64,000 nucleotides of DNA from an uncultured Pelagibacteraceae bacterium. Lineage in GTDB: Bacteria > Pseudomonadota > Alphaproteobacteria > Pelagibacterales > Pelagibacteraceae. The notes below the pieces were generated by a model, which ran no database searches, had not been told where the DNA came from, and saw nothing but the letters and a program-made list of their open reading frames with translations. The stretch spans positions 1 to 64,000 of the forward strand of contig CACFBW010000002.1 of NCBI GenBank assembly GCA_902564565.1. The letters are read 5' to 3'. The position numbers and the translations under genes were made by a program. This document shows, in pieces, positions 1 to 64,000 of this stretch. The first letter of the stretch is position 1, and every line of letters starts with the position of its first letter.

Positions 1-210
1 AATTTCTTTAATCAACCTAATGAAATTATATTTAGATCATTTGGAGAGATTATACGGGGTATTGGTAAAAAATATTATTTACCTAGAGGAAAGAGTATAA
101 GTTCAGTTATATCAAGTATTAAATCCAAGAAATTTAAAAAATTAACCTTAGGTGGCTGCATAATTCAAAAAGTAAGCGAAACAGTGATTGTTTCTTCAGA
201 AACTTCATAA
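1..210 (+). CDS. tilS: tRNA(Ile)-lysidine synthase, 3' end only
   Basis: The first 210 bases are an open frame with no start inside the window, ending in TAA. The 69 residues encoded look like the C-terminal domain of TilS, which converts the wobble cytidine of tRNA-Ile(CAU) to lysidine. The tail has the basic stretch and the LGGC-I pattern seen at the end of alphaproteobacterial TilS. The position directly before ftsH supports the call, because tilS-ftsH is a conserved alphaproteobacterial order. The catalytic PP-loop lies upstream of the window, so the assignment rests on the weak C-terminal match and on synteny. Confidence 0.7.
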   Translation, partial: NFFNQPNEIIFRSFGEIIRGIGKKYYLPRGKSISSVISSIKSKKFKKLTLGGCIIQKVSETVIVSSETS

Positions 211-273
211 AAAAGTCAAATTTTGTACTAAAATGCTACTTGTTTAATTTGCAATAATTCTTATCTTATAATT

Positions 274-2166
274 ATGAATTTTAAAAATTTAGCTATGTGG
301 GCTGTAATAGTTTTTTTAACTATAGGTCTTTACAATATGTTCAAAAATCCACAAGGCTCTTTGAATAAGACAAATACAATAATATTTTCAGAATTTTTAT
401 CTGAAGTTGACAATGGTAGAGTTGTTAAAGTTGAAATAAAAGAAAACAACATTAGAGGAGTTATGTCTAACGGTGAAGTATTTACAACTTATTCACCTAA
501 CTATCCAAATTTAATAGAAAGACTTTCAGATAAAGGAGTAAGCATATCAGCATCTCCTGTTGACGAAAAAATGCCATCACTTTTTGGTGTTCTGATCTCT
601 TGGTTTCCAATGCTATTATTAATTGCAGTTTGGATTTTCTTTATGAGACAAATGCAAGGTGGAAAAGGTGGAGCAATGGGCTTTGGACGTTCAAAAGCAA
701 AAATGATGAACGAATTAAAAGGAAAAGTAACTTTTAATGATGTAGCAGGCATTGAAGAAGCAAAAGAAGAAGTTGAAGAAGTAGTAGAATTTTTAAAAGA
801 CCCAAAAAAATTTAGTAGACTCGGTGGAAAAATTCCTAGAGGCTGTTTGTTAGTTGGTCCTCCAGGAACTGGAAAAACTTTGTTAGCGAGAGCGATAGCT
901 GGAGAAGCTGGTGTCCCATTTTTTACAATTTCAGGATCTGATTTTGTTGAAATGTTTGTTGGAGTTGGAGCTTCAAGAGTTAGAGATATGTTTGAACAGG
1001 GAAAAAAACATTCTCCTTGTATAATTTTTATAGATGAAATTGATGCTGTTGGAAGAAGTAGAGGTGCAGGTTTAGGTGGAGGCAACGATGAAAGAGAACA
1101 AACTTTAAATCAATTACTAGTGGAAATGGATGGGTTTGATACTAATGAGGGAGTTATAATAATTGCAGCAACCAATAGACCCGATGTGCTGGATCCTGCT
1201 CTACTAAGACCAGGAAGATTTGATAGACAAGTGGTAGTTTCACTTCCAGATATTATTGGCAGAGAAAAAATATTAAAAGTACATGCAAAAAAAATATCAA
1301 TGGCACCTGATGTTAATTTAAGAACAGTAGCACGGGGCACACCTGGGTTTTCAGGAGCAGATTTGGCAAATTTAGTAAATGAAGCAGCTTTACTAGCTGC
1401 TAGAAAAAATAAAAGAATTGTAACTTATGATGAATTTGAAGAAGCTAAAGATAAAGTTATGATGGGTGCAGAGAGAAGATCCATGGTAATGACCGAAGAA
1501 GAAAAAAAATTAACCGCATATCACGAAGCAGGTCATGCAATTGTAACTATTAATGAAAAAGCAGCTTACCCAATTCATAAAGCCACTATAATACCAAGAG
1601 GAAGAGCCTTAGGAATGGTTATGCAGTTACCAGAAAAGGATGAAGTTTCGCAGACAAGAGAACAATTGCATGCGCAAATGGCAATTGCTATGGGAGGTAG
1701 AGTTGCAGAGGAATTAATTTTTGGTGATGACAAAGTAACAACTGGGGCTGCAAGTGATATTGAACAAGCAACAAAAAGAGCTAGAGCTATGGTTATGAGA
1801 GCAGGTCTTAGCAAAGAACTAGGACCAGTTGCATACGGTGAAAATGAAGAAGAAGTATTTTTAGGACGTTCTGTAGCTAGACAGCAAAACATGTCAGAAG
1901 AAACAGCAAAGAAAGTAGATTCTGAAATAAGAAAATTTGTTGAAAAGGGATATGACAGAGCAAGGAAAGTACTAACAGAAAAAATTGATGATTTGCATAA
2001 ACTTGCAAAAGCACTTTTAACCTACGAAACACTTACAGGAAGCGAAATTGAGGATTTAATCAATAAGAACCTATATCCTGCCAATAAAGAGAATTTAAAA
2101 GAAGAAGAAGAAAAACAAGATTCAGCTTTAGGTTCAATGGGATTAAAGCCTAAAATAGTTCATTAA
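274..2166 (+). CDS. ftsH: ATP-dependent zinc metalloprotease FtsH
   Basis: This is a membrane-anchored AAA+ protease that degrades misfolded membrane proteins and short-lived regulators such as sigma-32, whose gene rpoH is also in this window. Two membrane segments (about residues 6-22 and 102-124) flank a periplasmic domain. The AAA module has Walker A GPPGTGKT at 195-202, Walker [12 protein letters not shown] near 250-260 and the second region of homology near 301-317. The zinc site HEAGH is at 417-421. At 630 residues it is full length. The start gives the usual [11 protein letters not shown]-type N-terminus. There is no clear ribosome site, and a TATAAT at 267-272 is too close to the ATG to be its own promoter, so transcription probably continues from tilS. 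Confidence 0.97.
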
Positions 2167-2172
2167 ATTAAA

Positions 2173-3225
2173 ATGATCAAATATTACACTAGGGTGTGTA
2201 ATTTTTATTCAGGACAAAAATCAAAGGAAAAAGTTAAAGAAGGATTAGCTCTACCTATAAGCAATAATAATTTATTATCTTTTGATACTATAGAAATTAT
2301 AACAAGGAAACATAAAAAAAAAATTCACATAAAAGAAATAAAAAAACAGAGTTATAAAATTAAAAAAAAAATCAAGGAAGACATTAAGTTAATTATAGGA
2401 AAAAAAAAATTTAAAGGATTAAATTTTTTAAATTTTCCTATTTTAATGGGAGTAATTAATTTAACACCAGATAGTTTTTCAGATGGAGGAAAATTTAATA
2501 AGAAAAATTCAGGATTCCATCGTGCAAGTTATTTAATAAAAAAAGGATGTGAAATTTTAGATATAGGTGGAGAGTCAACAAGACCTGGGGCTAAATATGT
2601 TAGTAAAGCAATAGAATGGAAAAGAATTAAAAAAACTTTAAAAAAGGTTAGAAAACTAAATGCACTTATTTCTTTAGATACTCGAAAAAGCTGGATTATG
2701 GAAAAAGGAATAAAAAATAAAGTAAATTTAATAAATGACGTTTCTGGTTTTGATCATGATATTAATACAGTAAATGTTTTAAAAAAACATAAAATCCCAT
2801 TCGTTATTCATCACATGCAAGGAACTCCACAAAATATGCAAAAAAACCCAAAATATAAAAACGTTCTTTTAGATATTTATGATTTTTTTGAAAATAAAAT
2901 AAAAAAAATGAGATCTCTAGGAATTAAGCACAAAAATATTATTTTGGATCCAGGCATTGGTTTTGGTAAAAATTTGAAACATAATATGACCTTAATTAAC
3001 AATATTTCTATTTTTCACTCGCTTGGATTTCCTATAATGTTGGGCGTTTCTAGAAAAAGATTTATTAAAGATTTATCCGGAAATAATGACAGTAAAGAAA
3101 GGTTGGGTGGTACAATATCATCCATTTTATATGCAATGACACAAGGAATTCAAATATTAAGAGTTCATGATGTGAATGAAGTTAATCAAAGTATAAAAGT
3201 TTTTAAATCATTAAATTTTAAATAA
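2173..3225 (+). CDS. folP: dihydropteroate synthase
   Basis: This enzyme joins para-aminobenzoate to the pterin diphosphate in folate synthesis. The TIM-barrel signatures are clear: NLTPDSFSDGG at residues 96-106 and DIGGESTRPGA at 130-140, followed by the DPGIGFGK and GVSRKRF motifs. The protein has 350 residues, about 70-80 more than E. coli FolP, and the excess is a lysine-rich N-terminal region before the barrel. Alphaproteobacterial FolP proteins often have such an extension. The gene starts 6 bases after ftsH and its stop overlaps the glmM start by one base (TAATG), so the three are probably co-transcribed. Confidence 0.95.
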   Translation: MIKYYTRVCNFYSGQKSKEKVKEGLALPISNNNLLSFDTIEIITRKHKKKIHIKEIKKQSYKIKKKIKEDIKLIIGKKKFKGLNFLNFPILMGVINLTPDSFSDGGKFNKKNSGFHRASYLIKKGCEILDIGGESTRPGAKYVSKAIEWKRIKKTLKKVRKLNALISLDTRKSWIMEKGIKNKVNLINDVSGFDHDINTVNVLKKHKIPFVIHHMQGTPQNMQKNPKYKNVLLDIYDFFENKIKKMRSLGIKHKNIILDPGIGFGKNLKHNMTLINNISIFHSLGFPIMLGVSRKRFIKDLSGNNDSKERLGGTISSILYAMTQGIQILRVHDVNEVNQSIKVFKSLNFK

Positions 3226-4559
3226 TGTCAAAAAAATATTTTGGTACTGATGGAATTAGAGGAAAGGTAAATGAGGGAAATATTAATGGTGAAATGTTTT
3301 TTAAGTTTGGTTTAGCTGCAGGAACATACTTTAAAAATTTAAAAAAAAATAAACAAATAGCTGTTATTGCTAAAGACACTAGACTATCCGGTTATACTTT
3401 AGAGCCCGCTTTGGTGTCTGGTTTAGCATCTGCTGGAATGCATGTTTACACACTGGGACCCTTGCCAACCAATGGTCTTGCTATGTTAACGAAGAGAATG
3501 AAGGCAAATATGGGCATTATGATAACAGCATCTCACAATCCTTATTTTGACAATGGATTAAAATTGTTTGGACCTGATGGGTTAAAACTATCTGATAAAA
3601 TTGAAAAAAAAATTGAAAAATTAATAGATTCAAAAATAACAAAAAATTTATCTAAACCAAATATTCTCGGTAGGGTAAAAAGATTAGAGAATGCTAACGA
3701 TAGATATATTCAAATTTTGAAATCTAATTTCCCAGTTAATTTTAGTTTAAAAGGAATTAAAATCGCTATAGATTGTGCAAATGGTGCCGGGTATAAATCT
3801 GGACCGAAACTTTTAAAATCTTTAGGGGCAAAAGTTTATAATGTTGGAACGTTTCCTAATGGTTTAAATATTAATCAAAATTGTGGATCTACTTTTCCAA
3901 AAAAGATTAAATCTTTAGTTAAAAAACATAGAGTTAGTTTGGGAATATCATTAGACGGTGATGCAGATAGAATTATTCTATGTGATGAAAAAGGAACCAT
4001 AGTTGATGGTGATCAGATTATAGCGATGCTAGCCAATAGATGGAAAAGAAAAAAAATTCTTAGAGGTGGTGTAATTGGAACTTTAATGTCTAATTATGGA
4101 TTACAAAATTATTTTAAAGAAAAAAAAATAAAATTTATAAGAGCCAATGTTGGAGACAGATACGTTAAAGAAAAAATGCAAAAAAATAAATTTAACCTAG
4201 GAGGAGAACAATCAGGTCATATTATATTGGGAAATTTTGCAACAACTGGTGATGGATTGCTAGTAGCATTAGAAGTTTTATTTTCAATGAGAAAAGGAAG
4301 AAAAGCTAGTGAGTTATTAAATGTTTTTAAACCTATGCCGCAAATTTTAGAAAATGTCCTTGTAAGAGATAAAAATACAATAAACAAATTAAAGTGTAAA
4401 AAAGCAATTAAAAAAGCTAATAAACTAATGGGTAGAAGTGGAAGACTTTTGATTAGAAAATCTGGTACAGAACCCAAAATTAGAATTATGGGCGAGTCAC
4501 ATAATAAAAATTTGATTATAAAATGTATAAAAATAATTAAACGGTCAATAAAATATTGA
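3225..4559 (+). CDS. glmM: phosphoglucosamine mutase
   Basis: GlmM converts glucosamine-6-phosphate to glucosamine-1-phosphate for peptidoglycan and LPS precursors. The phosphoserine loop TASHNP places the catalytic serine at residue 103, the metal-binding DGDAD loop is at 244-248, and the sugar-phosphate-binding RKSGTEPKIR segment is near residue 420. The length (444) is normal. The order ftsH-folP-glmM is a conserved proteobacterial block. Confidence 0.97.
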   Translation: MSKKYFGTDGIRGKVNEGNINGEMFFKFGLAAGTYFKNLKKNKQIAVIAKDTRLSGYTLEPALVSGLASAGMHVYTLGPLPTNGLAMLTKRMKANMGIMITASHNPYFDNGLKLFGPDGLKLSDKIEKKIEKLIDSKITKNLSKPNILGRVKRLENANDRYIQILKSNFPVNFSLKGIKIAIDCANGAGYKSGPKLLKSLGAKVYNVGTFPNGLNINQNCGSTFPKKIKSLVKKHRVSLGISLDGDADRIILCDEKGTIVDGDQIIAMLANRWKRKKILRGGVIGTLMSNYGLQNYFKEKKIKFIRANVGDRYVKEKMQKNKFNLGGEQSGHIILGNFATTGDGLLVALEVLFSMRKGRKASELLNVFKPMPQILENVLVRDKNTINKLKCKKAIKKANKLMGRSGRLLIRKSGTEPKIRIMGESHNKNLIIKCIKIIKRSIKY

Positions 4560-4563
4560 AACT

Positions 4564-5376
4564 TTGAAACTTAAGTCTAAAATTTTAATAATTGCAGGAT
4601 CTGACTCTTCAGGAGGTGCAGGGATACAAGCTGATATTAAAACTGTTACTGCGCTTGGTTCGTATGCCATGACTGCAATAACTGCTGTAACCTCTCAGAA
4701 CACAAACGGTGTAAAATCAATCATACCTATACCAGCAAAGGAAATATCAAAGCAAATAGAATTTACATCTAAAGATATTAAACCGGACGCAGTTAAAATT
4801 GGAATGCTTCATTCGGTTGAAGTTATCAATGCAGTATTAAAGTCTTTAAATAAAATAAGAGTAAAAAAAATTATTTTGGACCCGGTAATGGTTGCTAAAG
4901 GCGGAACTCAATTAATTGATAGTCTTTCAATTAAAATTTTAAAATCAAAACTAATGAAAAAAGTTAGTTTAATAACGCCAAATATTCCCGAAGCAGAAAT
5001 TTTAACAAAAACAAAAATTTCTTCAGCAAACGATATGATTTATGCTGCAAAAATTTTAATGTGTTTGGGAGCAAAAAATGTATTGATCAAAGGCGGACAT
5101 CTTAAATCAAGAATTGTCCAAGATATTTTTTTAAATAAAAATGAAATATCAGTTTTTAAAAACAAAAAAATTCATACAAAAAACACACACGGTACAGGAT
5201 GCACATTGTCTAGCGCTATTACCACATATTATTCATGTGGAAAAACATTAAAGAAATCTTGTGGTATGGCAATTAAGTATGTTAACCATTCGATTGGTAC
5301 AGGACCAAGATATGGCAAAGGTCATGGGCCAATAAATCATTTAAGTACAATAAATATTAATAAAAAGTTTAAATGA
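4564..5376 (+). CDS. thiD: hydroxymethylpyrimidine/phosphomethylpyrimidine kinase
   Basis: ThiD phosphorylates hydroxymethylpyrimidine and its monophosphate for thiamine synthesis or salvage. The ribokinase-like fold shows [13 protein letters not shown] at residues 12-24 and the anion-hole motif HGTGC near residue 210. At 270 residues it is normal length. The only plausible start is TTG at 4564, four bases after the glmM stop, because there is no in-frame ATG before the first strand. The stop overlaps the purA start as ATGA. SAR11 cells are known to need an exogenous pyrimidine precursor (HMP) for thiamine, so this kinase would be the entry point for the imported precursor; that link is from general knowledge, not from this sequence. 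Confidence 0.95.
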
Positions 5377-6665
5377 AAAATGTAGTTGTTGTTGGCTCTC
5401 AATGGGGAGACGAAGGTAAAGGAAAAATTGTTGATTGGCTTTCAAGTGAGGCTGATATTGTTGTAAGATTTCAGGGAGGACATAACGCAGGACATACTTT
5501 AGTTATTGACGGCGTAACATACAAGCTGAGATTATTGCCCTCAGGGATTGTAAGAAAAGATAAAGTCTCAATTATTGGAAATGGCGTTGTTGTTGATCCG
5601 TGGGCTTTATTGGATGAAATTAAAGAAATTAAATCAAAAGGCGTTGAAATAAATCAAAAAAACTTAATTGTTTCAGAGGCTGCAAATTTAATTTTACCAT
5701 TTCATAGAGAAATGGATGAAATAAGAGAAGACGCAGCAGGCAAAGCTAAAATAGGAACAACAAGAAGAGGAATTGGCCCAGCATACGAAGATAAAGTTGG
5801 TAGAAGATCAATTAGAGTTATGGATTTAGTTTCTGAGAAAAATTTGGATCATAGATTAGAAACAGTTTTAATGCATCACAACGCAATAAGAAAAGGATTG
5901 GGAAAAGAAATTTATAAAAAAGATAAACTAAAACAAGATTTATTAAAGATAGCACCAGAAATTTTAAAGTACTCACAGCCAGTATGGAAAAAAATAAATG
6001 AATTTAAATCACAAGGAAAAAAAATATTATTTGAAGGTGCGCAAGGCATTTTACTTGATGTTGATCATGGTACATATCCATTCGTCACATCCTCAAACAC
6101 AGTAGCTTCAGCTGCGGCAACCGGCTCTGGTTGTGGTCCTAACTCAATAAATTATGTTTTGGGTATCACAAAAGCTTATACCACCAGAGTTGGAGAAGGT
6201 CCTTTTCCAACAGAACTGACAGATAAAATAGGAGAAAAATTAGGAACTATAGGAAAAGAATTTGGAACAGTTACAAGTAGAAAAAGAAGATGTGGATGGT
6301 TTGACGGAGTTTTAGTTAGACAAACAATTAAAATTGCTGGAATAGATGGTATAGCATTAACCAAACTAGATGTTTTAGATCAATTAGATGAAATTAAGAT
6401 GTGTGTCGCATATGAAGTTGATGGAAAAAAAATGGATTATTTACCTGCAGCTGTAGATGATCAATTAAAAGCAAAACCTGTTTATAAAAATTTTAAAGGT
6501 TGGAATTGTTCGACCAAGGGTATAAAAAAATTTGATGACCTTCCTGATAATGCAAAAAACTATATTAAAGAATTAGAAAAATTTATAGAAATAAAAGTTG
6601 CTAGTATTTCCACAAGTCCAGAAAGAAATGATACTATATTAATAGTTGACCCTTTTGACAGCTAG
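5373..6665 (+). CDS. purA: adenylosuccinate synthetase
   Basis: PurA makes adenylosuccinate from IMP, aspartate and GTP, the first step from IMP to AMP. The P-loop [11 protein letters not shown] is at residues 8-18, with catalytic Asp13 and His41 (GGHNAGHT) in the same places as in E. coli. [13 protein letters not shown] and the C-terminal [10 protein letters not shown] segment are also present. The length of 430 is standard. It overlaps thiD by four bases. Its TAG stop shares a CTAG palindrome with the stop of the convergent rpoH gene. Confidence 0.98.
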
Positions 6666-7555
6666 TTTGCTGGTAGAAGATTTTTTGATTTTGCAGAATT
6701 TAACATATGTTTTTGAAGCTTTTCGAAAGCTTTGTTTTCAATTTGCCTTATTCTTTCTCTGCTTATTTTGTATTTTTTACTTAGATCTTCTAAGGTAGTT
6801 GGTTCATCGTTTAACCTTCTTGAGTATAAAATTTCTTTTTCTCTATCATTTAATATTTTAATCGAGTCTTTTAAAAGATCTTTTCTTTGGTCCATTTCTT
6901 CTTTTTGAGCTAATTTTAACTCCTGATCCATCTCTTTGTCTACAATCCAATCTTGCCATTCATCTCCATCTTCACCGATTTGAGCGTTAAGAGAATGTTC
7001 TTTTCCATACAATCTTCTATTCATTGAAACGACTTCTTCTTCACTCACATTTAATTTATCTGCGATTTCAGAAACATGTTCTTTTCTTAAATCACCTTCG
7101 GTTGTAGGTGCGATTTGATTTTTTAGTTTTTTTAAATTAAAAAATAATTTTTTCTGTGCTGTTGTTGTTCCAATTTTAACCAAACTCCAGGATCTTAAAA
7201 TGTATTCCTGGATAGATGCTTTTATCCACCACATAGCATATGTAGCTAATCTAAAACCTTTTTCTGGTTCAAACTTTTTTACAGCTTGCATAAGACCAAT
7301 ATTACCCTCTGAAATCATTTCATTAACCGGCAGTCCATAACCTTTGTAACCCATTGCAATTTTTGCAACTAATCTTAAATGACTTGTAACAAGTTTTTCA
7401 GCAGATTTAATGTTACCAGTGGATTTCCAATTTTTTGCCAGCATATATTCTTCTTCAGCATCTAACATTGGGAATTTTTTAATCTGAGCAAGATAAGCTG
7501 ACAACCCACCTTCATTAGATAGAGCAGGAAGATTATAACTATAAGTTGTATTCAT
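6662..7555 (-). CDS. rpoH: RNA polymerase sigma-32 (heat-shock) factor
   Basis: This is an alternative sigma factor for heat-shock promoters. Region 2 is intact (core-binding segment near 75-100, the [15 protein letters not shown] segment near 106-120). The family-specific RpoH box, QKKLFFNLK, is at 134-142, which separates it from RpoD and other sigma-70 proteins. The C-terminal region 4 helix-turn-helix lies near 258-285. At 297 residues it is full length. In many bacteria FtsH degrades RpoH; both genes are in this window. The 3' end overlaps purA by four bases with no room for a terminator. Confidence 0.96.
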
Positions 7556-7596
7556 AGATCTATTTATTTAATTAAGATTTTTAATTTTACAATGAT

Positions 7597-8577
7597 TTAT
7601 TTATCAATATTTCTTAGGGTTTTTACTATTTCCATTAAATCATTTGGCAAAATAGATGTAAATCTTAATTTTTTTTTAGATGTAGGATGAATAAATCCAA
7701 GCACTTTAGCATGTAAAAACTGTCTATTTAAATTATAGATAAGCTTTTCAAGATTTTGATTAATGTTTTTTAATTTTTTAAATTTTTTTCTATACTTTTC
7801 ATCTCCCAAGATATTGTTTCCTTTGTGACTCATGTGAACTCTTATTTGATGTGTTCTTCCAGTTTCAAGCTTACACTCAACCAAGCTTAGAGTTGGCGTG
7901 TTGTCATTTTCAAATACTTTTAAGGTTTTATAATTTGTGATTGCTTTCTTTCCTTTTGTTATCCCAACTTCCATTAACTGTCTGTTTTTTGAACTTCGAG
8001 TAATTAAGGTTTCAATTCTTCCAGACTGTGGTCTTAATTTTCCCCAGATCATCAATTCATATATTCTCTCAATAGAATGTTTATTAAATTGATTTGATAA
8101 ATTTTCGTGAGAAAAATTATTTTTTGCAACCACAACCAATCCAGAGGTATCTTTATCTATTCTGTGAACAATTCCAGGTCTTAATTCTTCTCCTATATTT
8201 GATAAATTTTTTCCACAATGACTTACAAGAGCATTTACTATTGTATTATCATGATTTCCAGCCCCAGGATGTATTATAATTCCCGCAGGCTTATTTAAAA
8301 TCAATAGATCATTATCTTCATAAATAATATCAAGTTTAAACTTATATGGTTTTAATGAGGCTTTTTTTGGCTCAGGTATGACTAAACTAATTTTATCTCC
8401 AACTGCAATTTTTCGTGATGGATTGATTATTATTGAATTATTTAATTTAAGATTTTTTTGTAGTATTAAATTTTTAATTCTAGTTCTGCTTAATTTTTTT
8501 TCTTTTTTTGAAATAAATGAGTCAATACGACTGCCATTTTCTTTCTCTTTAACAATTATATTAATGATATTTTTCAT
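7597..8577 (-). CDS. rluD: 23S rRNA pseudouridine synthase, RluD family
   Basis: RluD forms pseudouridines in helix 69 of 23S rRNA. An N-terminal S4-like RNA-binding domain (about residues 15-65) is followed by the RsuA/RluA catalytic domain. The motif HRIDKDTSG puts the catalytic aspartate at residue 141, and GRTHQIRVH is in the C-terminal half. The length (326) fits RluD rather than the shorter RluA or RluC. It lies 41 bases upstream of rpoH on the same strand. Confidence 0.9.
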   Translation of the reverse strand: MKNIINIIVKEKENGSRIDSFISKKEKKLSRTRIKNLILQKNLKLNNSIIINPSRKIAVGDKISLVIPEPKKASLKPYKFKLDIIYEDNDLLILNKPAGIIIHPGAGNHDNTIVNALVSHCGKNLSNIGEELRPGIVHRIDKDTSGLVVVAKNNFSHENLSNQFNKHSIERIYELMIWGKLRPQSGRIETLITRSSKNRQLMEVGITKGKKAITNYKTLKVFENDNTPTLSLVECKLETGRTHQIRVHMSHKGNNILGDEKYRKKFKKLKNINQNLEKLIYNLNRQFLHAKVLGFIHPTSKKKLRFTSILPNDLMEIVKTLRNIDK

Positions 8578-8600
8578 ATTTTATAATAATAATATTATAT

Positions 8601-8677
8601 GCGCTTGTAGCTCAATTGGATAGAGCGCCTGACTTCGGATCAGGAGGTTGAGGGTTCAAGTCCTTCCGAGCGCACCA
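8601..8677 (+). tRNA. tRNA-Arg, anticodon TCG
   Basis: A complete cloverleaf can be folded. The acceptor stem GCGCTTG pairs with CGAGCGC with one G-U pair. The D arm has GCTC/GAGC, the anticodon stem CCTGA/TCAGG holds loop CTTCGGA (anticodon TCG), and the T arm contains TTCAAGT. The CCA end is encoded at 8675-8677. It is on the opposite strand from both neighbours, rluD and tsaC. Confidence 0.97.
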
Positions 8678-8694
8678 TTATTCACCATTTTTCA

Positions 8695-9627
8695 TTAAAA
8701 TTTTGAGGCTCGAAGCAATCTGTCATTAATTGCTTCACCCAAACCTTTGTTTGGTATTTTTTCAACCGCAATACTTTTGAATTTCTTCTTTTTAATTATT
8801 CGCAAGGTTTTATATAAATTTTTTGCTGCATTTTTAAGATTTTTATTTTTACTTAAATAATAAAAGTTTTTACCAGATAATTTTCTTTTTTTAATTAATA
8901 TGAAAGCTTCATTTTGTTTTGCTTTATTAACATTTAATCTTACTGGAATCCCGGGAGAATAATGAACTTTTTCTTGTCCAGGTGAAGCAATTTTTTTCTT
9001 TTTGTTATTATATTGAATATTAGATTTAAGTATTTTTTTTATTTTTTTTATTTCAGTTCCGCCTAACCTTAGAATCTCAGGTTTGTTTATCAAACTAATG
9101 ATCGTGGATTCAAGACCTATTTTTGATCTGCCGCCATCAAGGATAAATTTAATTTTTTTTCCAAACTCTTCTTTTACATCTTTTTTTGATACTGGGCTAA
9201 TTTTAGTTGAAATGTTTGCACTTGGTGCCGCAATTGGGTATTTAAGATTTTTAAGTAATTTTTTTGTAACAGAATTTTTTGGAAATCTTATAGCTAAAGT
9301 TTTTTTATTATTAGTAACATTTTTTGAAATTTTGCTATTTTTTTTTAATTTTAAAACGAAAGTGATGGGTCCTGGGCAAAATTTTCTATACAATTTATAA
9401 AAAAAATCATTTGTTTCGCAATCAAGTTTTAACATTTTTAAACTATGATAATGCACTATTAATGGGTTTTTTTTGGGTCTTTTTTTTAATTTAAATATTT
9501 TTGCTGTTGCAATATTAGAATATGCGTTTGCAGCTAATCCGTATACAGTTTCTGTAGGAATGCCTACGCATTCATTTTTATCTAAATAGTATTTAGCTTT
9601 TTTAATATTTGAAAGATTGTTTTTCAT
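8695..9627 (-). CDS. tsaC: threonylcarbamoyl-AMP synthase (Sua5/YrdC family)
   Basis: This enzyme makes threonylcarbamoyl-AMP from threonine, bicarbonate and ATP for the t6A modification of tRNA position 37. The YrdC domain shows PTETVYGL at residues 24-31, KRP at 49-51 and the SANIS-type segment near 140. At 310 residues it is longer than TsaC (about 190). The extra C-terminal part, including HYSPGIP, is the Sua5 domain, so it is a Sua5-type enzyme. Confidence 0.93.
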   Translation of the reverse strand: MKNNLSNIKKAKYYLDKNECVGIPTETVYGLAANAYSNIATAKIFKLKKRPKKNPLIVHYHSLKMLKLDCETNDFFYKLYRKFCPGPITFVLKLKKNSKISKNVTNNKKTLAIRFPKNSVTKKLLKNLKYPIAAPSANISTKISPVSKKDVKEEFGKKIKFILDGGRSKIGLESTIISLINKPEILRLGGTEIKKIKKILKSNIQYNNKKKKIASPGQEKVHYSPGIPVRLNVNKAKQNEAFILIKKRKLSGKNFYYLSKNKNLKNAAKNLYKTLRIIKKKKFKSIAVEKIPNKGLGEAINDRLLRASKF

Positions 9628-9646
9628 GTAATATTACAACTATTAT

Positions 9647-9901
9647 ATGAAAGATAAAAATTTGCCAAACGATATTAAAGATAAATCTCTAGACGAACTT
9701 ACAGAATTAGCTAATAGTATAATTGAAAATCTTGAGAAAGATAAAGATTTGGAAAACTCAATAAATAAGTACCAAGAATTAATAAGGTTGAATAATTTAA
9801 TTGAAAAAAAATTTCACACAACTTCAAGAAATATATCTCAAAATACTAAAGAAAAAATTAGCAAATTGTTAATAAATAAAGATGGAAAAAAAATTAAATA
9901 A
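9647..9901 (+). CDS. xseB: exodeoxyribonuclease VII small subunit
   Basis: This 84-residue protein has the helical XseB layout: a SLDELTELANSIIENLE-like first helix, a short turn, then a second helix containing the YQELIRLNNLIEKK pattern. XseB binds XseA to form exonuclease VII. The large subunit gene is not in the window. It overlaps ispA by 20 bases, and xseB-ispA-dxs is the classic proteobacterial order, which supports this otherwise weakly conserved small gene. Confidence 0.9.
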   Translation: MKDKNLPNDIKDKSLDELTELANSIIENLEKDKDLENSINKYQELIRLNNLIEKKFHTTSRNISQNTKEKISKLLINKDGKKIK

Positions 9902-10751
9902 AATTGCCAAAGATACTAATTCGTTTTTATCAAAATTTTTATCAAAACAAAAAAAAACAGATTTGATAAAGCCCATGAAGTACGGCTTGTTGCCAGGAGG
10001 GAAAAAAATTAGAACAAAATTAATTGTAGATGTTGGAAAAATCTTTCGGATAAAATATCAAAATTTAATCCAAGTTGGAGCAGCTGTAGAGTGTATTCAT
10101 GCTTATTCTTTAATTCACGACGATCTTCCCTGTATGGATAATGATTTATTAAGAAGAGGCAAGCTATCAACGCATAAGAAATTTGGAGAATCAACAGCAA
10201 TACTTGCTGGGAATTCTCTTCTTACAATAGCATTTGAAATTCTGAGCCAAAAAAATTTTCTAGTAGATAACAAAGTTAAAGTAAAATTGATTAAATTAAT
10301 ATCAGAATGCTCAGGACACTCTGGAATAGCGGGAGGCCAATATTCTGATTTAAATTTTGAAGGAAAAAAAATTCCTTTGAACAGGGTAGTAGAAATGCAA
10401 ATAAAAAAAACTGGAAAGCTTTTTAGTTTTTGTTGTATGGCACCCGTGATCATTAATAAAAAGAAAAATTATCTGAAAAATTTTGATGAGATAGGCGCTG
10501 ATATTGGTTTGCTATTTCAAATAGCAGATGATCTTATTGATTATAGTGGGAATTCAAAAGAAGCAGGAAAAAAAACAAGAAAGGATTTAAAGAAAGGTAA
10601 AGCAACACTAATTAGTTTACTAGGTCACCGAAATACTATTAAATATGGAAACAAACTAAAATATAAAATATTTAAAAAACTTAATTCTTTTGGAAAAAGA
10701 GCTGAAGATTTAAGAGGTACAGTTAAATATATATTAGAAAGAAGCAAGTGA
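9882..10751 (+). CDS. ispA: farnesyl diphosphate synthase (short-chain polyprenyl synthetase)
   Basis: This enzyme condenses isopentenyl diphosphate with DMAPP or GPP to give farnesyl diphosphate. The first aspartate-rich motif DDLPCMD is at residues 80-86, followed by the RRGK pair. The second, DDLID, is at 216-220. Two residues between the aspartates of the first motif fit the bacterial FPP synthase type. At 289 residues it is normal length. It lies between xseB and dxs, overlapping both, so the isoprenoid genes are translationally coupled. Confidence 0.94.
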
Positions 10752-12661
10752 AGAAGAAATATAAATATTTAGATAAAATTAATTTTCCCATAGATGTTAA
10801 AAATTTCAGTCAATCAGAATTAAAGTTTTTAGCAGAAGAAGTCAGAGAAGAAATGATTGACGCTGTCTCTGAAACCGGAGGCCACTTAGGTGCTGGCTTG
10901 GGAGTGGTGGAATTGACTGTAGCTTTACACTATATATTTAATACACCAAATGATAAATTAATTTGGGACGTTGGTCATCAAACATATCCTCATAAAATTT
11001 TAACAGGAAGAAAAGATAGAATTAGAACATTAAGAAAAGGAAATGGTTTGTCTGGTTTTACAAAAAGATCAGAAAGTGAATACGACACTTTCGGTGCTGG
11101 ACATAGTTCAACATCAATATCATCTGCTTTGGGAATTGCTGTTGCAAATAAACTATCAAACAAATCCGACAATGTAATTGCAGTGATAGGAGATGGCGCT
11201 ATTAGTGCTGGAATGGCTTATGAAGCGATGAATAATGCTGGAACAAGTAAAACTAAAATGATTGTTATTTTAAATGATAACGACATGTCAATAGCTAAGC
11301 CAGTTGGAGCCATGAGAGCATATTTGGCAAAAATTTTATCTGGAAAGATATATTTTAGCTTAAGGGAGACGGTAAAACTTATTATATCTGCTTTTTCAAA
11401 AAGGTTTAGTAGCAAAGCAGGAAAAGCTGAAGATTTTTTAAGATCAGCTGTTACTGGTGGAACTTTATTTAACTCAATGGGCTTTTATTATATTGGACCA
11501 ATTGATGGGCATGACATAGACACCCTAATATCAGTATTAAAAAATGCAAAAGAAATAAATTATGAAGGTCCAATAATGATTCATATAAAAACAGAAAAAG
11601 GAAAAGGGTATAAATTTGCAGAAAAATCAGTTGATAAATATCATGGCGTTACAAAGTTTAATGTAAATACTGGTATACAAGAAAAATCAAAATCAAACAC
11701 TCCGTCATATACAAAAGTTTTTGCAAATGCACTTTTGAAACACGCTGAAAGAGATAGTAAAATTATTGGTATAACTGCAGCAATGCCTTCCGGTACAGGA
11801 ATGGATATTTTTGGAGCGAAATTTCCTTCTAGAATGTTTGATGTGGGAATAGCGGAACAACATGCCGTTACTTTTGCAGCTGGTCTTGCAACCGAAGGCT
11901 ATAAGCCATATGCAGCAATTTACTCAACATTTTTGCAAAGAGCATACGATCAGGTTGTTCATGATGTTGCTATTCAAAGTTTACCAGTTAGGTTTGCAAT
12001 TGATAGAGCAGGATTAGTTGGTGCTGATGGCCCCACACATGCAGGATCATTTGATATAACATATTTATCAACCTTACCAAATTTTGTTGTTATGGCTGCT
12101 AGTGATGAAGCTGAATTAGTAAGGATGATAAATACATCAATTGACATAAATGATAAACCTTCAGCTTTTAGATATCCACGAGGCAACGGAATAGGATTGA
12201 GCTTACCAACAATTGAAGAAAAATTAGAAATTGGAAAAGGACGAGTTATTAAGGAAGGTAAAAAAGTTGCCCTGTTAAACTTTGGGGGAAGATTAAATGA
12301 ATGTCTGATTGCTCGAGAAAATCTTATAAAAAAAGGAATTAACATAACATTAATCGATGCAAGATTTGCTAAACCTCTTGATGAAAGCTTAATATGGCAA
12401 ATTGCAACCGATCATGAAGCAATCATTACTATAGAAGAAGGATCAATTGGAGGTTTTGGTTCACATGTAGGGCAGTTCCTTGCTGAAAAAAATTTGCTAG
12501 ATAATAACTTAAAGTATAGATCTATGATTTTATCTGATCAATTTATAAATCATGATAAACCTGATTTAATGTACAAACATGCTGGGTTAGATGCAAATAG
12601 TATAGAAAATAAAATTTTAGACACTCTTAATTCAAAAATAATAATAAAAAAAACTAATTAG
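10748..12661 (+). CDS. dxs: 1-deoxy-D-xylulose-5-phosphate synthase
   Basis: DXS makes deoxyxylulose phosphate from pyruvate and glyceraldehyde-3-phosphate, the first step of the MEP pathway. The thiamine-diphosphate site is visible as GDGA at residues 148-151 with NDND at 176-179. His46 and His77 lie in conserved loops. The transketolase pyrimidine domain follows, with the [15 protein letters not shown] segment, then a C-terminal domain. The length (637) is standard. The start is GTG at 10748, overlapping the ispA stop as GTGA. Its stop overlaps the convergent aroC stop. The product may also feed retinal, quinone and vitamin B6 routes. Confidence 0.97.
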
Positions 12662-13743
12662 CTATTGCACTGAGCAATATTCATTAAATAATGATCTAAA
12701 AGCACACAGTGCATCATTGCTTCGCCGATTGGCACCGCTCTAATACCAACACAAGGGTCATGTCTACCCTTGACAGATATTGATGTATTTCTTCCAAATT
12801 TATTAATAGTTTTTCGTGAGACAAGAATTGAAGAAGTTGGTTTTACAGCAAACGAAACAATTATATCTTGTCCAGATGATATTCCACCTAGAATACCTCC
12901 AGCGTTATTTGATTTAAAATTTATTTTTTTTCCTTTTTGAGATATTTCGTCAGAATTTTGTTCTCCAGTTAATTGGGCGGAATTCATACCTGATCCAATA
13001 TTAACTCCTTTTACTGCATTAATACTCATCATTGCAGATGCCAAATCCATATCTAATTTTGAATATATTGGTGCACCCAATCCAACAGGCACCCCTTTTG
13101 CTCTTAATTCAATTATTGCTCCACATGACGAGCCCGCTTTTCTTATGCTTAGTAAATATTTTTCCCAAAGTTTTAATATGGACTTATCAGGACAGAAAAG
13201 TGGATTTTTATTAATAAATTTATCATTCCATTTTTTTGTATCACATCCAAGTATACCTAATTGAGTAACTGCTCCAACAACTTTGTATTTTTTTCCAATT
13301 TTATCTTCCAAAACTTTTTTAGCTATAGCTCCTGCCGCTACTCTTGTTGCTGTTTCTCTAGCTGATTGTCTACCACCACCTCTATAGTCTCTAATTCCAT
13401 ATTTTTTAAAATAAGTGTAGTCTGCATGACCAGGTCTGAATTTATCCTTGATTGTTTCGTAATCTCTTGATCTCATATCTTTATTATAAATAATCATAGA
13501 GATAGGGGCGCCTGTAGTTTTACCCTCAAACACACCTGATAAAATATTTACTTTATCATCTTCCTTTCTTTGAGTTGTGAATTTTGACTGGCCTGGTTTT
13601 CTTTTATTTAGCTCAATTTGAATATCTTTTTCTTTAATTTTTATATTTGGAGGACACCCATCAACCACACATCCTATTGCAGGTCCATGAGATTCACCCC
13701 AAGTTGTGAAACGAAATATCTTTCCAAAAGTATTAAATGACAT
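12658..13743 (-). CDS. aroC: chorismate synthase
   Basis: AroC makes chorismate from EPSP, the last step of the shikimate pathway, with reduced FMN. The signature [17 protein letters not shown] is at residues 13-29, and [10 protein letters not shown] and the arginine-rich FMN site are intact. The open frame extends to 13785, but I place the start at ATG 13743. The protein then begins MSFNTFGK as is usual, and the longer form would overlap the divergent pdxH start by 9 bases and add a 14-residue unconserved leader. The length is then 361, typical of the family. Confidence 0.96.
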
Positions 13744-13776
13744 TAAGTATATTATATAAATTATTTTGTTGAAATT

Positions 13777-14400
13777 ATGAATCAAAAAAATCCATTTGAT
13801 CTGGATAAATGCTTTAAGGATTTAGAAAATCCGATAGAACTCTTTAAAGAGTGGTTTAATGAAGCAAAAAAAACAGAGATAAATGACCCAAACGCATTCA
13901 CGCTAGCTACTGCTGACACAAATGGGATTCCTTCAGCAAGAATGATTTTACTGAAAGATTTTAATCAAAATGGCTTTATTTTTTATACAAATTTTAATAG
14001 TAAAAAAAGTAGTGATTTAAAAGAAAATCCAAATGCTTCTTTATGCTTTCATTGGAAGAGTCTTTTAAGACAAATAAGAATTAGCGGGAAAGTTTCTAAA
14101 GTGTCAAACAAGGAATCGGACGCATATTACAAAACAAGACCTTATGAAAGTAAAATTGGCGCATGGGCGTCAAACCAAAGTTCAGTTTTAAACAATAGAG
14201 AAGAACTCATTAAATCAATTGATGATTTTAAAAAAAAATATCCAAATAAAAATGAAGTTCCTAGACCAGATTACTGGTCAGGATGGAACTTAGACCCAAC
14301 TAGTATAGAGTTCTGGTTAGATGGTAAAAACAGAATACATCAAAGGTTAAAATACATTAAAAATAATAGTAGTTGGGAAAAAATTTTATTAAATCCTTAA
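13777..14400 (+). CDS. pdxH: pyridoxamine/pyridoxine 5'-phosphate oxidase
   Basis: This FMN enzyme oxidises PNP or PMP to pyridoxal 5'-phosphate. The split-barrel core shows the FMN-binding [10 protein letters not shown] and FYTNFNSKK segments, and the C-terminal NRIHQRLKY stretch contributes to substrate binding. At 207 residues it is standard length. It is divergent from aroC with only 33 bases between starts. Its TAA stop shares TTAA with the stop of the downstream convergent gene. Confidence 0.95.
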
Positions 14401-15410
14401 AAAGTTCTTTCCAAACTAAAAGAAGTTAACTTTTGAAGTATATTTTTTTCTTTTGTATCATCAAATATACTTAGAGAATTGGATGCTAGATTAATAAAGT
14501 GCTCGGCTTTTTTGTGACACTCAAAAACTATGTTATATTTTTTAATCATTAAAAGAACTTTTTTAAATTCTTCTTCTGATCTTTCTTTTTTCAAAAATAT
14601 TTCTTTTAATTCTTTTTTTTCATCATTTTTTAATTTCTGGTAAAGCAATATTATAGGTAAAGTTATTTTTCCTTCATAAAAATCATTTCCCATTCCTTTG
14701 CCAAACAATTTTAATTCAGAATTATAATCCAGAGTATCGTCTGCTATTTGGAAAGTTAATCCAAGATTTTTTCCGTAGAATTCCAAAGCATCTTTAATTT
14801 TTTTTTCTTTGTTTGCCAATATAGAACCGACTCTTGTTGCCGCAGCAAACAAAGAGGCTGTTTTAGCAGATATTATTTTTAGATATGTTTCTTCCAGCAT
14901 ATCGATTTCACCTTCATGTTGTAGTTGTAACACTTCTCCTTGAGATATTTCTGCAGAAGTTGAAGAAAGAAGTTTTAAAATTTCAAGATTTCCATCTTCT
15001 ACCATCATTTCAAAACATCTACTTAACAGATAATCTCCAACTAAAATTGATGATTTATTCCCCCAAATATTATGTAAAGTTTTTTTTCCTCTTCTAGTCT
15101 CTCCCTTATCTATAACATCATCATGCATTAGGGTTGCGGCATGTATAAGCTCTACACAAGCAGCAAGATTAACATCTCTAGAACCTTTAGAGTATCCACA
15201 AAGTTTAGAAGAGCCTAAAGTAAGCAATGCTCTCAGTCTCTTACCACCTGTTCTAAGATGATATTTTGTCATTTCATCTACTAGCTCTACTTTGCTTGAT
15301 AATTTTGTTTTAATCTTTTCTTCAACTAAAACTAGCTTATCATCAACAGAATTTTTGAGCTCCATGTATGAATTGTTTATTCGATTTTTTAACTGAACAA
15401 CTGTTCCCAT
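14397..15410 (-). CDS. ispB: octaprenyl/polyprenyl diphosphate synthase
   Basis: This is a long-chain trans-prenyltransferase that probably makes the ubiquinone side chain. The first aspartate motif DDVID is at residues 97-101 with RRGKKTLHN just after, and the second DDTLD is at 224-228. The length of 337 and the GGKRLR segment at 55-60 fit IspB rather than farnesyl diphosphate synthase. Chain length cannot be read with certainty from sequence, so the product could be octa-, nona- or decaprenyl diphosphate. Many alphaproteobacteria make ubiquinone-10. Confidence 0.9.
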   Translation of the reverse strand: MGTVVQLKNRINNSYMELKNSVDDKLVLVEEKIKTKLSSKVELVDEMTKYHLRTGGKRLRALLTLGSSKLCGYSKGSRDVNLAACVELIHAATLMHDDVIDKGETRRGKKTLHNIWGNKSSILVGDYLLSRCFEMMVEDGNLEILKLLSSTSAEISQGEVLQLQHEGEIDMLEETYLKIISAKTASLFAAATRVGSILANKEKKIKDALEFYGKNLGLTFQIADDTLDYNSELKLFGKGMGNDFYEGKITLPIILLYQKLKNDEKKELKEIFLKKERSEEEFKKVLLMIKKYNIVFECHKKAEHFINLASNSLSIFDDTKEKNILQKLTSFSLERTF

Positions 15411-15425
15411 AAGAATAAGTTAGTA

Positions 15426-15457
15426 CAATTGACATAATATTATACTTCTCAATTGAC
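15426..15457. repeat. short direct repeat CAATTGAC in a divergent promoter region
   Basis: The octamer CAATTGAC occurs at 15426-15433 and again at 15450-15457, with starts 24 bases apart, in the 109-base gap between the divergent ispB-like and S49 protease genes. It could be a paired protein-binding site. A TATAAT on the minus strand lies between the copies. No known regulator is implied. Confidence 0.4.
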
Positions 15458-15519
15458 GCACCCAAAACTACAACTATAAGGAGACTTTATATTAAACCAA
15501 AAATTTTATAAGCATTAGT

Positions 15520-16329
15520 ATGATTTCATTTTTCAAAAAAAAGAAAATTATTCCACATATAAAACTAAATGGGGTAATAGGAAACGTTGGTAAATTTAAA
15601 CAAGGGATAGATTTTGCAGGGCAAGAAGAAATAATAAAAAAAGCTTTTTCAATAAAAAAAGCACTCGCTGTAGCAATATCAATAAATTCTCCAGGAGGTT
15701 CACCTGTTCAATCGCACCTGATACATGATTTTATAAGACATCAAGCTAAAAAGAATAAAAAAAAAGTTATAATTTTTGCTGAAGACGTTGCTGCATCGGG
15801 CGGATATTTAATTGCTTGCGCAGGGGATGAAATTTATGCAAATCAAAGCTCAATTGTTGGTTCAATAGGTGTTATTTACTCTTCGTTTGGTTTTAAAGAT
15901 TTAATTGAAAAAATTGGAGTTCAAAGAAGAGTATATACTGCTGGAAAAAATAAAAGCAGTTTGGATCCTTTTATGGAAGAAAAACAAGAAGACATTGAAA
16001 GATTAAAAAATATACAACTAGATTTACACAAAGATTTTATAGAAGTTGTCGAAAAAAGCAGATCTGCTAAATTAAAAAAAGATACAGGAATTGAGTTGTT
16101 CTCAGGCGAGTTTTGGTCAGGAAGAAAATCAAAAGAACTAGGTTTAATAGATGGAATTGGAAATGCAGATCAAATCTTAAGAGAAAAATTTGGGGACGAT
16201 GTTGTTATTAAAAAATTTGAAAAATCAAAAGGTTGGTTAGCCAAAAAATTATCATCATCAGAAAGTTATGCGGATCAAGCAATTAGCGTTTTAGAAGAAA
16301 GATCCATCTGGCAAAGATATGGTTTCTAA
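15520..16329 (+). CDS. sppA: S49 family serine peptidase, SppA-like
   Basis: This is a signal-peptide-peptidase-type serine protease with a Ser-Lys dyad. The oxyanion-loop motif NSPGGSP is at residues 56-62, the nucleophile is Ser93 in [11 protein letters not shown], and the likely general base is Lys145 in [11 protein letters not shown]. At 269 residues it is a single S49 unit. I see no clear N-terminal membrane anchor; the protein starts with a lysine-rich segment then strand [12 protein letters not shown]. It may be cytoplasmic or peripheral. The last 11 bases overlap glyQ. Confidence 0.88.
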
Positions 16330-17203
16330 AAAAAAGAAAACAAAAAAACCCCATTTTCAATCTTTTCAAGATACAATCTTGAACTTGCAAAAATATTGGA
16401 GCAAACAGGGTTGTGTTATTGTGCAACCTTATGACATGGAGGTAGGAGCCGGCACATTTCACCCCGCAACTACCTTAAGATCTTTAGGACCAAAACCTTG
16501 GAAGGTTGCATATGTGCAACCATCAAGAAGACCAACTGACGGAAGATACGGAGAGAATCCAAATAGATTACAACATTATTATCAGTTCCAAGTTTTAATA
16601 AAACCATCCCCTAAAGAAATAAAAAAACTTTACCTAAACAGTTTAAATGTTATCGGCATTAGTCACAAAGATCACGATATTAGATTTGTTGAAGATGACT
16701 GGGAAAGCCCAACACTTGGAGCCGCAGGACTTGGGTGGGAAGTTTGGTGTGATGGAATGGAAATAACTCAATTTACTTATTTTCAACAAATGGCCGGTAT
16801 GGAATGTAAACCAGTTTCTGTTGAATTAACTTATGGTCTTGAAAGAATTTGTATGTTTACTCAGCAAAAAAAAAATGTGTTTGATCTTTTGTGGAATAAT
16901 GAAGGAATCCAATATAGAGAAGTATTTCACCAAGCCGAAAAAGAATTTTCTGCTTATAATTTTGAACACGCAAATACTGAAAATTTATTTAAGATTTTTG
17001 ACATGTTAGAATTAGAAGCTAAATCTCTTATAGAAAAGAAAATATCTTTACCTGCTTATGATCAATGTTTAAAAGCAAGTCACGTTTTTAATATTTTAGA
17101 TGCCAGAGGCGTAATTAGTGTTGCACAAAGAGCCGAATATATTGGTAGAATAAGAGATATAACCAAAGGTGTTGCCGAAATATGGGTAAATAGTCAAAAA
17201 TAG
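16319..17203 (+). CDS. glyQ: glycyl-tRNA synthetase alpha subunit
   Basis: This is the catalytic alpha subunit of the bacterial alpha2-beta2 glycyl-tRNA synthetase. The class II motifs are present: the [16 protein letters not shown] segment near residues 42-57, the [19 protein letters not shown] stretch, and the [13 protein letters not shown] segment. The length (294) is usual. It is followed by glyS after two bases, as in most bacteria with the two-subunit enzyme. Confidence 0.97.
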
Positions 17204-17205
17204 TA

Positions 17206-19272
17206 ATGGCAGAATTTTTTTTAGAACTTTTTAGTGAAGAAATACCTCCAAATCTACAAAAAAATGCAAGAGAATTTTTTTTGGAAAATTTTCAAAAACT
17301 GTTTGAAGAAAAACATTTAAAGTTTAAAAAATCTGGCACTTATTCGACTCCTAATAGACTAATAGTTTTATTTGAAGGTTTAGATAAAGAAATTAAAGAA
17401 AAATCTGAAGAAATCAGAGGTCCTAATGTTAATGCACCAGAAAAGGCTTTAGAAGGATTTTTAAGATCAAATAAAATAACTGAAAATGAAATTTATAAAA
17501 AAAAAAATGAAAAAGGAGAATTTTATTTTTTTAAGAAACCCGAAAAAATTATTAAAACTATAGACTTATTAGAAAAGAATGTTCCTTTAATTCTCGACAA
17601 AATATCATGGAAAAAATCAATGAAATGGGGAGATTTTGATCTGGAGTGGGGAAGACCTTTAAAGTCAATTTTATGTGTTTTTGATAATAAAAGTTTACCA
17701 TTTAAATTTTATCATCTTGAAAGTTCAAACACCACATTTCTTGATAAAGAGTTTGAGGAAAAAAAAGGGACGTTTAGAAGCTTTAAAAGTTACCAGAGTT
17801 ATTTTAAAAAAATAGGTATTATTATTGATCAAAATTCTAGAAAAAAATTAATTGAAAATACTCTTCATAAAATTTCTAAAAGAAAAAATCTTAAACTGGA
17901 TATTAATGCTAAACTTTTGAATGAGGTCACCGATTTAGTTGAACAGCCAAATATTTTAATTTGTAAATTTGATCCAAAATTCTTGGAAATACCTAAAGAA
18001 ATTCTTATTATTACAATGCAACACCATCAAAAGTATTTTCATACTTTTGATCAAAAAGAAAATATTACTAATGAATTCTTTGTTGTAGCAAATATCAAAG
18101 ATACCAAAGGTTTTATAAAATTAGGAAATGAAAGAGTTGTCGATGCAAGACTGAATGATGCTAGATTTTTTTGGGAAAAAAATAAATCTCAGAATTTAAT
18201 CAAACAAATATCAAAATTAAAATCAATCAATTATTTTGAAGGACTGGGTTCATATTTTGACAAAATTCAAAGGATGAGAAAACTTGGCGCTATGATTTCA
18301 GATGAAATGCTCATAAGCAAAGACAAAGTAGAGCTTTCGACATCTATATGTAAAATAGATTTAACCTCTGACATAGTGAATGAATTTCCAGAACTTCAAG
18401 GAATAATAGGCGGATATTTTGCAGACTCTCAGGGGTTTGATAAAGATATTTCTTTATCTATAAGCGAACATTACTTGCCTACAGGACTAGATGGTAGGGT
18501 TCCGAGAAAACCTTTTAGCGTTACTTTAGCCTTAACTGACAAAATGGATACTTTGGTAGGTTTTTTTGGAATTAATCAAAAACCTACTAGCTCAAAAGAT
18601 CCATATGCTTTGAGAAGATCAGCATTAGGAATTATCAGACTGCTATTAGAAAATAAAAAAGAATTTAAAATAAGTGATTTGATAAATTATTCAATCTCTC
18701 TTTATAGAGATCAAGGATTTGAATTTCCAAATGCCAATGTCCAAAAAGACTTATCTTTATTTTTGATTGATAGATTAAAATTTTATATGAAAGAAAAAGA
18801 TATTCGTTATGATATTATTGAAGCAAGTATAAATTCTTTTTCAATAGACCACGCATCAAAAATGTACAATAAAGCATCAGCTTTAAATAAAGTTATTATT
18901 AAAAGTGTTGGGAGCGATATAATTTCTAGCTACAAAAGAGCTTCAAATATTTTAGAGAACGAGCTTAAAAATAAAGAGTTGAATCTTTCAAATACGACTG
19001 ACCCCGGAATTTTTAAAAATGAGTATGAAAAAAATTTATATAAAAAAATACATGAATTAAGAAAATATTTTACTAGCATTAATAAAGATGAAGATTATCA
19101 AGTATCACTTGAAAATTTAGCTGATGCTAAAGTAACTATTGCTGAATTTTTTGATAATGTAATAGTTAATGACGACGATCAAAGTATAAAGAAAAATCGA
19201 TTGGAACTTTTGCAAATGTTATGTAAAACGTTCGACAATTATATAAATTTTTCAAATATTGAAAGTTTTTAA
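17206..19272 (+). CDS. glyS: glycyl-tRNA synthetase beta subunit
   Basis: The beta subunit binds tRNA-Gly. It starts AEFFLELFSEEIPP as is typical, has the LLEVTDLVE-type motif (EVTDLVEQPN) in the middle and the HD-like segments with KMDTLVGFF and DPYALRR. At 688 residues it is full length. Its TAA stop overlaps the ppdK start by one base, so the three genes glyQ-glyS-ppdK appear translationally coupled. Confidence 0.97.
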   Translation: MAEFFLELFSEEIPPNLQKNAREFFLENFQKLFEEKHLKFKKSGTYSTPNRLIVLFEGLDKEIKEKSEEIRGPNVNAPEKALEGFLRSNKITENEIYKKKNEKGEFYFFKKPEKIIKTIDLLEKNVPLILDKISWKKSMKWGDFDLEWGRPLKSILCVFDNKSLPFKFYHLESSNTTFLDKEFEEKKGTFRSFKSYQSYFKKIGIIIDQNSRKKLIENTLHKISKRKNLKLDINAKLLNEVTDLVEQPNILICKFDPKFLEIPKEILIITMQHHQKYFHTFDQKENITNEFFVVANIKDTKGFIKLGNERVVDARLNDARFFWEKNKSQNLIKQISKLKSINYFEGLGSYFDKIQRMRKLGAMISDEMLISKDKVELSTSICKIDLTSDIVNEFPELQGIIGGYFADSQGFDKDISLSISEHYLPTGLDGRVPRKPFSVTLALTDKMDTLVGFFGINQKPTSSKDPYALRRSALGIIRLLLENKKEFKISDLINYSISLYRDQGFEFPNANVQKDLSLFLIDRLKFYMKEKDIRYDIIEASINSFSIDHASKMYNKASALNKVIIKSVGSDIISSYKRASNILENELKNKELNLSNTTDPGIFKNEYEKNLYKKIHELRKYFTSINKDEDYQVSLENLADAKVTIAEFFDNVIVNDDDQSIKKNRLELLQMLCKTFDNYINFSNIESF

Positions 19273-21929
19273 TGAATAAATTAATTTTAAATTTTAAATC
19301 CAAAGAATCAAAAAAAATAATAAATCCTAAGAACTTTTTGGGAGGGAAGGGAGCAAACCTTTCTCAAATGGGAAGAATGGGTTTGCCTGTTCCACCTGGA
19401 TTTACAATTTCAACAAAAGTATGTGAGTTATTTTATAAAAATAAAAAAAAACTAACTTTCAAAATAGTTAAAAACATTCAAAAAGAGCTCAAAAAAATAG
19501 AAAAAGAATCTGGAAAGAAATTTGGTGATTTAAACAATCCTTTGTTGGTATCAGTGAGATCTGGTTCCAGAGCATCTATGCCTGGCATGATGGATACAAT
19601 TTTAAATCTTGGTTTGAACGATAAAACAGTTTTAGCATTAGCGAAAAAAACTTCTAATAATAGATTTGCAAAAGATAGCTATAGAAGATTTATTCAAATG
19701 TACTCAAATGTGGTTATGGGTGTTGAAAGTTACAATTTTGAAGAGTTAATTGAGAATTATAAACTTACAAAAGGTGTTCTTCTTGATACAGAATTAGATG
19801 CTGATGATTGGGACGGTTTAATTAAAGATTTTAAACATATCGTAAAACAAAAAACAAAAAAAGAATTTCCACAAAATGTTTACCAGCAATTAATTGGAGC
19901 CATTTCCGCAGTATTTTTATCCTGGGAAAGTAGTAGAGCTAAAGTTTATAGAAAACTTAACCATATTCCCTCAGACTGGGGAACAGCAGTTAATGTCCAG
20001 TCAATGGTTTTTGGTAACATGGGTAATGATTGTGCAACTGGCGTTGTATTCACACGAAATCCATCTGATGGAATAAATGAAATTTATGGTGAGTATTTAA
20101 TTAATGCTCAAGGAGAGGATGTAGTGGCTGGTACAAGAACACCTCAATATATAACTAAAAAAACCAAAAAAGACTCAAACTCAAAAGATAGTTCTATGGA
20201 AGAATCTATGCCTAAAATTTTTAAAGAATTAAAAAAAATTCTTAAAATTTTAGAAAAACATTACAAGGATATGCAAGATGTTGAGTTTACAGTTGAAAAT
20301 CAAAAACTTTGGATTTTACAAACTAGATCAGGAAAGAGAACAGCAAAATCTGCAGTTAAAATTGCAGTTGATATGGTTAAAGAAAAAATAATTTCAAAAA
20401 AACAAGCAATTTTAAGAATAGACCCAAATACTTTAGAGACTCTTTTGCATCCAAGTTTAGATGAAAAAAGTGAATTACATGTAATAGCCAAAGGTTTACC
20501 GGCATCTCCTGGAGCAGCAAGTGGAAAAGTAGTTTTTTCATCTGATGAAGCCGAAAGACTCAATGGAGTTATGCAAAATACAATTTTAGTAAGAATAGAA
20601 ACTTCTCCTGATGATATACATGGAATGCATGCAGCAAAAGGAATTCTTACTGCAAGAGGTGGAATGACTAGTCATGCAGCGGTAGTAGCTAGAGGAATGG
20701 GAAGACCTTGTGTATCAGGGTCTAGTGAAATTGAGATTGATTATAAGAATAAATTATTCAAAACAAAAAATCACGAGATTAAAGAAGGAGATGTAATTAC
20801 GATTGATGGTTCAACCGGTAGAATAATTTTAGGAAAAGTTAAAACAATAAAGCCTGAGATTTCGAGTGATTTTTCTAAAGTTTTGAATTGGGCAGATAGT
20901 TCAAGAAAATTAAAAATCAGAACAAATTCCGAAACTCCACTTGATAGCAAAATTGCTAGAGAATTTGGTGCTGAAGGCATTGGATTATGTAGGACAGAAC
21001 ATATGTTTTTTGAAGAAGAGAGAATTCTTTCAGTTAGACAAATGATATTATCAAAATCAAAAGAAGATAGAGACAAAGCTCTTACGAAGTTGTTACCTCA
21101 CCAAAAAAATGATTTTGTTGAAATATTTAAAATAATGAATGGATTGCCAGTTACAGTAAGATTGTTGGATCCACCCTTGCATGAGTTTTTACCAAAAAGC
21201 GAAAGTGAAATAAACGATGTAGCAAAATCGCTTAATTTATCAACCGAAGAAGTCAAAGCAAGAATCGGTGAACTTCATGAACACAATCCAATGCTTGGAC
21301 ATAGGGGATGCAGATTAGGAATTTCTTTTCCTGAAATTTACGAAATGCAATGTAGAGCTATATTTGAAGCTTTAATCCAATGTAAGAGTAAAAAATTAAA
21401 ACCTATTATGCCAGAAATAATGATTCCACTAGTTTCAACGGAAGCTGAAATAAAAATTATGAAAGATTTGGTAATTAGAGTAGCAAAAAAAGTTGAGAAT
21501 GAAAATAAAGTGAAGATAAACTTTTTAGTAGGTACGATGATAGAACTTCCGAGAGCTGCTTTAAAAGCAAAAGATATTGCAAAACATGCTGAATTTTTTA
21601 GTTTTGGAACAAATGATTTAACTCAGACAACATTTGGAATTAGCAGAGATGATAGTGGAAAATTCTTAAGTGACTACATTGAAAATAAGATTTTTGATAT
21701 AGATCCTTTCATATCAATTGACGAAGGAGTTGGGGATCTAATTGAAATTGCAACTTTAAGAGGAAAGAAACAAAACAAAAAAATTAAACTGGGAATATGT
21801 GGAGAACACGGCGGAGATCCAAAAAGTATTCATTTTTGTTCTAAAACAGGCTTAGATTATGTTTCTTGTTCACCTTATAGAGTACCCGTTGCAAGATTGT
21901 CAGCTGCTCAAGCAGAATTAAAAAAATAA
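19272..21929 (+). CDS. ppdK: pyruvate, phosphate dikinase
   Basis: PPDK interconverts pyruvate, ATP and phosphate with phosphoenolpyruvate, AMP and pyrophosphate. The N-terminal ATP-grasp part has GGKGANLSQM, and SVRSGSRASMPGMMDTILNLG near residue 95. The phospho-carrier His468 lies in GGMTSHAAVVARGMGRP. The C-terminal PEP-binding barrel ends with GICGEHGGDP. At 885 residues it is full length. Placement after glyS is known in alphaproteobacteria. The next gene, nadC on the other strand, begins at the very next base. Confidence 0.97.
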   Translation: MNKLILNFKSKESKKIINPKNFLGGKGANLSQMGRMGLPVPPGFTISTKVCELFYKNKKKLTFKIVKNIQKELKKIEKESGKKFGDLNNPLLVSVRSGSRASMPGMMDTILNLGLNDKTVLALAKKTSNNRFAKDSYRRFIQMYSNVVMGVESYNFEELIENYKLTKGVLLDTELDADDWDGLIKDFKHIVKQKTKKEFPQNVYQQLIGAISAVFLSWESSRAKVYRKLNHIPSDWGTAVNVQSMVFGNMGNDCATGVVFTRNPSDGINEIYGEYLINAQGEDVVAGTRTPQYITKKTKKDSNSKDSSMEESMPKIFKELKKILKILEKHYKDMQDVEFTVENQKLWILQTRSGKRTAKSAVKIAVDMVKEKIISKKQAILRIDPNTLETLLHPSLDEKSELHVIAKGLPASPGAASGKVVFSSDEAERLNGVMQNTILVRIETSPDDIHGMHAAKGILTARGGMTSHAAVVARGMGRPCVSGSSEIEIDYKNKLFKTKNHEIKEGDVITIDGSTGRIILGKVKTIKPEISSDFSKVLNWADSSRKLKIRTNSETPLDSKIAREFGAEGIGLCRTEHMFFEEERILSVRQMILSKSKEDRDKALTKLLPHQKNDFVEIFKIMNGLPVTVRLLDPPLHEFLPKSESEINDVAKSLNLSTEEVKARIGELHEHNPMLGHRGCRLGISFPEIYEMQCRAIFEALIQCKSKKLKPIMPEIMIPLVSTEAEIKIMKDLVIRVAKKVENENKVKINFLVGTMIELPRAALKAKDIAKHAEFFSFGTNDLTQTTFGISRDDSGKFLSDYIENKIFDIDPFISIDEGVGDLIEIATLRGKKQNKKIKLGICGEHGGDPKSIHFCSKTGLDYVSCSPYRVPVARLSAAQAELKK

Positions 21930-22763
21930 CTAAATCTCTAACTTCAAATCTAAAGAATTAAAAGAATGCGTTAAAGATCCGATTGAAATTCTTTCAACAC
22001 CAGTGTTAGAAATTTTTTTTACATTTTTTAATGTAATACCGCCAGAGGCTTCTGTTTCATAAAGTTTTTTTGAGAGCTTTATAGCTTTTCTTAAAAGTTT
22101 AGGTTTCATATTATCGAATAAAATTCTATCAAATTTTAAACCAATTATTTTTTTTAACTGGTTAAGACTATCTATTTCTACGGTAATTTTTTTACCCTTT
22201 TGTTTCTTGATTGCTAATTGAATTAATTTTTTGATATCTGCACTTGCAACATGATTGTCTTTTAATAAGTATTCATCACTTAAATTAAATCTGTGATTAG
22301 TTCCACCACCTAATTTTACAGCATATTTTTGAACTACCCTTAGATTTGGTATTGTTTTTCTTGTACAACAAATCTTACTTTTTTTTCCTACTTTTTTTAC
22401 AAATTTATTAGTTTTACTGGCAACTCCAGATATGTGAGATAGGAAATTTAACGCAACTCTTTCCCCAGTTAATATATGTTTTATATTGCCTTCTATTATA
22501 GCAATTAAATCTCCTTTTTTGATTTTAGATCCTTCTTTTTTTTTTAAATTAATTTTGATTTTTTTGTCTATTAATTTAAATGTTTGTTTAGCAAATTCTA
22601 ATCCACCTATTATTCCAGTTTGATTAGAAATTAATTTTACCTTTTTTCTAATATTATTTTTTAATAAATTTGAGGAAATATCTCCTGATGGATAAAGATC
22701 TTCATTTAAAGCTAATTTACAAACGTTTCTTATAAAATTTTTACTTAGAATTATTTTTGACAC
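21930..22763 (-). CDS. nadC: nicotinate-nucleotide pyrophosphorylase (quinolinate phosphoribosyltransferase)
   Basis: NadC converts quinolinate and PRPP to nicotinate mononucleotide in de novo NAD synthesis. The family segments are visible: ALNFLSHISGVA, TRKTIPNLR near 134-142, KLGGGTNHRFNLSD, LLKDNH and the EASGGI phosphate-binding loop. The length (277) is normal. It lies 5 bases downstream of nadA. There is no nadB or nadX in this pair, so the aspartate-oxidising step must be encoded elsewhere. Confidence 0.96.
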   Translation of the reverse strand: MSKIILSKNFIRNVCKLALNEDLYPSGDISSNLLKNNIRKKVKLISNQTGIIGGLEFAKQTFKLIDKKIKINLKKKEGSKIKKGDLIAIIEGNIKHILTGERVALNFLSHISGVASKTNKFVKKVGKKSKICCTRKTIPNLRVVQKYAVKLGGGTNHRFNLSDEYLLKDNHVASADIKKLIQLAIKKQKGKKITVEIDSLNQLKKIIGLKFDRILFDNMKPKLLRKAIKLSKKLYETEASGGITLKNVKKISNTGVERISIGSLTHSFNSLDLKLEI

Positions 22764-22768
22764 AGATA

Positions 22769-23758
22769 TTATCTGCCTATTTCTGCCATTCTTTCTACTG
22801 ATTTTCTAGCTTTCTCAATAGTCTCATCACTCATTAAAATTTCGTTAGTTTCGTTTTGTAAGCAATCTAAAATTTTTGGTAGAGTAATTTTTTTCATATG
22901 TGGGCATAAGTTGCATGGTCTTATGAATTTAACATTGGGGTTATCTACCTGTACATTGTCACTCATCGAACATTCTGTAACCATCATAACTTTTTCTGGT
23001 TGTTTATCTTTTACATATTTTATCATTCCACTAGTTGATCCAGTAAAATCACTTGCTTTTATAACATCTGGCGGACATTCAGGATGTGCTATTACTTTAA
23101 TTCCAGGATTATTTTTTCTAATTTCATTTATTTCAACATCATTAAATTGTTCGTGTACTTCGCATGTTCCTTTCCAAGAAATTATTTCAACATCTGTTTG
23201 TGATGCAACATATTTTGCTAAGTAATCATCAGGTAAAAAAATTACTTTTTTAACATCGAGCGAATTTACTATTTTAACTGCATTTGCTGAAGTACAGCAT
23301 ACATCGGTCTCAGACTTTACATCTGCTGAAGTGTTAACGTAAGATACCACAGGCACGCCTGGATATTTCTTTTTTAAATTTTTTACATCTTCACCTGTAA
23401 TAGATGATGACAATGAGCAACCCGCATTCATGTCTGGAAGCAAAACTTTTTTATTTGGGCTCATAAGTTTTGCAGTTTCTGCCATGAAGTGCACGCCACA
23501 CATAACAATAATATCTGCTTTTGTTTTTGCTGCCTCAACAGCTAGCGCAAGTGAGTCAGCTGAAAAATCTGATATTCCATGGTATATTTCCGGAGTTTGA
23601 TAGTTATGAGCAAGTATAACTGCGTTCTTTTTTTTTTTTAATTTATTGATTTCATAAATATAAGGAGCATGACTTGACCATTCAATCTCAGGAATAGCCT
23701 TTGAAATTTTTTGATAAATCGGTTCTGTTGCTTTTCTTATTTCAGCAGTAAATTCCAT
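22769..23758 (-). CDS. nadA: quinolinate synthase
   Basis: NadA condenses iminoaspartate with dihydroxyacetone phosphate to quinolinate and contains a 4Fe-4S cluster. The three cluster cysteines expected for the family can be placed at Cys87 (CGVHFMAETAKLM), the CC pair at 154-155 (CCTSANAV) and the C-terminal PCNLCPHMKKI. HNYQTPEI near residue 51 and the HPECPP segment are also typical. At 329 residues it is the medium-length form. Confidence 0.96.
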   Translation of the reverse strand: MEFTAEIRKATEPIYQKISKAIPEIEWSSHAPYIYEINKLKKKKNAVILAHNYQTPEIYHGISDFSADSLALAVEAAKTKADIIVMCGVHFMAETAKLMSPNKKVLLPDMNAGCSLSSSITGEDVKNLKKKYPGVPVVSYVNTSADVKSETDVCCTSANAVKIVNSLDVKKVIFLPDDYLAKYVASQTDVEIISWKGTCEVHEQFNDVEINEIRKNNPGIKVIAHPECPPDVIKASDFTGSTSGMIKYVKDKQPEKVMMVTECSMSDNVQVDNPNVKFIRPCNLCPHMKKITLPKILDCLQNETNEILMSDETIEKARKSVERMAEIGR

Positions 23759-23813
23759 ATTACAAATCTATCAACTTGAAACATAAATGTCATTCAATTA
23801 TTCTGACGCATAA

Positions 23814-23899
23814 GCGGTCATGCTGAAATTGGTAGACAGGCACGGTTGAGGGCCGTGTGGGCCTAGCCCATGAGAGTTCGATTCTCTCTGACCGCACCA
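23814..23899 (+). tRNA. tRNA-Leu, anticodon GAG
   Basis: The acceptor stem GCGGTCA pairs perfectly with TGACCGC, followed by A and an encoded CCA at 23897-23899. The anticodon stem CACGG/CCGTG holds loop TTGAGGG (anticodon GAG). A long variable arm, TGGGCCTAGCCCA, marks it as class II and fits leucine. It is on the opposite strand from the genes on both sides. Confidence 0.97.
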
Positions 23900-23906
23900 A
23901 AATTAA

Positions 23907-24596
23907 TTATATTTTTTTCAACATAAAAAACCAAACTGGAGCATTTGATTTATTTTTTTTTATTGATTTAATTATAGATATAGAAATTTTATGGCCGAAC
24001 CAATCAGATAGTAAATATGGAAAAAAATTTGCTTCTACTCCGAAAGGATCCATCTTGTTTGAAGCCAAAACACCATGTTGTTCGGAATGCTCTATAACAA
24101 TATATCCATTTTTTTTTATTTGATCCAACCATATCCCTAAAGCTTTTTTAGGATCGTAACTCTGATCTAAAGAATTTGTATACACAAAGTCAAAAAAATC
24201 TATCCACTCTTTTTTTTCTTTATGGAAGTCCCAAACAAAAGTATTTTCAAATTTTGTTGCATTTTCAGAAATATCTGTACCTATAATTTCTGAGTTGTTT
24301 ATATTTTGTTTTATAATTTTTTGCTCAAAACCATTTCTAGATCCATGACAAATACCTTTAATACTATCTTTTAAAACATTTTTTTTTATAAAGTTGCAAA
24401 TTTTTATCAAATTTTCCTCATCCGCCCAAACATGGCGAATCTTTTTTTTGTTGTAAAAAGTTTGGGTATTTTTGTAATCATCATAATTGTCATATTTATA
24501 TATTTTAAATAATTCGTGTGAATTGTTAATTTTTGAAACTCTGTAGCCTAATTTAAAAAAAATGCTATTAATGAAATTTTTTACTTTAATTATCAT
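23907..24596 (-). CDS. putative class I SAM-dependent methyltransferase
   Basis: I do not recognise a named family. The middle resembles a Rossmann methyltransferase: a glycine-containing loop ICHGSRNGFE (residues about 80-90), then IIGTDIS where Asp would bind the ribose of SAM, then DFVYTNSLDQSYDP, and KKNGYIVIEHSEQHG as the strand after the SAM site. About 60 residues precede this fold. The gene overlaps ygfZ by 11 bases and ends 8 bases from the tRNA-Leu gene. The substrate is unknown. The GSRNG loop is not the usual GxGxG, so the methyltransferase call is moderate. Confidence 0.55.
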   Translation of the reverse strand: MIIKVKNFINSIFFKLGYRVSKINNSHELFKIYKYDNYDDYKNTQTFYNKKKIRHVWADEENLIKICNFIKKNVLKDSIKGICHGSRNGFEQKIIKQNINNSEIIGTDISENATKFENTFVWDFHKEKKEWIDFFDFVYTNSLDQSYDPKKALGIWLDQIKKNGYIVIEHSEQHGVLASNKMDPFGVEANFFPYLLSDWFGHKISISIIKSIKKNKSNAPVWFFMLKKI

Positions 24597-25482
24597 ATTT
24601 TATCCATTCAGGTTTTTTAATTTTAATAATTGCATTTTTGCATTGAAATTTTTTTTCTAAATCAAAAAATTCACTTCGATGTTTGATTAAACCAAAGGGA
24701 TACTCGTTATCAATCAAGATTTTTCCAATCTCGTTATTATTGTTTAATATGGCTTCTCCTATTTTAATTTTACCATTTAGTACCTCAATAGGCAGTAGTC
24801 TTTTATTTAATTTATTTTTTAATTTGATTCTTGCAGTATTTTCTTGTCCAACGTAGCATCCTTTTTTAAAATCAATACCATTTAGTTCATCGAAGTTGCA
24901 TTCAATACCAAAAAGTTGATTTTTTAATTTATCTGTATGAAGTGGTGGTATTCCTAATTTAAAACTAAAATTATAATAATCTTTGCTTTCTGAGGTTTTT
25001 AATTCTAATTTCTTAATTGATAGATAAAGTTTTTCTGAATTAATTATTAATCTTCCCCCCAATTCTTTGTTTCTTGGATCTAAAACAATCGGATCTTCTA
25101 TATATTTTACTGTAAAGCCATTTTCTTCTTTTGAATCTTCTAAAGATAAAAATTTTTCCTTACTAATTGCAGCTACGACGAACTCATTACTTAAGTTAGA
25201 AATTTCTACTTTAGACCTTAATTTATAAATGTGTAATTGTTTATAAAGTTGGTCTATTTGTTTTTTTTCACAATCAATGAAATAACCTTTTTTATGTTTT
25301 ACAATAATAAAATCAAAAAGATATTTGCCTTGAGGTGTGAGCAAAGAAGCAAAGCAACTCATATTATTTGTTACTTTATTAATGTCGTTAGTAATTACAT
25401 TTTGTAAATATTCTAGAACATCTTCTCCTTGAATATAAAGTATTCCTCTATCTTCTAGTGTATAAATGTTATTTCTATTCAT
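24586..25482 (-). CDS. ygfZ: YgfZ/GcvT-like folate-binding iron-sulfur assembly protein
   Basis: YgfZ is a tetrahydrofolate-binding protein related to GcvT that helps maintain certain Fe-S enzymes. The diagnostic motif KGCYVGQE is present near residues 203-210. Before it lies the GcvT-like domain with DVLEYLQNVITNDI near 21-34 and the LLTPQGKYLFDF segment. At 298 residues it is normal length. Divergent from the dihydroorotase gene with a 43-base gap. Confidence 0.87.
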   Translation of the reverse strand: MNRNNIYTLEDRGILYIQGEDVLEYLQNVITNDINKVTNNMSCFASLLTPQGKYLFDFIIVKHKKGYFIDCEKKQIDQLYKQLHIYKLRSKVEISNLSNEFVVAAISKEKFLSLEDSKEENGFTVKYIEDPIVLDPRNKELGGRLIINSEKLYLSIKKLELKTSESKDYYNFSFKLGIPPLHTDKLKNQLFGIECNFDELNGIDFKKGCYVGQENTARIKLKNKLNKRLLPIEVLNGKIKIGEAILNNNNEIGKILIDNEYPFGLIKHRSEFFDLEKKFQCKNAIIKIKKPEWIKYDN

Positions 25483-25525
25483 AATTGATTGTTCTTACTT
25501 TATAATATAATTACTTTTCTTAAAA

Positions 25526-26833
25526 ATGTTAGACCTTATAATTAAAAATGGTGATTGTTTTATCAACGGAAAACTCCAAAAAAAAGATATTGGAATAGTA
25601 GATGGAAAAATTGCTCAAATAGAAGATTCAATTGAAGAATCATCAAAAGATATTTTGGAGACAAATGATCTAATTGTTTTACCGGGTTGTATCGATACTC
25701 AAGTGCATTTCAGGGAACCGGGCTCTACAGATACAGAAGATTTAAATAGTGGAAGTAAAGCTGCAGTAGCGGGAGGAATAACAGCTGTGTTTGAAATGCC
25801 AAATACTAACCCACCAACTGCAAATGAAGAAGAGTTTCAAAAAAAATTAAATTTAGCAAAAGACAGAATGTTTTGTAATTATGCTTTCTATTTTGGTGCA
25901 ACTCCTTCTAATCAGGCAGAATTATCAAAACTTAAAAATTTAGATGGATGTTGTGGAGTAAAATTATTTGCAGGATCATCAACTGGTAATTTGCTTGTAC
26001 ATAAAGAAGAAGATATAGAAAAAGTTTTTGAGCATACTTCCAAAGTTGTTGCGGTACATTCTGAAGATGAGGATATCCTTAATCAGAGAAAAAAATTAAG
26101 AGAAAACGGAAATGTTCTTACCCACCCAATTTGGCGAAATGAAGAATCTGCAATGTCTTCAACAAGAAGAATAGTTAAAATTGCAAAACGTCTAAATAAA
26201 AAAGCACATATTCTTCATGTTACAACCAAAGAAGAAGTAGATTTTTTATCTCAGCATAAAGGAAATATTACTTTTGAAATTACGCCGCAACATTTAACAA
26301 TGTATTCACCAGACTGTTACCAAAAACTTGGTACGTACGCACAAATGAATCCACCAATCAGAGACAAATCTCATTATGATCGATTATGGTATGCTGTGAG
26401 AAATAATTATAATGACACCATCGGATCAGATCATGCGCCACACTTGAAAGTAAATAAAGAAAAAGAATATCCAAACTCCCCATCAGGCATGCCAGGCGTT
26501 CAAACTTTACTCCCAGTTATGCTTGATCATATTAATGATGGGAAACTAAAACTGGACCAATTAGTAAAATTTTTATGTGAAAACCCAGTTAAAATTTTTG
26601 GAATTAAAAATAAAGGATATATTAAAAAAGATTTTGATGCTGATTTTACAATAATAGATTTAAAAAAAGTTATAGAAATTAAAAATGAAAATATTCAAAG
26701 CAAGTGCAGCTGGTCTCCTTTTAATGGATATAAATTTAAAGGCACACCTGTTGCAACGATTGTTAATGGTGAAATTAAAATGAAAAATGGTAAGTTATTG
26801 GGGCAACCGTCTGGTAAACCAATGCTATTTTAG
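25526..26833 (+). CDS. pyrC: dihydroorotase, class I-type amidohydrolase
   Basis: This gene probably encodes the enzyme that cyclises carbamoyl-aspartate to dihydroorotate. The amidohydrolase barrel is clear: DTQVHFREPG near residues 57-66, GVKLFAGSS, and GSDHAPH with the catalytic aspartate. The first histidine of the usual metal-binding HxH is replaced by glutamine (Gln59-Val-His61). I believe a subgroup of alphaproteobacterial dihydroorotases shares this change, but it could mean reduced metal binding or another substrate. The length (435) is typical. It overlaps the convergent prpE by 9 bases. Confidence 0.82.
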   Translation: MLDLIIKNGDCFINGKLQKKDIGIVDGKIAQIEDSIEESSKDILETNDLIVLPGCIDTQVHFREPGSTDTEDLNSGSKAAVAGGITAVFEMPNTNPPTANEEEFQKKLNLAKDRMFCNYAFYFGATPSNQAELSKLKNLDGCCGVKLFAGSSTGNLLVHKEEDIEKVFEHTSKVVAVHSEDEDILNQRKKLRENGNVLTHPIWRNEESAMSSTRRIVKIAKRLNKKAHILHVTTKEEVDFLSQHKGNITFEITPQHLTMYSPDCYQKLGTYAQMNPPIRDKSHYDRLWYAVRNNYNDTIGSDHAPHLKVNKEKEYPNSPSGMPGVQTLLPVMLDHINDGKLKLDQLVKFLCENPVKIFGIKNKGYIKKDFDADFTIIDLKKVIEIKNENIQSKCSWSPFNGYKFKGTPVATIVNGEIKMKNGKLLGQPSGKPMLF

Positions 26834-28720
26834 AATATTATTTTTTCTAAGATCTTCTTCTATTTCTTTTAATATCGCAGGATCATCAATTGTAGCGGGC
26901 ATTTTGTATTCTTCTTTATCTGCAATTTTTCTAATAGTTCCTCTCAATATTTTACCTGATCTTGTTTTTGGTAATCTTTTAATAACAATTGCAATTTTAA
27001 ATGCAGCAACGGGTCCAATTTTATCTCGAACCATCTGAACACATTCCTTAGATATTGTTTCATTGTCTTTTTTAACACCAGCTTTTAGAACAACCAATCC
27101 TATTGGTAATTGCCCTTTTAGTTTATCAGCAATTCCTAATACTGCGCATTCCGCAACAGATTGATGTTCTGATAAAACTTCTTCTATTGCTCCGGTAGAC
27201 AATCTATGCCCTGCAACATTTATAATGTCGTCTGTTCTAGACATAATCCAAATATATCCATCATCATCAATATGACCCGCATCATAAGTTTGATAGTAAC
27301 CTTCATAATTAGTCATGTAAGTTTTTTTATATCTTTCATCAGCATTCCATAAAGTAGGGAAGGTGCCTGGGGGCAAAGGAAGTTTTACAACAATATCTCC
27401 CATTTCGTTTGGTTTAGCAATTGAGCTATCATTTTTTAAAACTTTTACATCATAACCTGGAACGGCTCTACAAGCTGAACCATATTTTGTTTTTTGCATT
27501 TCTATTCCTGTGCAGTTAGAGCTTATTGCCCAACTAGTTTCTGTCTGCCACCAGTGATCTATAACAGGCACTTTTAAAAGTGTTTCTGCCCATTTAATAG
27601 TATCAGGATCTGCTCTTTCTCCCGCAAGGAACAAAGACTCAAATGAGCTTAAATCATATTTCGAAAAGAATTTTCCTTCAGGGTCTTCTTTTTTAATTGC
27701 TCTAAAAGCTGTTGGGGCAGTAAATAGGGATTTAACTTTGTAGTCTGAAATTATTTTCCAGAAAGCTCCTGCATCAGGAGTTCCTACAGGTTTGCCTTCA
27801 AACAAGACTGTAGTGCACCCTTTAAACAATGGAGCGTAAACTATATACGAGTGACCTACTATCCAACCAATATCACTTGCAGACCACCAAATATCATCTG
27901 TATCAATGTTATAAATATTTTTCATAGTCCATTTAAGAGCAACTATATGACCACCTATATCTCTTACTATCCCTTTTGGTATTCCTGTAGTGCCTGATGT
28001 ATACAAAATGTATGCAAAATCATTTGCATTCATTTCAACGCAGTCCACATCTTGAGCGTTAGACAAAGACTCATCCCAACTAATTTCTTTTGGAGCATTA
28101 AGTTTTACTTCATGACCTGATCTTTGGTAAAGAATAATTTTTTCGGGTTTGTGAGAAGCAAGTTTTAAAGCTTCATCCACTAAAGGTTTATACTCAACCG
28201 TTCTTCCCGGTTCAAAACCACATGAAGCTGTCACTAGTAGTTTCGCTTTACTGTCATCTATACGGCTTGCTAACTCGTTAGAAGCAAATCCACCAAAAAC
28301 TACTGAGTGAATAGCGCCAATTCTTCCGCAGGCAAGCATAGCAATAACAGCTTCAGGTATCATTGGCATATAAATTATAACTCTATCCCCTTTAGTGATA
28401 CCTTGGTTTTTTAAAGCCCCTGCAAATTTTGAAACTTTCCCTCTTAGTTCATTATAAGTGAACTTTTTTTTATTTCCCGTGATAGGACTGTCATATATTA
28501 GTGCAGCTTTATCTCCTCTACCTTGATCAATATGTATATCTAGAGCATTGTAGCAGGTATTTGTTTTCCCATCACAAAACCATTTGTAAAATGGTGGTTT
28601 ATCTTTGTTTAATATCTGAGTTGGTTTTTTAAACCAAAACACATCCCCAGATACTTTTCGCCAAAATTCTTCAGGGTTCTTTATGGAAGTTTCGTAAATT
28701 TCTTTAAAAGCTGATGACAT
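26825..28720 (-). CDS. prpE: propionate-CoA ligase (acetyl-CoA synthetase family)
   Basis: This acyl-CoA synthetase activates propionate, or possibly acetate, to its CoA ester through an acyl-adenylate. The ATP-binding motif YTSGTTGIPKG is clear. The C-terminal KTRSGKILRGTIRKIA contains the lysine that is acetylated in this family. The ending MPATIDDPAIL is typical of PrpE rather than Acs, as is the 631-residue length. Its start lies 216 bases from the divergent proteorhodopsin gene. Substrate preference between propionate and acetate cannot be settled from sequence alone. Confidence 0.82.
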   Translation of the reverse strand: MSSAFKEIYETSIKNPEEFWRKVSGDVFWFKKPTQILNKDKPPFYKWFCDGKTNTCYNALDIHIDQGRGDKAALIYDSPITGNKKKFTYNELRGKVSKFAGALKNQGITKGDRVIIYMPMIPEAVIAMLACGRIGAIHSVVFGGFASNELASRIDDSKAKLLVTASCGFEPGRTVEYKPLVDEALKLASHKPEKIILYQRSGHEVKLNAPKEISWDESLSNAQDVDCVEMNANDFAYILYTSGTTGIPKGIVRDIGGHIVALKWTMKNIYNIDTDDIWWSASDIGWIVGHSYIVYAPLFKGCTTVLFEGKPVGTPDAGAFWKIISDYKVKSLFTAPTAFRAIKKEDPEGKFFSKYDLSSFESLFLAGERADPDTIKWAETLLKVPVIDHWWQTETSWAISSNCTGIEMQKTKYGSACRAVPGYDVKVLKNDSSIAKPNEMGDIVVKLPLPPGTFPTLWNADERYKKTYMTNYEGYYQTYDAGHIDDDGYIWIMSRTDDIINVAGHRLSTGAIEEVLSEHQSVAECAVLGIADKLKGQLPIGLVVLKAGVKKDNETISKECVQMVRDKIGPVAAFKIAIVIKRLPKTRSGKILRGTIRKIADKEEYKMPATIDDPAILKEIEEDLRKNNILK

Positions 28721-28936
28721 TATTTATCGATTCTTCCTGAGTTTTATTAGTATATTAAGTAAAAAAATGTATTTAATTTTAAAAAGTCAATAAAATCAAT
28801 ACAAAATAGTGATAAAAAAGACTTCAATTAAGCATCTATATTTGATAATTAATCTCAACTTTGGCTTTAACTTATAAAGTTGAAGTCGTGGTTTAAATTT
28901 AAACTATTAAAAACTAACTAACGAGGGAGTTTTTTT
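28721..28936. promoter_or_regulatory. prpE-proteorhodopsin divergent intergenic region
   Basis: At 216 bases this is the longest gene-free stretch in the window. It must hold promoters for both divergent genes. Visible elements are an 8-bp perfect inverted repeat, TCAACTTT at 28855-28862 and AAAGTTGA at 28876-28883 with a 13-base loop; a 14-bp perfect palindrome GTTTAAATTTAAAC at 28891-28904; and a purine-rich ribosome site GAGGGAG at 28923-28929, 7 bases before the proteorhodopsin ATG. I could not assign a convincing -35/-10 pair. Confidence 0.55.
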
Positions 28937-29701
28937 ATGAAAACATTTAAAACGTTAGCAATTGCTTTATTTGCTCTTATAGGAGTAACTACAGCAGCTA
29001 ATGCAGCAACTACCTTTTTGGCTACGGATGATTTTGTAGGTATTTCATTCTGGTTAATATCAATGGGTATGTTAGCAGCTACTGCGTTTTTCTTTATGGA
29101 ACAAGCCAATGTAGGCGTTCAGTGGAGAAAATCAGTGAACGTAGCTGGACTAGTAACAGGTATTGCATTTATTCACTATATGTACATGAGAGGAGTTTGG
29201 GTTGAAACAGGTGATACCCCAACTGTTTACAGATACATTGACTGGTTAATTACTGTACCTTTACAGCTTGTAGAATTTTATTTAATTCTTTCAGCAGTAA
29301 GAAAAGTTGATAGCGGCATATTCTGGAGAATCCTTATTGGTTCTTTAGTAATGTTAGTAGGTGGATATCTTGGAGAAGCAGGATTCATCAACCCTATGCT
29401 TGGTTTTATTATCGGTATGGCAGGATGGATTTACATTCTTTATGAAATCTTCTCAGGTGAAGCAGGTAAAGCTGTTTCTAAATCTGGAAACAAAGCACTT
29501 GTTACAGCATTTGGCGCTTTAAGAATGATCGTTACAGTTGGTTGGGCAATTTACCCATTAGGTTACATTTTTGGTTACCTAACAGGAGGAATTGACGCTA
29601 ACTCACTTAACGTGATTTACAACTTAGCAGACTTTGTTAATAAGATCGCTTTTGGTGTTATTATTTGGTCTTGCGCTGTTGCAAACTCTAAAGGAAGATA
29701 A
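28937..29701 (+). CDS. proteorhodopsin, predicted blue-absorbing proton pump
   Basis: This is a seven-helix retinal protein that pumps protons out of the cell in light. A signal peptide spans about residues 1-23 (cleavage after ANAA). Aligning by motif to the reference green proteorhodopsin, with an offset of 5: His80, Arg99, proton acceptor Asp102, proton donor Glu113 and the retinal Schiff-base Lys236 are all present. The spectral-tuning site (position 105 in the reference) is Gln110 in DWLITVPLQ, which predicts blue absorption; leucine there gives green. A strong ribosome site precedes it and an intrinsic terminator follows, as expected for an abundant single-gene transcript. Confidence 0.98.
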   Translation: MKTFKTLAIALFALIGVTTAANAATTFLATDDFVGISFWLISMGMLAATAFFFMEQANVGVQWRKSVNVAGLVTGIAFIHYMYMRGVWVETGDTPTVYRYIDWLITVPLQLVEFYLILSAVRKVDSGIFWRILIGSLVMLVGGYLGEAGFINPMLGFIIGMAGWIYILYEIFSGEAGKAVSKSGNKALVTAFGALRMIVTVGWAIYPLGYIFGYLTGGIDANSLNVIYNLADFVNKIAFGVIIWSCAVANSKGR

Positions 29702-29725
29702 TACTTCAGAGTTAAGACTTTTAAG

Positions 29726-29764
29726 ATAGGGCAGGTATTAAGTTACTTGCCCTATTTTTTTTTT
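29726..29764 (+). terminator. intrinsic terminator after proteorhodopsin
   Basis: An 11-bp stem, ATAGGGCAGGT at 29726-29736 and ACTTGCCCTAT at 29745-29755 with one G-T pair, has an 8-base loop and is followed by an uninterrupted run of T to 29764. It is 25 bases past the stop codon. The ferredoxin start is 19 bases downstream, so the ferredoxin-FNR genes are reached by readthrough or have their own start. Confidence 0.93.
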
Positions 29765-29782
29765 GCTTATATAAAATTCTTA

Positions 29783-30103
29783 ATGACCAAAATTGTCTAT
29801 ATTGAAAATGGTGGAAAATCACATAGCATAGATGTGCAAAATGGATTAACGGTAATGGAAGGAGCTATACAAAACAATGTACCTGGTATTGACGCAGATT
29901 GTGGAGGCTCTATGGCATGTGCTACTTGCCACGTTTATGTCAAAGAAGAATGGTTTAATAAACTTCCAAAAAAAGAAGATGGAGAAGAAGACATGTTAGA
30001 CATGGCATTTGAACCAAATAAATTTAGCAGACTTAGTTGTCAATTAACTGTTACTGATGAGTTAGATGGATTAACTGTTCAACTTCCTTCTAAACAAGCT
30101 TAA
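29783..30103 (+). CDS. 2Fe-2S ferredoxin, adrenodoxin type
   Basis: This is a small electron carrier of 106 residues. The cluster cysteines are Cys40, Cys46, Cys49 and Cys86, giving the C-x5-C-x2-C spacing of the adrenodoxin/putidaredoxin class ([11 protein letters not shown]). The open frame runs back to 29747, but that would start inside the terminator T-run, so I use ATG 29783, which gives the usual MTKIVYIE start. Its TAA overlaps the next gene as TAATG. The partner reductase follows directly. Confidence 0.95.
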
Positions 30104-31122
30104 TGATAAAAACTGATGCAGTAATTATTGGAGCCGGTCCTACCGGGTTATTTACAGCTCATCAATTAAAACTAATAGGTTTGGATTGTGAGGTAGTTGA
30201 TAATTTAGATAAAATTGGCGGACAGTGTATCGAACTTTATCCAGATAAACCAATTTATGATATTCCAGCCATACCAGAATGCACTGGTGAAGAACTAACA
30301 AACAGTTTAATTGATCAATTAAAACCTTTTAATATTAAATTTCACCTAAATGAAAGAGTAGAAGAAGTAAAAAATAATAATGACAGGTGGGAAGTTAAAA
30401 CCAATAAAGGAACATCGTTTAACACTCCAAACATAATTATAGCAGGAGGAGTTGGCTCTTTTGAGCCAAGAAAGTTTTCCTTAAAAGATTGTGAAAAATT
30501 TGAAGATAAATCTATTTTTTATGCAATAAAAGATAAAACAATTTTTAAAAACAAAACCGTTTCAATTTTTGGAGGTGGAGATAGCGCTTTAGATTGGGCA
30601 ATTGAACTATCAAAAAATTCTAAAGTAAACTTAATACATAGAAGAGATGAGTTTAGAGGTGCGAAATCAACAGTAGACAAAATGCATAAATGGGCAAAAG
30701 AAGGCAGTATAAGCTTATACACACAATATCAATTAAAGGATGTCAAAGGAGGCCCAGAAAGTCTTGAAAGCATTGATATAGAACATGACAATAAAGAAAT
30801 AAAACATCTCAAAACTGATTTTGTTTTAGGTTTTTTTGGCTTGATAATGCAGCTTGGTCCAATAGCTAATTGGGGACTTAATTTAGATAAAAAAACAATA
30901 AATGTTGATACAGAGAAGTTTGAAACTAATCAAAAAGGCATATACGCAGTGGGTGATATTTGTACCTATCCTGGAAAATTAAAATTAATTTTATCAGGAT
31001 TTCACGAAGGAGCATTAGCTGCTCGGGCATGTTTTAAATTAGCAAGACCGAATGAAAAATATAGATTTGAATTCACTACAACTTCTACTAACTTATTAAA
31101 AAGACTTGGTAAAAAAGAGTGA
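30103..31122 (+). CDS. ferredoxin-NADP(+) reductase, thioredoxin-reductase-like type
   Basis: This two-dinucleotide-domain flavoprotein probably passes electrons between NADPH and the ferredoxin encoded just upstream. The FAD loop GAGPTG is at residues 10-15 and the NADPH loop GGGDSALDW at 157-165. The FAD-binding GDICTYPGK segment is near the C-terminus. There is no CxxC redox pair, which rules out a true thioredoxin reductase despite the overall likeness. At 339 residues it fits the YumC-type FNR family. The direct overlap with ferredoxin supports a redox pair; such a pair after proteorhodopsin is known from SAR11 genomes. Confidence 0.9.
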   Translation: MIKTDAVIIGAGPTGLFTAHQLKLIGLDCEVVDNLDKIGGQCIELYPDKPIYDIPAIPECTGEELTNSLIDQLKPFNIKFHLNERVEEVKNNNDRWEVKTNKGTSFNTPNIIIAGGVGSFEPRKFSLKDCEKFEDKSIFYAIKDKTIFKNKTVSIFGGGDSALDWAIELSKNSKVNLIHRRDEFRGAKSTVDKMHKWAKEGSISLYTQYQLKDVKGGPESLESIDIEHDNKEIKHLKTDFVLGFFGLIMQLGPIANWGLNLDKKTINVDTEKFETNQKGIYAVGDICTYPGKLKLILSGFHEGALAARACFKLARPNEKYRFEFTTTSTNLLKRLGKKE

Positions 31123-31745
31123 TTGAGCTTTTCACCGCTGATACACCAAACGGAAAAAAAATCTCTATAATGCTTGAAGAAATTGGTTGTAAATATAAGC
31201 TAACAAAAATTGATATATATAAAGGTGAACAATTTAAGTCCGAGTTTAAAAAAATAAGTCCCTTCAGCAAGATCCCCGTGATTATTGATCATGATAACAA
31301 TCTAAGTATATTCGAGTCTGGCGCTATTCTTATTTATTTAGGAGAAAAAAGTAATAAATTTTATGAAAAAAATAATAGAACAAAAATTAATCAATGGTTG
31401 ATGGCTCAAATGGGATTAATTGGTCCATTAATTGGACAGCATCATCAATTTCATCATTTTAATCCTGGTAAAAGCAAGTTCGGTGAAGAAAGATATTTTA
31501 ACATTGCTAAAAAACTTTACCAAAATCTTGATGAAAGACTTAAAGTTTCTAAATTTTTAGCCGGTGAAAATTATACAATTGCGGATATTGCAACATGGCC
31601 CTGGATAGCAAGACACGAATGGCATGATATTGGACTTAAAAATTATAAAAATTTAACTAGGTGGTATTTAGAAATAGCCAGTCGAAAAGCTGTAGTTAAA
31701 GGATATGATTTAATGGATAGTGGAGCGGTTATTCCCAAGCCTTAA
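31119..31745 (+). CDS. glutathione S-transferase family protein (YfcG/Ure2p-like)
   Basis: The N-terminal thioredoxin-like domain begins with IELFTADTPNGKKISIMLEEIG and holds the cis-proline segment KIPVI and the glutathione-binding ESGAILIYL. The helical C-terminal domain contains FLAGENYTIADIATWPW, the conserved N-capping box. It resembles the YfcG or Ure2p-like branch that acts as a disulfide reductase. At 208 residues it is normal. The start is GTG at 31119, overlapping the FNR stop as GTGA, which couples a glutathione enzyme to the ferredoxin pair. Confidence 0.9.
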   Translation: MIELFTADTPNGKKISIMLEEIGCKYKLTKIDIYKGEQFKSEFKKISPFSKIPVIIDHDNNLSIFESGAILIYLGEKSNKFYEKNNRTKINQWLMAQMGLIGPLIGQHHQFHHFNPGKSKFGEERYFNIAKKLYQNLDERLKVSKFLAGENYTIADIATWPWIARHEWHDIGLKNYKNLTRWYLEIASRKAVVKGYDLMDSGAVIPKP

Positions 31746-32158
31746 TTGTCAGCGTAAACTTTTTCTTCTTTTTCATGTTTTTCTTGAGCAGCAATACAAA
31801 GAGTTGCTACTGGTCTTGCCATTAATCTCTTGATGCCTATTGGCTCTCCAGTTTCTTCACAAAAACCATATGTGCCATCTTTAATTTTTTTTAGCGCTGA
31901 ATCAATTTTAGATATTAGTTTAATTTGTCTATTAATAGCTTTCATTTCAACATTTTTATCCGTGTAAGAACTTGCTTGATCAACGATATCTGCTGAAACA
32001 CTGTTGTCATCGATGGAGCCATTATATAAAGCTTCATTATTTGTTTTGATGATATCCGATTTCCATTCTGTTAGTTTTTTCTTAAAATAAGCTTTATGTT
32101 TTTCGCACATATACTTTTCTGTTAATTTTGGCACGTAAGTTTTAGAGATTTTGACCAT
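31742..32158 (-). CDS. dksA: DksA/TraR-family transcription factor with incomplete zinc site
   Basis: DksA binds the RNA polymerase secondary channel and works with ppGpp. The coiled-coil tip keeps the functional DxxDxA pattern as Asp57, Asp60 and Ala62. In the C-terminal globular part only two of the four zinc cysteines remain: Cys100 and Cys121, with Thr103 and Ala124 in the other places. The globular motif GEPIGIKRLMARP is conserved. At 138 residues it is near normal. Many alphaproteobacterial DksA proteins lack some cysteines, so this may be a zinc-independent form. Confidence 0.92.
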   Translation of the reverse strand: MVKISKTYVPKLTEKYMCEKHKAYFKKKLTEWKSDIIKTNNEALYNGSIDDNSVSADIVDQASSYTDKNVEMKAINRQIKLISKIDSALKKIKDGTYGFCEETGEPIGIKRLMARPVATLCIAAQEKHEKEEKVYADN

Positions 32159-32236
32159 ACTATAATTTTGACGTGCCGGAGTATATTCAGCAATTAATGG
32201 GTGTCAATACAACTTAATTCGTATAAATTTGGAAAA

Positions 32237-33559
32237 ATGAATATTTATAAAACAAATGTAAATAAGTTATTCTATATCTTTTTAACAATTCATTTAACTG
32301 TCTGGACATTGATTCCTACGCTAACAAATCAAAATTTACCTTTAGATACTATTGAAGCTTTAGCTTGGGGAAGCAATTTAGACTGGGGGTTTAACAAACA
32401 CCCTCCAGCTAGTGCTTTTTTTGTAGAAATTTTTTATCAGGTTTTTGGAAGCAATGATTGGGCATATTATTTTTTGAGTCAAATTTTTGTAACATTCTCT
32501 TTTTTTATTGTTTGGAGATTTTCTTATGAATTTTTAGGAAATAAAAATCTTTCCTTGTTTTCAGTATTATTGCTTGAGGCAATTTATTTTTATAATTTTA
32601 CATCACCCGAATTTAACGTAAATGTTTGTCAACTACCTTTCTGGACATTAACCGTTTATTATTCTTGGAAACTTTATAGTAAAAAAAAAGTTGATATTAA
32701 AGATTTTGTATTACTAGGAGTTTTTGCCGCACTTGGTTTTTTATCCAAATATCTATTTATTTATTTGTTAGTCTCGATCGACTTATTATTTTTTTATTTA
32801 ATATTTATAAAAAAAGACAGAAAATATGATTTTAATTATTTAATACCTTTAATAGTTTTTGTTGTTTTGTTAATTCCTCATATTATTTGGTTAAAAGATA
32901 ATGATTATGTTGCTATTACTTATGGTCTTCATAGAACAGGTTTAATTGAAATAAATTTTATCAACCACTTAAAATATCCGCTCATATTTTTAGCTAAACA
33001 AATTGGAATACTAATTCCATTTTTTATATTAAGCTTATTTTTAATTTCTAAATTTAAATTTAGCTTAAAATTAATTGATAAAAAACTACTTTTTTTATTA
33101 GCAATCAACATAGCACCAATTATTTTAATGTTTCTAACTTCATTAGTTTTAGGTGCTAAAATAAGAACTATGTGGATGACTCCATTTTATTTATTTTTTG
33201 GAACTTTGCTACTTTATATTTTTCAAAAACAAATAAATTTAAAAAAAATTAAAAATTTTTATATCACATTCATGTTTTTATTTTTACTTTCGCCAATTAT
33301 TTACGCTTATATTTCAATTAATCAAACAGATAAGAGAACGGATTATCCAGGAAAAGAAATAGCATCAAAAGTTCAAAAAAAATGGAATTTGGAATTTAAT
33401 GAACCAATTAATGTTGTTTTGGGTAATGAATGGAATGCTGGAAACTTATCATATCACTTAAAATCCAGACCAGTCTGGGAAGGGAAGCTGGATAAAAGAA
33501 AGCTGGACAGTTATAATATGTTTATTTGTATAGATAATATTTGTGTAGGAAATAAATGA
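32237..33559 (+). CDS. GT39/PMT-family membrane glycosyltransferase
   Basis: This is an integral membrane protein with about ten hydrophobic segments and a short polar C-terminus. The first loop contains LPLDTIEALAWG and WGFNKHPP, resembling the acidic catalytic loop of polyprenyl-phosphate-sugar transferases (ArnT, GT39 and GT83). It probably moves a sugar from a lipid carrier onto lipid A, a glycan or a protein. The frame opens earlier with GTG at 32201; I prefer ATG 32237, which has GGAAAA upstream. It is coupled by ATGA to a 41-codon gene and then to a GT2 gene. Confidence 0.78.
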   Translation: MNIYKTNVNKLFYIFLTIHLTVWTLIPTLTNQNLPLDTIEALAWGSNLDWGFNKHPPASAFFVEIFYQVFGSNDWAYYFLSQIFVTFSFFIVWRFSYEFLGNKNLSLFSVLLLEAIYFYNFTSPEFNVNVCQLPFWTLTVYYSWKLYSKKKVDIKDFVLLGVFAALGFLSKYLFIYLLVSIDLLFFYLIFIKKDRKYDFNYLIPLIVFVVLLIPHIIWLKDNDYVAITYGLHRTGLIEINFINHLKYPLIFLAKQIGILIPFFILSLFLISKFKFSLKLIDKKLLFLLAINIAPIILMFLTSLVLGAKIRTMWMTPFYLFFGTLLLYIFQKQINLKKIKNFYITFMFLFLLSPIIYAYISINQTDKRTDYPGKEIASKVQKKWNLEFNEPINVVLGNEWNAGNLSYHLKSRPVWEGKLDKRKLDSYNMFICIDNICVGNK

Positions 33560-33681
33560 AAAATTTTTTTAACGATAAGGTAAAAAAAATACTGTTTATA
33601 GTTTTAATTGTTTTGGTTATTGAATTTTCAGGATATGGTATTTTTGCTTCTTTAATGAGATTTTTAAATTCGCTAAATTAA
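33556..33681 (+). CDS. 41-residue single-span membrane peptide
   Basis: A short frame starts with ATG at 33556, overlapping the stop of the upstream glycosyltransferase as ATGA, and ends with TAA at 33679-33681. The product has a basic, polar start (KNFFNDKVKK), then one hydrophobic segment of about 20 residues (ILFIVLIVLVIEF), then a short tail. Translational coupling and position between two glycosyltransferases suggest a real gene, possibly a small subunit or a remnant of a flippase-like protein. I do not recognise a family. Confidence 0.5.
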   Translation: MKNFFNDKVKKILFIVLIVLVIEFSGYGIFASLMRFLNSLN

Positions 33682-33685
33682 CTTT

Positions 33686-34552
33686 ATGAAAGTTAAAATA
33701 TTAATACCTATTTATAATGATTGGCGCTCAGTTTTTGAACTTTTAAAAAATATTGACCAAGAAATTAATAATATTAATGCTGAAATATCCGTATTAATTA
33801 TTAATGATGGATCAAACGAAGAAAAAGAGGAAGTTCCTGAATTCAAAAATATAAAATCAATTAAAATTATAAATATGAAAAAGAACAAAGGACATGCACG
33901 ATGTAACGCTGCAGGTTTAAAGCATATATTTGAAAATGAAGATTTTGATTATGTTATTCCAATGGATGGAGATGGTGAAGATCGAGCAGAAGAAATAAAA
34001 TTATTAATAGAAAAATCTAAAGATTATCCTAGCCATGTAATAACAGCAAATAGAGTAAAAAGATCAGAAGGTTTATTTTTTAAATTTTGTTATGAAACAC
34101 ACAAACTTTTAACTTTAATATTTACAGGTCAAAACATAAAGTTTGGTAATTTTACTTTACTGCCAAAATCAATTGTTGAAAAAATGGTTCATGAAAAAGC
34201 AACTTGGAATAGTTTTTCCGGCTCATTATGCAAAGTATCAAAAGATAGGAAGTCAATTTCTTCTATACGCGGAACAAGGTTTTTTGGTCCGTCAAAAATG
34301 AGTTTTTCAAATTTAATTCAACACTCATTATCCATAATTTCTGTTTTTAAATTTACTTGGCTGGCAAGATCTATAATATTTTTATTAGTTTATTGTTACT
34401 TTATTTCAAATTTTATTTCTTTTATTACTTTAATACCAGTAGTTGTGATCATAGTGTTAAATGCAATGATTTTTACACTTTCTGCAAGAGAAAATTTAGA
34501 TGAATACAAAAATTCTTTATCAAATATCTCTAATATTGATACCATCAAATAA
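33686..34552 (+). CDS. GT2 family glycosyltransferase with C-terminal membrane segments
   Basis: The N-terminal GT-A domain has ILIPIYNDW at residues 5-13, LIINDGSNEE as the nucleotide-sugar strand, and the PMDGDGEDR segment with the metal-binding acidic residues near 96-100. Two hydrophobic segments near residues 230-275 would anchor it. It resembles dolichyl-phosphate mannose or undecaprenyl-phosphate glucose synthases, which charge the lipid carrier used by GT39-type enzymes such as the one just upstream. Together they could form a two-step glycan-modification unit. The acceptor is unknown. Confidence 0.85.
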   Translation: MKVKILIPIYNDWRSVFELLKNIDQEINNINAEISVLIINDGSNEEKEEVPEFKNIKSIKIINMKKNKGHARCNAAGLKHIFENEDFDYVIPMDGDGEDRAEEIKLLIEKSKDYPSHVITANRVKRSEGLFFKFCYETHKLLTLIFTGQNIKFGNFTLLPKSIVEKMVHEKATWNSFSGSLCKVSKDRKSISSIRGTRFFGPSKMSFSNLIQHSLSIISVFKFTWLARSIIFLLVYCYFISNFISFITLIPVVVIIVLNAMIFTLSARENLDEYKNSLSNISNIDTIK

Positions 34553-34615
34553 TGAAAAAGATTTAATTAGCTTTTTTACTTTAAAAATGATTTAAAATAA
34601 AAAAAATTAATTTTT

Positions 34616-35818
34616 ATGTACTTCATCAATCCTTTTAAAGGTTTAAGACCAACTAAAAAAAATGCATCATCAGTCGCTGTTTCTAGCACCGATCATTTAT
34701 CGAAGGATTCTCTTGTAGACCATAAAAACAATAATTCGTGGAGTTATTTGAATGTTTTTGGTGAAAAAGATAGCTCTAAATCTAAAGAACAATTTGAATT
34801 AATGAAAAAAAAATCAATCATAAAAAAAGATAAAAAAAATTCATTTTATATTTACAAAATATCAACAAGAGATCATTCACAAGTAGGGATAGTTGGGACT
34901 GCAAAACTTTCTGCTTATGACAATTTACATATACGAGGTCATGAAGAAATTTTTTTTGAAAGATCTCAAAAAAGAATGAAACAAATGGACAATTTAAATG
35001 CACAAATAGGTCCTATATATGCTGTTTACCCCGACAACAAACAACTTAATGATTTGGTAGAAAAAGAGTTAGTTAATTCTCCTGAATACTCTTTTGAGGG
35101 CATGGACGGAAGCAAGCATGAGATGTGGATTGTTGATGATGAAAATAAAGTTTTAAAAATATCTGATTTATTTAATTCTATAAATAGGATTTATATTGCG
35201 GATGGACACCATAGAATGGATGCATTATTAAAACTCTCAAAATTTAAACAACATAAAAACCACGATCATACTGGAAAAGAATTATATAATTATTTTATGA
35301 TAGCAATTTTTCCAACAAGCCAGGCAAGAATTCTTGATTACAATAGACTTATAAAAGATTTATATGGATATTCATCTTCAGATTTTATTAAGGAAGTTAA
35401 AAAAAAATTTAAAGTAGAAAAGCAAAGTTCTTCGTACAAACCTGAAAAATCTCAAATATTTGGAATGTATTTAAAAAAACAATGGTATTCTTTGGAACTT
35501 AAAGAAAAACCCCATCAGAATTTATTTCATATTATTAATTTAGACATAAATTTATTGCACTACTATTTATTGGAACCCATTTTGGGAATTGGGGATCCTA
35601 GATACGATAATAGAATTGATTTTTTAGCAGGTTTTCATGGATTGGAAGGTATTGAGAAAAAAGTAGATTCGGGCCAAGCAAAAGTTGGCTTCGCTTTATT
35701 TGCCACTCAAATGGAAAACGTCATAAGTTTTGCGGATAAAAAATTAAATATGCCACCAAAATCAACTTGGTTTGATCCTAAACCTTTAGATGGTTTAGTA
35801 GCATATGATTTCGAATAA
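34616..35818 (+). CDS. DUF1015 family protein
   Basis: This conserved protein of unknown biochemical role has the DUF1015 features: an N-terminal FKGLRP-type opening, IRGHEEIFFERSQKRMKQMD near residues 102-121, the motif ADGHHRMDALLKL near 196-208, and the C-terminal lid ending in STWFDPKPLDGLV. At 400 residues it is typical. It lies 120 bases upstream of serC-serA. DUF1015 genes commonly occur next to serine-biosynthesis genes, so a role in phosphoserine or serine metabolism is likely. The DGHHR motif recalls ParB-fold free-serine kinases, but I have not shown homology. Confidence 0.85.
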   Translation: MYFINPFKGLRPTKKNASSVAVSSTDHLSKDSLVDHKNNNSWSYLNVFGEKDSSKSKEQFELMKKKSIIKKDKKNSFYIYKISTRDHSQVGIVGTAKLSAYDNLHIRGHEEIFFERSQKRMKQMDNLNAQIGPIYAVYPDNKQLNDLVEKELVNSPEYSFEGMDGSKHEMWIVDDENKVLKISDLFNSINRIYIADGHHRMDALLKLSKFKQHKNHDHTGKELYNYFMIAIFPTSQARILDYNRLIKDLYGYSSSDFIKEVKKKFKVEKQSSSYKPEKSQIFGMYLKKQWYSLELKEKPHQNLFHIINLDINLLHYYLLEPILGIGDPRYDNRIDFLAGFHGLEGIEKKVDSGQAKVGFALFATQMENVISFADKKLNMPPKSTWFDPKPLDGLVAYDFE

Positions 35819-35938
35819 AATTTATTATTTTCTTTTAAAATTATAGTGCTGCGTCAATTCTTCATTATTTATTGCTAAAAAATATATATAAAAAAAATAG
35901 TGACATATTTTTAAAAAACAATATATCAAAACGAACTA
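35819..35938. promoter_or_regulatory. AT-rich leader upstream of serC
   Basis: This 120-base gap between the DUF1015 gene and serC is over 80% A+T. It probably carries a promoter for serC-serA. I see no strong hairpin, no clear ribosome site and no convincing -35/-10 pair. A structured serC leader is known upstream of serC in some alphaproteobacteria, but I cannot recognise it here. Confidence 0.3.
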
Positions 35939-37093
35939 ATGGAAAAACCAAGCACAAAACCTAAAAATCCAAATTTTTCAAGCGGGCCATGCTCTAAACG
36001 CCCTGGTTGGAGTATGGATGTTTTAAAAAATTCCCCAATAGGAAGATCACATAGACATAAAGTTTGCAAAGAAAAGCTGAATGAGGCGATAGTTAAATCT
36101 AAGAAAATTCTACAGTTACCGGATTCTTACTTAGTTGGGATAATGACGGGCTCAAATACTGGTGCTTTGGAATCGGCCATGTGGTCTCTTTTGGGTTGTA
36201 AAGGCGTTGATGTTTTAGCCTGGGAAAATTTTGGAAAAGATTGGGTAATAGACATACTTGAACAATTAAAAATAAAAGATGTAAACAGTCATGTAACTGA
36301 TTATGGAACTCTTCCAGATTTAACAAAGGTAAATTTCAAAAATGATGTAATTTTTACGTGGAATGGAACAACTGCTGGCGTGAGAATTCCTAATGGTGAT
36401 TGGATACCTGAAGATAGAGAAGGCTTAACAATTTGTGATGCTACATCAGGAATTTTTGCTATGGATATAGATTGTAGTAAGCTTGATGTCATAACATGGT
36501 CTTGGCAAAAAGTCTTAGGAGCAGAAGCTGCTCATGGAATGGTAGCATTATCTCCACGTGCAGTTCAAAGACTTGAAACTCATACTCCTTCTTGGCCAAT
36601 TCCAAAACTATTTAGATTGGCAAATAAAAAAAAATTAATAAAAGGTATTTTTGAAGGTGGTACAATCAATACTCCTTCAATGATTTGTGTTGAGGATGTA
36701 TTGGATGCTTTAAAGTGGGTTGAGTCTGTGGGTGGCACAAAAGGACTAATAAAAATTTCAAGCGACAACTTACAAATTGTAGAAGAGTGGATAAGTAAAA
36801 GTGATAATTTTAAATTTATGTGTGAAGATAAGAAATCAAGATCTTCAACAAGTATTACAGTGTTAATTAAAGATGAATGGTTTACAAAATTTAATGAAGA
36901 AGAACAAAGAGCAGTATTAAAAAAATTATTTTCACTCCTAGAAAAAGAAGGAGTAGCTAATGATATTAACGGTTATCCTAAAGCACCTCCTAGTATAAGA
37001 ATATGGGGCGGATCAACTGTGCAAAATAGTGACATCAAAGCACTATTACCTTGGATTGATTGGGCGTATAATTCAATAAAAAATAATGCCTAA
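35939..37093 (+). CDS. serC: phosphoserine aminotransferase
   Basis: SerC makes O-phosphoserine from 3-phosphohydroxypyruvate and glutamate with PLP. It starts with the KPNFSSGPCSKRPGW-like N-terminus (residues 9-24). The PLP-binding segment WSWQKVLGAEAAHG places the Schiff-base lysine near residue 190. The length (384) and GGTINTPSMICVEDV fit the longer alphaproteobacterial-type SerC. Its last 8 bases overlap serA, so the two serine-pathway enzymes are coupled. Confidence 0.95.
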   Translation: MEKPSTKPKNPNFSSGPCSKRPGWSMDVLKNSPIGRSHRHKVCKEKLNEAIVKSKKILQLPDSYLVGIMTGSNTGALESAMWSLLGCKGVDVLAWENFGKDWVIDILEQLKIKDVNSHVTDYGTLPDLTKVNFKNDVIFTWNGTTAGVRIPNGDWIPEDREGLTICDATSGIFAMDIDCSKLDVITWSWQKVLGAEAAHGMVALSPRAVQRLETHTPSWPIPKLFRLANKKKLIKGIFEGGTINTPSMICVEDVLDALKWVESVGGTKGLIKISSDNLQIVEEWISKSDNFKFMCEDKKSRSSTSITVLIKDEWFTKFNEEEQRAVLKKLFSLLEKEGVANDINGYPKAPPSIRIWGGSTVQNSDIKALLPWIDWAYNSIKNNA

Positions 37094-38021
37094 GGTTTTA
37101 ATTTCAGACTCAATGAGCAGTGTTGCTCAAAAAATTTTTGAGAAAAATAATATTTCTGTTGATGTAAAAACTGGCTTATCAGAAGAAGAAATTATTAAAA
37201 TTATTCCGGAGTACGATGGAATGGTTGTTAGATCAGCTACAAAAGTAACAAAAAAAATAATTGAAGCTGCAAAAAATTTAAAAGTAATCGGAAGAGCTGG
37301 TGCTGGTGTTGACAATATAGATGTGCCAACAGCCAAAGAAAAAAATATGATTGTTATGAATACCCCTGGTGGAAATGCCAATGCAACAGCAGAACATGCA
37401 TTTGCATTAATCATGTCAACTCTAAGAAAAATTCCTTTTGCCAATGAGACAACTCATAAAGGACTATGGGAGAAAAAAAATATTAAAGGTACCGAACTTT
37501 CAAAAAAAACTTTAGGTATAGTTGGCTTTGGAAATGTAGGTGTGAGATTAAGTAATCTTGTTAAAGGTTTTGATATGAAAATATTGGTTAATTCGAAGTC
37601 ACTAGAATCTAGAAAAAAAGACTATCCACATGTAGAAAATGTAAGCTTCGATGAATTGATAAGCAAAAGTGACATTATAAGTTTTCATTGTAAGGCCCCT
37701 AAAGATGGCAAGCCAATGATTGCTAAAGAGCATTATAAAAAAATGAAACCTACAACTTATATAATTAATGCTGCTAGAGGTAACATTGTTGATGAAAAAG
37801 ATTTAAATGATGCGCTTAATGAAAACCTAATTGCTGGAGCAGCAGTAGATGTTTTTTCAAAAGAACCAGCTAAAGAAAATATTTTATTCAACAATCCAAA
37901 AGTTATTTTAACTCCACATATAGCAGCATCTACAACAGAAGCATCAATGGTTGTAGCTCAAATGGTAGCCAATCAAATATCAGATTTTTTATTAAAGGGT
38001 GTCAAATTAAATACTGTTTAG
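37086..38021 (+). CDS. serA: D-3-phosphoglycerate dehydrogenase, short form without ACT domain
   Basis: SerA oxidises 3-phosphoglycerate in the first step of serine synthesis. The D-2-hydroxyacid dehydrogenase core is complete: GRAGAGVDNIDVPTA, the NAD loop GIVGFGNVG near residues 143-151, the NAARGNIVDEKDL segment and the catalytic His in LTPHIAASTTEA. At 311 residues it ends after the catalytic domain. It lacks the intervening and ACT domains of the 410-530-residue enzymes, so serine feedback through an ACT domain is not expected. Overlap with serC supports SerA over another hydroxyacid dehydrogenase. Confidence 0.9.
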   Translation: MPKVLISDSMSSVAQKIFEKNNISVDVKTGLSEEEIIKIIPEYDGMVVRSATKVTKKIIEAAKNLKVIGRAGAGVDNIDVPTAKEKNMIVMNTPGGNANATAEHAFALIMSTLRKIPFANETTHKGLWEKKNIKGTELSKKTLGIVGFGNVGVRLSNLVKGFDMKILVNSKSLESRKKDYPHVENVSFDELISKSDIISFHCKAPKDGKPMIAKEHYKKMKPTTYIINAARGNIVDEKDLNDALNENLIAGAAVDVFSKEPAKENILFNNPKVILTPHIAASTTEASMVVAQMVANQISDFLLKGVKLNTV

Positions 38022-39211
38022 TGAAAAAGTTATTATTAATAATATTAATATTAATTTTCACTTCAAATTCTTTTTCTTTTGCAAATTTTAAAGAAATAAA
38101 AAAAAAAGCTGAGGTCAATAAACCTGGCATAGTTTTTCCGATACCTAAAAATTTGAGAAGATGTCAAACAAAACTATATGTAAGTCCTGAGCTTAACAAA
38201 ATTCCTACGTTGTTAGAAGTCAAAGCGCCTGTAGGTTATGGTTTGGACGATAGATATGATTATGCAAACAGTAGATTTTCAAATTTTAGTTTTCCTTGTG
38301 GTGGCGGAAATGTTGATGCGTGCAAGTATGTAAAAAATGTAATATTAAGTTGGGCGAAAGCAAATGCTGCTAAAAGAACAGGACCATCAGACCACGAAGG
38401 CAGACATTGGAATGATACTCTTACTGTAAATTTATATATTGCAGCTCCATGGATAGCAGCCTATTCTTTTGCAAAGCAAGTTATAGAAATACCAGATGAG
38501 GAAGACAAAATAATAAAAGACTGGTTTAAAAAAATTGTAAAAAAAAATACTCATTTAATGTATGGTAAAACTTATAATTATGGAGGAGCGACAGGCACTC
38601 CAAAAAGAGCTCATAACCACGCTTTATCTTCTGCAGTTGCTCATATGTCATTGGGAATTTTATTAAATGATAAAAAAGAATTTAGAAAAGCTTTTAAAAA
38701 CTATGAAGGTGCGATTAAATATCAGAGAAAAGATGGCAGTCTTCCTATTGAAGTGAGAAGAGGTGGAAGAGCTATGTTTTATCAAGGTAGAGCCATGACC
38801 GCTTTAGCCGTAATAGCTATTATTGCTGAAAATCAAGGTTACAATATTTGGGATTTAGACTTCAAAGGTAAAAACTACCATAATCTAGTTAAATTTTTTA
38901 TAGATTTTACTGAAAATAACGAAATTGTATTTAAATATGCAAAAGAAAACAGATCACCTGGACCAGCTAAAAATTATAAAGTTCAAGATCTCAAGTCGAA
39001 CACAGGAAGTCATTGGGGGTGGTTGTATGCTTATACATCAAGATTTCCTGATCATAAAAATATTAAACGATTGAAACAATGGTCTTTGAATAAAAGTGAA
39101 CTTAATTCTTATCAAAGCAATATTGTTTATCAATATCTCAACATAGGAAAAAAAGGTTTCGGCTCTGCCTCCTGGACGGTCGTTGAGCCAAATTGCCATT
39201 TTATTAAGTAG
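38021..39211 (+). CDS. secreted alginate-lyase-like protein (PL5/AlgL superfamily)
   Basis: A signal peptide of about 20 residues (basic KK, then a leucine/isoleucine core, cleavage near SFA-N) indicates a periplasmic or exported protein. The rest looks like an alpha/alpha-barrel polysaccharide lyase. Asn199-His200 ([12 protein letters not shown]), Arg247 and Tyr254 (RRGGRAMFY) keep the order and spacing of the catalytic Asn-His, Arg and Tyr of the Sphingomonas A1-III alginate lyase. [14 protein letters not shown] and AENQGYNIW are further PL5-like segments. The start is GTG overlapping the serA stop by one base. The substrate may be alginate or another uronate polymer. Confidence 0.8.
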
Positions 39212-40487
39212 AAGCTTTTATTGTTGGTAGAGAATAAAAATCAGCTGTATCTATTTTTGAATAATGTTGTCTTTTTGAATTCCATTTTTTATGAATGCCA
39301 GCACTTGCAAGACTTAAAGTTGATCGACCATATCGATAATTAGTATTATCAATAGATTTCATTAAGTTATTTATTTTTTCATCTTTTTCTGAAGAAAATA
39401 AATTTTTTTCATTATTTGAATCTGACAAATGAGACAGCATCACTCCAGCTTTTTGATATCTATAACCATTTTTAAAAATAGTTTCTAAAATAGAAATCGC
39501 AACTTTTACAATTTCAATGCTATTATTAGTAGCTATTGGTAAGTCTATTGTTTTTGAATTAGAGTAAAAACCATATCGATTTTGAAAAGGACTTGTTCTA
39601 ATAAAAACTGTTATTGATTTTGTAACTAAAGATTCGGATCTAATTTTTTCTGAAGCATTCAAAGAATAACCAGCTATTGCCTCTTTTAATTCTTGAAAAT
39701 CTTCTACTCTTTTTCCAAATGAACGCGACACAACACAGCTCTTTCTTTTAGAACTTGTTGTTTCTAAGCCAATACAAGAAATACCTTTAAGTTCCATTGC
39801 TGTTCTTGAGCTTAAAACATTAGAGCTTTTTTTAATCCATGTATTGGATTTATTTTTTAATTGTTTTGCGTTATAAATTCCATTTTGATGATAAAATTTT
39901 GTTAGTTGTTTACCAACTCCCCACACGTCGTTAATTTCTACTTTTTCTAATATTGGATCAATATTTTCAACTCCTATCAAGCTAACAACTCCAGATTGTT
40001 TTTTTTTCGCTATATGATTTGCAACCTTGCTTAAGGTTTTTGTTTTTGCGATACCAATACTGGTTGGTATACCAGTCCATTTTAAAACTATACTTCTGAT
40101 TTCTTTGCCAATATCTTCCGCTTCGTTATCAGGAAAATTTGACAAATCTAGAAAAGCTTCATCTATTGAATAAATTTCTATTTCAGAATTAAATCGTTTA
40201 AGAGTTCTCATTACTCTTCTGGATAAATCTCCGTACAAAGAATAATTTGATGAAAACACCTGAACATTATTTTTAATAATAATATTTTTTTCCTTGAAAT
40301 ACGGTTCTCCCATTTTAATCCCTAAAGCTTTTGCTTCTGTTGATCTTGAAATAATGCAGCCATCATTATTAGATAAAACAACCACTGGTTTATTTCTCAA
40401 CTTAGGATTGAATAGTCTTTCACATGAAACATAGAAAGAATTACAATCAACAAGGGCTATTTTTTTAGTGCGTCGAGTGAATGACAT
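39204..40487 (-). CDS. umuC: DNA polymerase V catalytic subunit UmuC
   Basis: This is a Y-family translesion polymerase. The palm motifs [16 protein letters not shown] (residues 11-26) and [10 protein letters not shown] with Asp109-Glu110 supply the metal-binding acids. [18 protein letters not shown] is the finger-palm segment, and the helix-hairpin-helix region follows. At 427 residues it matches UmuC length. It overlaps umuD by 23 bases, and an SOS operator controls the pair. Confidence 0.95.
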
Positions 40488-40860
40488 AGGTTACAACTCC
40501 CCAGATAAAAACATTTGAATCTTCATTCATAATAATTTTATCTTCAGTGTTATTTGATCCTGATGATAAAAAGTTTTGCTCTTTTGATTTAATAAAATTT
40601 TTAACAACTAATTCGTCATGAACATTTGCAACTACGGTAGAGAAATTTTTGGGTTCTAAACTTCTATCGACTATCAATAAATCCCCATCATAAATACCAA
40701 CATCGGTCATAGATTTTCCTTGCACTCGGATAACAAAGGTTGCAGGAACATTTTTTATTAGGTGAACGTTAAGATCAACATCTTCTTCTATGTAGTCTGT
40801 TGCAGGAGAAGGAAATCCAGCTCCGGCTTTATGTAGGTAAAATGGTACAGTCAATTTCAT
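40465..40860 (-). CDS. umuD: UmuD, self-cleaving S24-family subunit of DNA polymerase V
   Basis: UmuD is cleaved with RecA help to UmuD', which joins UmuC. The predicted cleavage site is Ala14-Gly15 in AGAGFPSPA. The Ser-Lys dyad is Ser50 (GKSM) and Lys87 (HDELVVKNF). At 131 residues it is near the E. coli length of 139. The ATG directly abuts the LexA box, so there is no room for a Shine-Dalgarno site and the message has a very short leader. Confidence 0.95.
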
Positions 40861-40875
40861 GTTCTTGCTTTGTTC
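40861..40875 (-). promoter_or_regulatory. LexA operator (SOS box) of umuDC
   Basis: The plus strand reads GTTC-ttgcttt-GTTC, a perfect match to the GTTC-N7-GTTC direct repeat used by alphaproteobacterial LexA. It overlaps the expected transcription start of the umuD promoter and ends at the base before the umuD ATG. LexA bound here would block initiation. Confidence 0.88.
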
Positions 40876-40878
40876 TAA

Positions 40879-40907
40879 TTAATACTCTAATTATTAAATA
40901 TAGTCAA
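40879..40907 (-). promoter_or_regulatory. sigma-70-type promoter of umuDC
   Basis: On the minus strand a -35 TTGACT (40902-40907) is separated by exactly 17 bases from a -10 TATTAA (40879-40884). Initiation would fall about 7 bases further, inside the LexA box and roughly 12-15 bases before the umuD ATG. Confidence 0.85.
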
Positions 40908-41021
40908 TAGGTTGTATTTTGAGTCTGTAAGTGAATCGAAAAGGAATCAAAACGTGAACATTAATAGCTGTGTTTTGTTACATTGTGGATAACTTCAACT
41001 AAGGGTAGTCTGCAAAAAATT

Positions 41022-41393
41022 ATGAAAAAAAAATTAACATGCCATTGTGGAGGAGTAGAAGCGTTAGTTAATGTTTCTGAAAAAGGATTTGAAAAGGTTT
41101 TGCGTTGTAACTGTTCTATCTGTAAAAAAAAAGGGTACATTATAGGAGTTCTTGGGCCAGATGATTTTAAATTAGTTAAAGGAGAAGATCTTTTAACCCT
41201 TTATCAATTTTATACAAAAACTGCTCAACATTATTTTTGTAAAGTTTGTGGCATACACACACATAATAGACCACGAATGAATCCAAAAATATATGGAATA
41301 AACATAGCTTGCGTTGAAGGTGTTAAACCATTTGAAATAGTCAATGTTCCGGTTAGCGATGGAGAAAACCACCCTTTAGATCAAAAAAAATAA
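41022..41393 (+). CDS. GFA/CENP-V zinc-binding family protein
   Basis: This small protein has the GFA fold named after glutathione-dependent formaldehyde-activating enzyme. Zinc-site cysteines are visible: Cys7 and Cys9 (CHCGG), Cys29, Cys31 and Cys34 (RCNCSIC), and Cys73 and Cys76 (FCKVCGIH). The frame opens at TTG 40983, but ATG 41022 gives the usual start just before CHCGG. The length is 123 residues. Biochemical roles in this family are poorly established. It is divergent from umuD and overlaps the next gene by one base. Confidence 0.88.
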   Translation: MKKKLTCHCGGVEALVNVSEKGFEKVLRCNCSICKKKGYIIGVLGPDDFKLVKGEDLLTLYQFYTKTAQHYFCKVCGIHTHNRPRMNPKIYGINIACVEGVKPFEIVNVPVSDGENHPLDQKK

Positions 41394-42691
41394 TGAAAAA
41401 AATATTTTTAACTTTTTTATTCACAATTATTAGTTTTAATTCTGCGCAAGCAATATCTTTATCGGATGCACTATTAGAAGCTTATAAAAATAATCCAGAG
41501 TTAAATGCTGAAAGAGAAAATTTAAATGTTTCTGAAGAAGATTTTAAAATTTCAAAAAGTGAATTTTTACCTAGCGTAACTATTTCTGGGTCTAAAAGTA
41601 GCGAAGACACAAGCAAGAACACAGATAGATCAGGTGCAAATTCAGCTGCGACTGATGTTAATCCAGTAACTCAATCTGTGTTAATTGAACAAAAACTATT
41701 TCAAGGATTTGCGGGCATTGCAGGATATGAAAAAAATAAAATTGGCTTAAGTTTAGCTCAAGCAAAATTTTTAAAAAAAGAACAAGATATTTTATTTAAA
41801 GCTGTAGAAGCATATACCGGTCTTGCTTTTGCTAAGGAAAAATTAGAAATTAATTTAAGCAACGTAAATTTGTCAGAAAGACAAGTTGAAACAGATAGAT
41901 CAAGATTAGAAAGAGGACAAATAACTTTAGCAGACGTCGCGCAATCCGAGTCTTCTTTAGCAGAGTCGCAAGCAAAATTAACAGAATCTCAAAACGAAGT
42001 ACTTACATCAAGGTTGGAGTATGAAAAAATAATTGGACCGTTAGAAAATATAGATAATTTCAATAATAATTATGAACTTAACTTTGAAGTTCCATCATCT
42101 TTAAATCAAGCAATTGAAATCTCTAAAAATAACAATCCAGATCTAACTATAGCTAAGTTAGAATATGAACAATCTGAAAAAGATGTAACAATTGCAAAAT
42201 CTGAACTTTCACCTTCAGCCACACTATCTTTAGAGTCTTCAAAAACAGATGATTTAAGTGCAACCGTTGATGAAAGGGATAAAGAAACAGTTAAAGCAAC
42301 TATATCTTGGCCTCTTTTTAAGGGAGGTAAAAATTTTGCAGAGATAAACAAAAGCAAAAGTTTAAAAAATAGAAAAAAATTACTATTTGATTATGCCCAT
42401 AAATCAAATGATACTAATGTTGCGAGCGCATGGGCAAACTTACAGTCCACTGAAAGCTTATTAAATTCGGTAAAATCTCAAGTGAAAGCAGCAGAAATTG
42501 CAAACGAAGGAATAAGTGCTGAATACGAGTCTGGACTCGGAAGATCAACATTAGACCTAATCCAGTCTAATACTTTACTTTTAAATTCAAAAATAAGTTT
42601 AGCTGATTCTGAAAGAAACTATCTTTTAGCTAAGTTCAATCTGCTTAAATCTCTAGGTTTATTAAACAGCGACTATCTAAAAATTCAATAA
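41393..42691 (+). CDS. tolC: TolC-family outer membrane efflux protein
   Basis: This is an outer membrane channel for type I secretion or RND efflux. The signal peptide ends at SAQA near residue 20. Two related halves of long alpha-helices follow, with AYKNNPELNAERENL near residue 30 and NNPDLTIAKLEYEQ in the second half, the classic internal repeat. SWPLFKGG is the beta-strand segment of the second half. At 432 residues it is typical. No inner-membrane partner is next to it, so it may serve several pumps. Confidence 0.92.
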   Translation: MKKIFLTFLFTIISFNSAQAISLSDALLEAYKNNPELNAERENLNVSEEDFKISKSEFLPSVTISGSKSSEDTSKNTDRSGANSAATDVNPVTQSVLIEQKLFQGFAGIAGYEKNKIGLSLAQAKFLKKEQDILFKAVEAYTGLAFAKEKLEINLSNVNLSERQVETDRSRLERGQITLADVAQSESSLAESQAKLTESQNEVLTSRLEYEKIIGPLENIDNFNNNYELNFEVPSSLNQAIEISKNNNPDLTIAKLEYEQSEKDVTIAKSELSPSATLSLESSKTDDLSATVDERDKETVKATISWPLFKGGKNFAEINKSKSLKNRKKLLFDYAHKSNDTNVASAWANLQSTESLLNSVKSQVKAAEIANEGISAEYESGLGRSTLDLIQSNTLLLNSKISLADSERNYLLAKFNLLKSLGLLNSDYLKIQ

Positions 42692-42734
42692 ATTGGGTGG
42701 TTTTTCATTAATTTAATATTTTTATTGCCAATGA

Positions 42735-42749
42735 GAACAAAATGTGTAC
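42735..42749. promoter_or_regulatory. candidate LexA box upstream of recA
   Basis: The sequence GAAC-aaaatgt-GTAC keeps the spacing of the alphaproteobacterial SOS box, but the second half-site has one mismatch. It is 51 bases before the recA ATG and overlaps a TTGCCA (42725-42730) that could act as a -35. Given the good umuDC box, LexA control of recA is likely, but this particular site is uncertain. Confidence 0.45.
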
Positions 42750-42799
42750 ATTTAATTGTATGATTCGATTGATAAAAAACCCAAAAAAAGAGGCAAAAA

Positions 42800-43921
42800 A
42801 TGACTAAAAACAACCTAAAAGTAGTTAAGTCTACTAAAGAGAAAGATTCAGAAAACAAAGAAAAGAATAAAGCTTTAGACGCAGCAATTAGCCAGATTAC
42901 AGACAACTTTGGAAAAGGCTCTGTAATGAAGCTTGGTCAACAAACGACAATGGATATTGAGTCCATTTCTACAGGATCCCTAAGCTTGGATTTAGCATTG
43001 GGAATAGGTGGATTGCCTAAGGGACGAATTATAGAAATATATGGCCCAGAGTCTTCTGGAAAAACAACACTTGCACTGCAAGTTGTTGCTGAAGCTCAAA
43101 AGGCTGGAGGCATTTGTGGATTTGTAGATGCAGAGCATGCTTTGGACCCAGTTTATGCAAAAAAATTAGGAGTAGATACTGAAGAATTGCTAATATCTCA
43201 ACCTGACACAGGAGAACAAGCTTTAGAAATAACTGATACATTAATTAAATCAGGCTCAATTTCTGTATTAGTTGTCGACTCTGTTGCAGCTTTAACCCCA
43301 AGAGCTGAAATTGAAGGAGAGATGGGAGATCATCATGTTGGTCTCCAATCAAGATTAATGAGTCAAGCTTTAAGAAAACTAACAAGCTCAATTTCACGAA
43401 CAAATACAATGGTTATTTTCATTAACCAAATAAGAATGAAAATTGGTGTTATGTTTGGGAGCCCTGAAACTACTTCAGGAGGAAATGCATTAAAATTCTA
43501 CTCATCAGTTAGAATGGATATTAGAAGAATAGGTGCCATCAAAGAAAAAGATGCAATTATAGGAAATGCAACAAGAGTAAAAGTTGTAAAAAATAAAGTA
43601 TCGCCTCCATTTAAAGTTGTTGAATTTGATTTAATGTATGGCAAAGGAATTAGTAAAACAGGTGAGCTAATTGATCTTGGTGCAAAAGCTGAGATAGTAG
43701 AAAAAGCAGGTGCCTGGTATGCTTATAAAGGTGAAAAGATCGGCCAAGGTAAAGAAAATGCAAAACTCTATCTTGAGCAAAATCCAAAAGCAGCAGCTGA
43801 AATTGAAATGGCGATACGAGAAAAAGCTGGAATGATTTCAAAGAAGATTGAAGGAAATCCGATAGATGAAGAAAAAGTAAAGGCTGAATCGAAAGAAGAA
43901 ACACCACCTAAAAAGAATTAA
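42800..43921 (+). CDS. recA: recombinase RecA
   Basis: RecA drives homologous recombination and activates LexA and UmuD self-cleavage. Walker A GPESSGKT is at residues 82-89, and the segments [20 protein letters not shown] and [20 protein letters not shown] (L2 region) are intact. The protein has a 20-residue lysine/glutamate-rich N-terminal extension and an acidic-lysine tail, 373 residues in all. An intrinsic terminator follows. Confidence 0.98.
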
Positions 43922-43934
43922 CTTTTAGTTATCT

Positions 43935-43964
43935 AAAAAGGCGCTTGTTTTAAGCGCCTTTTTT
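43935..43964 (+). terminator. intrinsic terminator after recA
   Basis: AAGGCGCTT pairs with AAGCGCCTT around a 5-base loop (43947-43951), extended by A-T pairs, and is followed by a T-run ending at 43964. It starts 14 bases after the recA stop. Confidence 0.93.
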
Positions 43965-44011
43965 CCCTACTGTTATCTAGACATCAAATAAAAAAGCTGT
44001 ATTTTAAAAAT

Positions 44012-46678
44012 ATGGCCGACAAATCACTAAATGAAATAAGAAGTACTTTCCTCAAGTATTTTGAAAAAAATGATCATAAGATTGTTGAGTCTAGCAATTT
44101 AGTTCCAAATAACGATCCAACGTTAATGTTTGCTAATTCTGGAATGGTACAATTCAAAAATGTATTTACTGGCCTTGAAAAAAGAGACTATCAAAGAGCT
44201 ACCACTTCTCAAAAATGCGTAAGGGCAGGGGGAAAACATAATGATTTAGAAAATGTTGGTTACACACCTAGACACCATACGTTTTTTGAAATGCTTGGAA
44301 ATTTTTCTTTTGGAGATTACTTTAAAGAAAGAGCAATTGAACTAGCATGGAACTTAATAACAAAAGATTTTGGTTTAGATAAAAACAGACTATATTTCAC
44401 AGTTTTTAACGAAGATGATGATGCTTTTAATCTTTGGAAAAAAATAACAGGATTAGGTGAAGATAGAATAATTAAAATTTCCACATCAGATAACTTTTGG
44501 TCAATGGGGGAAACTGGTCCATGCGGACCTTGTTCAGAAATATTTTTTGATCATGGGGATCATTTGAAAGGTGGATTGCCTGGAACTAAAGATCAAGATG
44601 GAGATAGGTATATAGAGATTTGGAATTTAGTATTTATGCAATTTGAACAAGTTTCAAAGGATAAAAGAATAAATTTACCAAAACCATCTGTAGATACAGG
44701 AATGGGCTTAGAACGAATAACGGCTTTACTTCAGGGAACCCATGATAATTATAAAACAGATCATTTTATTAAATTAATAAATTCTATTGCTGATGCCGTC
44801 AAAATAAAACCGAATGAAAAAAATATTTCAAGCTTTAGAGTTATTGCAGATCATTTAAGAGCTAGTTCTTTTCTAATTGCCGAAGGTGTTTTGCCATCCA
44901 ATGAAGGACGTGGCTACGTATTAAGAAGAATTATGAGAAGAGGTATGAGGCATTCTCACTTGCTAGGTTCAAAACAACCAATATTTTTTAATATTTTTAA
45001 AACTTTGATGAACGAAATGTCTGATAGCTATCCAGAATTAAAAAGAGCAGAGTCACTTGTAAGAGAAACATTAAAAACCGAAGAAGAAAAATTTTTAGTT
45101 TTACTTGAAAGAGGTATGAAAATTTTGAATGATGAAATTACCAAAGTTGAAAAAGTTTTACCCGGAGAAGTTGCTTTTAAACTTTACGATACTTATGGTT
45201 TTCCTTTAGATTTAACTGAAGATATATTAAAAAATAAATCACTTTCAGTAGATCGCAAAAAATTTAAATCGTTAATGAATGAAAGCAGAGAACTTGCTAA
45301 AAAAAATTGGAAAGGATCTGGCGACAGTTCCGTTGAAGAAATTTGGTTTGAAATAAAAGATAAAATAGAACCAACTGAATTTTTAGGATACGAAACTGAT
45401 CAAGCCGAAGGAATAATTCTTTCAATAATTAAAAATAACAAAGAAGTAAAAAGTTTAAAAAAGGGAGAGGAAGCAATTATAATCGTTAATCAGACACCTT
45501 TTTATGGTGAGTCCGGAGGTCAAGTTGGTGATATTGGTCATATAGTTTCTGGAGATTTTAAATTTAAAGTAAACGATGTTCAGAAAAAACTTGGGGACTT
45601 ATTTGCTCACTATGGAAAAGTTGAAAGTGGCAATATTAACTTAAATGACAATATAGAGATGAAGATTGATGTTGAAAGAAGGAAAAATATTAGAGCATAT
45701 CACTCAGCAACTCATCTTTTACATGAATCCCTTAGAAGAGTTTTAGGAAAACATGTAACTCAAAAAGGATCTCTAGTTGCTCCAGATAGATTAAGGTTTG
45801 ATTTTAGTCATATGAAAGCAATTTCGAATGATGAGATAAATAAAATTGAAAATTTTGTAAATGCAATGGTTGAGACCAAATCTGAAGTAAAAACCAGATT
45901 AATGACACCTAAAGAGGCAGTTGACAATGGAGCTTTAGCCCTATTTGGGGAAAAATATGGAGACGAAGTAAGAGTGATTTCCATGGGTGATGAAAAGGAT
46001 AAATATTTTTCTACAGAGCTTTGTGGTGGAACACATGTAAAAAATACAAGAGATATAGGAAAATTTAAAATTATAAACCAGTCATCTATAGCTGCAGGCG
46101 TTAGAAGAATTGAGGCTTTAAGGGATAAGCAATTGGAGGATTTTTTATTAAATAAGGAAAAATTATCAGATTTGTCATTAGAGAAAAATGAAGGAATAAT
46201 TAAAGAATTATCAAATAAAATTTTACAATTAGGAGGTAAACCTAATTTAAAAAATGTAAATCAAAAAGAATTGATTAAAGATTTAACCAAACAATTTGAA
46301 TCTCTCATGGTTAAATCAATTTTAAACGATAAATCAAAAAATATAATTTGTGATGATACTATTAAGCAAATCAAAGTTAGATTTCAGAGAGTGTATGATC
46401 TACCAACAAAAGAATTAAGAAAGCTTGTTGATTCAGGTAAGAGAGAACTAGGAGAAGGTATTGTTATAATTTTTACGAGCATAGAAGGAAAAGTCGGTTT
46501 AGCAGTAGGAGTTACAGATAAATTAAAAAATAAATATGACGCTGTGAAGTTTGTAAAAATTGGATCTAAAGTAGTTGGTGGCAAAGGTGGCGGTGGAAGA
46601 TCTGATTTTGCTCAAGCTGGTGGTGTGAATGAAAGTAAAATAAACGAAGCATTTGCTCGATTAAAATATTTAGTTTAA
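44012..46678 (+). CDS. alaS: alanyl-tRNA synthetase
   Basis: AlaRS charges tRNA-Ala and edits mischarged products. The class II core has [19 protein letters not shown] and [19 protein letters not shown], then the [17 protein letters not shown] segment. The editing domain holds [16 protein letters not shown] (the HxxxH site) and CGGTHV. The C-terminal DHHA1-like domain ends with [13 protein letters not shown]. At 888 residues it is full length. The recA-alaS order is common. It overlaps the convergent icd gene by 9 bases. Confidence 0.98.
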
Positions 46679-47884
46679 TTTCTTTTTAAAATTTTGATCA
46701 ATTATATCTAAAAATTGATTTGTATTTAAATACTTTGTGGATGGACCTACTAGTATTGCCAGGTCTTTTGTCATTGATCCTTTTTCAACGCAATCAATGC
46801 AAATTTTTTCTAGTGTATTTGAAAATTTAATTAACTCACTATTTCCATCTAATTCTCCCCTGTGAGCCAAACCTCTCGTCCAGGCAAAAATTGATGCTAT
46901 TGGATTTGTAGAAGTTTCTTTGCCCTCTTGATGCATTCTAAAATGCCTAGTAACCGTTCCATGTGCCGCTTCAGCTTCCATTGTTTTTCCATCTGGCGCA
47001 AGCAATACACTTGTCATTAATCCTAGAGACCCATATCCTTGTGCAACCGTATCTGATTGAACATCGCCATCATAATTTTTACATGCCCATATATATTTTC
47101 CACTCCACTTCATTGCGCATGCTACCATGTCATCGATTAATCTGTGTTCGTAGGTAATATTTTCTTTTTCAAATTTAGATTTAAATTCACTTTTAAAAAT
47201 CTCTTGAAATATATCTTTAAATCTACCATCGTAAGTTTTTAGTATTGTATTTTTGGTTGATAAATAAACTGGCCATTTTTTTATTAATCCATAATTAAAG
47301 CAGGAGCGTGCAAAATCTTCTATAGATTTATCAAGGTTGTACATTGATAAAGCAATACCTGGTCCAGGAAAATTAAATACTTCATATTTTTTTTCGTCTT
47401 TACCATCTTCTGATGTCCATTTTATTTCTAGTTTACCTTTTCCAGGAACTTGAAAATCTGTAGCTCTATACTGATCACCAAATGCATGTCGTCCAATAAT
47501 TAATGGATCAGTCCACGAAGGAACCAACTTTGGAATATTTTTACAAATGATCGGTTCTCTAAATACCGTTCCTCCAATAATATTTCTTATAGTGCCGTTT
47601 GGAGATCTCCACATTTTTTTTAAATTAAATTCTTTAACTCTTTTTTCATCAGGAGTAATTGTTGCGCATTTAATTCCAACTCCATTTTTTTTGATCGCTT
47701 TTGCACAATCGATTGTTATTTGATCAGATGTATTGTCTCTACTTTTAATCCCAAGATCGTAGTATTCGATTTTTAAATCCAAATATGGAAGAATGAGTTT
47801 ATTTTTAATGAAATTCCAAATCACTCTGGTCATTTCATCGCCATCTAGCTCAACTATTGGGTTTTTTACCTTAATTTTGCTCAT
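46670..47884 (-). CDS. icd: NADP-dependent isocitrate dehydrogenase (eukaryotic-like type)
   Basis: This TCA-cycle enzyme oxidises isocitrate to 2-oxoglutarate. The N-terminus [16 protein letters not shown], the substrate-binding [19 protein letters not shown] and the C-terminal [27 protein letters not shown] are characteristic of the roughly 404-residue homodimeric subfamily II enzyme found in alphaproteobacteria and eukaryotes. Divergent from psd with a 75-base gap. Confidence 0.96.
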
Positions 47885-47959
47885 ATTTAGATGTTATCTT
47901 ACTAATTGAATTTAAGCATTTTATATACATATTAAACAAAAATTATCAAATTAAGGATT

Positions 47960-48607
47960 ATGATAGATAAAGTTTTTCCAAAGATTCATAATGAAGGGTA
48001 CAAGTTTTTGGTTATATTCGGTTTTGTAACCCTAATATTGTATTTAATAAGTGGTTTTTTGGGACTAATAGGTTTGGTTTTAACAATATGGGTTTATTAT
48101 TTTTTTAGAGACCCAGATAGAATTCCTATTAATGATGAAAATTATCTTGTAAGTCCAGCCGATGGGATAGTTTTACAAGTAGAAGATTCAGATGGACCAA
48201 AAGAATTAAACCTTGAAGGTAAAAAGTTTAAAAAGATAAGTATTTTTATGAATGTTTTTGATTGTCACGTTAATAGAACTCCTTGTTCAGGAAAAGTTAC
48301 TGAAATTTTATATAAACCAGGAAAGTTTCTAAATGCTTCTCTAGATAAAGCAAGCGAAGACAACGAAAGAAATTATTATAAAATTTCAAATTCTAGCGGA
48401 GAAGATATAATTGTTGTTCAGATTGCAGGACTTATAGCGAGAAGAATAGTTTGCGAAGTAAAAGAAAATATTGAATTAAAACAAGGTGACAGAATAGGCA
48501 TGATTAGATTTGGAAGTAGAGTCGATATCTATTTTGAGAATCATAATCCACTAGTTAAAATTAATCAAAAAACTATAGCTGGTGAAACACTTTTAGCAAA
48601 GAAATAA
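47960..48607 (+). CDS. psd: phosphatidylserine decarboxylase proenzyme (short form)
   Basis: Psd makes phosphatidylethanolamine. A membrane segment at residues 15-48 is followed by FFRDPDR and SPADGIV. Self-cleavage is predicted between Gly185 and Ser186 in RFGSR, where the serine becomes the pyruvoyl group. At 215 residues this is the short proenzyme type found in alphaproteobacteria. It is followed by pssA after one base, so two consecutive lipid steps are coupled. Confidence 0.95.
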   Translation: MIDKVFPKIHNEGYKFLVIFGFVTLILYLISGFLGLIGLVLTIWVYYFFRDPDRIPINDENYLVSPADGIVLQVEDSDGPKELNLEGKKFKKISIFMNVFDCHVNRTPCSGKVTEILYKPGKFLNASLDKASEDNERNYYKISNSSGEDIIVVQIAGLIARRIVCEVKENIELKQGDRIGMIRFGSRVDIYFENHNPLVKINQKTIAGETLLAKK

Positions 48608-48608
48608 G

Positions 48609-49412
48609 ATGATAAACGAACCAAAAAAAAATTTTAAAATAGTAACCGATACTAAAGCTAGAGTTATACTGCCTAACACCTTGACACTTATAGGCGTGTG
48701 CATAGGTTTAACCTCAATAAATTTTGCAATAAATCAAAATTATAAATTATCCATAGTTGCAATTGTTCTTGCAGCAATCATAGATGGTTTGGATGGAAGA
48801 ATCGCAAGATTAATTAAAGGAACTTCAAAAGTTGGAAAAGAATTAGACTCTCTAACAGATGTAATTAGTTTTGGTGTTGCCCCAGCATTTATAATGTATT
48901 TCTGGATAATGAATGCTTTAGGAAAAATAGGATGGTTAATTTCATTAATATATGTGGTTTGTGTAGCACTAAGATTGGCAAGATTTAATGTAAACACATC
49001 ATCGGGATCTTCCTGGAAAGATAATTTTTTTGAAGGTGTGCCATCACCAGCAGGGGGAATTTTAGTTTTGAGCCCACTGATTTATGAGGTTAGCGGATTT
49101 GACATTATTAATTTAAATTATAAATTAATAACTCCAATTATATTTGTAGTTGTTTCAATACTGTTAATAAGTAAAATTCCAACATACTCTATGAAAAAGA
49201 TTGTGGTGCCAAGAAGTACTACAATTTTCTTACTTTTTGGAATAGTTCTTTCGTTTGGTTTGCTATTAATTTTTCCGTTTAAAGCTCTTATCGTCGGTAG
49301 CACAGCCTATCTATTAACAGTGCCAATAAGTTTATTTCACCATCATAAAATAAAAAAAACACACAAACATGACAATAACTTTAATGATGAGGAACCAGAA
49401 GACGTTTTATAA
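48609..49412 (+). CDS. pssA: CDP-diacylglycerol-serine O-phosphatidyltransferase
   Basis: PssA makes phosphatidylserine, the substrate of Psd. The CDP-alcohol phosphotransferase motif D-G-x2-A-R-x8-G-x3-D-x3-D fits exactly from Asp62 to Asp84. Several membrane helices follow. The C-terminal tail is histidine- and acid-rich and polar. At 267 residues it fits the integral-membrane type II synthase. The next ATG follows its stop with no gap. Confidence 0.94.
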   Translation: MINEPKKNFKIVTDTKARVILPNTLTLIGVCIGLTSINFAINQNYKLSIVAIVLAAIIDGLDGRIARLIKGTSKVGKELDSLTDVISFGVAPAFIMYFWIMNALGKIGWLISLIYVVCVALRLARFNVNTSSGSSWKDNFFEGVPSPAGGILVLSPLIYEVSGFDIINLNYKLITPIIFVVVSILLISKIPTYSMKKIVVPRSTTIFLLFGIVLSFGLLLIFPFKALIVGSTAYLLTVPISLFHHHKIKKTHKHDNNFNDEEPEDVL

Positions 49413-49437
49413 ATGAAAAAAAAATGTAATTGTTTCA

Positions 49438-50325
49438 TTGGCAGACTCCAATTATTTTGATTTATTGAACGAGCTAATTGACTCTATTAAAAAATTTAGC
49501 GAAAGTTCATCTACAGCAATATGCATTTTAGATGCTGGTCTAAATGAAAATCAAAAAAAAATGTTATCAACAAAAGTTGATGAGATAAAAAGTGCAAAAT
49601 GGGATATTAAAGTTTCATCAATTAAAGTAGGAGGAAAAGAATGGTTAAAAAGCCAAGTATCAAGAGCATTTTTGCCTAGTTATTTTCCAAGTTATGAAAA
49701 ATATTTATGGATTGATTGTGATGCTTGGGTAAATGACTGGAATTCTGTTGAATTATATTTTAAAGCATGTGAAAACGGAAAGCTTGGAATAACACAAACT
49801 TTAGGTCCTGGTTATAAAATTATGTCTAAAGTCAGCTGGCTTTTCGGAAAGTTAGCAATTATTAAGTCTCAAAATTTTAAACATGCTATAAGTTCAAAAA
49901 TTGGACTAGATAAAGCTAGAAAATTAGCATTTGCACCTCATATTAATATTGGAGTTTTTTCACTTGAAAAAGATTCACCTTGTTGGAAAATATGGCAAAA
50001 AAATTTAGAGATAACTTTAAATTCAGGAAAAATATTTGGTTCAGAAGGATTGGCAATCAATATGAGTGTATATATAGATGATGTTGAAACTGAATTTTTA
50101 CCTTTAAATTGTAATTGGATAGCAAGCAATTTGTTGCCAAAATTTAATGAGCAAAGCAATACATTTGTTGAACCTTATTTACCAAATTATAAAATTGGCA
50201 TTATGCATTTAGCTGCGGGACTGTGGGAAAATAATAAAGATATGAGGTTAGATAAAAGTGTAAAAATAGATATTAAAACTCTAGACAATAAATCTCTAAC
50301 TAAAAGTTTAAGATTTGGTCATTAA
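49438..50325 (+). CDS. GT8-like glycosyltransferase, 5' end frameshifted at a poly(A) run
   Basis: The 295-residue product resembles a GT-A glycosyltransferase of the GT8/glycogenin type: the DxD metal motif is Asp93-Cys-Asp95 in KYLWIDCDAWVND, with HINIGVFSL and IGIMHLAAGLW later. The only usable in-frame start is TTG 49438. An ATG at 49413, directly after the pssA stop, is followed by nine A; with eight A the frame would run MKKNVIVSLADSNYFD into this protein. So the true 5' end probably lies at 49413 and is broken or slips at the A-run. The acceptor is unknown. Confidence 0.7.
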   Translation: MADSNYFDLLNELIDSIKKFSESSSTAICILDAGLNENQKKMLSTKVDEIKSAKWDIKVSSIKVGGKEWLKSQVSRAFLPSYFPSYEKYLWIDCDAWVNDWNSVELYFKACENGKLGITQTLGPGYKIMSKVSWLFGKLAIIKSQNFKHAISSKIGLDKARKLAFAPHINIGVFSLEKDSPCWKIWQKNLEITLNSGKIFGSEGLAINMSVYIDDVETEFLPLNCNWIASNLLPKFNEQSNTFVEPYLPNYKIGIMHLAAGLWENNKDMRLDKSVKIDIKTLDNKSLTKSLRFGH

Positions 50326-50937
50326 TTGAAAAAAAATAAAATCTCAAAAAATTGGATTAATAGACAAAGGAAAGATATTTACGTTCGTAAATCTAAAATT
50401 GAAGGTTTTAGATCAAGAGCGGTTTATAAGCTCAAAGAAATTGATGAAAAGTTTAAAATATTCAATCAAGTAAACTCTTTAGTAGATCTTGGTGCGGCCC
50501 CAGGAAGCTGGTCTCAGTATGCATCTAACAAAATTAAAAGTGAAAAAATTGCATCAATAGATCTAATTGAATTTGAAAAAATAAAAAATACCCACCAAAT
50601 CATAGGAGATTTTACTGAAGAAAATTGTAAGGAAAGGATTAAAAAATATTTTAATTCAAAAATTGACCTAGTAATTTCTGATATGGCAGTAAACACTATC
50701 GGTAACAAAAATATAGATTCAATTGTAACTGGTGAACTTTGTCTTGAAGCTATGAATTTTACTTTAGAAACACTCAATCAAGATGGAAAATTTGTATCCA
50801 AAATTTTTATGGGATCCAGTTTTAATGAAATTATTGCATATGCTAAAAAATCATTTAAAGTTGTTAAGGTTTTTAAACCCTCAGCTAGCAGAAAAAATTC
50901 AAAAGAAACTTTTATAATCTGTAGATTTTTAAGATAG
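50326..50937 (+). CDS. rlmE: 23S rRNA (uridine-2'-O) methyltransferase RlmE/FtsJ
   Basis: RlmE methylates U2552 of 23S rRNA. The N-terminus is basic and contains RSRAVYKLKEIDEKF near residues 25-40. The SAM loop LVDLGAAPGSWSQYA is near 51-65. The catalytic K-D-K-E set is represented by Lys in the N-terminal helix, Asp in DLVISDMAVN, and the C-terminal KPSASRKNSKETFIIC. At 203 residues it is normal. The start is TTG directly after the upstream stop; there is no in-frame ATG nearby. Confidence 0.94.
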   Translation: MKKNKISKNWINRQRKDIYVRKSKIEGFRSRAVYKLKEIDEKFKIFNQVNSLVDLGAAPGSWSQYASNKIKSEKIASIDLIEFEKIKNTHQIIGDFTEENCKERIKKYFNSKIDLVISDMAVNTIGNKNIDSIVTGELCLEAMNFTLETLNQDGKFVSKIFMGSSFNEIIAYAKKSFKVVKVFKPSASRKNSKETFIICRFLR

Positions 50938-50970
50938 ATACACTTTAAATTTTTAAAGAATCGTATATAC

Positions 50971-52053
50971 ATGATTATGGGTCCCATAAAAGAAGCACTT
51001 ACATTCGACGATGTTACTTTAGCTCCAAAGTATTCTGAGGTACTCCCTTCACAAGTTGATACAAAAATACAATTATCAAAAAATATAACTTTAAAAGTAC
51101 CTTTATTATCTTCTGCAATGGATACAGTTACCGAGTCAAAAATGGCAATATCAATTGCTAAAGCCGGAGGAATTGGAGTCATACATAGAAATCTAAATAT
51201 TAAAAAACAAATTCAAGAAATTAAAAAAGTAAAATCAAAAAATTTAATTGTGGGCGCGGCTGTTGGTGCAGGTATTGATGAAATTGTAAGAGCTGAAGCA
51301 ATTTTAAAAGAAGGGGTAGATTTAATCGTAGTTGATACAGCACACGGTCATACTAAAAAAGTTGCTGAAATAATCAAAAAAATAAAAAGAAAAAAAAATA
51401 ATAAAACATCAATTTGTGCTGGAAATATTGCAACTCCAGAGGCAGCAAAGTTTTTAATGAAATTAGGAGTAGATATTATAAAAGTAGGAATAGGACCAGG
51501 CTCTATTTGCACCACAAGACTGGTAGCTGGGATTGGAGTTCCTCAGTTAAGTGCAATTATAAATGTAAAAAATGGTGTAAAAAATAAAAATATTAGAATT
51601 ATTTCTGATGGAGGAATTAAATTTTCAGGAGATATAGCAAAGGCACTTGCAGCGGGGGCAGATGCGGTTATGATAGGTTCACTTTTTGCAGGCACGGCCG
51701 AGTCACCTGGAAAACTAATTAAAAAAAAAGGAAAATTATATAAAAATTTTAGAGGCATGGGATCAGTTGGAGCTATGAACAAAGGCTCAGCTGACAGGTA
51801 TTTTCAAAAAAAACAAAAAGATAAATCTAAATATGTACCCGAAGGTGTTGAGGGATTGATTAAATTTAAAGGAAACGTTCATAAAGTAATTTTTAAACTT
51901 GTGGGAGGTTTAAAATCTTCAATGGGATATCTGGGAGCTAAAACAATAATTAAATTAAGAAAAAAACCTAATTTTGTGAAAATTACTAAAGCTGGATTTT
52001 ATGAGAGCATGGTGCATAATGTTGATGAAGTAAAAAAAGATAGCGAATTTTAA
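50971..52053 (+). CDS. guaB: IMP dehydrogenase lacking CBS domains
   Basis: GuaB oxidises IMP to XMP, the committed step to GMP. The barrel is complete: [19 protein letters not shown], the HRNLNI segment, [11 protein letters not shown] with catalytic Cys180, and GMGSVGAM near the IMP site. The product has only 360 residues against about 490 usually. After [17 protein letters not shown] (near residue 88) the chain goes straight to NLIVGAAVG, so the regulatory CBS pair is absent. GMP reductase is an alternative, but the link to guaA favours IMPDH. Confidence 0.88.
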
Positions 52054-52490
52054 TGTTTGTTAATAATAAATTTATAACTTGTTTATTTGTATATTTTATA
52101 TTTATTAGCTTTTCATTAGCTAAAGAAAATTATTATGATGAAGCTAAAAAAAATTTTGATAAAAAGGAATTAGAACTTTCAAAATTTTTGTTTCAAAAAA
52201 ATATAGTATTTAATCCTAAAGATGCAAAATCATATCTATATTTAGCAAAGATATTTAATTTAGAAGAAAATGAAAAAGAAGAAGAAAAAAATTTAGATAC
52301 AACTTTGCTTTTGGATCCTGCAAACGAAGAAGCCATGTACATGTTAATAAAGATTAAATTAAAAAAATCCAATTATTCAAAAGTTCAAGATTTAAAAGAA
52401 AAATTTGCTATTATATGTAAAAAGCTTTGTGAGAAAACAAAAGAAATAAATAAAACATTAAAAAATATTGAACCAAAAAATGATACTTAG
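52053..52490 (+). CDS. small exported TPR-like protein
   Basis: I do not recognise a named family. A signal peptide spans about residues 1-23 ([17 protein letters not shown]). The mature part is helical and lysine/glutamate-rich. It has two repeats of TPR character ([16 protein letters not shown] near 64-79 and [18 protein letters not shown] near 93-110). There are two cysteines near the end. It lies between guaB and guaA, overlapping guaB by one base and the guaA start by 11, so it is expressed with GMP synthesis genes though probably periplasmic. Confidence 0.6.
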
Positions 52491-54045
52491 CAATAATTTA
52501 AATAAAATTTTAATTATTGATTTTGGTTCTCAATTCACACAACTAATAGCAAGAAGAATAAGAGAACTTGGAATTTTTTCTGAAATCATAAACCACAAAA
52601 AAGCAAAAAATATAAAATTATTTAATAAAGAAATAAAAGGAATAATTTTATCAGGAGGTCCACTTAATGTTTATGATAGTAATAAATTTAAATTTAATAA
52701 AAAAATATTAAATTTAAATATACCTATTCTTGGAATATGTTTTGGTCATCAGATAATTGCTAAAGTTTTAGGTGGCAATGTTAAAAAGTCAAAATATAGA
52801 GAATTTGGATCTGCTATTGTTAAAAAAAAAAACAAAAGTAAATTAGTTGAAAATTTTTTTAATAAAGCTCAAACAAGCAAAGTTTGGATGAGTCATGCAG
52901 ATCAAGTTTCAAAATTACCAAAAGACTTTACTGTTATTGCATCAACAAAAAATTCTAAATATACGATTATTGAAAATAAAAAGAAAAATTTTTTTGGAGT
53001 TCAGTTTCATCCCGAAGTAACTCATACAAAAAAAGGAAAAGTTTTATTAAAAAACTTTGTAATAAAAATTTGTAAAGCGAAAAAAAATTGGTCTTCAAAG
53101 CATCAAAAAATCAAATTAATTAATGATACGAGAAAACAAGTGGGTAAAGAAAAAGTAATATGTGCATTATCAGGTGGAGTTGATAGCACTGTAGTTGCTC
53201 AACTGTTAAGCAAAGCTATAGGTAAAAACTTAACATGTATTTTTGTTAATACCGGATTGTTGAGAAAAAATGAGGAAAAACAAGTAATAAATACTTTTAA
53301 AAAAAAACTAAATATTAATTTAATTTATGTAAATGCCGAAAGTGAATTTATAAAAAAACTTCAAAACGTATCGGACCCTGAAAAAAAGAGAAAAATTATA
53401 GGCAATTTGTTTATTAAAATTTTTGAAAAATATGCGAATAAAATTAAAAGAGTTAAATTTTTAGCTCAAGGCACTCTTTACCCTGATTTAATAGAAAGCA
53501 AGTCAGTTACTGGTAGTCAAACTTCTAAAATAAAATCCCATCATAATGTTGGGGGTTTACCTAAAAAAATGAAATTAAAATTAGTAGAACCTTTAAAGTT
53601 TTTGTTCAAAGACGAAGTGAGAAAACTTGGTTTAGAACTTAACCTTTCTAAAGATATTATATTCAGACATCCATTTCCAGGACCAGGCTTAGCAATTAGG
53701 ATGCCTGGATTAATTACAAGCCAAAAAATTAAGATACTCAAAGAAGCTGATTTTTATTTTATCAATGAATTAAAAAAAAATAATTTATATAACAAAATTT
53801 GGCAAGCCTATGCTGCCTTGCTACCAGTCAAAACAGTTGGTGTAATGGGAGACAACAGAACATATGAGCACATATGTCTTTTAAGAGCTATTACATCAGA
53901 GGATGGAATGACTGCAGACTTTTTTAATTTTAAAAAAGATTTTATGCAAGCAATATCAAATAAAATTATAAACAATATAAAAGGTATAAATAGAGTGGTA
54001 TATGATATAACTTCAAAACCGCCAAGCACTATTGAGCTAGAGTGA
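52480..54045 (+). CDS. guaA: GMP synthase (glutamine-hydrolysing)
   Basis: GuaA converts XMP to GMP with glutamine and ATP. The class I glutaminase domain begins [21 protein letters not shown], has the nucleophile loop ILGICFGHQ, and [11 protein letters not shown] with catalytic His and Glu. The ATP-pyrophosphatase loop SGGVDST follows, then the dimerisation domain with [12 protein letters not shown] and a C-terminal [11 protein letters not shown] choose ATG 52480 over TTG 52468, giving 521 residues. It overlaps panB by four bases. Confidence 0.97.
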
Positions 54046-54821
54046 TGATAAATAAGATTAAAAAAATTATATCGAAAAAAAATAAAACAAAAATTATTTG
54101 CCTAACCGCTTATTCAAAAAATTTTGCGACCGAAGTAGATAAGTATGCCGATATAACTTTAGTTGGAGATTCACTTGGTTCAGTTCTTTACAATTACAAA
54201 ACAACTAGAAAAGTTACTCTAAGCAATATGATTGAACACTCCAAAAGTGTGCGCATGGGTATAAAAAAAAGTTTAATGGTTGTGGATATGCCATACAGAA
54301 CTTATCAAAATAAAAAAGCCGCTTTAAAAAATGCAATTAAAGTTATTAAAGAAACAAAATGTGATGCTGTAAAATTAGAAGGAGGGTCGAAGATTAAGAA
54401 AATTGTAAAATATTTAGTTAGAAATAATGTGCCAGTGATGGGTCACATAGGTGTTTTGCCTCAAAGTGTAAAAGGAAAATTTAAATATAAAGGAAAAGTC
54501 GAAAGAGAAAAAAAACAATTACTTGATGATGCAAATTTGCTTCAAGATCTTGGTGTATTTTCCATAGTTTTAGAATGTGTTAAATCAGATACTGCGTTAA
54601 TGATAACCAAATCTATTAAAATACCAACTATTGGAATTGGTTCTTCAAAATATTGTGACGGTCAAGTCTTAGTAACAGATGATCTTTTGGGCTTAAATAA
54701 AACCAAAATAAGATTTGTAAAAAAATTTGTAAATTTAAAAAAATTCATAAACCAAGGATTAAAAAAATTTAGGAAAGAAGTTATTTCTAAAAAATACCCT
54801 TCAAAAAAATATTCTTATTAA
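54042..54821 (+). CDS. panB: 3-methyl-2-oxobutanoate hydroxymethyltransferase
   Basis: PanB transfers a hydroxymethyl group from methylene-THF to ketoisovalerate for pantothenate. The segments [53 protein letters not shown] and [17 protein letters not shown] are typical. At 259 residues it is normal. The start is GTG 54042 (overlapping the guaA stop) or the next codon, ATG 54045. No panC lies next to it. Confidence 0.94.
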
Positions 54822-55429
54822 AAATATTTAATAAATTTTTTATTTATCTCTAAGATTTCTAAGTCTACTAATCCGCCTATAATCAGTTGAATTGCAACAA
54901 TCAAAATAAAACCTAAGCCGATATAAGCAATCCATAAATGTTTTTGTATATAATTAGCCAAATATGTTGCTAGAGCACCAGTCAATACAACTGATAGAAC
55001 AAGACCAAATATCATAAAACCAAAGTAATCTTTTGCAGCCCCAACAACGGCAATTACGTTGTCAAAACTTATAGTGATGTCTGCAAGCAAAACTTTGTAA
55101 ACACTTTCAATATATGAAGGTTCTTTAGATTTTTTTGTAGGTGATTTTATTTTTTTGATTTCAAATAAATCTTTACGAAGATCATTAACAATCCAAATTA
55201 ACAACAACCCACCAAGAATTTTTATAAAATAAAATTCAAATAAATAAGTCGCAAAAATTGCAAAAATAACTTTAAAAATTAACGCCCCTGCAACTCCCCA
55301 TAAAATAATTTGTTTTCTATTTTTGGGTACAAAGCTTGCTGCAATTAAACCTATAATTATCGCGTTATCTGCCGCTAAAATTATATCTATAAATATAATC
55401 TGGACTAAAATTAGTGACTGTTCTATCAA
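54818..55429 (-). CDS. TerC/YjbE-family integral membrane protein
   Basis: This membrane protein has about seven hydrophobic segments and a charged lysine-rich loop at residues 85-105. The two TerC signature motifs with intramembrane aspartates are present: DIILAADNAIIIG near 15-27 and DITISFDNVIAVVGAA near 113-128. The family is linked to metal (for example manganese) export or membrane-protein metallation. At 203 residues it is the short YjbE-type. Divergent from the TRAP binding protein by 112 bases. Confidence 0.9.
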   Translation of the reverse strand: MIEQSLILVQIIFIDIILAADNAIIIGLIAASFVPKNRKQIILWGVAGALIFKVIFAIFATYLFEFYFIKILGGLLLIWIVNDLRKDLFEIKKIKSPTKKSKEPSYIESVYKVLLADITISFDNVIAVVGAAKDYFGFMIFGLVLSVVLTGALATYLANYIQKHLWIAYIGLGFILIVAIQLIIGGLVDLEILEINKKFIKYF

Positions 55430-55532
55430 GATATGTTCATATTAATCCAAATTTTAAATAATTCAATTAAAAGTAGTATTTATTTTTATTGATTTAATTT
55501 TTTTTACATAATGAAATACAAAAAATAAAAAT

Positions 55533-55537
55533 GGAGG
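55533..55537 (+). promoter_or_regulatory. strong ribosome binding site of the TRAP binding protein
   Basis: GGAGG lies 4 bases before the ATG at 55542. Good Shine-Dalgarno sites are rare in this window, where most genes have weak or coupled starts. This one fits a highly expressed periplasmic binding protein. Confidence 0.75.
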
Positions 55538-55541
55538 ATAA

Positions 55542-56513
55542 ATGAGATTAATTAAATATTTTTTAACTATTTTCACTTCTTTGATTGTATTTACAAACGT
55601 ATCATTGGCGGAAAAATGGGATATGGCACTAGCTTATGGTGCTGGAAATTTTCATTCTGCAAATGCTGCAGAGTTTGCAAAAAATGTAACTGAAAAAAGT
55701 GGTGGAAAATTAACAATTGTAACACACCCTGGTGGATCACTTTATAAAGGTGGAGAAATCTTTAGAGCAGTAAGAACTGGCCAAGCACCAATTGGGGAAA
55801 GGTTTATGTCAGCATTAGGAAAAGAAGACCCTTTGTTAGAAATAGATTCACAACCATTTCTAGCAACTTCTTATACAGATGCAATGAGACTGTATAAAGC
55901 AAGCAAAGATGAAATTGCCAAAAGTCTAGACTCGAAAGGTCTTGTGTTTTTGTATGCAGTACCATGGCCTGCTCAAGGATTGTACAGCAAGAAAGAAATC
56001 AATACACTTGATGACCTAAAAGGTTTAAAATTTAGAGCATACAATTCTGCTACAATTAGAATTGCTGAATTAACTGGAATGGCTCCAACAAAAATTGAAG
56101 CCGCTGAGATAAGCCAAGCCTTTTCGACTGGAGCAGTTGAAAGCATGATTACATCTCCAACAACTGGAAAAAATAAAAAAATCTGGGAAAATGGCGTGAA
56201 ATATTTCTATGATATTGCAGCTTGGTTTCCTAAAAACATGATAATCGCAAACAAAGACGCTTGGAATAAGTTAGACAAAGCTACTCAAGATCTAGTTAGA
56301 AAAGAAGCTGCTCTTGCTGAGAGAAAAGGTTGGCAACTTTCAAAACAAGGTAATGTTGCTGATAAAAAAGCTTTAGCTGAAGCAGGGATGGTAGTTGGAA
56401 AAGTAAATTCAATTTTACAAAAACATTTTGAAAGTGTTGGTGCAACCATGGCTAAAGAGTGGTCTGCAAAAGCAGGTTCAAGAGGAGCTGCTGTACTATC
56501 AGCATATAAATAA
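55542..56513 (+). CDS. dctP: TRAP transporter solute-binding protein (DctP family)
   Basis: This periplasmic substrate-binding protein of a TRAP uptake system has a signal peptide at about residues 1-24 (cleavage after SLA). The DctP-fold segments are clear: GGSLYKGGEIFRAVRTGQAPIG, DDLKGLKFRAYNSATIRIAELTGMAP (including the arginine expected to bind the substrate carboxylate near residue 163), and GAVESMITSPTTG. At 323 residues it is normal. A hairpin and two membrane subunit genes follow. The nearby pxpABC genes suggest pyroglutamate as substrate. Confidence 0.93.
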   Translation: MRLIKYFLTIFTSLIVFTNVSLAEKWDMALAYGAGNFHSANAAEFAKNVTEKSGGKLTIVTHPGGSLYKGGEIFRAVRTGQAPIGERFMSALGKEDPLLEIDSQPFLATSYTDAMRLYKASKDEIAKSLDSKGLVFLYAVPWPAQGLYSKKEINTLDDLKGLKFRAYNSATIRIAELTGMAPTKIEAAEISQAFSTGAVESMITSPTTGKNKKIWENGVKYFYDIAAWFPKNMIIANKDAWNKLDKATQDLVRKEAALAERKGWQLSKQGNVADKKALAEAGMVVGKVNSILQKHFESVGATMAKEWSAKAGSRGAAVLSAYK

Positions 56514-56527
56514 AATACATATCTTAA

Positions 56528-56555
56528 AAAAGGCCACTGTTTTTAGTGGCCTTTT
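56528..56555 (+). terminator. hairpin between TRAP binding protein and membrane subunits
   Basis: AAAAGGCCACT (56528-56538) and AGTGGCCTTTT (56545-56555) form a perfect 11-bp stem with a 6-base loop. The run of T is short and partly within the stem. It lies only 6 bases before the next ATG, so it may be a partial terminator or RNA-stabilising hairpin that keeps the binding protein in excess over the permease. Confidence 0.8.
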
Positions 56556-56561
56556 GAAATC

Positions 56562-57044
56562 ATGTTTAAGTCTTTAGATAAAAATTTAAATAAAATTTAT
56601 AAGTTTTCTGGATACATAGCAGCTTTATTTTTAATTTTTGTTGCTATATTTATTTTAATAGGAATTTCATCAAGAATATTTAATTTTTATATCAGGGGAT
56701 TAGCTGAATATTCCGGATACAGTATGGCCGCAGCATCTTTTTTTGCTTTATCTTATACTTTTATTGAAGGTGGACATATTAGAATAACTTTATTTTTTGA
56801 AAAATTAGTGGGAGCAAAAAAAAAATTTTTAGAAATTTGGTGTTTAGGTGTTGCAAGTATTTTTTCGGGTTATTTAGCATATTATTTTCTAAAAATGCTA
56901 ATTATTTCTTATAACTTTCAAGAAAGAAGTGAAGGAGCGGATGAGATTCTAATTTGGATACCTCAAACTAGTGTATCTTTAGGATCTGCTATTTTTTTCA
57001 TATGTATTTTTCATCAATTAATTTTAAAAATATTTAGCAAATAA
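56562..57044 (+). CDS. dctQ: TRAP transporter small permease (DctQ family)
   Basis: This 160-residue membrane protein has four hydrophobic segments (about residues 15-38, 50-70, 88-110 and 130-155). The positions fit DctQ, with GHIRITLFFEKL in the loop after the second segment. It pairs with the large permease downstream, and its stop overlaps that start by one base (TAATG). Confidence 0.92.
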   Translation: MFKSLDKNLNKIYKFSGYIAALFLIFVAIFILIGISSRIFNFYIRGLAEYSGYSMAAASFFALSYTFIEGGHIRITLFFEKLVGAKKKFLEIWCLGVASIFSGYLAYYFLKMLIISYNFQERSEGADEILIWIPQTSVSLGSAIFFICIFHQLILKIFSK

Positions 57045-58354
57045 TGACCGAATTTTTTTTAATAATCTTTTTTATAAGTATTTTATTATTTTTTTTGGGA
57101 ACAGGTGTTTGGGTTGCAATAAGCATGATAGGTGTTTCAGCAATTGGAATGATGCTCTTTACATCAAGACCTGTTGGGGATGCAATGGCAACTACTATTT
57201 GGAGCACTTCTTCATCATGGACACTTACAGCGCTTCCACTATTTGTCTGGATGGGTGAAATTTTATTTAGAACTAAACTTTCAAAAAATCTCTTTGAAGG
57301 TTTATCACCTTGGATGCAAAAACTTCCAGGAGGATTAATACATGTTAACGTTGTAGGCTGTGCTTTATTTGCAGCTATATCTGGCTCTTCAGCAGCTACG
57401 GTTGCTACTGTTGGAAAAATGTCGATCCCTGAATTAAGAAAAAGAAAATATCCTGAAAAAATTTTACTTGGAAGTTTAGCGGGCTCAGGAACTTTAGGGC
57501 TACTAATCCCTCCTTCTATAATTTTAATTATTTATGGTGTAACTGTGCAAGAGTCTATTGCCAAATTATTTATAGCTGGAATTTTGCCTGGAATAATGAT
57601 TGCAGCTATTTTTATGTTATATGTAGTTGTTTGGTCATTATTGAATAAAAAAATCATGCCAAAGTCGTTTGAAAATTTTTCTTTTCTTCAAAAAATAAAA
57701 AAATCAAAACAATTACTTCCAGTTATTTTATTAATTTTAGCTGTAATTGGGTCAATTTACTCAGGAATAGCAACGGCAACAGAAGCTGCATCATTAGGTG
57801 TGGTTGGTGCGCTAGTATTGTCATATTTTCAAAAAAGCTTAAATTTAAAAACATTTAAAGCATCTTTGTTAGGAGCAACCAAAACTTCATGTATGATTGC
57901 TTTTATTCTGGCAGGCTCTTCTTTTCTATCACTTGCAATGGGGTTTACAGGTTTACCAAGAAACTTAGCAATATGGATACAGAATATGGATTTATCACCT
58001 TACATATTAATTTTTGTTCTAATGATATTTTATATTATTCTTGGAATGTTTCTTGATGGAATTTCAGCAGTTGTTTTAACAATGGCAATTATAGAACCGA
58101 TGATAAGACAGGCAGGTTTTGACATGATATGGTTTGGTATATTTTTGGTAGTAGTCGTGGAAATGGCTCAAATTACTCCCCCTGTTGGATTTAACTTATT
58201 TGTTTTGCAAGGTATGGCAAATAAAGATATGAGCTATATAGCCAAAAGTGCATTTCCACTTTTCATATTAATGATTTTAGCTGTAATTGTAATTATTATT
58301 TTTCCCGAGATAGCTTTGTGGCTACCCCAACAAATGGTACAGAATATCAACTAA
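57044..58354 (+). CDS. dctM: TRAP transporter large permease (DctM family)
   Basis: The 436-residue protein has about 12 membrane segments. DctM-type motifs include AAISGSSAATVATVGKMSIPELRKRKYP near residue 110, GSLAGSGTLGLLIPPSIILIIYG near 145, and EMAQITPPVGFNLFVLQGMA near 370. It forms the transport channel with DctQ, driven by a sodium gradient. It overlaps the convergent pxpA by 8 bases. Confidence 0.95.
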   Translation: MTEFFLIIFFISILLFFLGTGVWVAISMIGVSAIGMMLFTSRPVGDAMATTIWSTSSSWTLTALPLFVWMGEILFRTKLSKNLFEGLSPWMQKLPGGLIHVNVVGCALFAAISGSSAATVATVGKMSIPELRKRKYPEKILLGSLAGSGTLGLLIPPSIILIIYGVTVQESIAKLFIAGILPGIMIAAIFMLYVVVWSLLNKKIMPKSFENFSFLQKIKKSKQLLPVILLILAVIGSIYSGIATATEAASLGVVGALVLSYFQKSLNLKTFKASLLGATKTSCMIAFILAGSSFLSLAMGFTGLPRNLAIWIQNMDLSPYILIFVLMIFYIILGMFLDGISAVVLTMAIIEPMIRQAGFDMIWFGIFLVVVVEMAQITPPVGFNLFVLQGMANKDMSYIAKSAFPLFILMILAVIVIIIFPEIALWLPQQMVQNIN

Positions 58355-59120
58355 ATTTTTTCATTTTATTTAATGGCTTTAAGATAAGTTTATTCTCTAT
58401 TAAATTTTCTTTAATTGATTTAGCGGTCGCTAAAGAACTTTTGTTGTCACCGTGAATACAAACAGAATCTATTTCGCAAGGTATTTGTTTTCCTGATAAG
58501 CAATTTATAGATTGGTTTTTTACCATTTGTAAAACGTGAGTTTTTGCTTTATCGGGATCTGTAATCAAAGCGTTTGGCTTAGACCTGGATACAAGGTTAC
58601 CATCGTCTTCATAATTTCTATCTGCAAAAATTTCACATGCAATTTTCATATTTAATTTTTTTGCTGCTATTTCCATTTTAGATCCAGTAGGAACTAAATA
58701 AATCATATCTTTACTAATTTCATTTATAGCTTTTGCAATTGTTGTTGCTAGATCAATATCTTCACAGGCCATATTATTTAAGGCACCATGAGGTTTTATA
58801 TGAGTAACATTTTCACTATACTTAGATGCAACTGCTTGCAAGATTTCGTATTGATCAAATATCAGCTTTCTTATTTCGTTTGAATTCAAGCTCATTCGTT
58901 TACGACCAAAATTATCTGGATCCTTAAATGAAGGATGTGCACCAATGCTGACATCATTTTTTATTGATATATCTATAACCTTATTCATTGTTGTTTCATC
59001 CCCAGCATGATAGCCACATGCTATATTTGCAGAATTTACAATATTTAATAAATCAGGATCATTCTCTGTAGAATGAAATTTTGATTTTTCACCTAAATCA
59101 CAATTGATATTAATTTCCAT
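58347..59120 (-). CDS. pxpA: 5-oxoprolinase subunit A (LamB/YcsF family)
   Basis: PxpA is one of three subunits of the prokaryotic ATP-dependent 5-oxoprolinase, which opens pyroglutamate to glutamate. It starts INCDLGE, and carries NSANIACGYHAGDE near residues 31-44, GAHPSFKDP and ITHIKPHGALNN-type sequence near 105-112. At 257 residues it is normal. It is on the opposite strand from pxpBC, with 27 bases between the divergent starts. Confidence 0.94.
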   Translation of the reverse strand: MEININCDLGEKSKFHSTENDPDLLNIVNSANIACGYHAGDETTMNKVIDISIKNDVSIGAHPSFKDPDNFGRKRMSLNSNEIRKLIFDQYEILQAVASKYSENVTHIKPHGALNNMACEDIDLATTIAKAINEISKDMIYLVPTGSKMEIAAKKLNMKIACEIFADRNYEDDGNLVSRSKPNALITDPDKAKTHVLQMVKNQSINCLSGKQIPCEIDSVCIHGDNKSSLATAKSIKENLIENKLILKPLNKMKKFS

Positions 59121-59147
59121 AACTCAAAGTCTAGAGTATAACATGGC

Positions 59148-59834
59148 ATGATAAAAAATATATCTAATCTTGGGGATGCAGCAATTTATTGTGATTTTGG
59201 TACAGAAGTTAATGAAACAATTAATTCTGAAGTTATTAAATACTTTAATTATTTGTCTGATGTAATTAAAGAGAGAAAAATAGAAGGAATTACTAACTTA
59301 ACACCATCATATAATAAATTAATAATTAGTTTTGACTTAGGTATTACAAACTTTTCAAATATTAAAAAAAAAATAGAAAATTTAAAAATAGAAGATAGTA
59401 AAAAGCAATCATCTAAGAAAGTTAAAATTCCTGTATGTTGTGATGATAAATATGGATTAGATTTTAAAAGACTGTCAGAAAAACTAAGTCTTCCTAAAGA
59501 AGAAATACTTAAATTATATTTAGATAAGGAGTACTTCTGTTATATGACGGGTTTTATCGCTGGCATGCCTTTCTTAGGAGATTTAGATAAGAATATTAGA
59601 TGCGATAGGCTCGAAACACCTAGGGTAAAAGTTCCCAAGGGATCAGTAGGAATCACTGAACAATTTGCAAATATTTACACTTTTGAAAGTCCTGGTGGGT
59701 GGAACGTTATAGGTAGCACACCTAAAAAGATCTTTAAAAAGGAAAACATAAATGATCCAGTTTTGATTAAACCTGGTGACAAAGTAATTTTTTATGAAAT
59801 TACAAATGAGGAATATTTAAATTGGAATGAGTGA
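59148..59834 (+). CDS. pxpB: 5-oxoprolinase subunit B (KipI family)
   Basis: PxpB is the KipI-like subunit, also annotated as allophanate hydrolase subunit 1. The family motif GFIAGMPFLGDLD near residues 137-149 and the RLETPRVKVPKGSVGI and ESPGGWNVIGSTP segments are present. At 228 residues it is typical. It overlaps pxpC by 8 bases. Confidence 0.94.
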   Translation: MIKNISNLGDAAIYCDFGTEVNETINSEVIKYFNYLSDVIKERKIEGITNLTPSYNKLIISFDLGITNFSNIKKKIENLKIEDSKKQSSKKVKIPVCCDDKYGLDFKRLSEKLSLPKEEILKLYLDKEYFCYMTGFIAGMPFLGDLDKNIRCDRLETPRVKVPKGSVGITEQFANIYTFESPGGWNVIGSTPKKIFKKENINDPVLIKPGDKVIFYEITNEEYLNWNE

Positions 59835-60780
59835 AGTTTATTTAGAAATATTACGTTCTGGCATAAATACCACAGCACAAGATTGCGGGAGAAAACATTT
59901 GTATCATATAGGAATAACAGTTAGTGGAGCAATGGATTTAAGAAACCACAAGTTAGCAAATGCACTAGTTGCAAACAAAACTGAAGAGCCATCTATTGAG
60001 TTTGCTTATCAAGGACCACTTTTAAAATTAAAGAATGGAAAGATTAATTTTGCTATTACAGGAGACGTTGCTTTTAAAATTGTTAGAAAAAATTCAATGG
60101 TAGAGGAGGGTAAATGCTATCAAAATTATCTTTTAGAAAGTGATGATCAATTAGATATTATATCAACGAAAAAATCGGTATATGGATATTTATCAGTTAG
60201 CGGTGGTTTTAAGTTTAAAAAAACTTGGAATAGTTTTTCAGTTAATACCAAAGCAAACATAGGACCAAATAATGGAAAAAAATATTCTATAGGTGAAAAA
60301 ATTTTCATAAAAAATCATGAAAATTTAAAAATAAAAGAAAAAAAAATAAATTACACAAATCCTACAAATAATTTAATTAGAGTTCTAAAAGGAACAAATT
60401 TTAATTATTTTTCAAATGATTCTCAGAATAAATTTTTTAAAGATGAATATTTGATAACTAATTTGACCGATAGAATGGGGATGAGACTTAAAGGTTCAAT
60501 TTTAGAAAACATAAAAAGCACAAACATTAAATCTGAAGGGTTGATAAAAGGAGTAGTTCAAGTCCCCGCAGATGGTAATCCAATTATTTTATTAAATGAC
60601 CATGGAACAATAGGAGGTTATCCTAAAATTGGAGTTGTTATCTCAGCTGATTTAGATCGTGTAGCACAATTACCTCCAGGCACAAGCATAAAATTTAAAG
60701 AAGTATCACTTGTAGAAGCTGAAAATTTATTTAAGAATTATTTATCTGAAACAAATAAATATTTAAATGCAATTAATTAG
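59827..60780 (+). CDS. pxpC: 5-oxoprolinase subunit C (KipA/biotin-dependent carboxyltransferase-like family)
   Basis: PxpC is the KipA-like subunit, also annotated as allophanate hydrolase subunit 2. Motifs include GINTTAQDCGRKHLYHIGITVSGAMD near residues 12-37, the YLSVSGGF strand, NLTDRMGMRLKG and IILLNDHGTIGGYPKIGVV. At 317 residues it is typical. It overlaps the next transporter gene by 14 bases. Confidence 0.94.
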   Translation: MSEVYLEILRSGINTTAQDCGRKHLYHIGITVSGAMDLRNHKLANALVANKTEEPSIEFAYQGPLLKLKNGKINFAITGDVAFKIVRKNSMVEEGKCYQNYLLESDDQLDIISTKKSVYGYLSVSGGFKFKKTWNSFSVNTKANIGPNNGKKYSIGEKIFIKNHENLKIKEKKINYTNPTNNLIRVLKGTNFNYFSNDSQNKFFKDEYLITNLTDRMGMRLKGSILENIKSTNIKSEGLIKGVVQVPADGNPIILLNDHGTIGGYPKIGVVISADLDRVAQLPPGTSIKFKEVSLVEAENLFKNYLSETNKYLNAIN

Positions 60781-61630
60781 AAATATACCTGGACCTCTAT
60801 TAGTTTTTTTAGGTGCTTTCAGTTTGAGCTTTGGAGGCTTGATTGTAAAATCTTTTCATGGTGCAACTGAGTGGCAAATTTTATTTTGGCGTACTGTGTT
60901 TTTTTTATTAGTTATTTCAGTATATTTAATTCTTACTTACAAAAAAAATATCTTTAAATCTTTTTATGTTTCTGGTATCCCAGGATTTTTTGGTGGTTTA
61001 ATACTATCTTTTGGTTTTTGTGGTTATGTGTTTGCAATGTATAATACAACAGTTGCAAATACTAATTTTATAATTCAAACCCAAACAATTTTTCTTGCAA
61101 TCTTTGGATATTTTTTTCTAAAAGAAAAGATTTCAAAAACTACATTAGTTTCAATAATTTTAGCAATATCAGGAATTATTTTAATGGTAGGAAAAACTCT
61201 TTCCCCAGGTCAAATGCTCGGTAACATTGTAGCTTTTATAATGCCCATATCCTTCGCTGTACTTATTCTTGTTGTGAGAAAATATCCAAATGTAGACATG
61301 GTTCCTTCGCAGTTTATAGCTGGTGTCTTTGCTTTAATAGTTGGTTATCTAATGTCTGGAAAAATTAACATATCTTATCATGATATATTTTTAGGTTTTC
61401 TTGCAGGTTTTTTTCAACTAGGTTTTGGATTTATTTTTATAACCATTGGAGCTCAAAGAACTCCTTCTGCAATGGTAGGAATTATAATGTTAACAGAGGC
61501 TATTTTTGGACCATTATGGGCATGGTTATTTGTAAACGAGAAGCCACCAATGATTGTTATAGCGGGAGGGGTAATTGTAATAATTGCAGTATTGCTTCAA
61601 TTTTTTCACCAATACAAATTAAGTAAATGA
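60767..61630 (+). CDS. EamA/DMT-superfamily membrane transporter
   Basis: This 287-residue protein has ten hydrophobic segments in two repeats of five, the EamA layout. GASFSLSFGGLIVKSF-like sequence opens the first repeat, and GAQRTPSAMVGIIMLTEAIFGPLWAWLF near residue 225 is the typical last part of the second. Substrates of this family are diverse metabolites, mostly exported. It overlaps both neighbours, so it may be co-expressed with pxpBC. I cannot name the substrate. Confidence 0.9.
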   Translation: MQLIRNIPGPLLVFLGAFSLSFGGLIVKSFHGATEWQILFWRTVFFLLVISVYLILTYKKNIFKSFYVSGIPGFFGGLILSFGFCGYVFAMYNTTVANTNFIIQTQTIFLAIFGYFFLKEKISKTTLVSIILAISGIILMVGKTLSPGQMLGNIVAFIMPISFAVLILVVRKYPNVDMVPSQFIAGVFALIVGYLMSGKINISYHDIFLGFLAGFFQLGFGFIFITIGAQRTPSAMVGIIMLTEAIFGPLWAWLFVNEKPPMIVIAGGVIVIIAVLLQFFHQYKLSK

Positions 61631-62877
61631 AAATTGCAGTTATTGGTTCAGGTATTTCGGGTCTAAGTGCTTCTTATTATCTATCAAAAAAATATCATGT
61701 AGATCTATACGAAAAAGAAGATCGATTTGGCGGACATTCACATACAATAAATATTTTATACGATATAGGAAATAAAAAAAAAATAGACATTGATATTGGT
61801 TTCATAGTTTTTAATGAAAAAACGTATCCAAATCTAATAAATTTTTTTAAGACACTGAATGTAAAATATGAGAAAAGTGATATGTCTTTTTCTGTATCGG
61901 TGGATAGGACAAATATAGAATACTGTGGAAAAGGATTAAGTGGATTTTTTTCCAATAAAAAAAACTTTTTTAATATTAAGTTTTTAAAAATGTTTTATGA
62001 AATAATTAATTTTTATAAAAAATGTGAAAAAATAAATATAAATAATTGTGAAAAATTAACGCTTGATGAATATTTGAAAAAGGAGAATTTATCTAACTAC
62101 TTTATAAACTACCATATAATACCAATGGTCTCAGCAATTTGGTCCATACCACCAAGCGAAGTTAGACAAATGCCTTTTAAATTTTTTGTTATTTTTTTTA
62201 AAAATCATGGTTTGTTTAAAATTAAAAATAGGCCACAATGGTATACGGTTGCTAATAGAAGCAAGGATTATGTTGCAAAAGTAATAAATAAATTAAGCGG
62301 CGAACATTTTAAAAACTATAATATAAATAAAATTGTAAGAAATAAAAATAATGTAAGTGTCTATTATGGTGATGAAAGTGAATTTTTTATTTATGATAAA
62401 GTAATATTGGCTACCCATGCGGATCAAGCTTTAAATTTAATTCAAAATTCAACAGAAAAAGAAAAAAATATTTTAAAAAATTTTAAATATAAAAAAAATG
62501 TTGCTTTTATACATTCGGACGAAAGTTTGATGCCAAAAAATAAAAGAAATTGGTGCTCTTGGAACGCAACAGTAAATAAAAATAATTTACAAAAAAGCAC
62601 AGTTACTTATTGGTTAAATCTTTTGCAAAATTTAAAAATAAGTAAAAATATTTTTTTAACAATAAATCCATATTACAAAATTTCTGAAGAAAAAATTTAT
62701 AAAAAAGTTATTTTTACTCACCCATACTACGATGAAGAAGCGTTAAAAAATCAAAATGAACTTAAATTTCTACAAAATAAAGATAATGTTTTATTTTGTG
62801 GAAGTTATTTTGGTTATGGTTTTCACGAAGATGGGATAAAATCATCATTAGAAATGATAAAATTTTTAAATGATTAA
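61627..62877 (+). CDS. FAD-dependent oxidoreductase, COG2907 amine-oxidase-like family
   Basis: The N-terminal dinucleotide loop GSGISGLSASYYL is at residues 7-19, with the second FAD motif YEKEDRFGGHSHT near 32-44. DIDIGFIVFNEKTYPNL and the C-terminal FCGSYFGYGFHEDGIKS (FAD-contacting) fit the COG2907 group of predicted NAD/FAD proteins. At 416 residues it is full length. It is coupled to a DUF1365 gene and a cyclopropane-synthase-like gene; this trio is common in proteobacteria and implies oxidation or desaturation of a membrane fatty acyl chain. Confidence 0.87.
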   Translation: MKIAVIGSGISGLSASYYLSKKYHVDLYEKEDRFGGHSHTINILYDIGNKKKIDIDIGFIVFNEKTYPNLINFFKTLNVKYEKSDMSFSVSVDRTNIEYCGKGLSGFFSNKKNFFNIKFLKMFYEIINFYKKCEKININNCEKLTLDEYLKKENLSNYFINYHIIPMVSAIWSIPPSEVRQMPFKFFVIFFKNHGLFKIKNRPQWYTVANRSKDYVAKVINKLSGEHFKNYNINKIVRNKNNVSVYYGDESEFFIYDKVILATHADQALNLIQNSTEKEKNILKNFKYKKNVAFIHSDESLMPKNKRNWCSWNATVNKNNLQKSTVTYWLNLLQNLKISKNIFLTINPYYKISEEKIYKKVIFTHPYYDEEALKNQNELKFLQNKDNVLFCGSYFGYGFHEDGIKSSLEMIKFLND

Positions 62878-63637
62878 GGAATCCTGTATTTACTCTGGAA
62901 ATGTTATTCACAAAAGATTTAAACCAAAAGAACATTTTTTTAAATATAGAGTTTTTTCGCTTTTTGTAGATTTGTCAGAAATTAAATTAATTTCAAAAAA
63001 AATTTTATTTTTTTCTTATAATAGATTTAATTTAATAAGTTTTTTTGATAAAGATCATGGTGACAGAAATGGTTCAAACCTAAGTGAATGGGTTATTAAA
63101 AATATTAAAAAACAAGGAATTGAAACAAAAAATATTAAAATTAAACTTTTATGTTATCCTAGAATTTTAGGATATGTTTTTAACCCATTAAGTATTTTTT
63201 TTATTTATGATAAAAATTCATGTTTAATTGCAATACTTTATGAAGTCAAAAATACTTTTGGTGAGCAACATACCTATATATTTAAAATTCAAAACAAATC
63301 TAAATTAGTTGAAAATAATTGCCAAAAAAAATTTTTTGTCTCTCCATTTATGGACTTTGACTCAACTTATTACTTTAAAATTCTTTACCCAGAAGACACA
63401 TTATCTGTTGTAATAGACCAAAGAGACAAAGAAGGTAAATTATTATTTGCCTCTCAAGATGGTAAAAGAATTGATTTATCTTCTAAAAACTTACTTTTTT
63501 TGTACTTAAAACACCCTTTAATGACCTTCAAAATTATATCAGCGATACATTTTGAGGCATTAAGATTATGGACAAAAGGTATTAAACTTGTAAAGAAAAA
63601 AATCAAACTTAAAAATAATATTACAATTGAAAACTAG
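62870..63637 (+). CDS. DUF1365 family protein
   Basis: The 255-residue protein has the family opening CIYSGNVIHKRFKPKEHFFKY-like segment near residues 5-25, the DHGDRNG motif near 63-69, the YPRILGYVFNPLSIFF segment near 102-117 and a C-terminal LKHPLMTFKIISAIHFEALRLW. The biochemical role is unknown. It overlaps the COG2907 gene by 8 bases, and such genes almost always sit beside cyclopropane-synthase-like genes, so it probably works on lipids. Confidence 0.9.
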   Translation: MIKESCIYSGNVIHKRFKPKEHFFKYRVFSLFVDLSEIKLISKKILFFSYNRFNLISFFDKDHGDRNGSNLSEWVIKNIKKQGIETKNIKIKLLCYPRILGYVFNPLSIFFIYDKNSCLIAILYEVKNTFGEQHTYIFKIQNKSKLVENNCQKKFFVSPFMDFDSTYYFKILYPEDTLSVVIDQRDKEGKLLFASQDGKRIDLSSKNLLFLYLKHPLMTFKIISAIHFEALRLWTKGIKLVKKKIKLKNNITIEN

Positions 63638-63642
63638 AAAAA

Positions 63643-64000
63643 ATGAATTTTATTTCTGATAAAATAGTTTTTACAACTCTAAAGAATATGAAGTTTGGTT
63701 TTATAGAAGTTATAAACCATGATGGTAAAAAAATAATTTTAGGAGATATAAATTCTTCATTAAAATCTAAATTAATTATAAAAAAACCCGGATTCACTTT
63801 AGATATAATTAATAAAGGAAGTGTAGGTCTTGCAGAATCTTATATGAGAGGAGATTTTGAAACTGATAACTTAACTAATCTTATAGAAATTACTGCAAAA
63901 AATATTAAAACCGTTCATAAAGTGACAGGATTGTTTGATATACCATTAGTTAATTATATTAAAAATATTTTTCATAAAAATACAAAAAAAAAAAGCAAAG
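63643..64000 (+). CDS. cfa: cyclopropane-fatty-acyl-phospholipid synthase-like protein, 5' part
   Basis: A frame begins with ATG 63643, five bases after the DUF1365 stop, and runs off the window after 119 codons. The N-terminal domain matches the Cfa/MMA-synthase layout: GFIEVINHDGKKIILGD, then KPGFTLDIINKGSVGLAESYMRGDFETDNL near residues 48-78, which is the characteristic G-x-GLAE-Y-x-GD-x(W/F) pattern. The catalytic SAM domain lies outside the window. It probably methylates double bonds of membrane lipids. Confidence 0.85.
   Translation, partial: MNFISDKIVFTTLKNMKFGFIEVINHDGKKIILGDINSSLKSKLIIKKPGFTLDIINKGSVGLAESYMRGDFETDNLTNLIEITAKNIKTVHKVTGLFDIPLVNYIKNIFHKNTKKKSK

Follow-up and report, generated by a model that had tools for sequence, protein, structure and literature searches.

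A predicted PL5-type exported lyase carried in a flexible genomic island of SAR11

An open reading frame from an uncultured Pelagibacteraceae bacterium probably encodes a PL5-type exported polyuronate lyase that forms part of the cargo of a flexible island lying between a GT39-GT2 glycosyltransferase pair and umuDC. The gene lies in what we call the window, that is, the whole 64,000-nucleotide stretch of contig CACFBW010000002.1 that was analysed. It is a known kind of enzyme (PL5-like) in an unexpected host: SAR11 bacteria, which are among the most abundant in the ocean, are as a rule modelled as feeding on small molecules. The gene order in the window is dksA, GT39, GT2, DUF1015, serC, serA, lyase, umuC, umuD, and the features discussed below are as follows.

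32201..33559, forward strand: membrane glycosyltransferase, GT39/PMT-like (PF13231); with GT2 it forms the left border of the island
33686..34552, forward strand: GT2 glycosyltransferase (PF00535), bordering the variable stretch on the left
34616..38021, forward strand: DUF1015-serC-serA module, a separate island cargo (serA product of 311 amino acids)
38019..38023, forward strand: TAGTG junction, with one base common to the serA stop and the lyase GTG
38021..39211, forward strand: PL5-like (PF05426) lyase, probably exported, 396 amino acids, GTG start
38021..38083, forward strand: signal-peptide-like N-terminus, approximately residues 1–21, from inspection and hydropathy
39204..39211: convergent 8-nt overlap of the 3' ends of lyase and umuC
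39204..40860, reverse strand: umuC-like (PF00817 IMS, PF11799) and umuD-like (PF00717 Peptidase_S24) genes, which close the island on the right

The first-pass annotation had proposed a secreted, alginate-lyase-like enzyme here, and most of what it said of the protein itself held up. The open reading frame exists, its GTG start sharing its G with the final G of the serA TAG, and its beginning resembles a signal peptide by inspection and hydropathy; the product is probably exported to the periplasm or outside. The Pfam profile PF05426 (Alginate_lyase) matches at an E value of 8.3e-32, far beyond chance, with 111.2 bits against a gathering cut-off of 22.2, and agrees with the sequence comparison, in which A1-III (1.2e-9, phmmer), AlgL and Smlt1473 lead the relatives of solved structure, a result that a family profile confirmed. 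The NCBIfam models of the AlgL/PL (PRK00325) type score far below their cut-offs (53/366, 37.9/711, 37.1/429 and 24.4/743 bits), which points to a protein related to PL5 enzymes but not to an equivalog of AlgL. The putative catalytic residues N199, H200, R247 and Y254 are present at the positions given and align, with the spacing claimed, with N191-H192, R239 and Y246 of A1-III. Close homologues show no loss of them: together with Y73 they are invariant in 81/81 sequences (the window and 80 named loci), as are Cys93, Cys101 and Cys392, while Cys48 is found in 80/81 with a gap in one. Five remote SAR11 relatives all retain R247 and Y254, whereas N199 or H200 is altered in four of them; this set omits L032, whose start is misplaced, and L007, which is the same gene as L051.

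Matches were found in 39 of 297 genomes of the order, many of them incomplete, the window's genome included. Thirty-four of these carry an orthologue, the 33 other than the window's at 63–79% identity, and five carry remote relatives at 25–26%. The 80 named loci were kept out of 99 confirmed in a scan of named contigs, and all are titled Pelagibacteraceae, Pelagibacterales or Pelagibacter ubique; since the scan patterns were derived from SAR11, it says little about relatives elsewhere. In the wider class, any match was seen in 9/287 genomes other than G000 and G062, and PF05426-like proteins of other Alphaproteobacteria (G555, G454, G584) show 31–34% identity to the window lyase, with those of G555 and G584 sharing its RNNH ... 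R ... YQ pattern. Against 10 of the 11 homologues compared, dN was 0.10–0.22 and dS 1.2–1.8, and purifying selection on the lyase is supported; the eleventh, that of AG-439-C02, is too close for a dN/dS judgement (dS 0.013).

The check by structure prediction returned an alpha/alpha-barrel model whose nearest relative is A1-III. The AF2 model was built from 29 sequences and is of moderate confidence (pLDDT 66, pTM 0.71), with 84 residues under pLDDT 50, among them 237–250, which include R247. VIA-align places A1-III at the top (Z 25.6, 3.1 A, 311 residues aligned, 18% identity) and lists only PL5 lyases in its first 22 rows (Z 21.5–25.6), above every epimerase; Foldseek also ranks A1-III first, and its first 13 rows are A1-III, AlgL, Smlt1473 or PanPL. 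Further VIA-align scores were 22.6–22.8 for AlgL, about 22 for PanPL and Smlt1473, about 19 for PL17 and about 18 for PL38, with human dermatan sulfate epimerase at 15.3 and sugar 2-epimerases at 12–13. A PL5-type fold is thus supported by the model with moderate confidence.

A1-III of Sphingomonas sp. A1 (PL5; PDB 1QAZ/1HV6/4F10/4F13), of which PDB variants carry mutations at H192 and Y246, has a like fold but is only about 18% identical, and the window lyase differs from it in lying within a flexible SAR11 island; the conservation of Cys48, 93, 101 and 392 is a feature of the SAR11 set, within which it was compared. AlgL (PL5; PDB 4OZV/7SA8) shares the fold and the motif, and its gene lies with those for alginate polymerisation and export, whereas the window lyase does not reach any of the four NCBIfam PL5-type cut-offs given above and has GT39, GT2, variable cargo and umuDC in place of recognised alginate-biosynthesis neighbours. 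Smlt1473, whose PDB entries are titled multi-functional, and PanPL (both PL5) are alike in fold and motif region but remote in sequence, at 15–17% identity.

The predicted lyase activity rests on the family, the residues and the model. A periplasmic or secreted enzyme of this kind would accommodate a uronate chain in its barrel cleft. There Asn199 and Arg247 would neutralise the carboxylate found at subsite +1, the C5 proton would go to His200 and/or Tyr254, and Tyr254 would protonate the leaving oxygen, so that beta-elimination would leave a 4,5-unsaturated end. We infer these roles from PL5 relatives; a passage of PMC9655155 describes Y246 of A1-III as a critical catalytic residue, and one of PMC12088678 describes a His that alginate lyases of families PL5, 15, 17, 38 and 39 have in common. 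The targets would be uronate-bearing glycans beyond the inner membrane.

The lyase sits tightly between its neighbours, and this tight packing is a trait of the lyase module regardless of the gene upstream. In 77 of the 80 named loci the lyase lies no more than 50 nt from the preceding gene, the distance is exactly -1 or -4 in 52/80, and at the 3' end the lyase runs precisely 8 nt into umuC in 69 of the 71 named loci measured. These spacings recur across varied neighbours and therefore belong to the module: the upstream gene is ppc (PEP carboxylase) in 35 loci, GT2 in 24, serA in 7, c16 (without Pfam assignment) in 6, TauD in 5 and another gene in 3, while the downstream gene is umuC in 70/80. 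On a lyase tree made by a quick method, with row L137 on a long branch, no fewer than 16 changes of upstream gene are required. The one-base overlap with serA is seen again in 7/80 named loci, none on the window's contig and one with a lyase 99% identical in protein to the window's, so an assembly chimera is an unlikely source of the junction. The GT39-GT2 pair is also present at islands without a lyase; in L209 and L210 GT2 is followed directly by umuC, as judged from open reading frames of at least 90 amino acids. These observations support the view of the lyase as one cargo module in a flexible island of SAR11 bounded by GT39-GT2 and umuDC.

The suggestion that the lyase might be tied to the DUF1015-serC-serA unit fared less well, and functional coupling to serine synthesis is largely refuted by the neighbour, junction and exchange data. 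Were the lyase to serve serine metabolism through its product or through regulation, co-transcribed with DUF1015-serC-serA, the single shared base, found in the window as well as in the 7/80 named loci, would be explained, and the serA-linked lyases do fit a single origin on the tree (one change), with a support of only 52. However, serA stands upstream of the lyase in just those 7/80 loci, and tight gene overlap in streamlined genomes is by itself no proof of functional coupling. A serC match accompanies the lyase orthologue in only 1 of the 34 orthologue-bearing genomes (1/297 overall) and is missing from the other 33, and L135 is one further locus in which the lyase precedes DUF1015-serC-serA. 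Conversely, serC was found in 61/297 genomes of the order, 11 of them within the genus, and of these 11 the window's genome alone has a lyase match, the other 10 having none. Six of those 10 carry the serine genes at the island and four carry them elsewhere. In G073, G283 and G223 serA joins umuC directly, without a lyase, and in G262, G316 and G232 the lyase is replaced by a 279-amino-acid open reading frame that matches PF14099 (Polysacc_lyase) at about 1e-21 in all three and starts after serA at a TAGTG junction identical to the lyase's. With the divergence data given below, these findings make a role in serine metabolism highly improbable, and the lyase-serA junction is supported as positional, not functional.

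Comparison with AG-439-C02 supports exchange of the lyase without the serine genes. As a proportion, synonymous differences between the two amount to 0.012 for the lyase, 0.104 for umuC and 0.233 for umuD, against 0.252 in serA, 0.416 in serC, 0.496 in DUF1015 and 0.390 in the part of GT2 that was compared; in short, 0.012 in the lyase as against 0.25–0.50 in the serine genes. Nucleotide identity is 96–100% in 500-nt segments from 37750 to 40499 and 82–94% within 34250–37999, climbing towards the border. Such low divergence in the lyase relative to the serine genes would be expected after a recent exchange that had the lyase at its centre and extended into umuC. In the comparison with G073, the flanks of the absent lyase are 92% (serA side) and 94–98% (umuC side) identical to the window, and identity falls to 73–84% over 34700–36199 and to 80–84% over 40700–41699. 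Carriage by phages or plasmids was considered and rejected: one protein scan of viral contigs yielded no relative of the lyase, nor did phages or PHROGs, and six plasmid matches were remote, at 21–29% identity.

As to what the lyase would do for the cell, we consider it about evenly balanced whether it serves feeding on dissolved algal or bacterial polyuronates, and we rank this role above one on the cell's own glycan because other island cargo includes metabolic or nutrient genes (urease, Amt, TauD, PEP carboxylase). KDPG aldolase is the final step of the classical uronate route, and PF01081 had no match in 297/297 SAR11 genomes, with the control matching 8/14 known genomes. The classical route was accordingly set aside, and feeding would need a different one. 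The same result lends something to a housekeeping, AlgL-like lyase that clears or trims a uronate glycan made by the cell itself, perhaps built with GT39-GT2, in that it speaks against classical-route catabolism; the position of GT39 and GT2 at the island border and the presence of AlgL among the nearest folds also fit this alternative. Nevertheless, the pair evidently does not need the lyase, being present without it in L209 and L210 among others, the neighbours run on Pfam include no recognisable polymerase or export gene, and part of the other cargo is metabolic, so that we regard trimming of a self-made glycan as rather doubtful.

An alpha/alpha-barrel protein of this family need not be a lyase; it might instead be a hydrolase, a binding protein or a uronyl C5-epimerase, which would likewise abstract the proton. 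Related barrels do include the human dermatan sulfate epimerase and the sugar 2-epimerases at the Z scores given above, and four of the five remote SAR11 relatives have a change at N199 or H200. Yet the full set of four residues is kept throughout the close homologues, and the PL5 lyases occupy every one of the leading VIA-align rows ahead of any epimerase, which leaves a non-lyase function improbable. The preferred reading thus remains a PL5-type exported lyase, for which feeding is the favoured role.

The PL5-like gene is one of two lyase types that occupy this island. A PF05426- or PF14099-like gene was present in 78 of 140 Pelagibacter loci examined: 33 had the orthologue, 50 a PF14099-like gene, 5 of these both, and 62 neither. 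The two types appear to avoid each other (both in 5 loci, the orthologue alone in 28, a PF14099-like gene alone in 45, neither in 62; Fisher p 0.006), a value that is indicative only because the genomes are related and were chosen by umuC similarity to the window, among those listed, and not at random. The tally combines 80, 20 and 6 loci with 34 lyase-bearing ones (33 with the orthologue and one with a remote relative) and leaves out G222, one of the 34 orthologue genomes; most of the 80 tally loci are 8.3 kb, some are under 4 kb at contig ends and several lyase loci measure 4.2 kb, lengths at which a second lyase may escape notice. The PF14099-like genes were called by a single-pass HMM, which gave 83 matches, none to proteins of the window. 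Nine island representatives passed the Pfam cut-off, L274 fell just under it (29.2 against 29.9 bits) and L253 had no match. Like the window lyase, the island PF14099 lyases have a signal-like start by eye, the same chromosomal slot and TAGTG after serA, but they belong to a different Pfam family, whose fold is a beta-jelly-roll.

We tentatively suggest that the GT2-umuC stretch acts as a lyase port, into which many lineages may plug exported lyases from unrelated families (PF05426, PF14099), singly or several at a time, by recombination; streamlined SAR11 cells, commonly regarded as monomer feeders, would thereby tune the clipping of anionic polysaccharides. Should the PL5-like and the PF14099 proteins prove active, cleavage of such polymers could be within the reach of many Pelagibacter lineages, with close relatives differing in the enzyme they carry. 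The presence of unrelated lyase families in one SAR11 slot is the part most worth following, and the lyase gene is small, single and open to testing by expression. A literature search of titles and abstract openings found no polysaccharide lyase island in SAR11; PMC10322874, a count of Pelagibacter CAZymes, has no occurrence of PL5, and the main texts of PMC2217521 and PMC7318151, which describe SAR11 variable regions or islands, mention neither umuC nor a lyase.

The serine module is itself a curious cargo, as it occupies the island though serC is uncommon in the genus (11 members in the 297-genome draw). The serB model TIGR00338 had no match in the window's genome, which is 85% complete, with the control matching 14/14 known genomes, and DUF1015 might therefore supply the missing serB step. 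No paper linking DUF1015 with serine was found in the literature search. Passages of PMC10030771 describe subclade I isolates as lacking a complete serABC and some subclade I/II MAGs and SAGs as having the complete set. A 453-amino-acid PLP-dependent enzyme (PF00291) lies just upstream of DUF1015 in L079 (11943–13304, reverse strand) and L085 (6884–8245, forward strand); an open reading frame of this length precedes DUF1015 in 7 of the 11 loci L077–L087 and is absent from the window.

The remaining cargo is diverse, most labels coming from one Pfam-tested representative and BLAST grouping. Pfam-tested cargo includes urease genes, PEP carboxylase, an Amt-SpoIIE protein, TauD, DUF1800 with DUF1501, and an FAA hydrolase with a DctP protein. 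The urease genes were tested in L217 (8206–13041, forward strand), and about 20 loci have the same run of open reading frame lengths. The Amt-SpoIIE protein of L037 (6649–8775, reverse strand) is an ammonium transporter fused to a SpoIIE-type phosphatase domain, 708 amino acids in all, and similar open reading frames recur in islands. A remote PF05426 lyase and PF14099-type proteins have a C-terminal tail in common, with 52–59% identity over 54 amino acids, in L051 (8951–10252), L043 (11066–12376) and L046 (12437–13678), all on the forward strand; the tail is DUF4189-like below the cut-off, and its sequence suggests a common targeting or anchoring tail. The DUF1800-DUF1501 pairs often stand beside several PF14099-like proteins (L050, L051, L053, L220 and several of L294–L304), with a c5 protein that matches PF05426 weakly (0.07) and GH10-like or FG-GAP proteins also nearby, an arrangement that resembles a small polysaccharide cluster.
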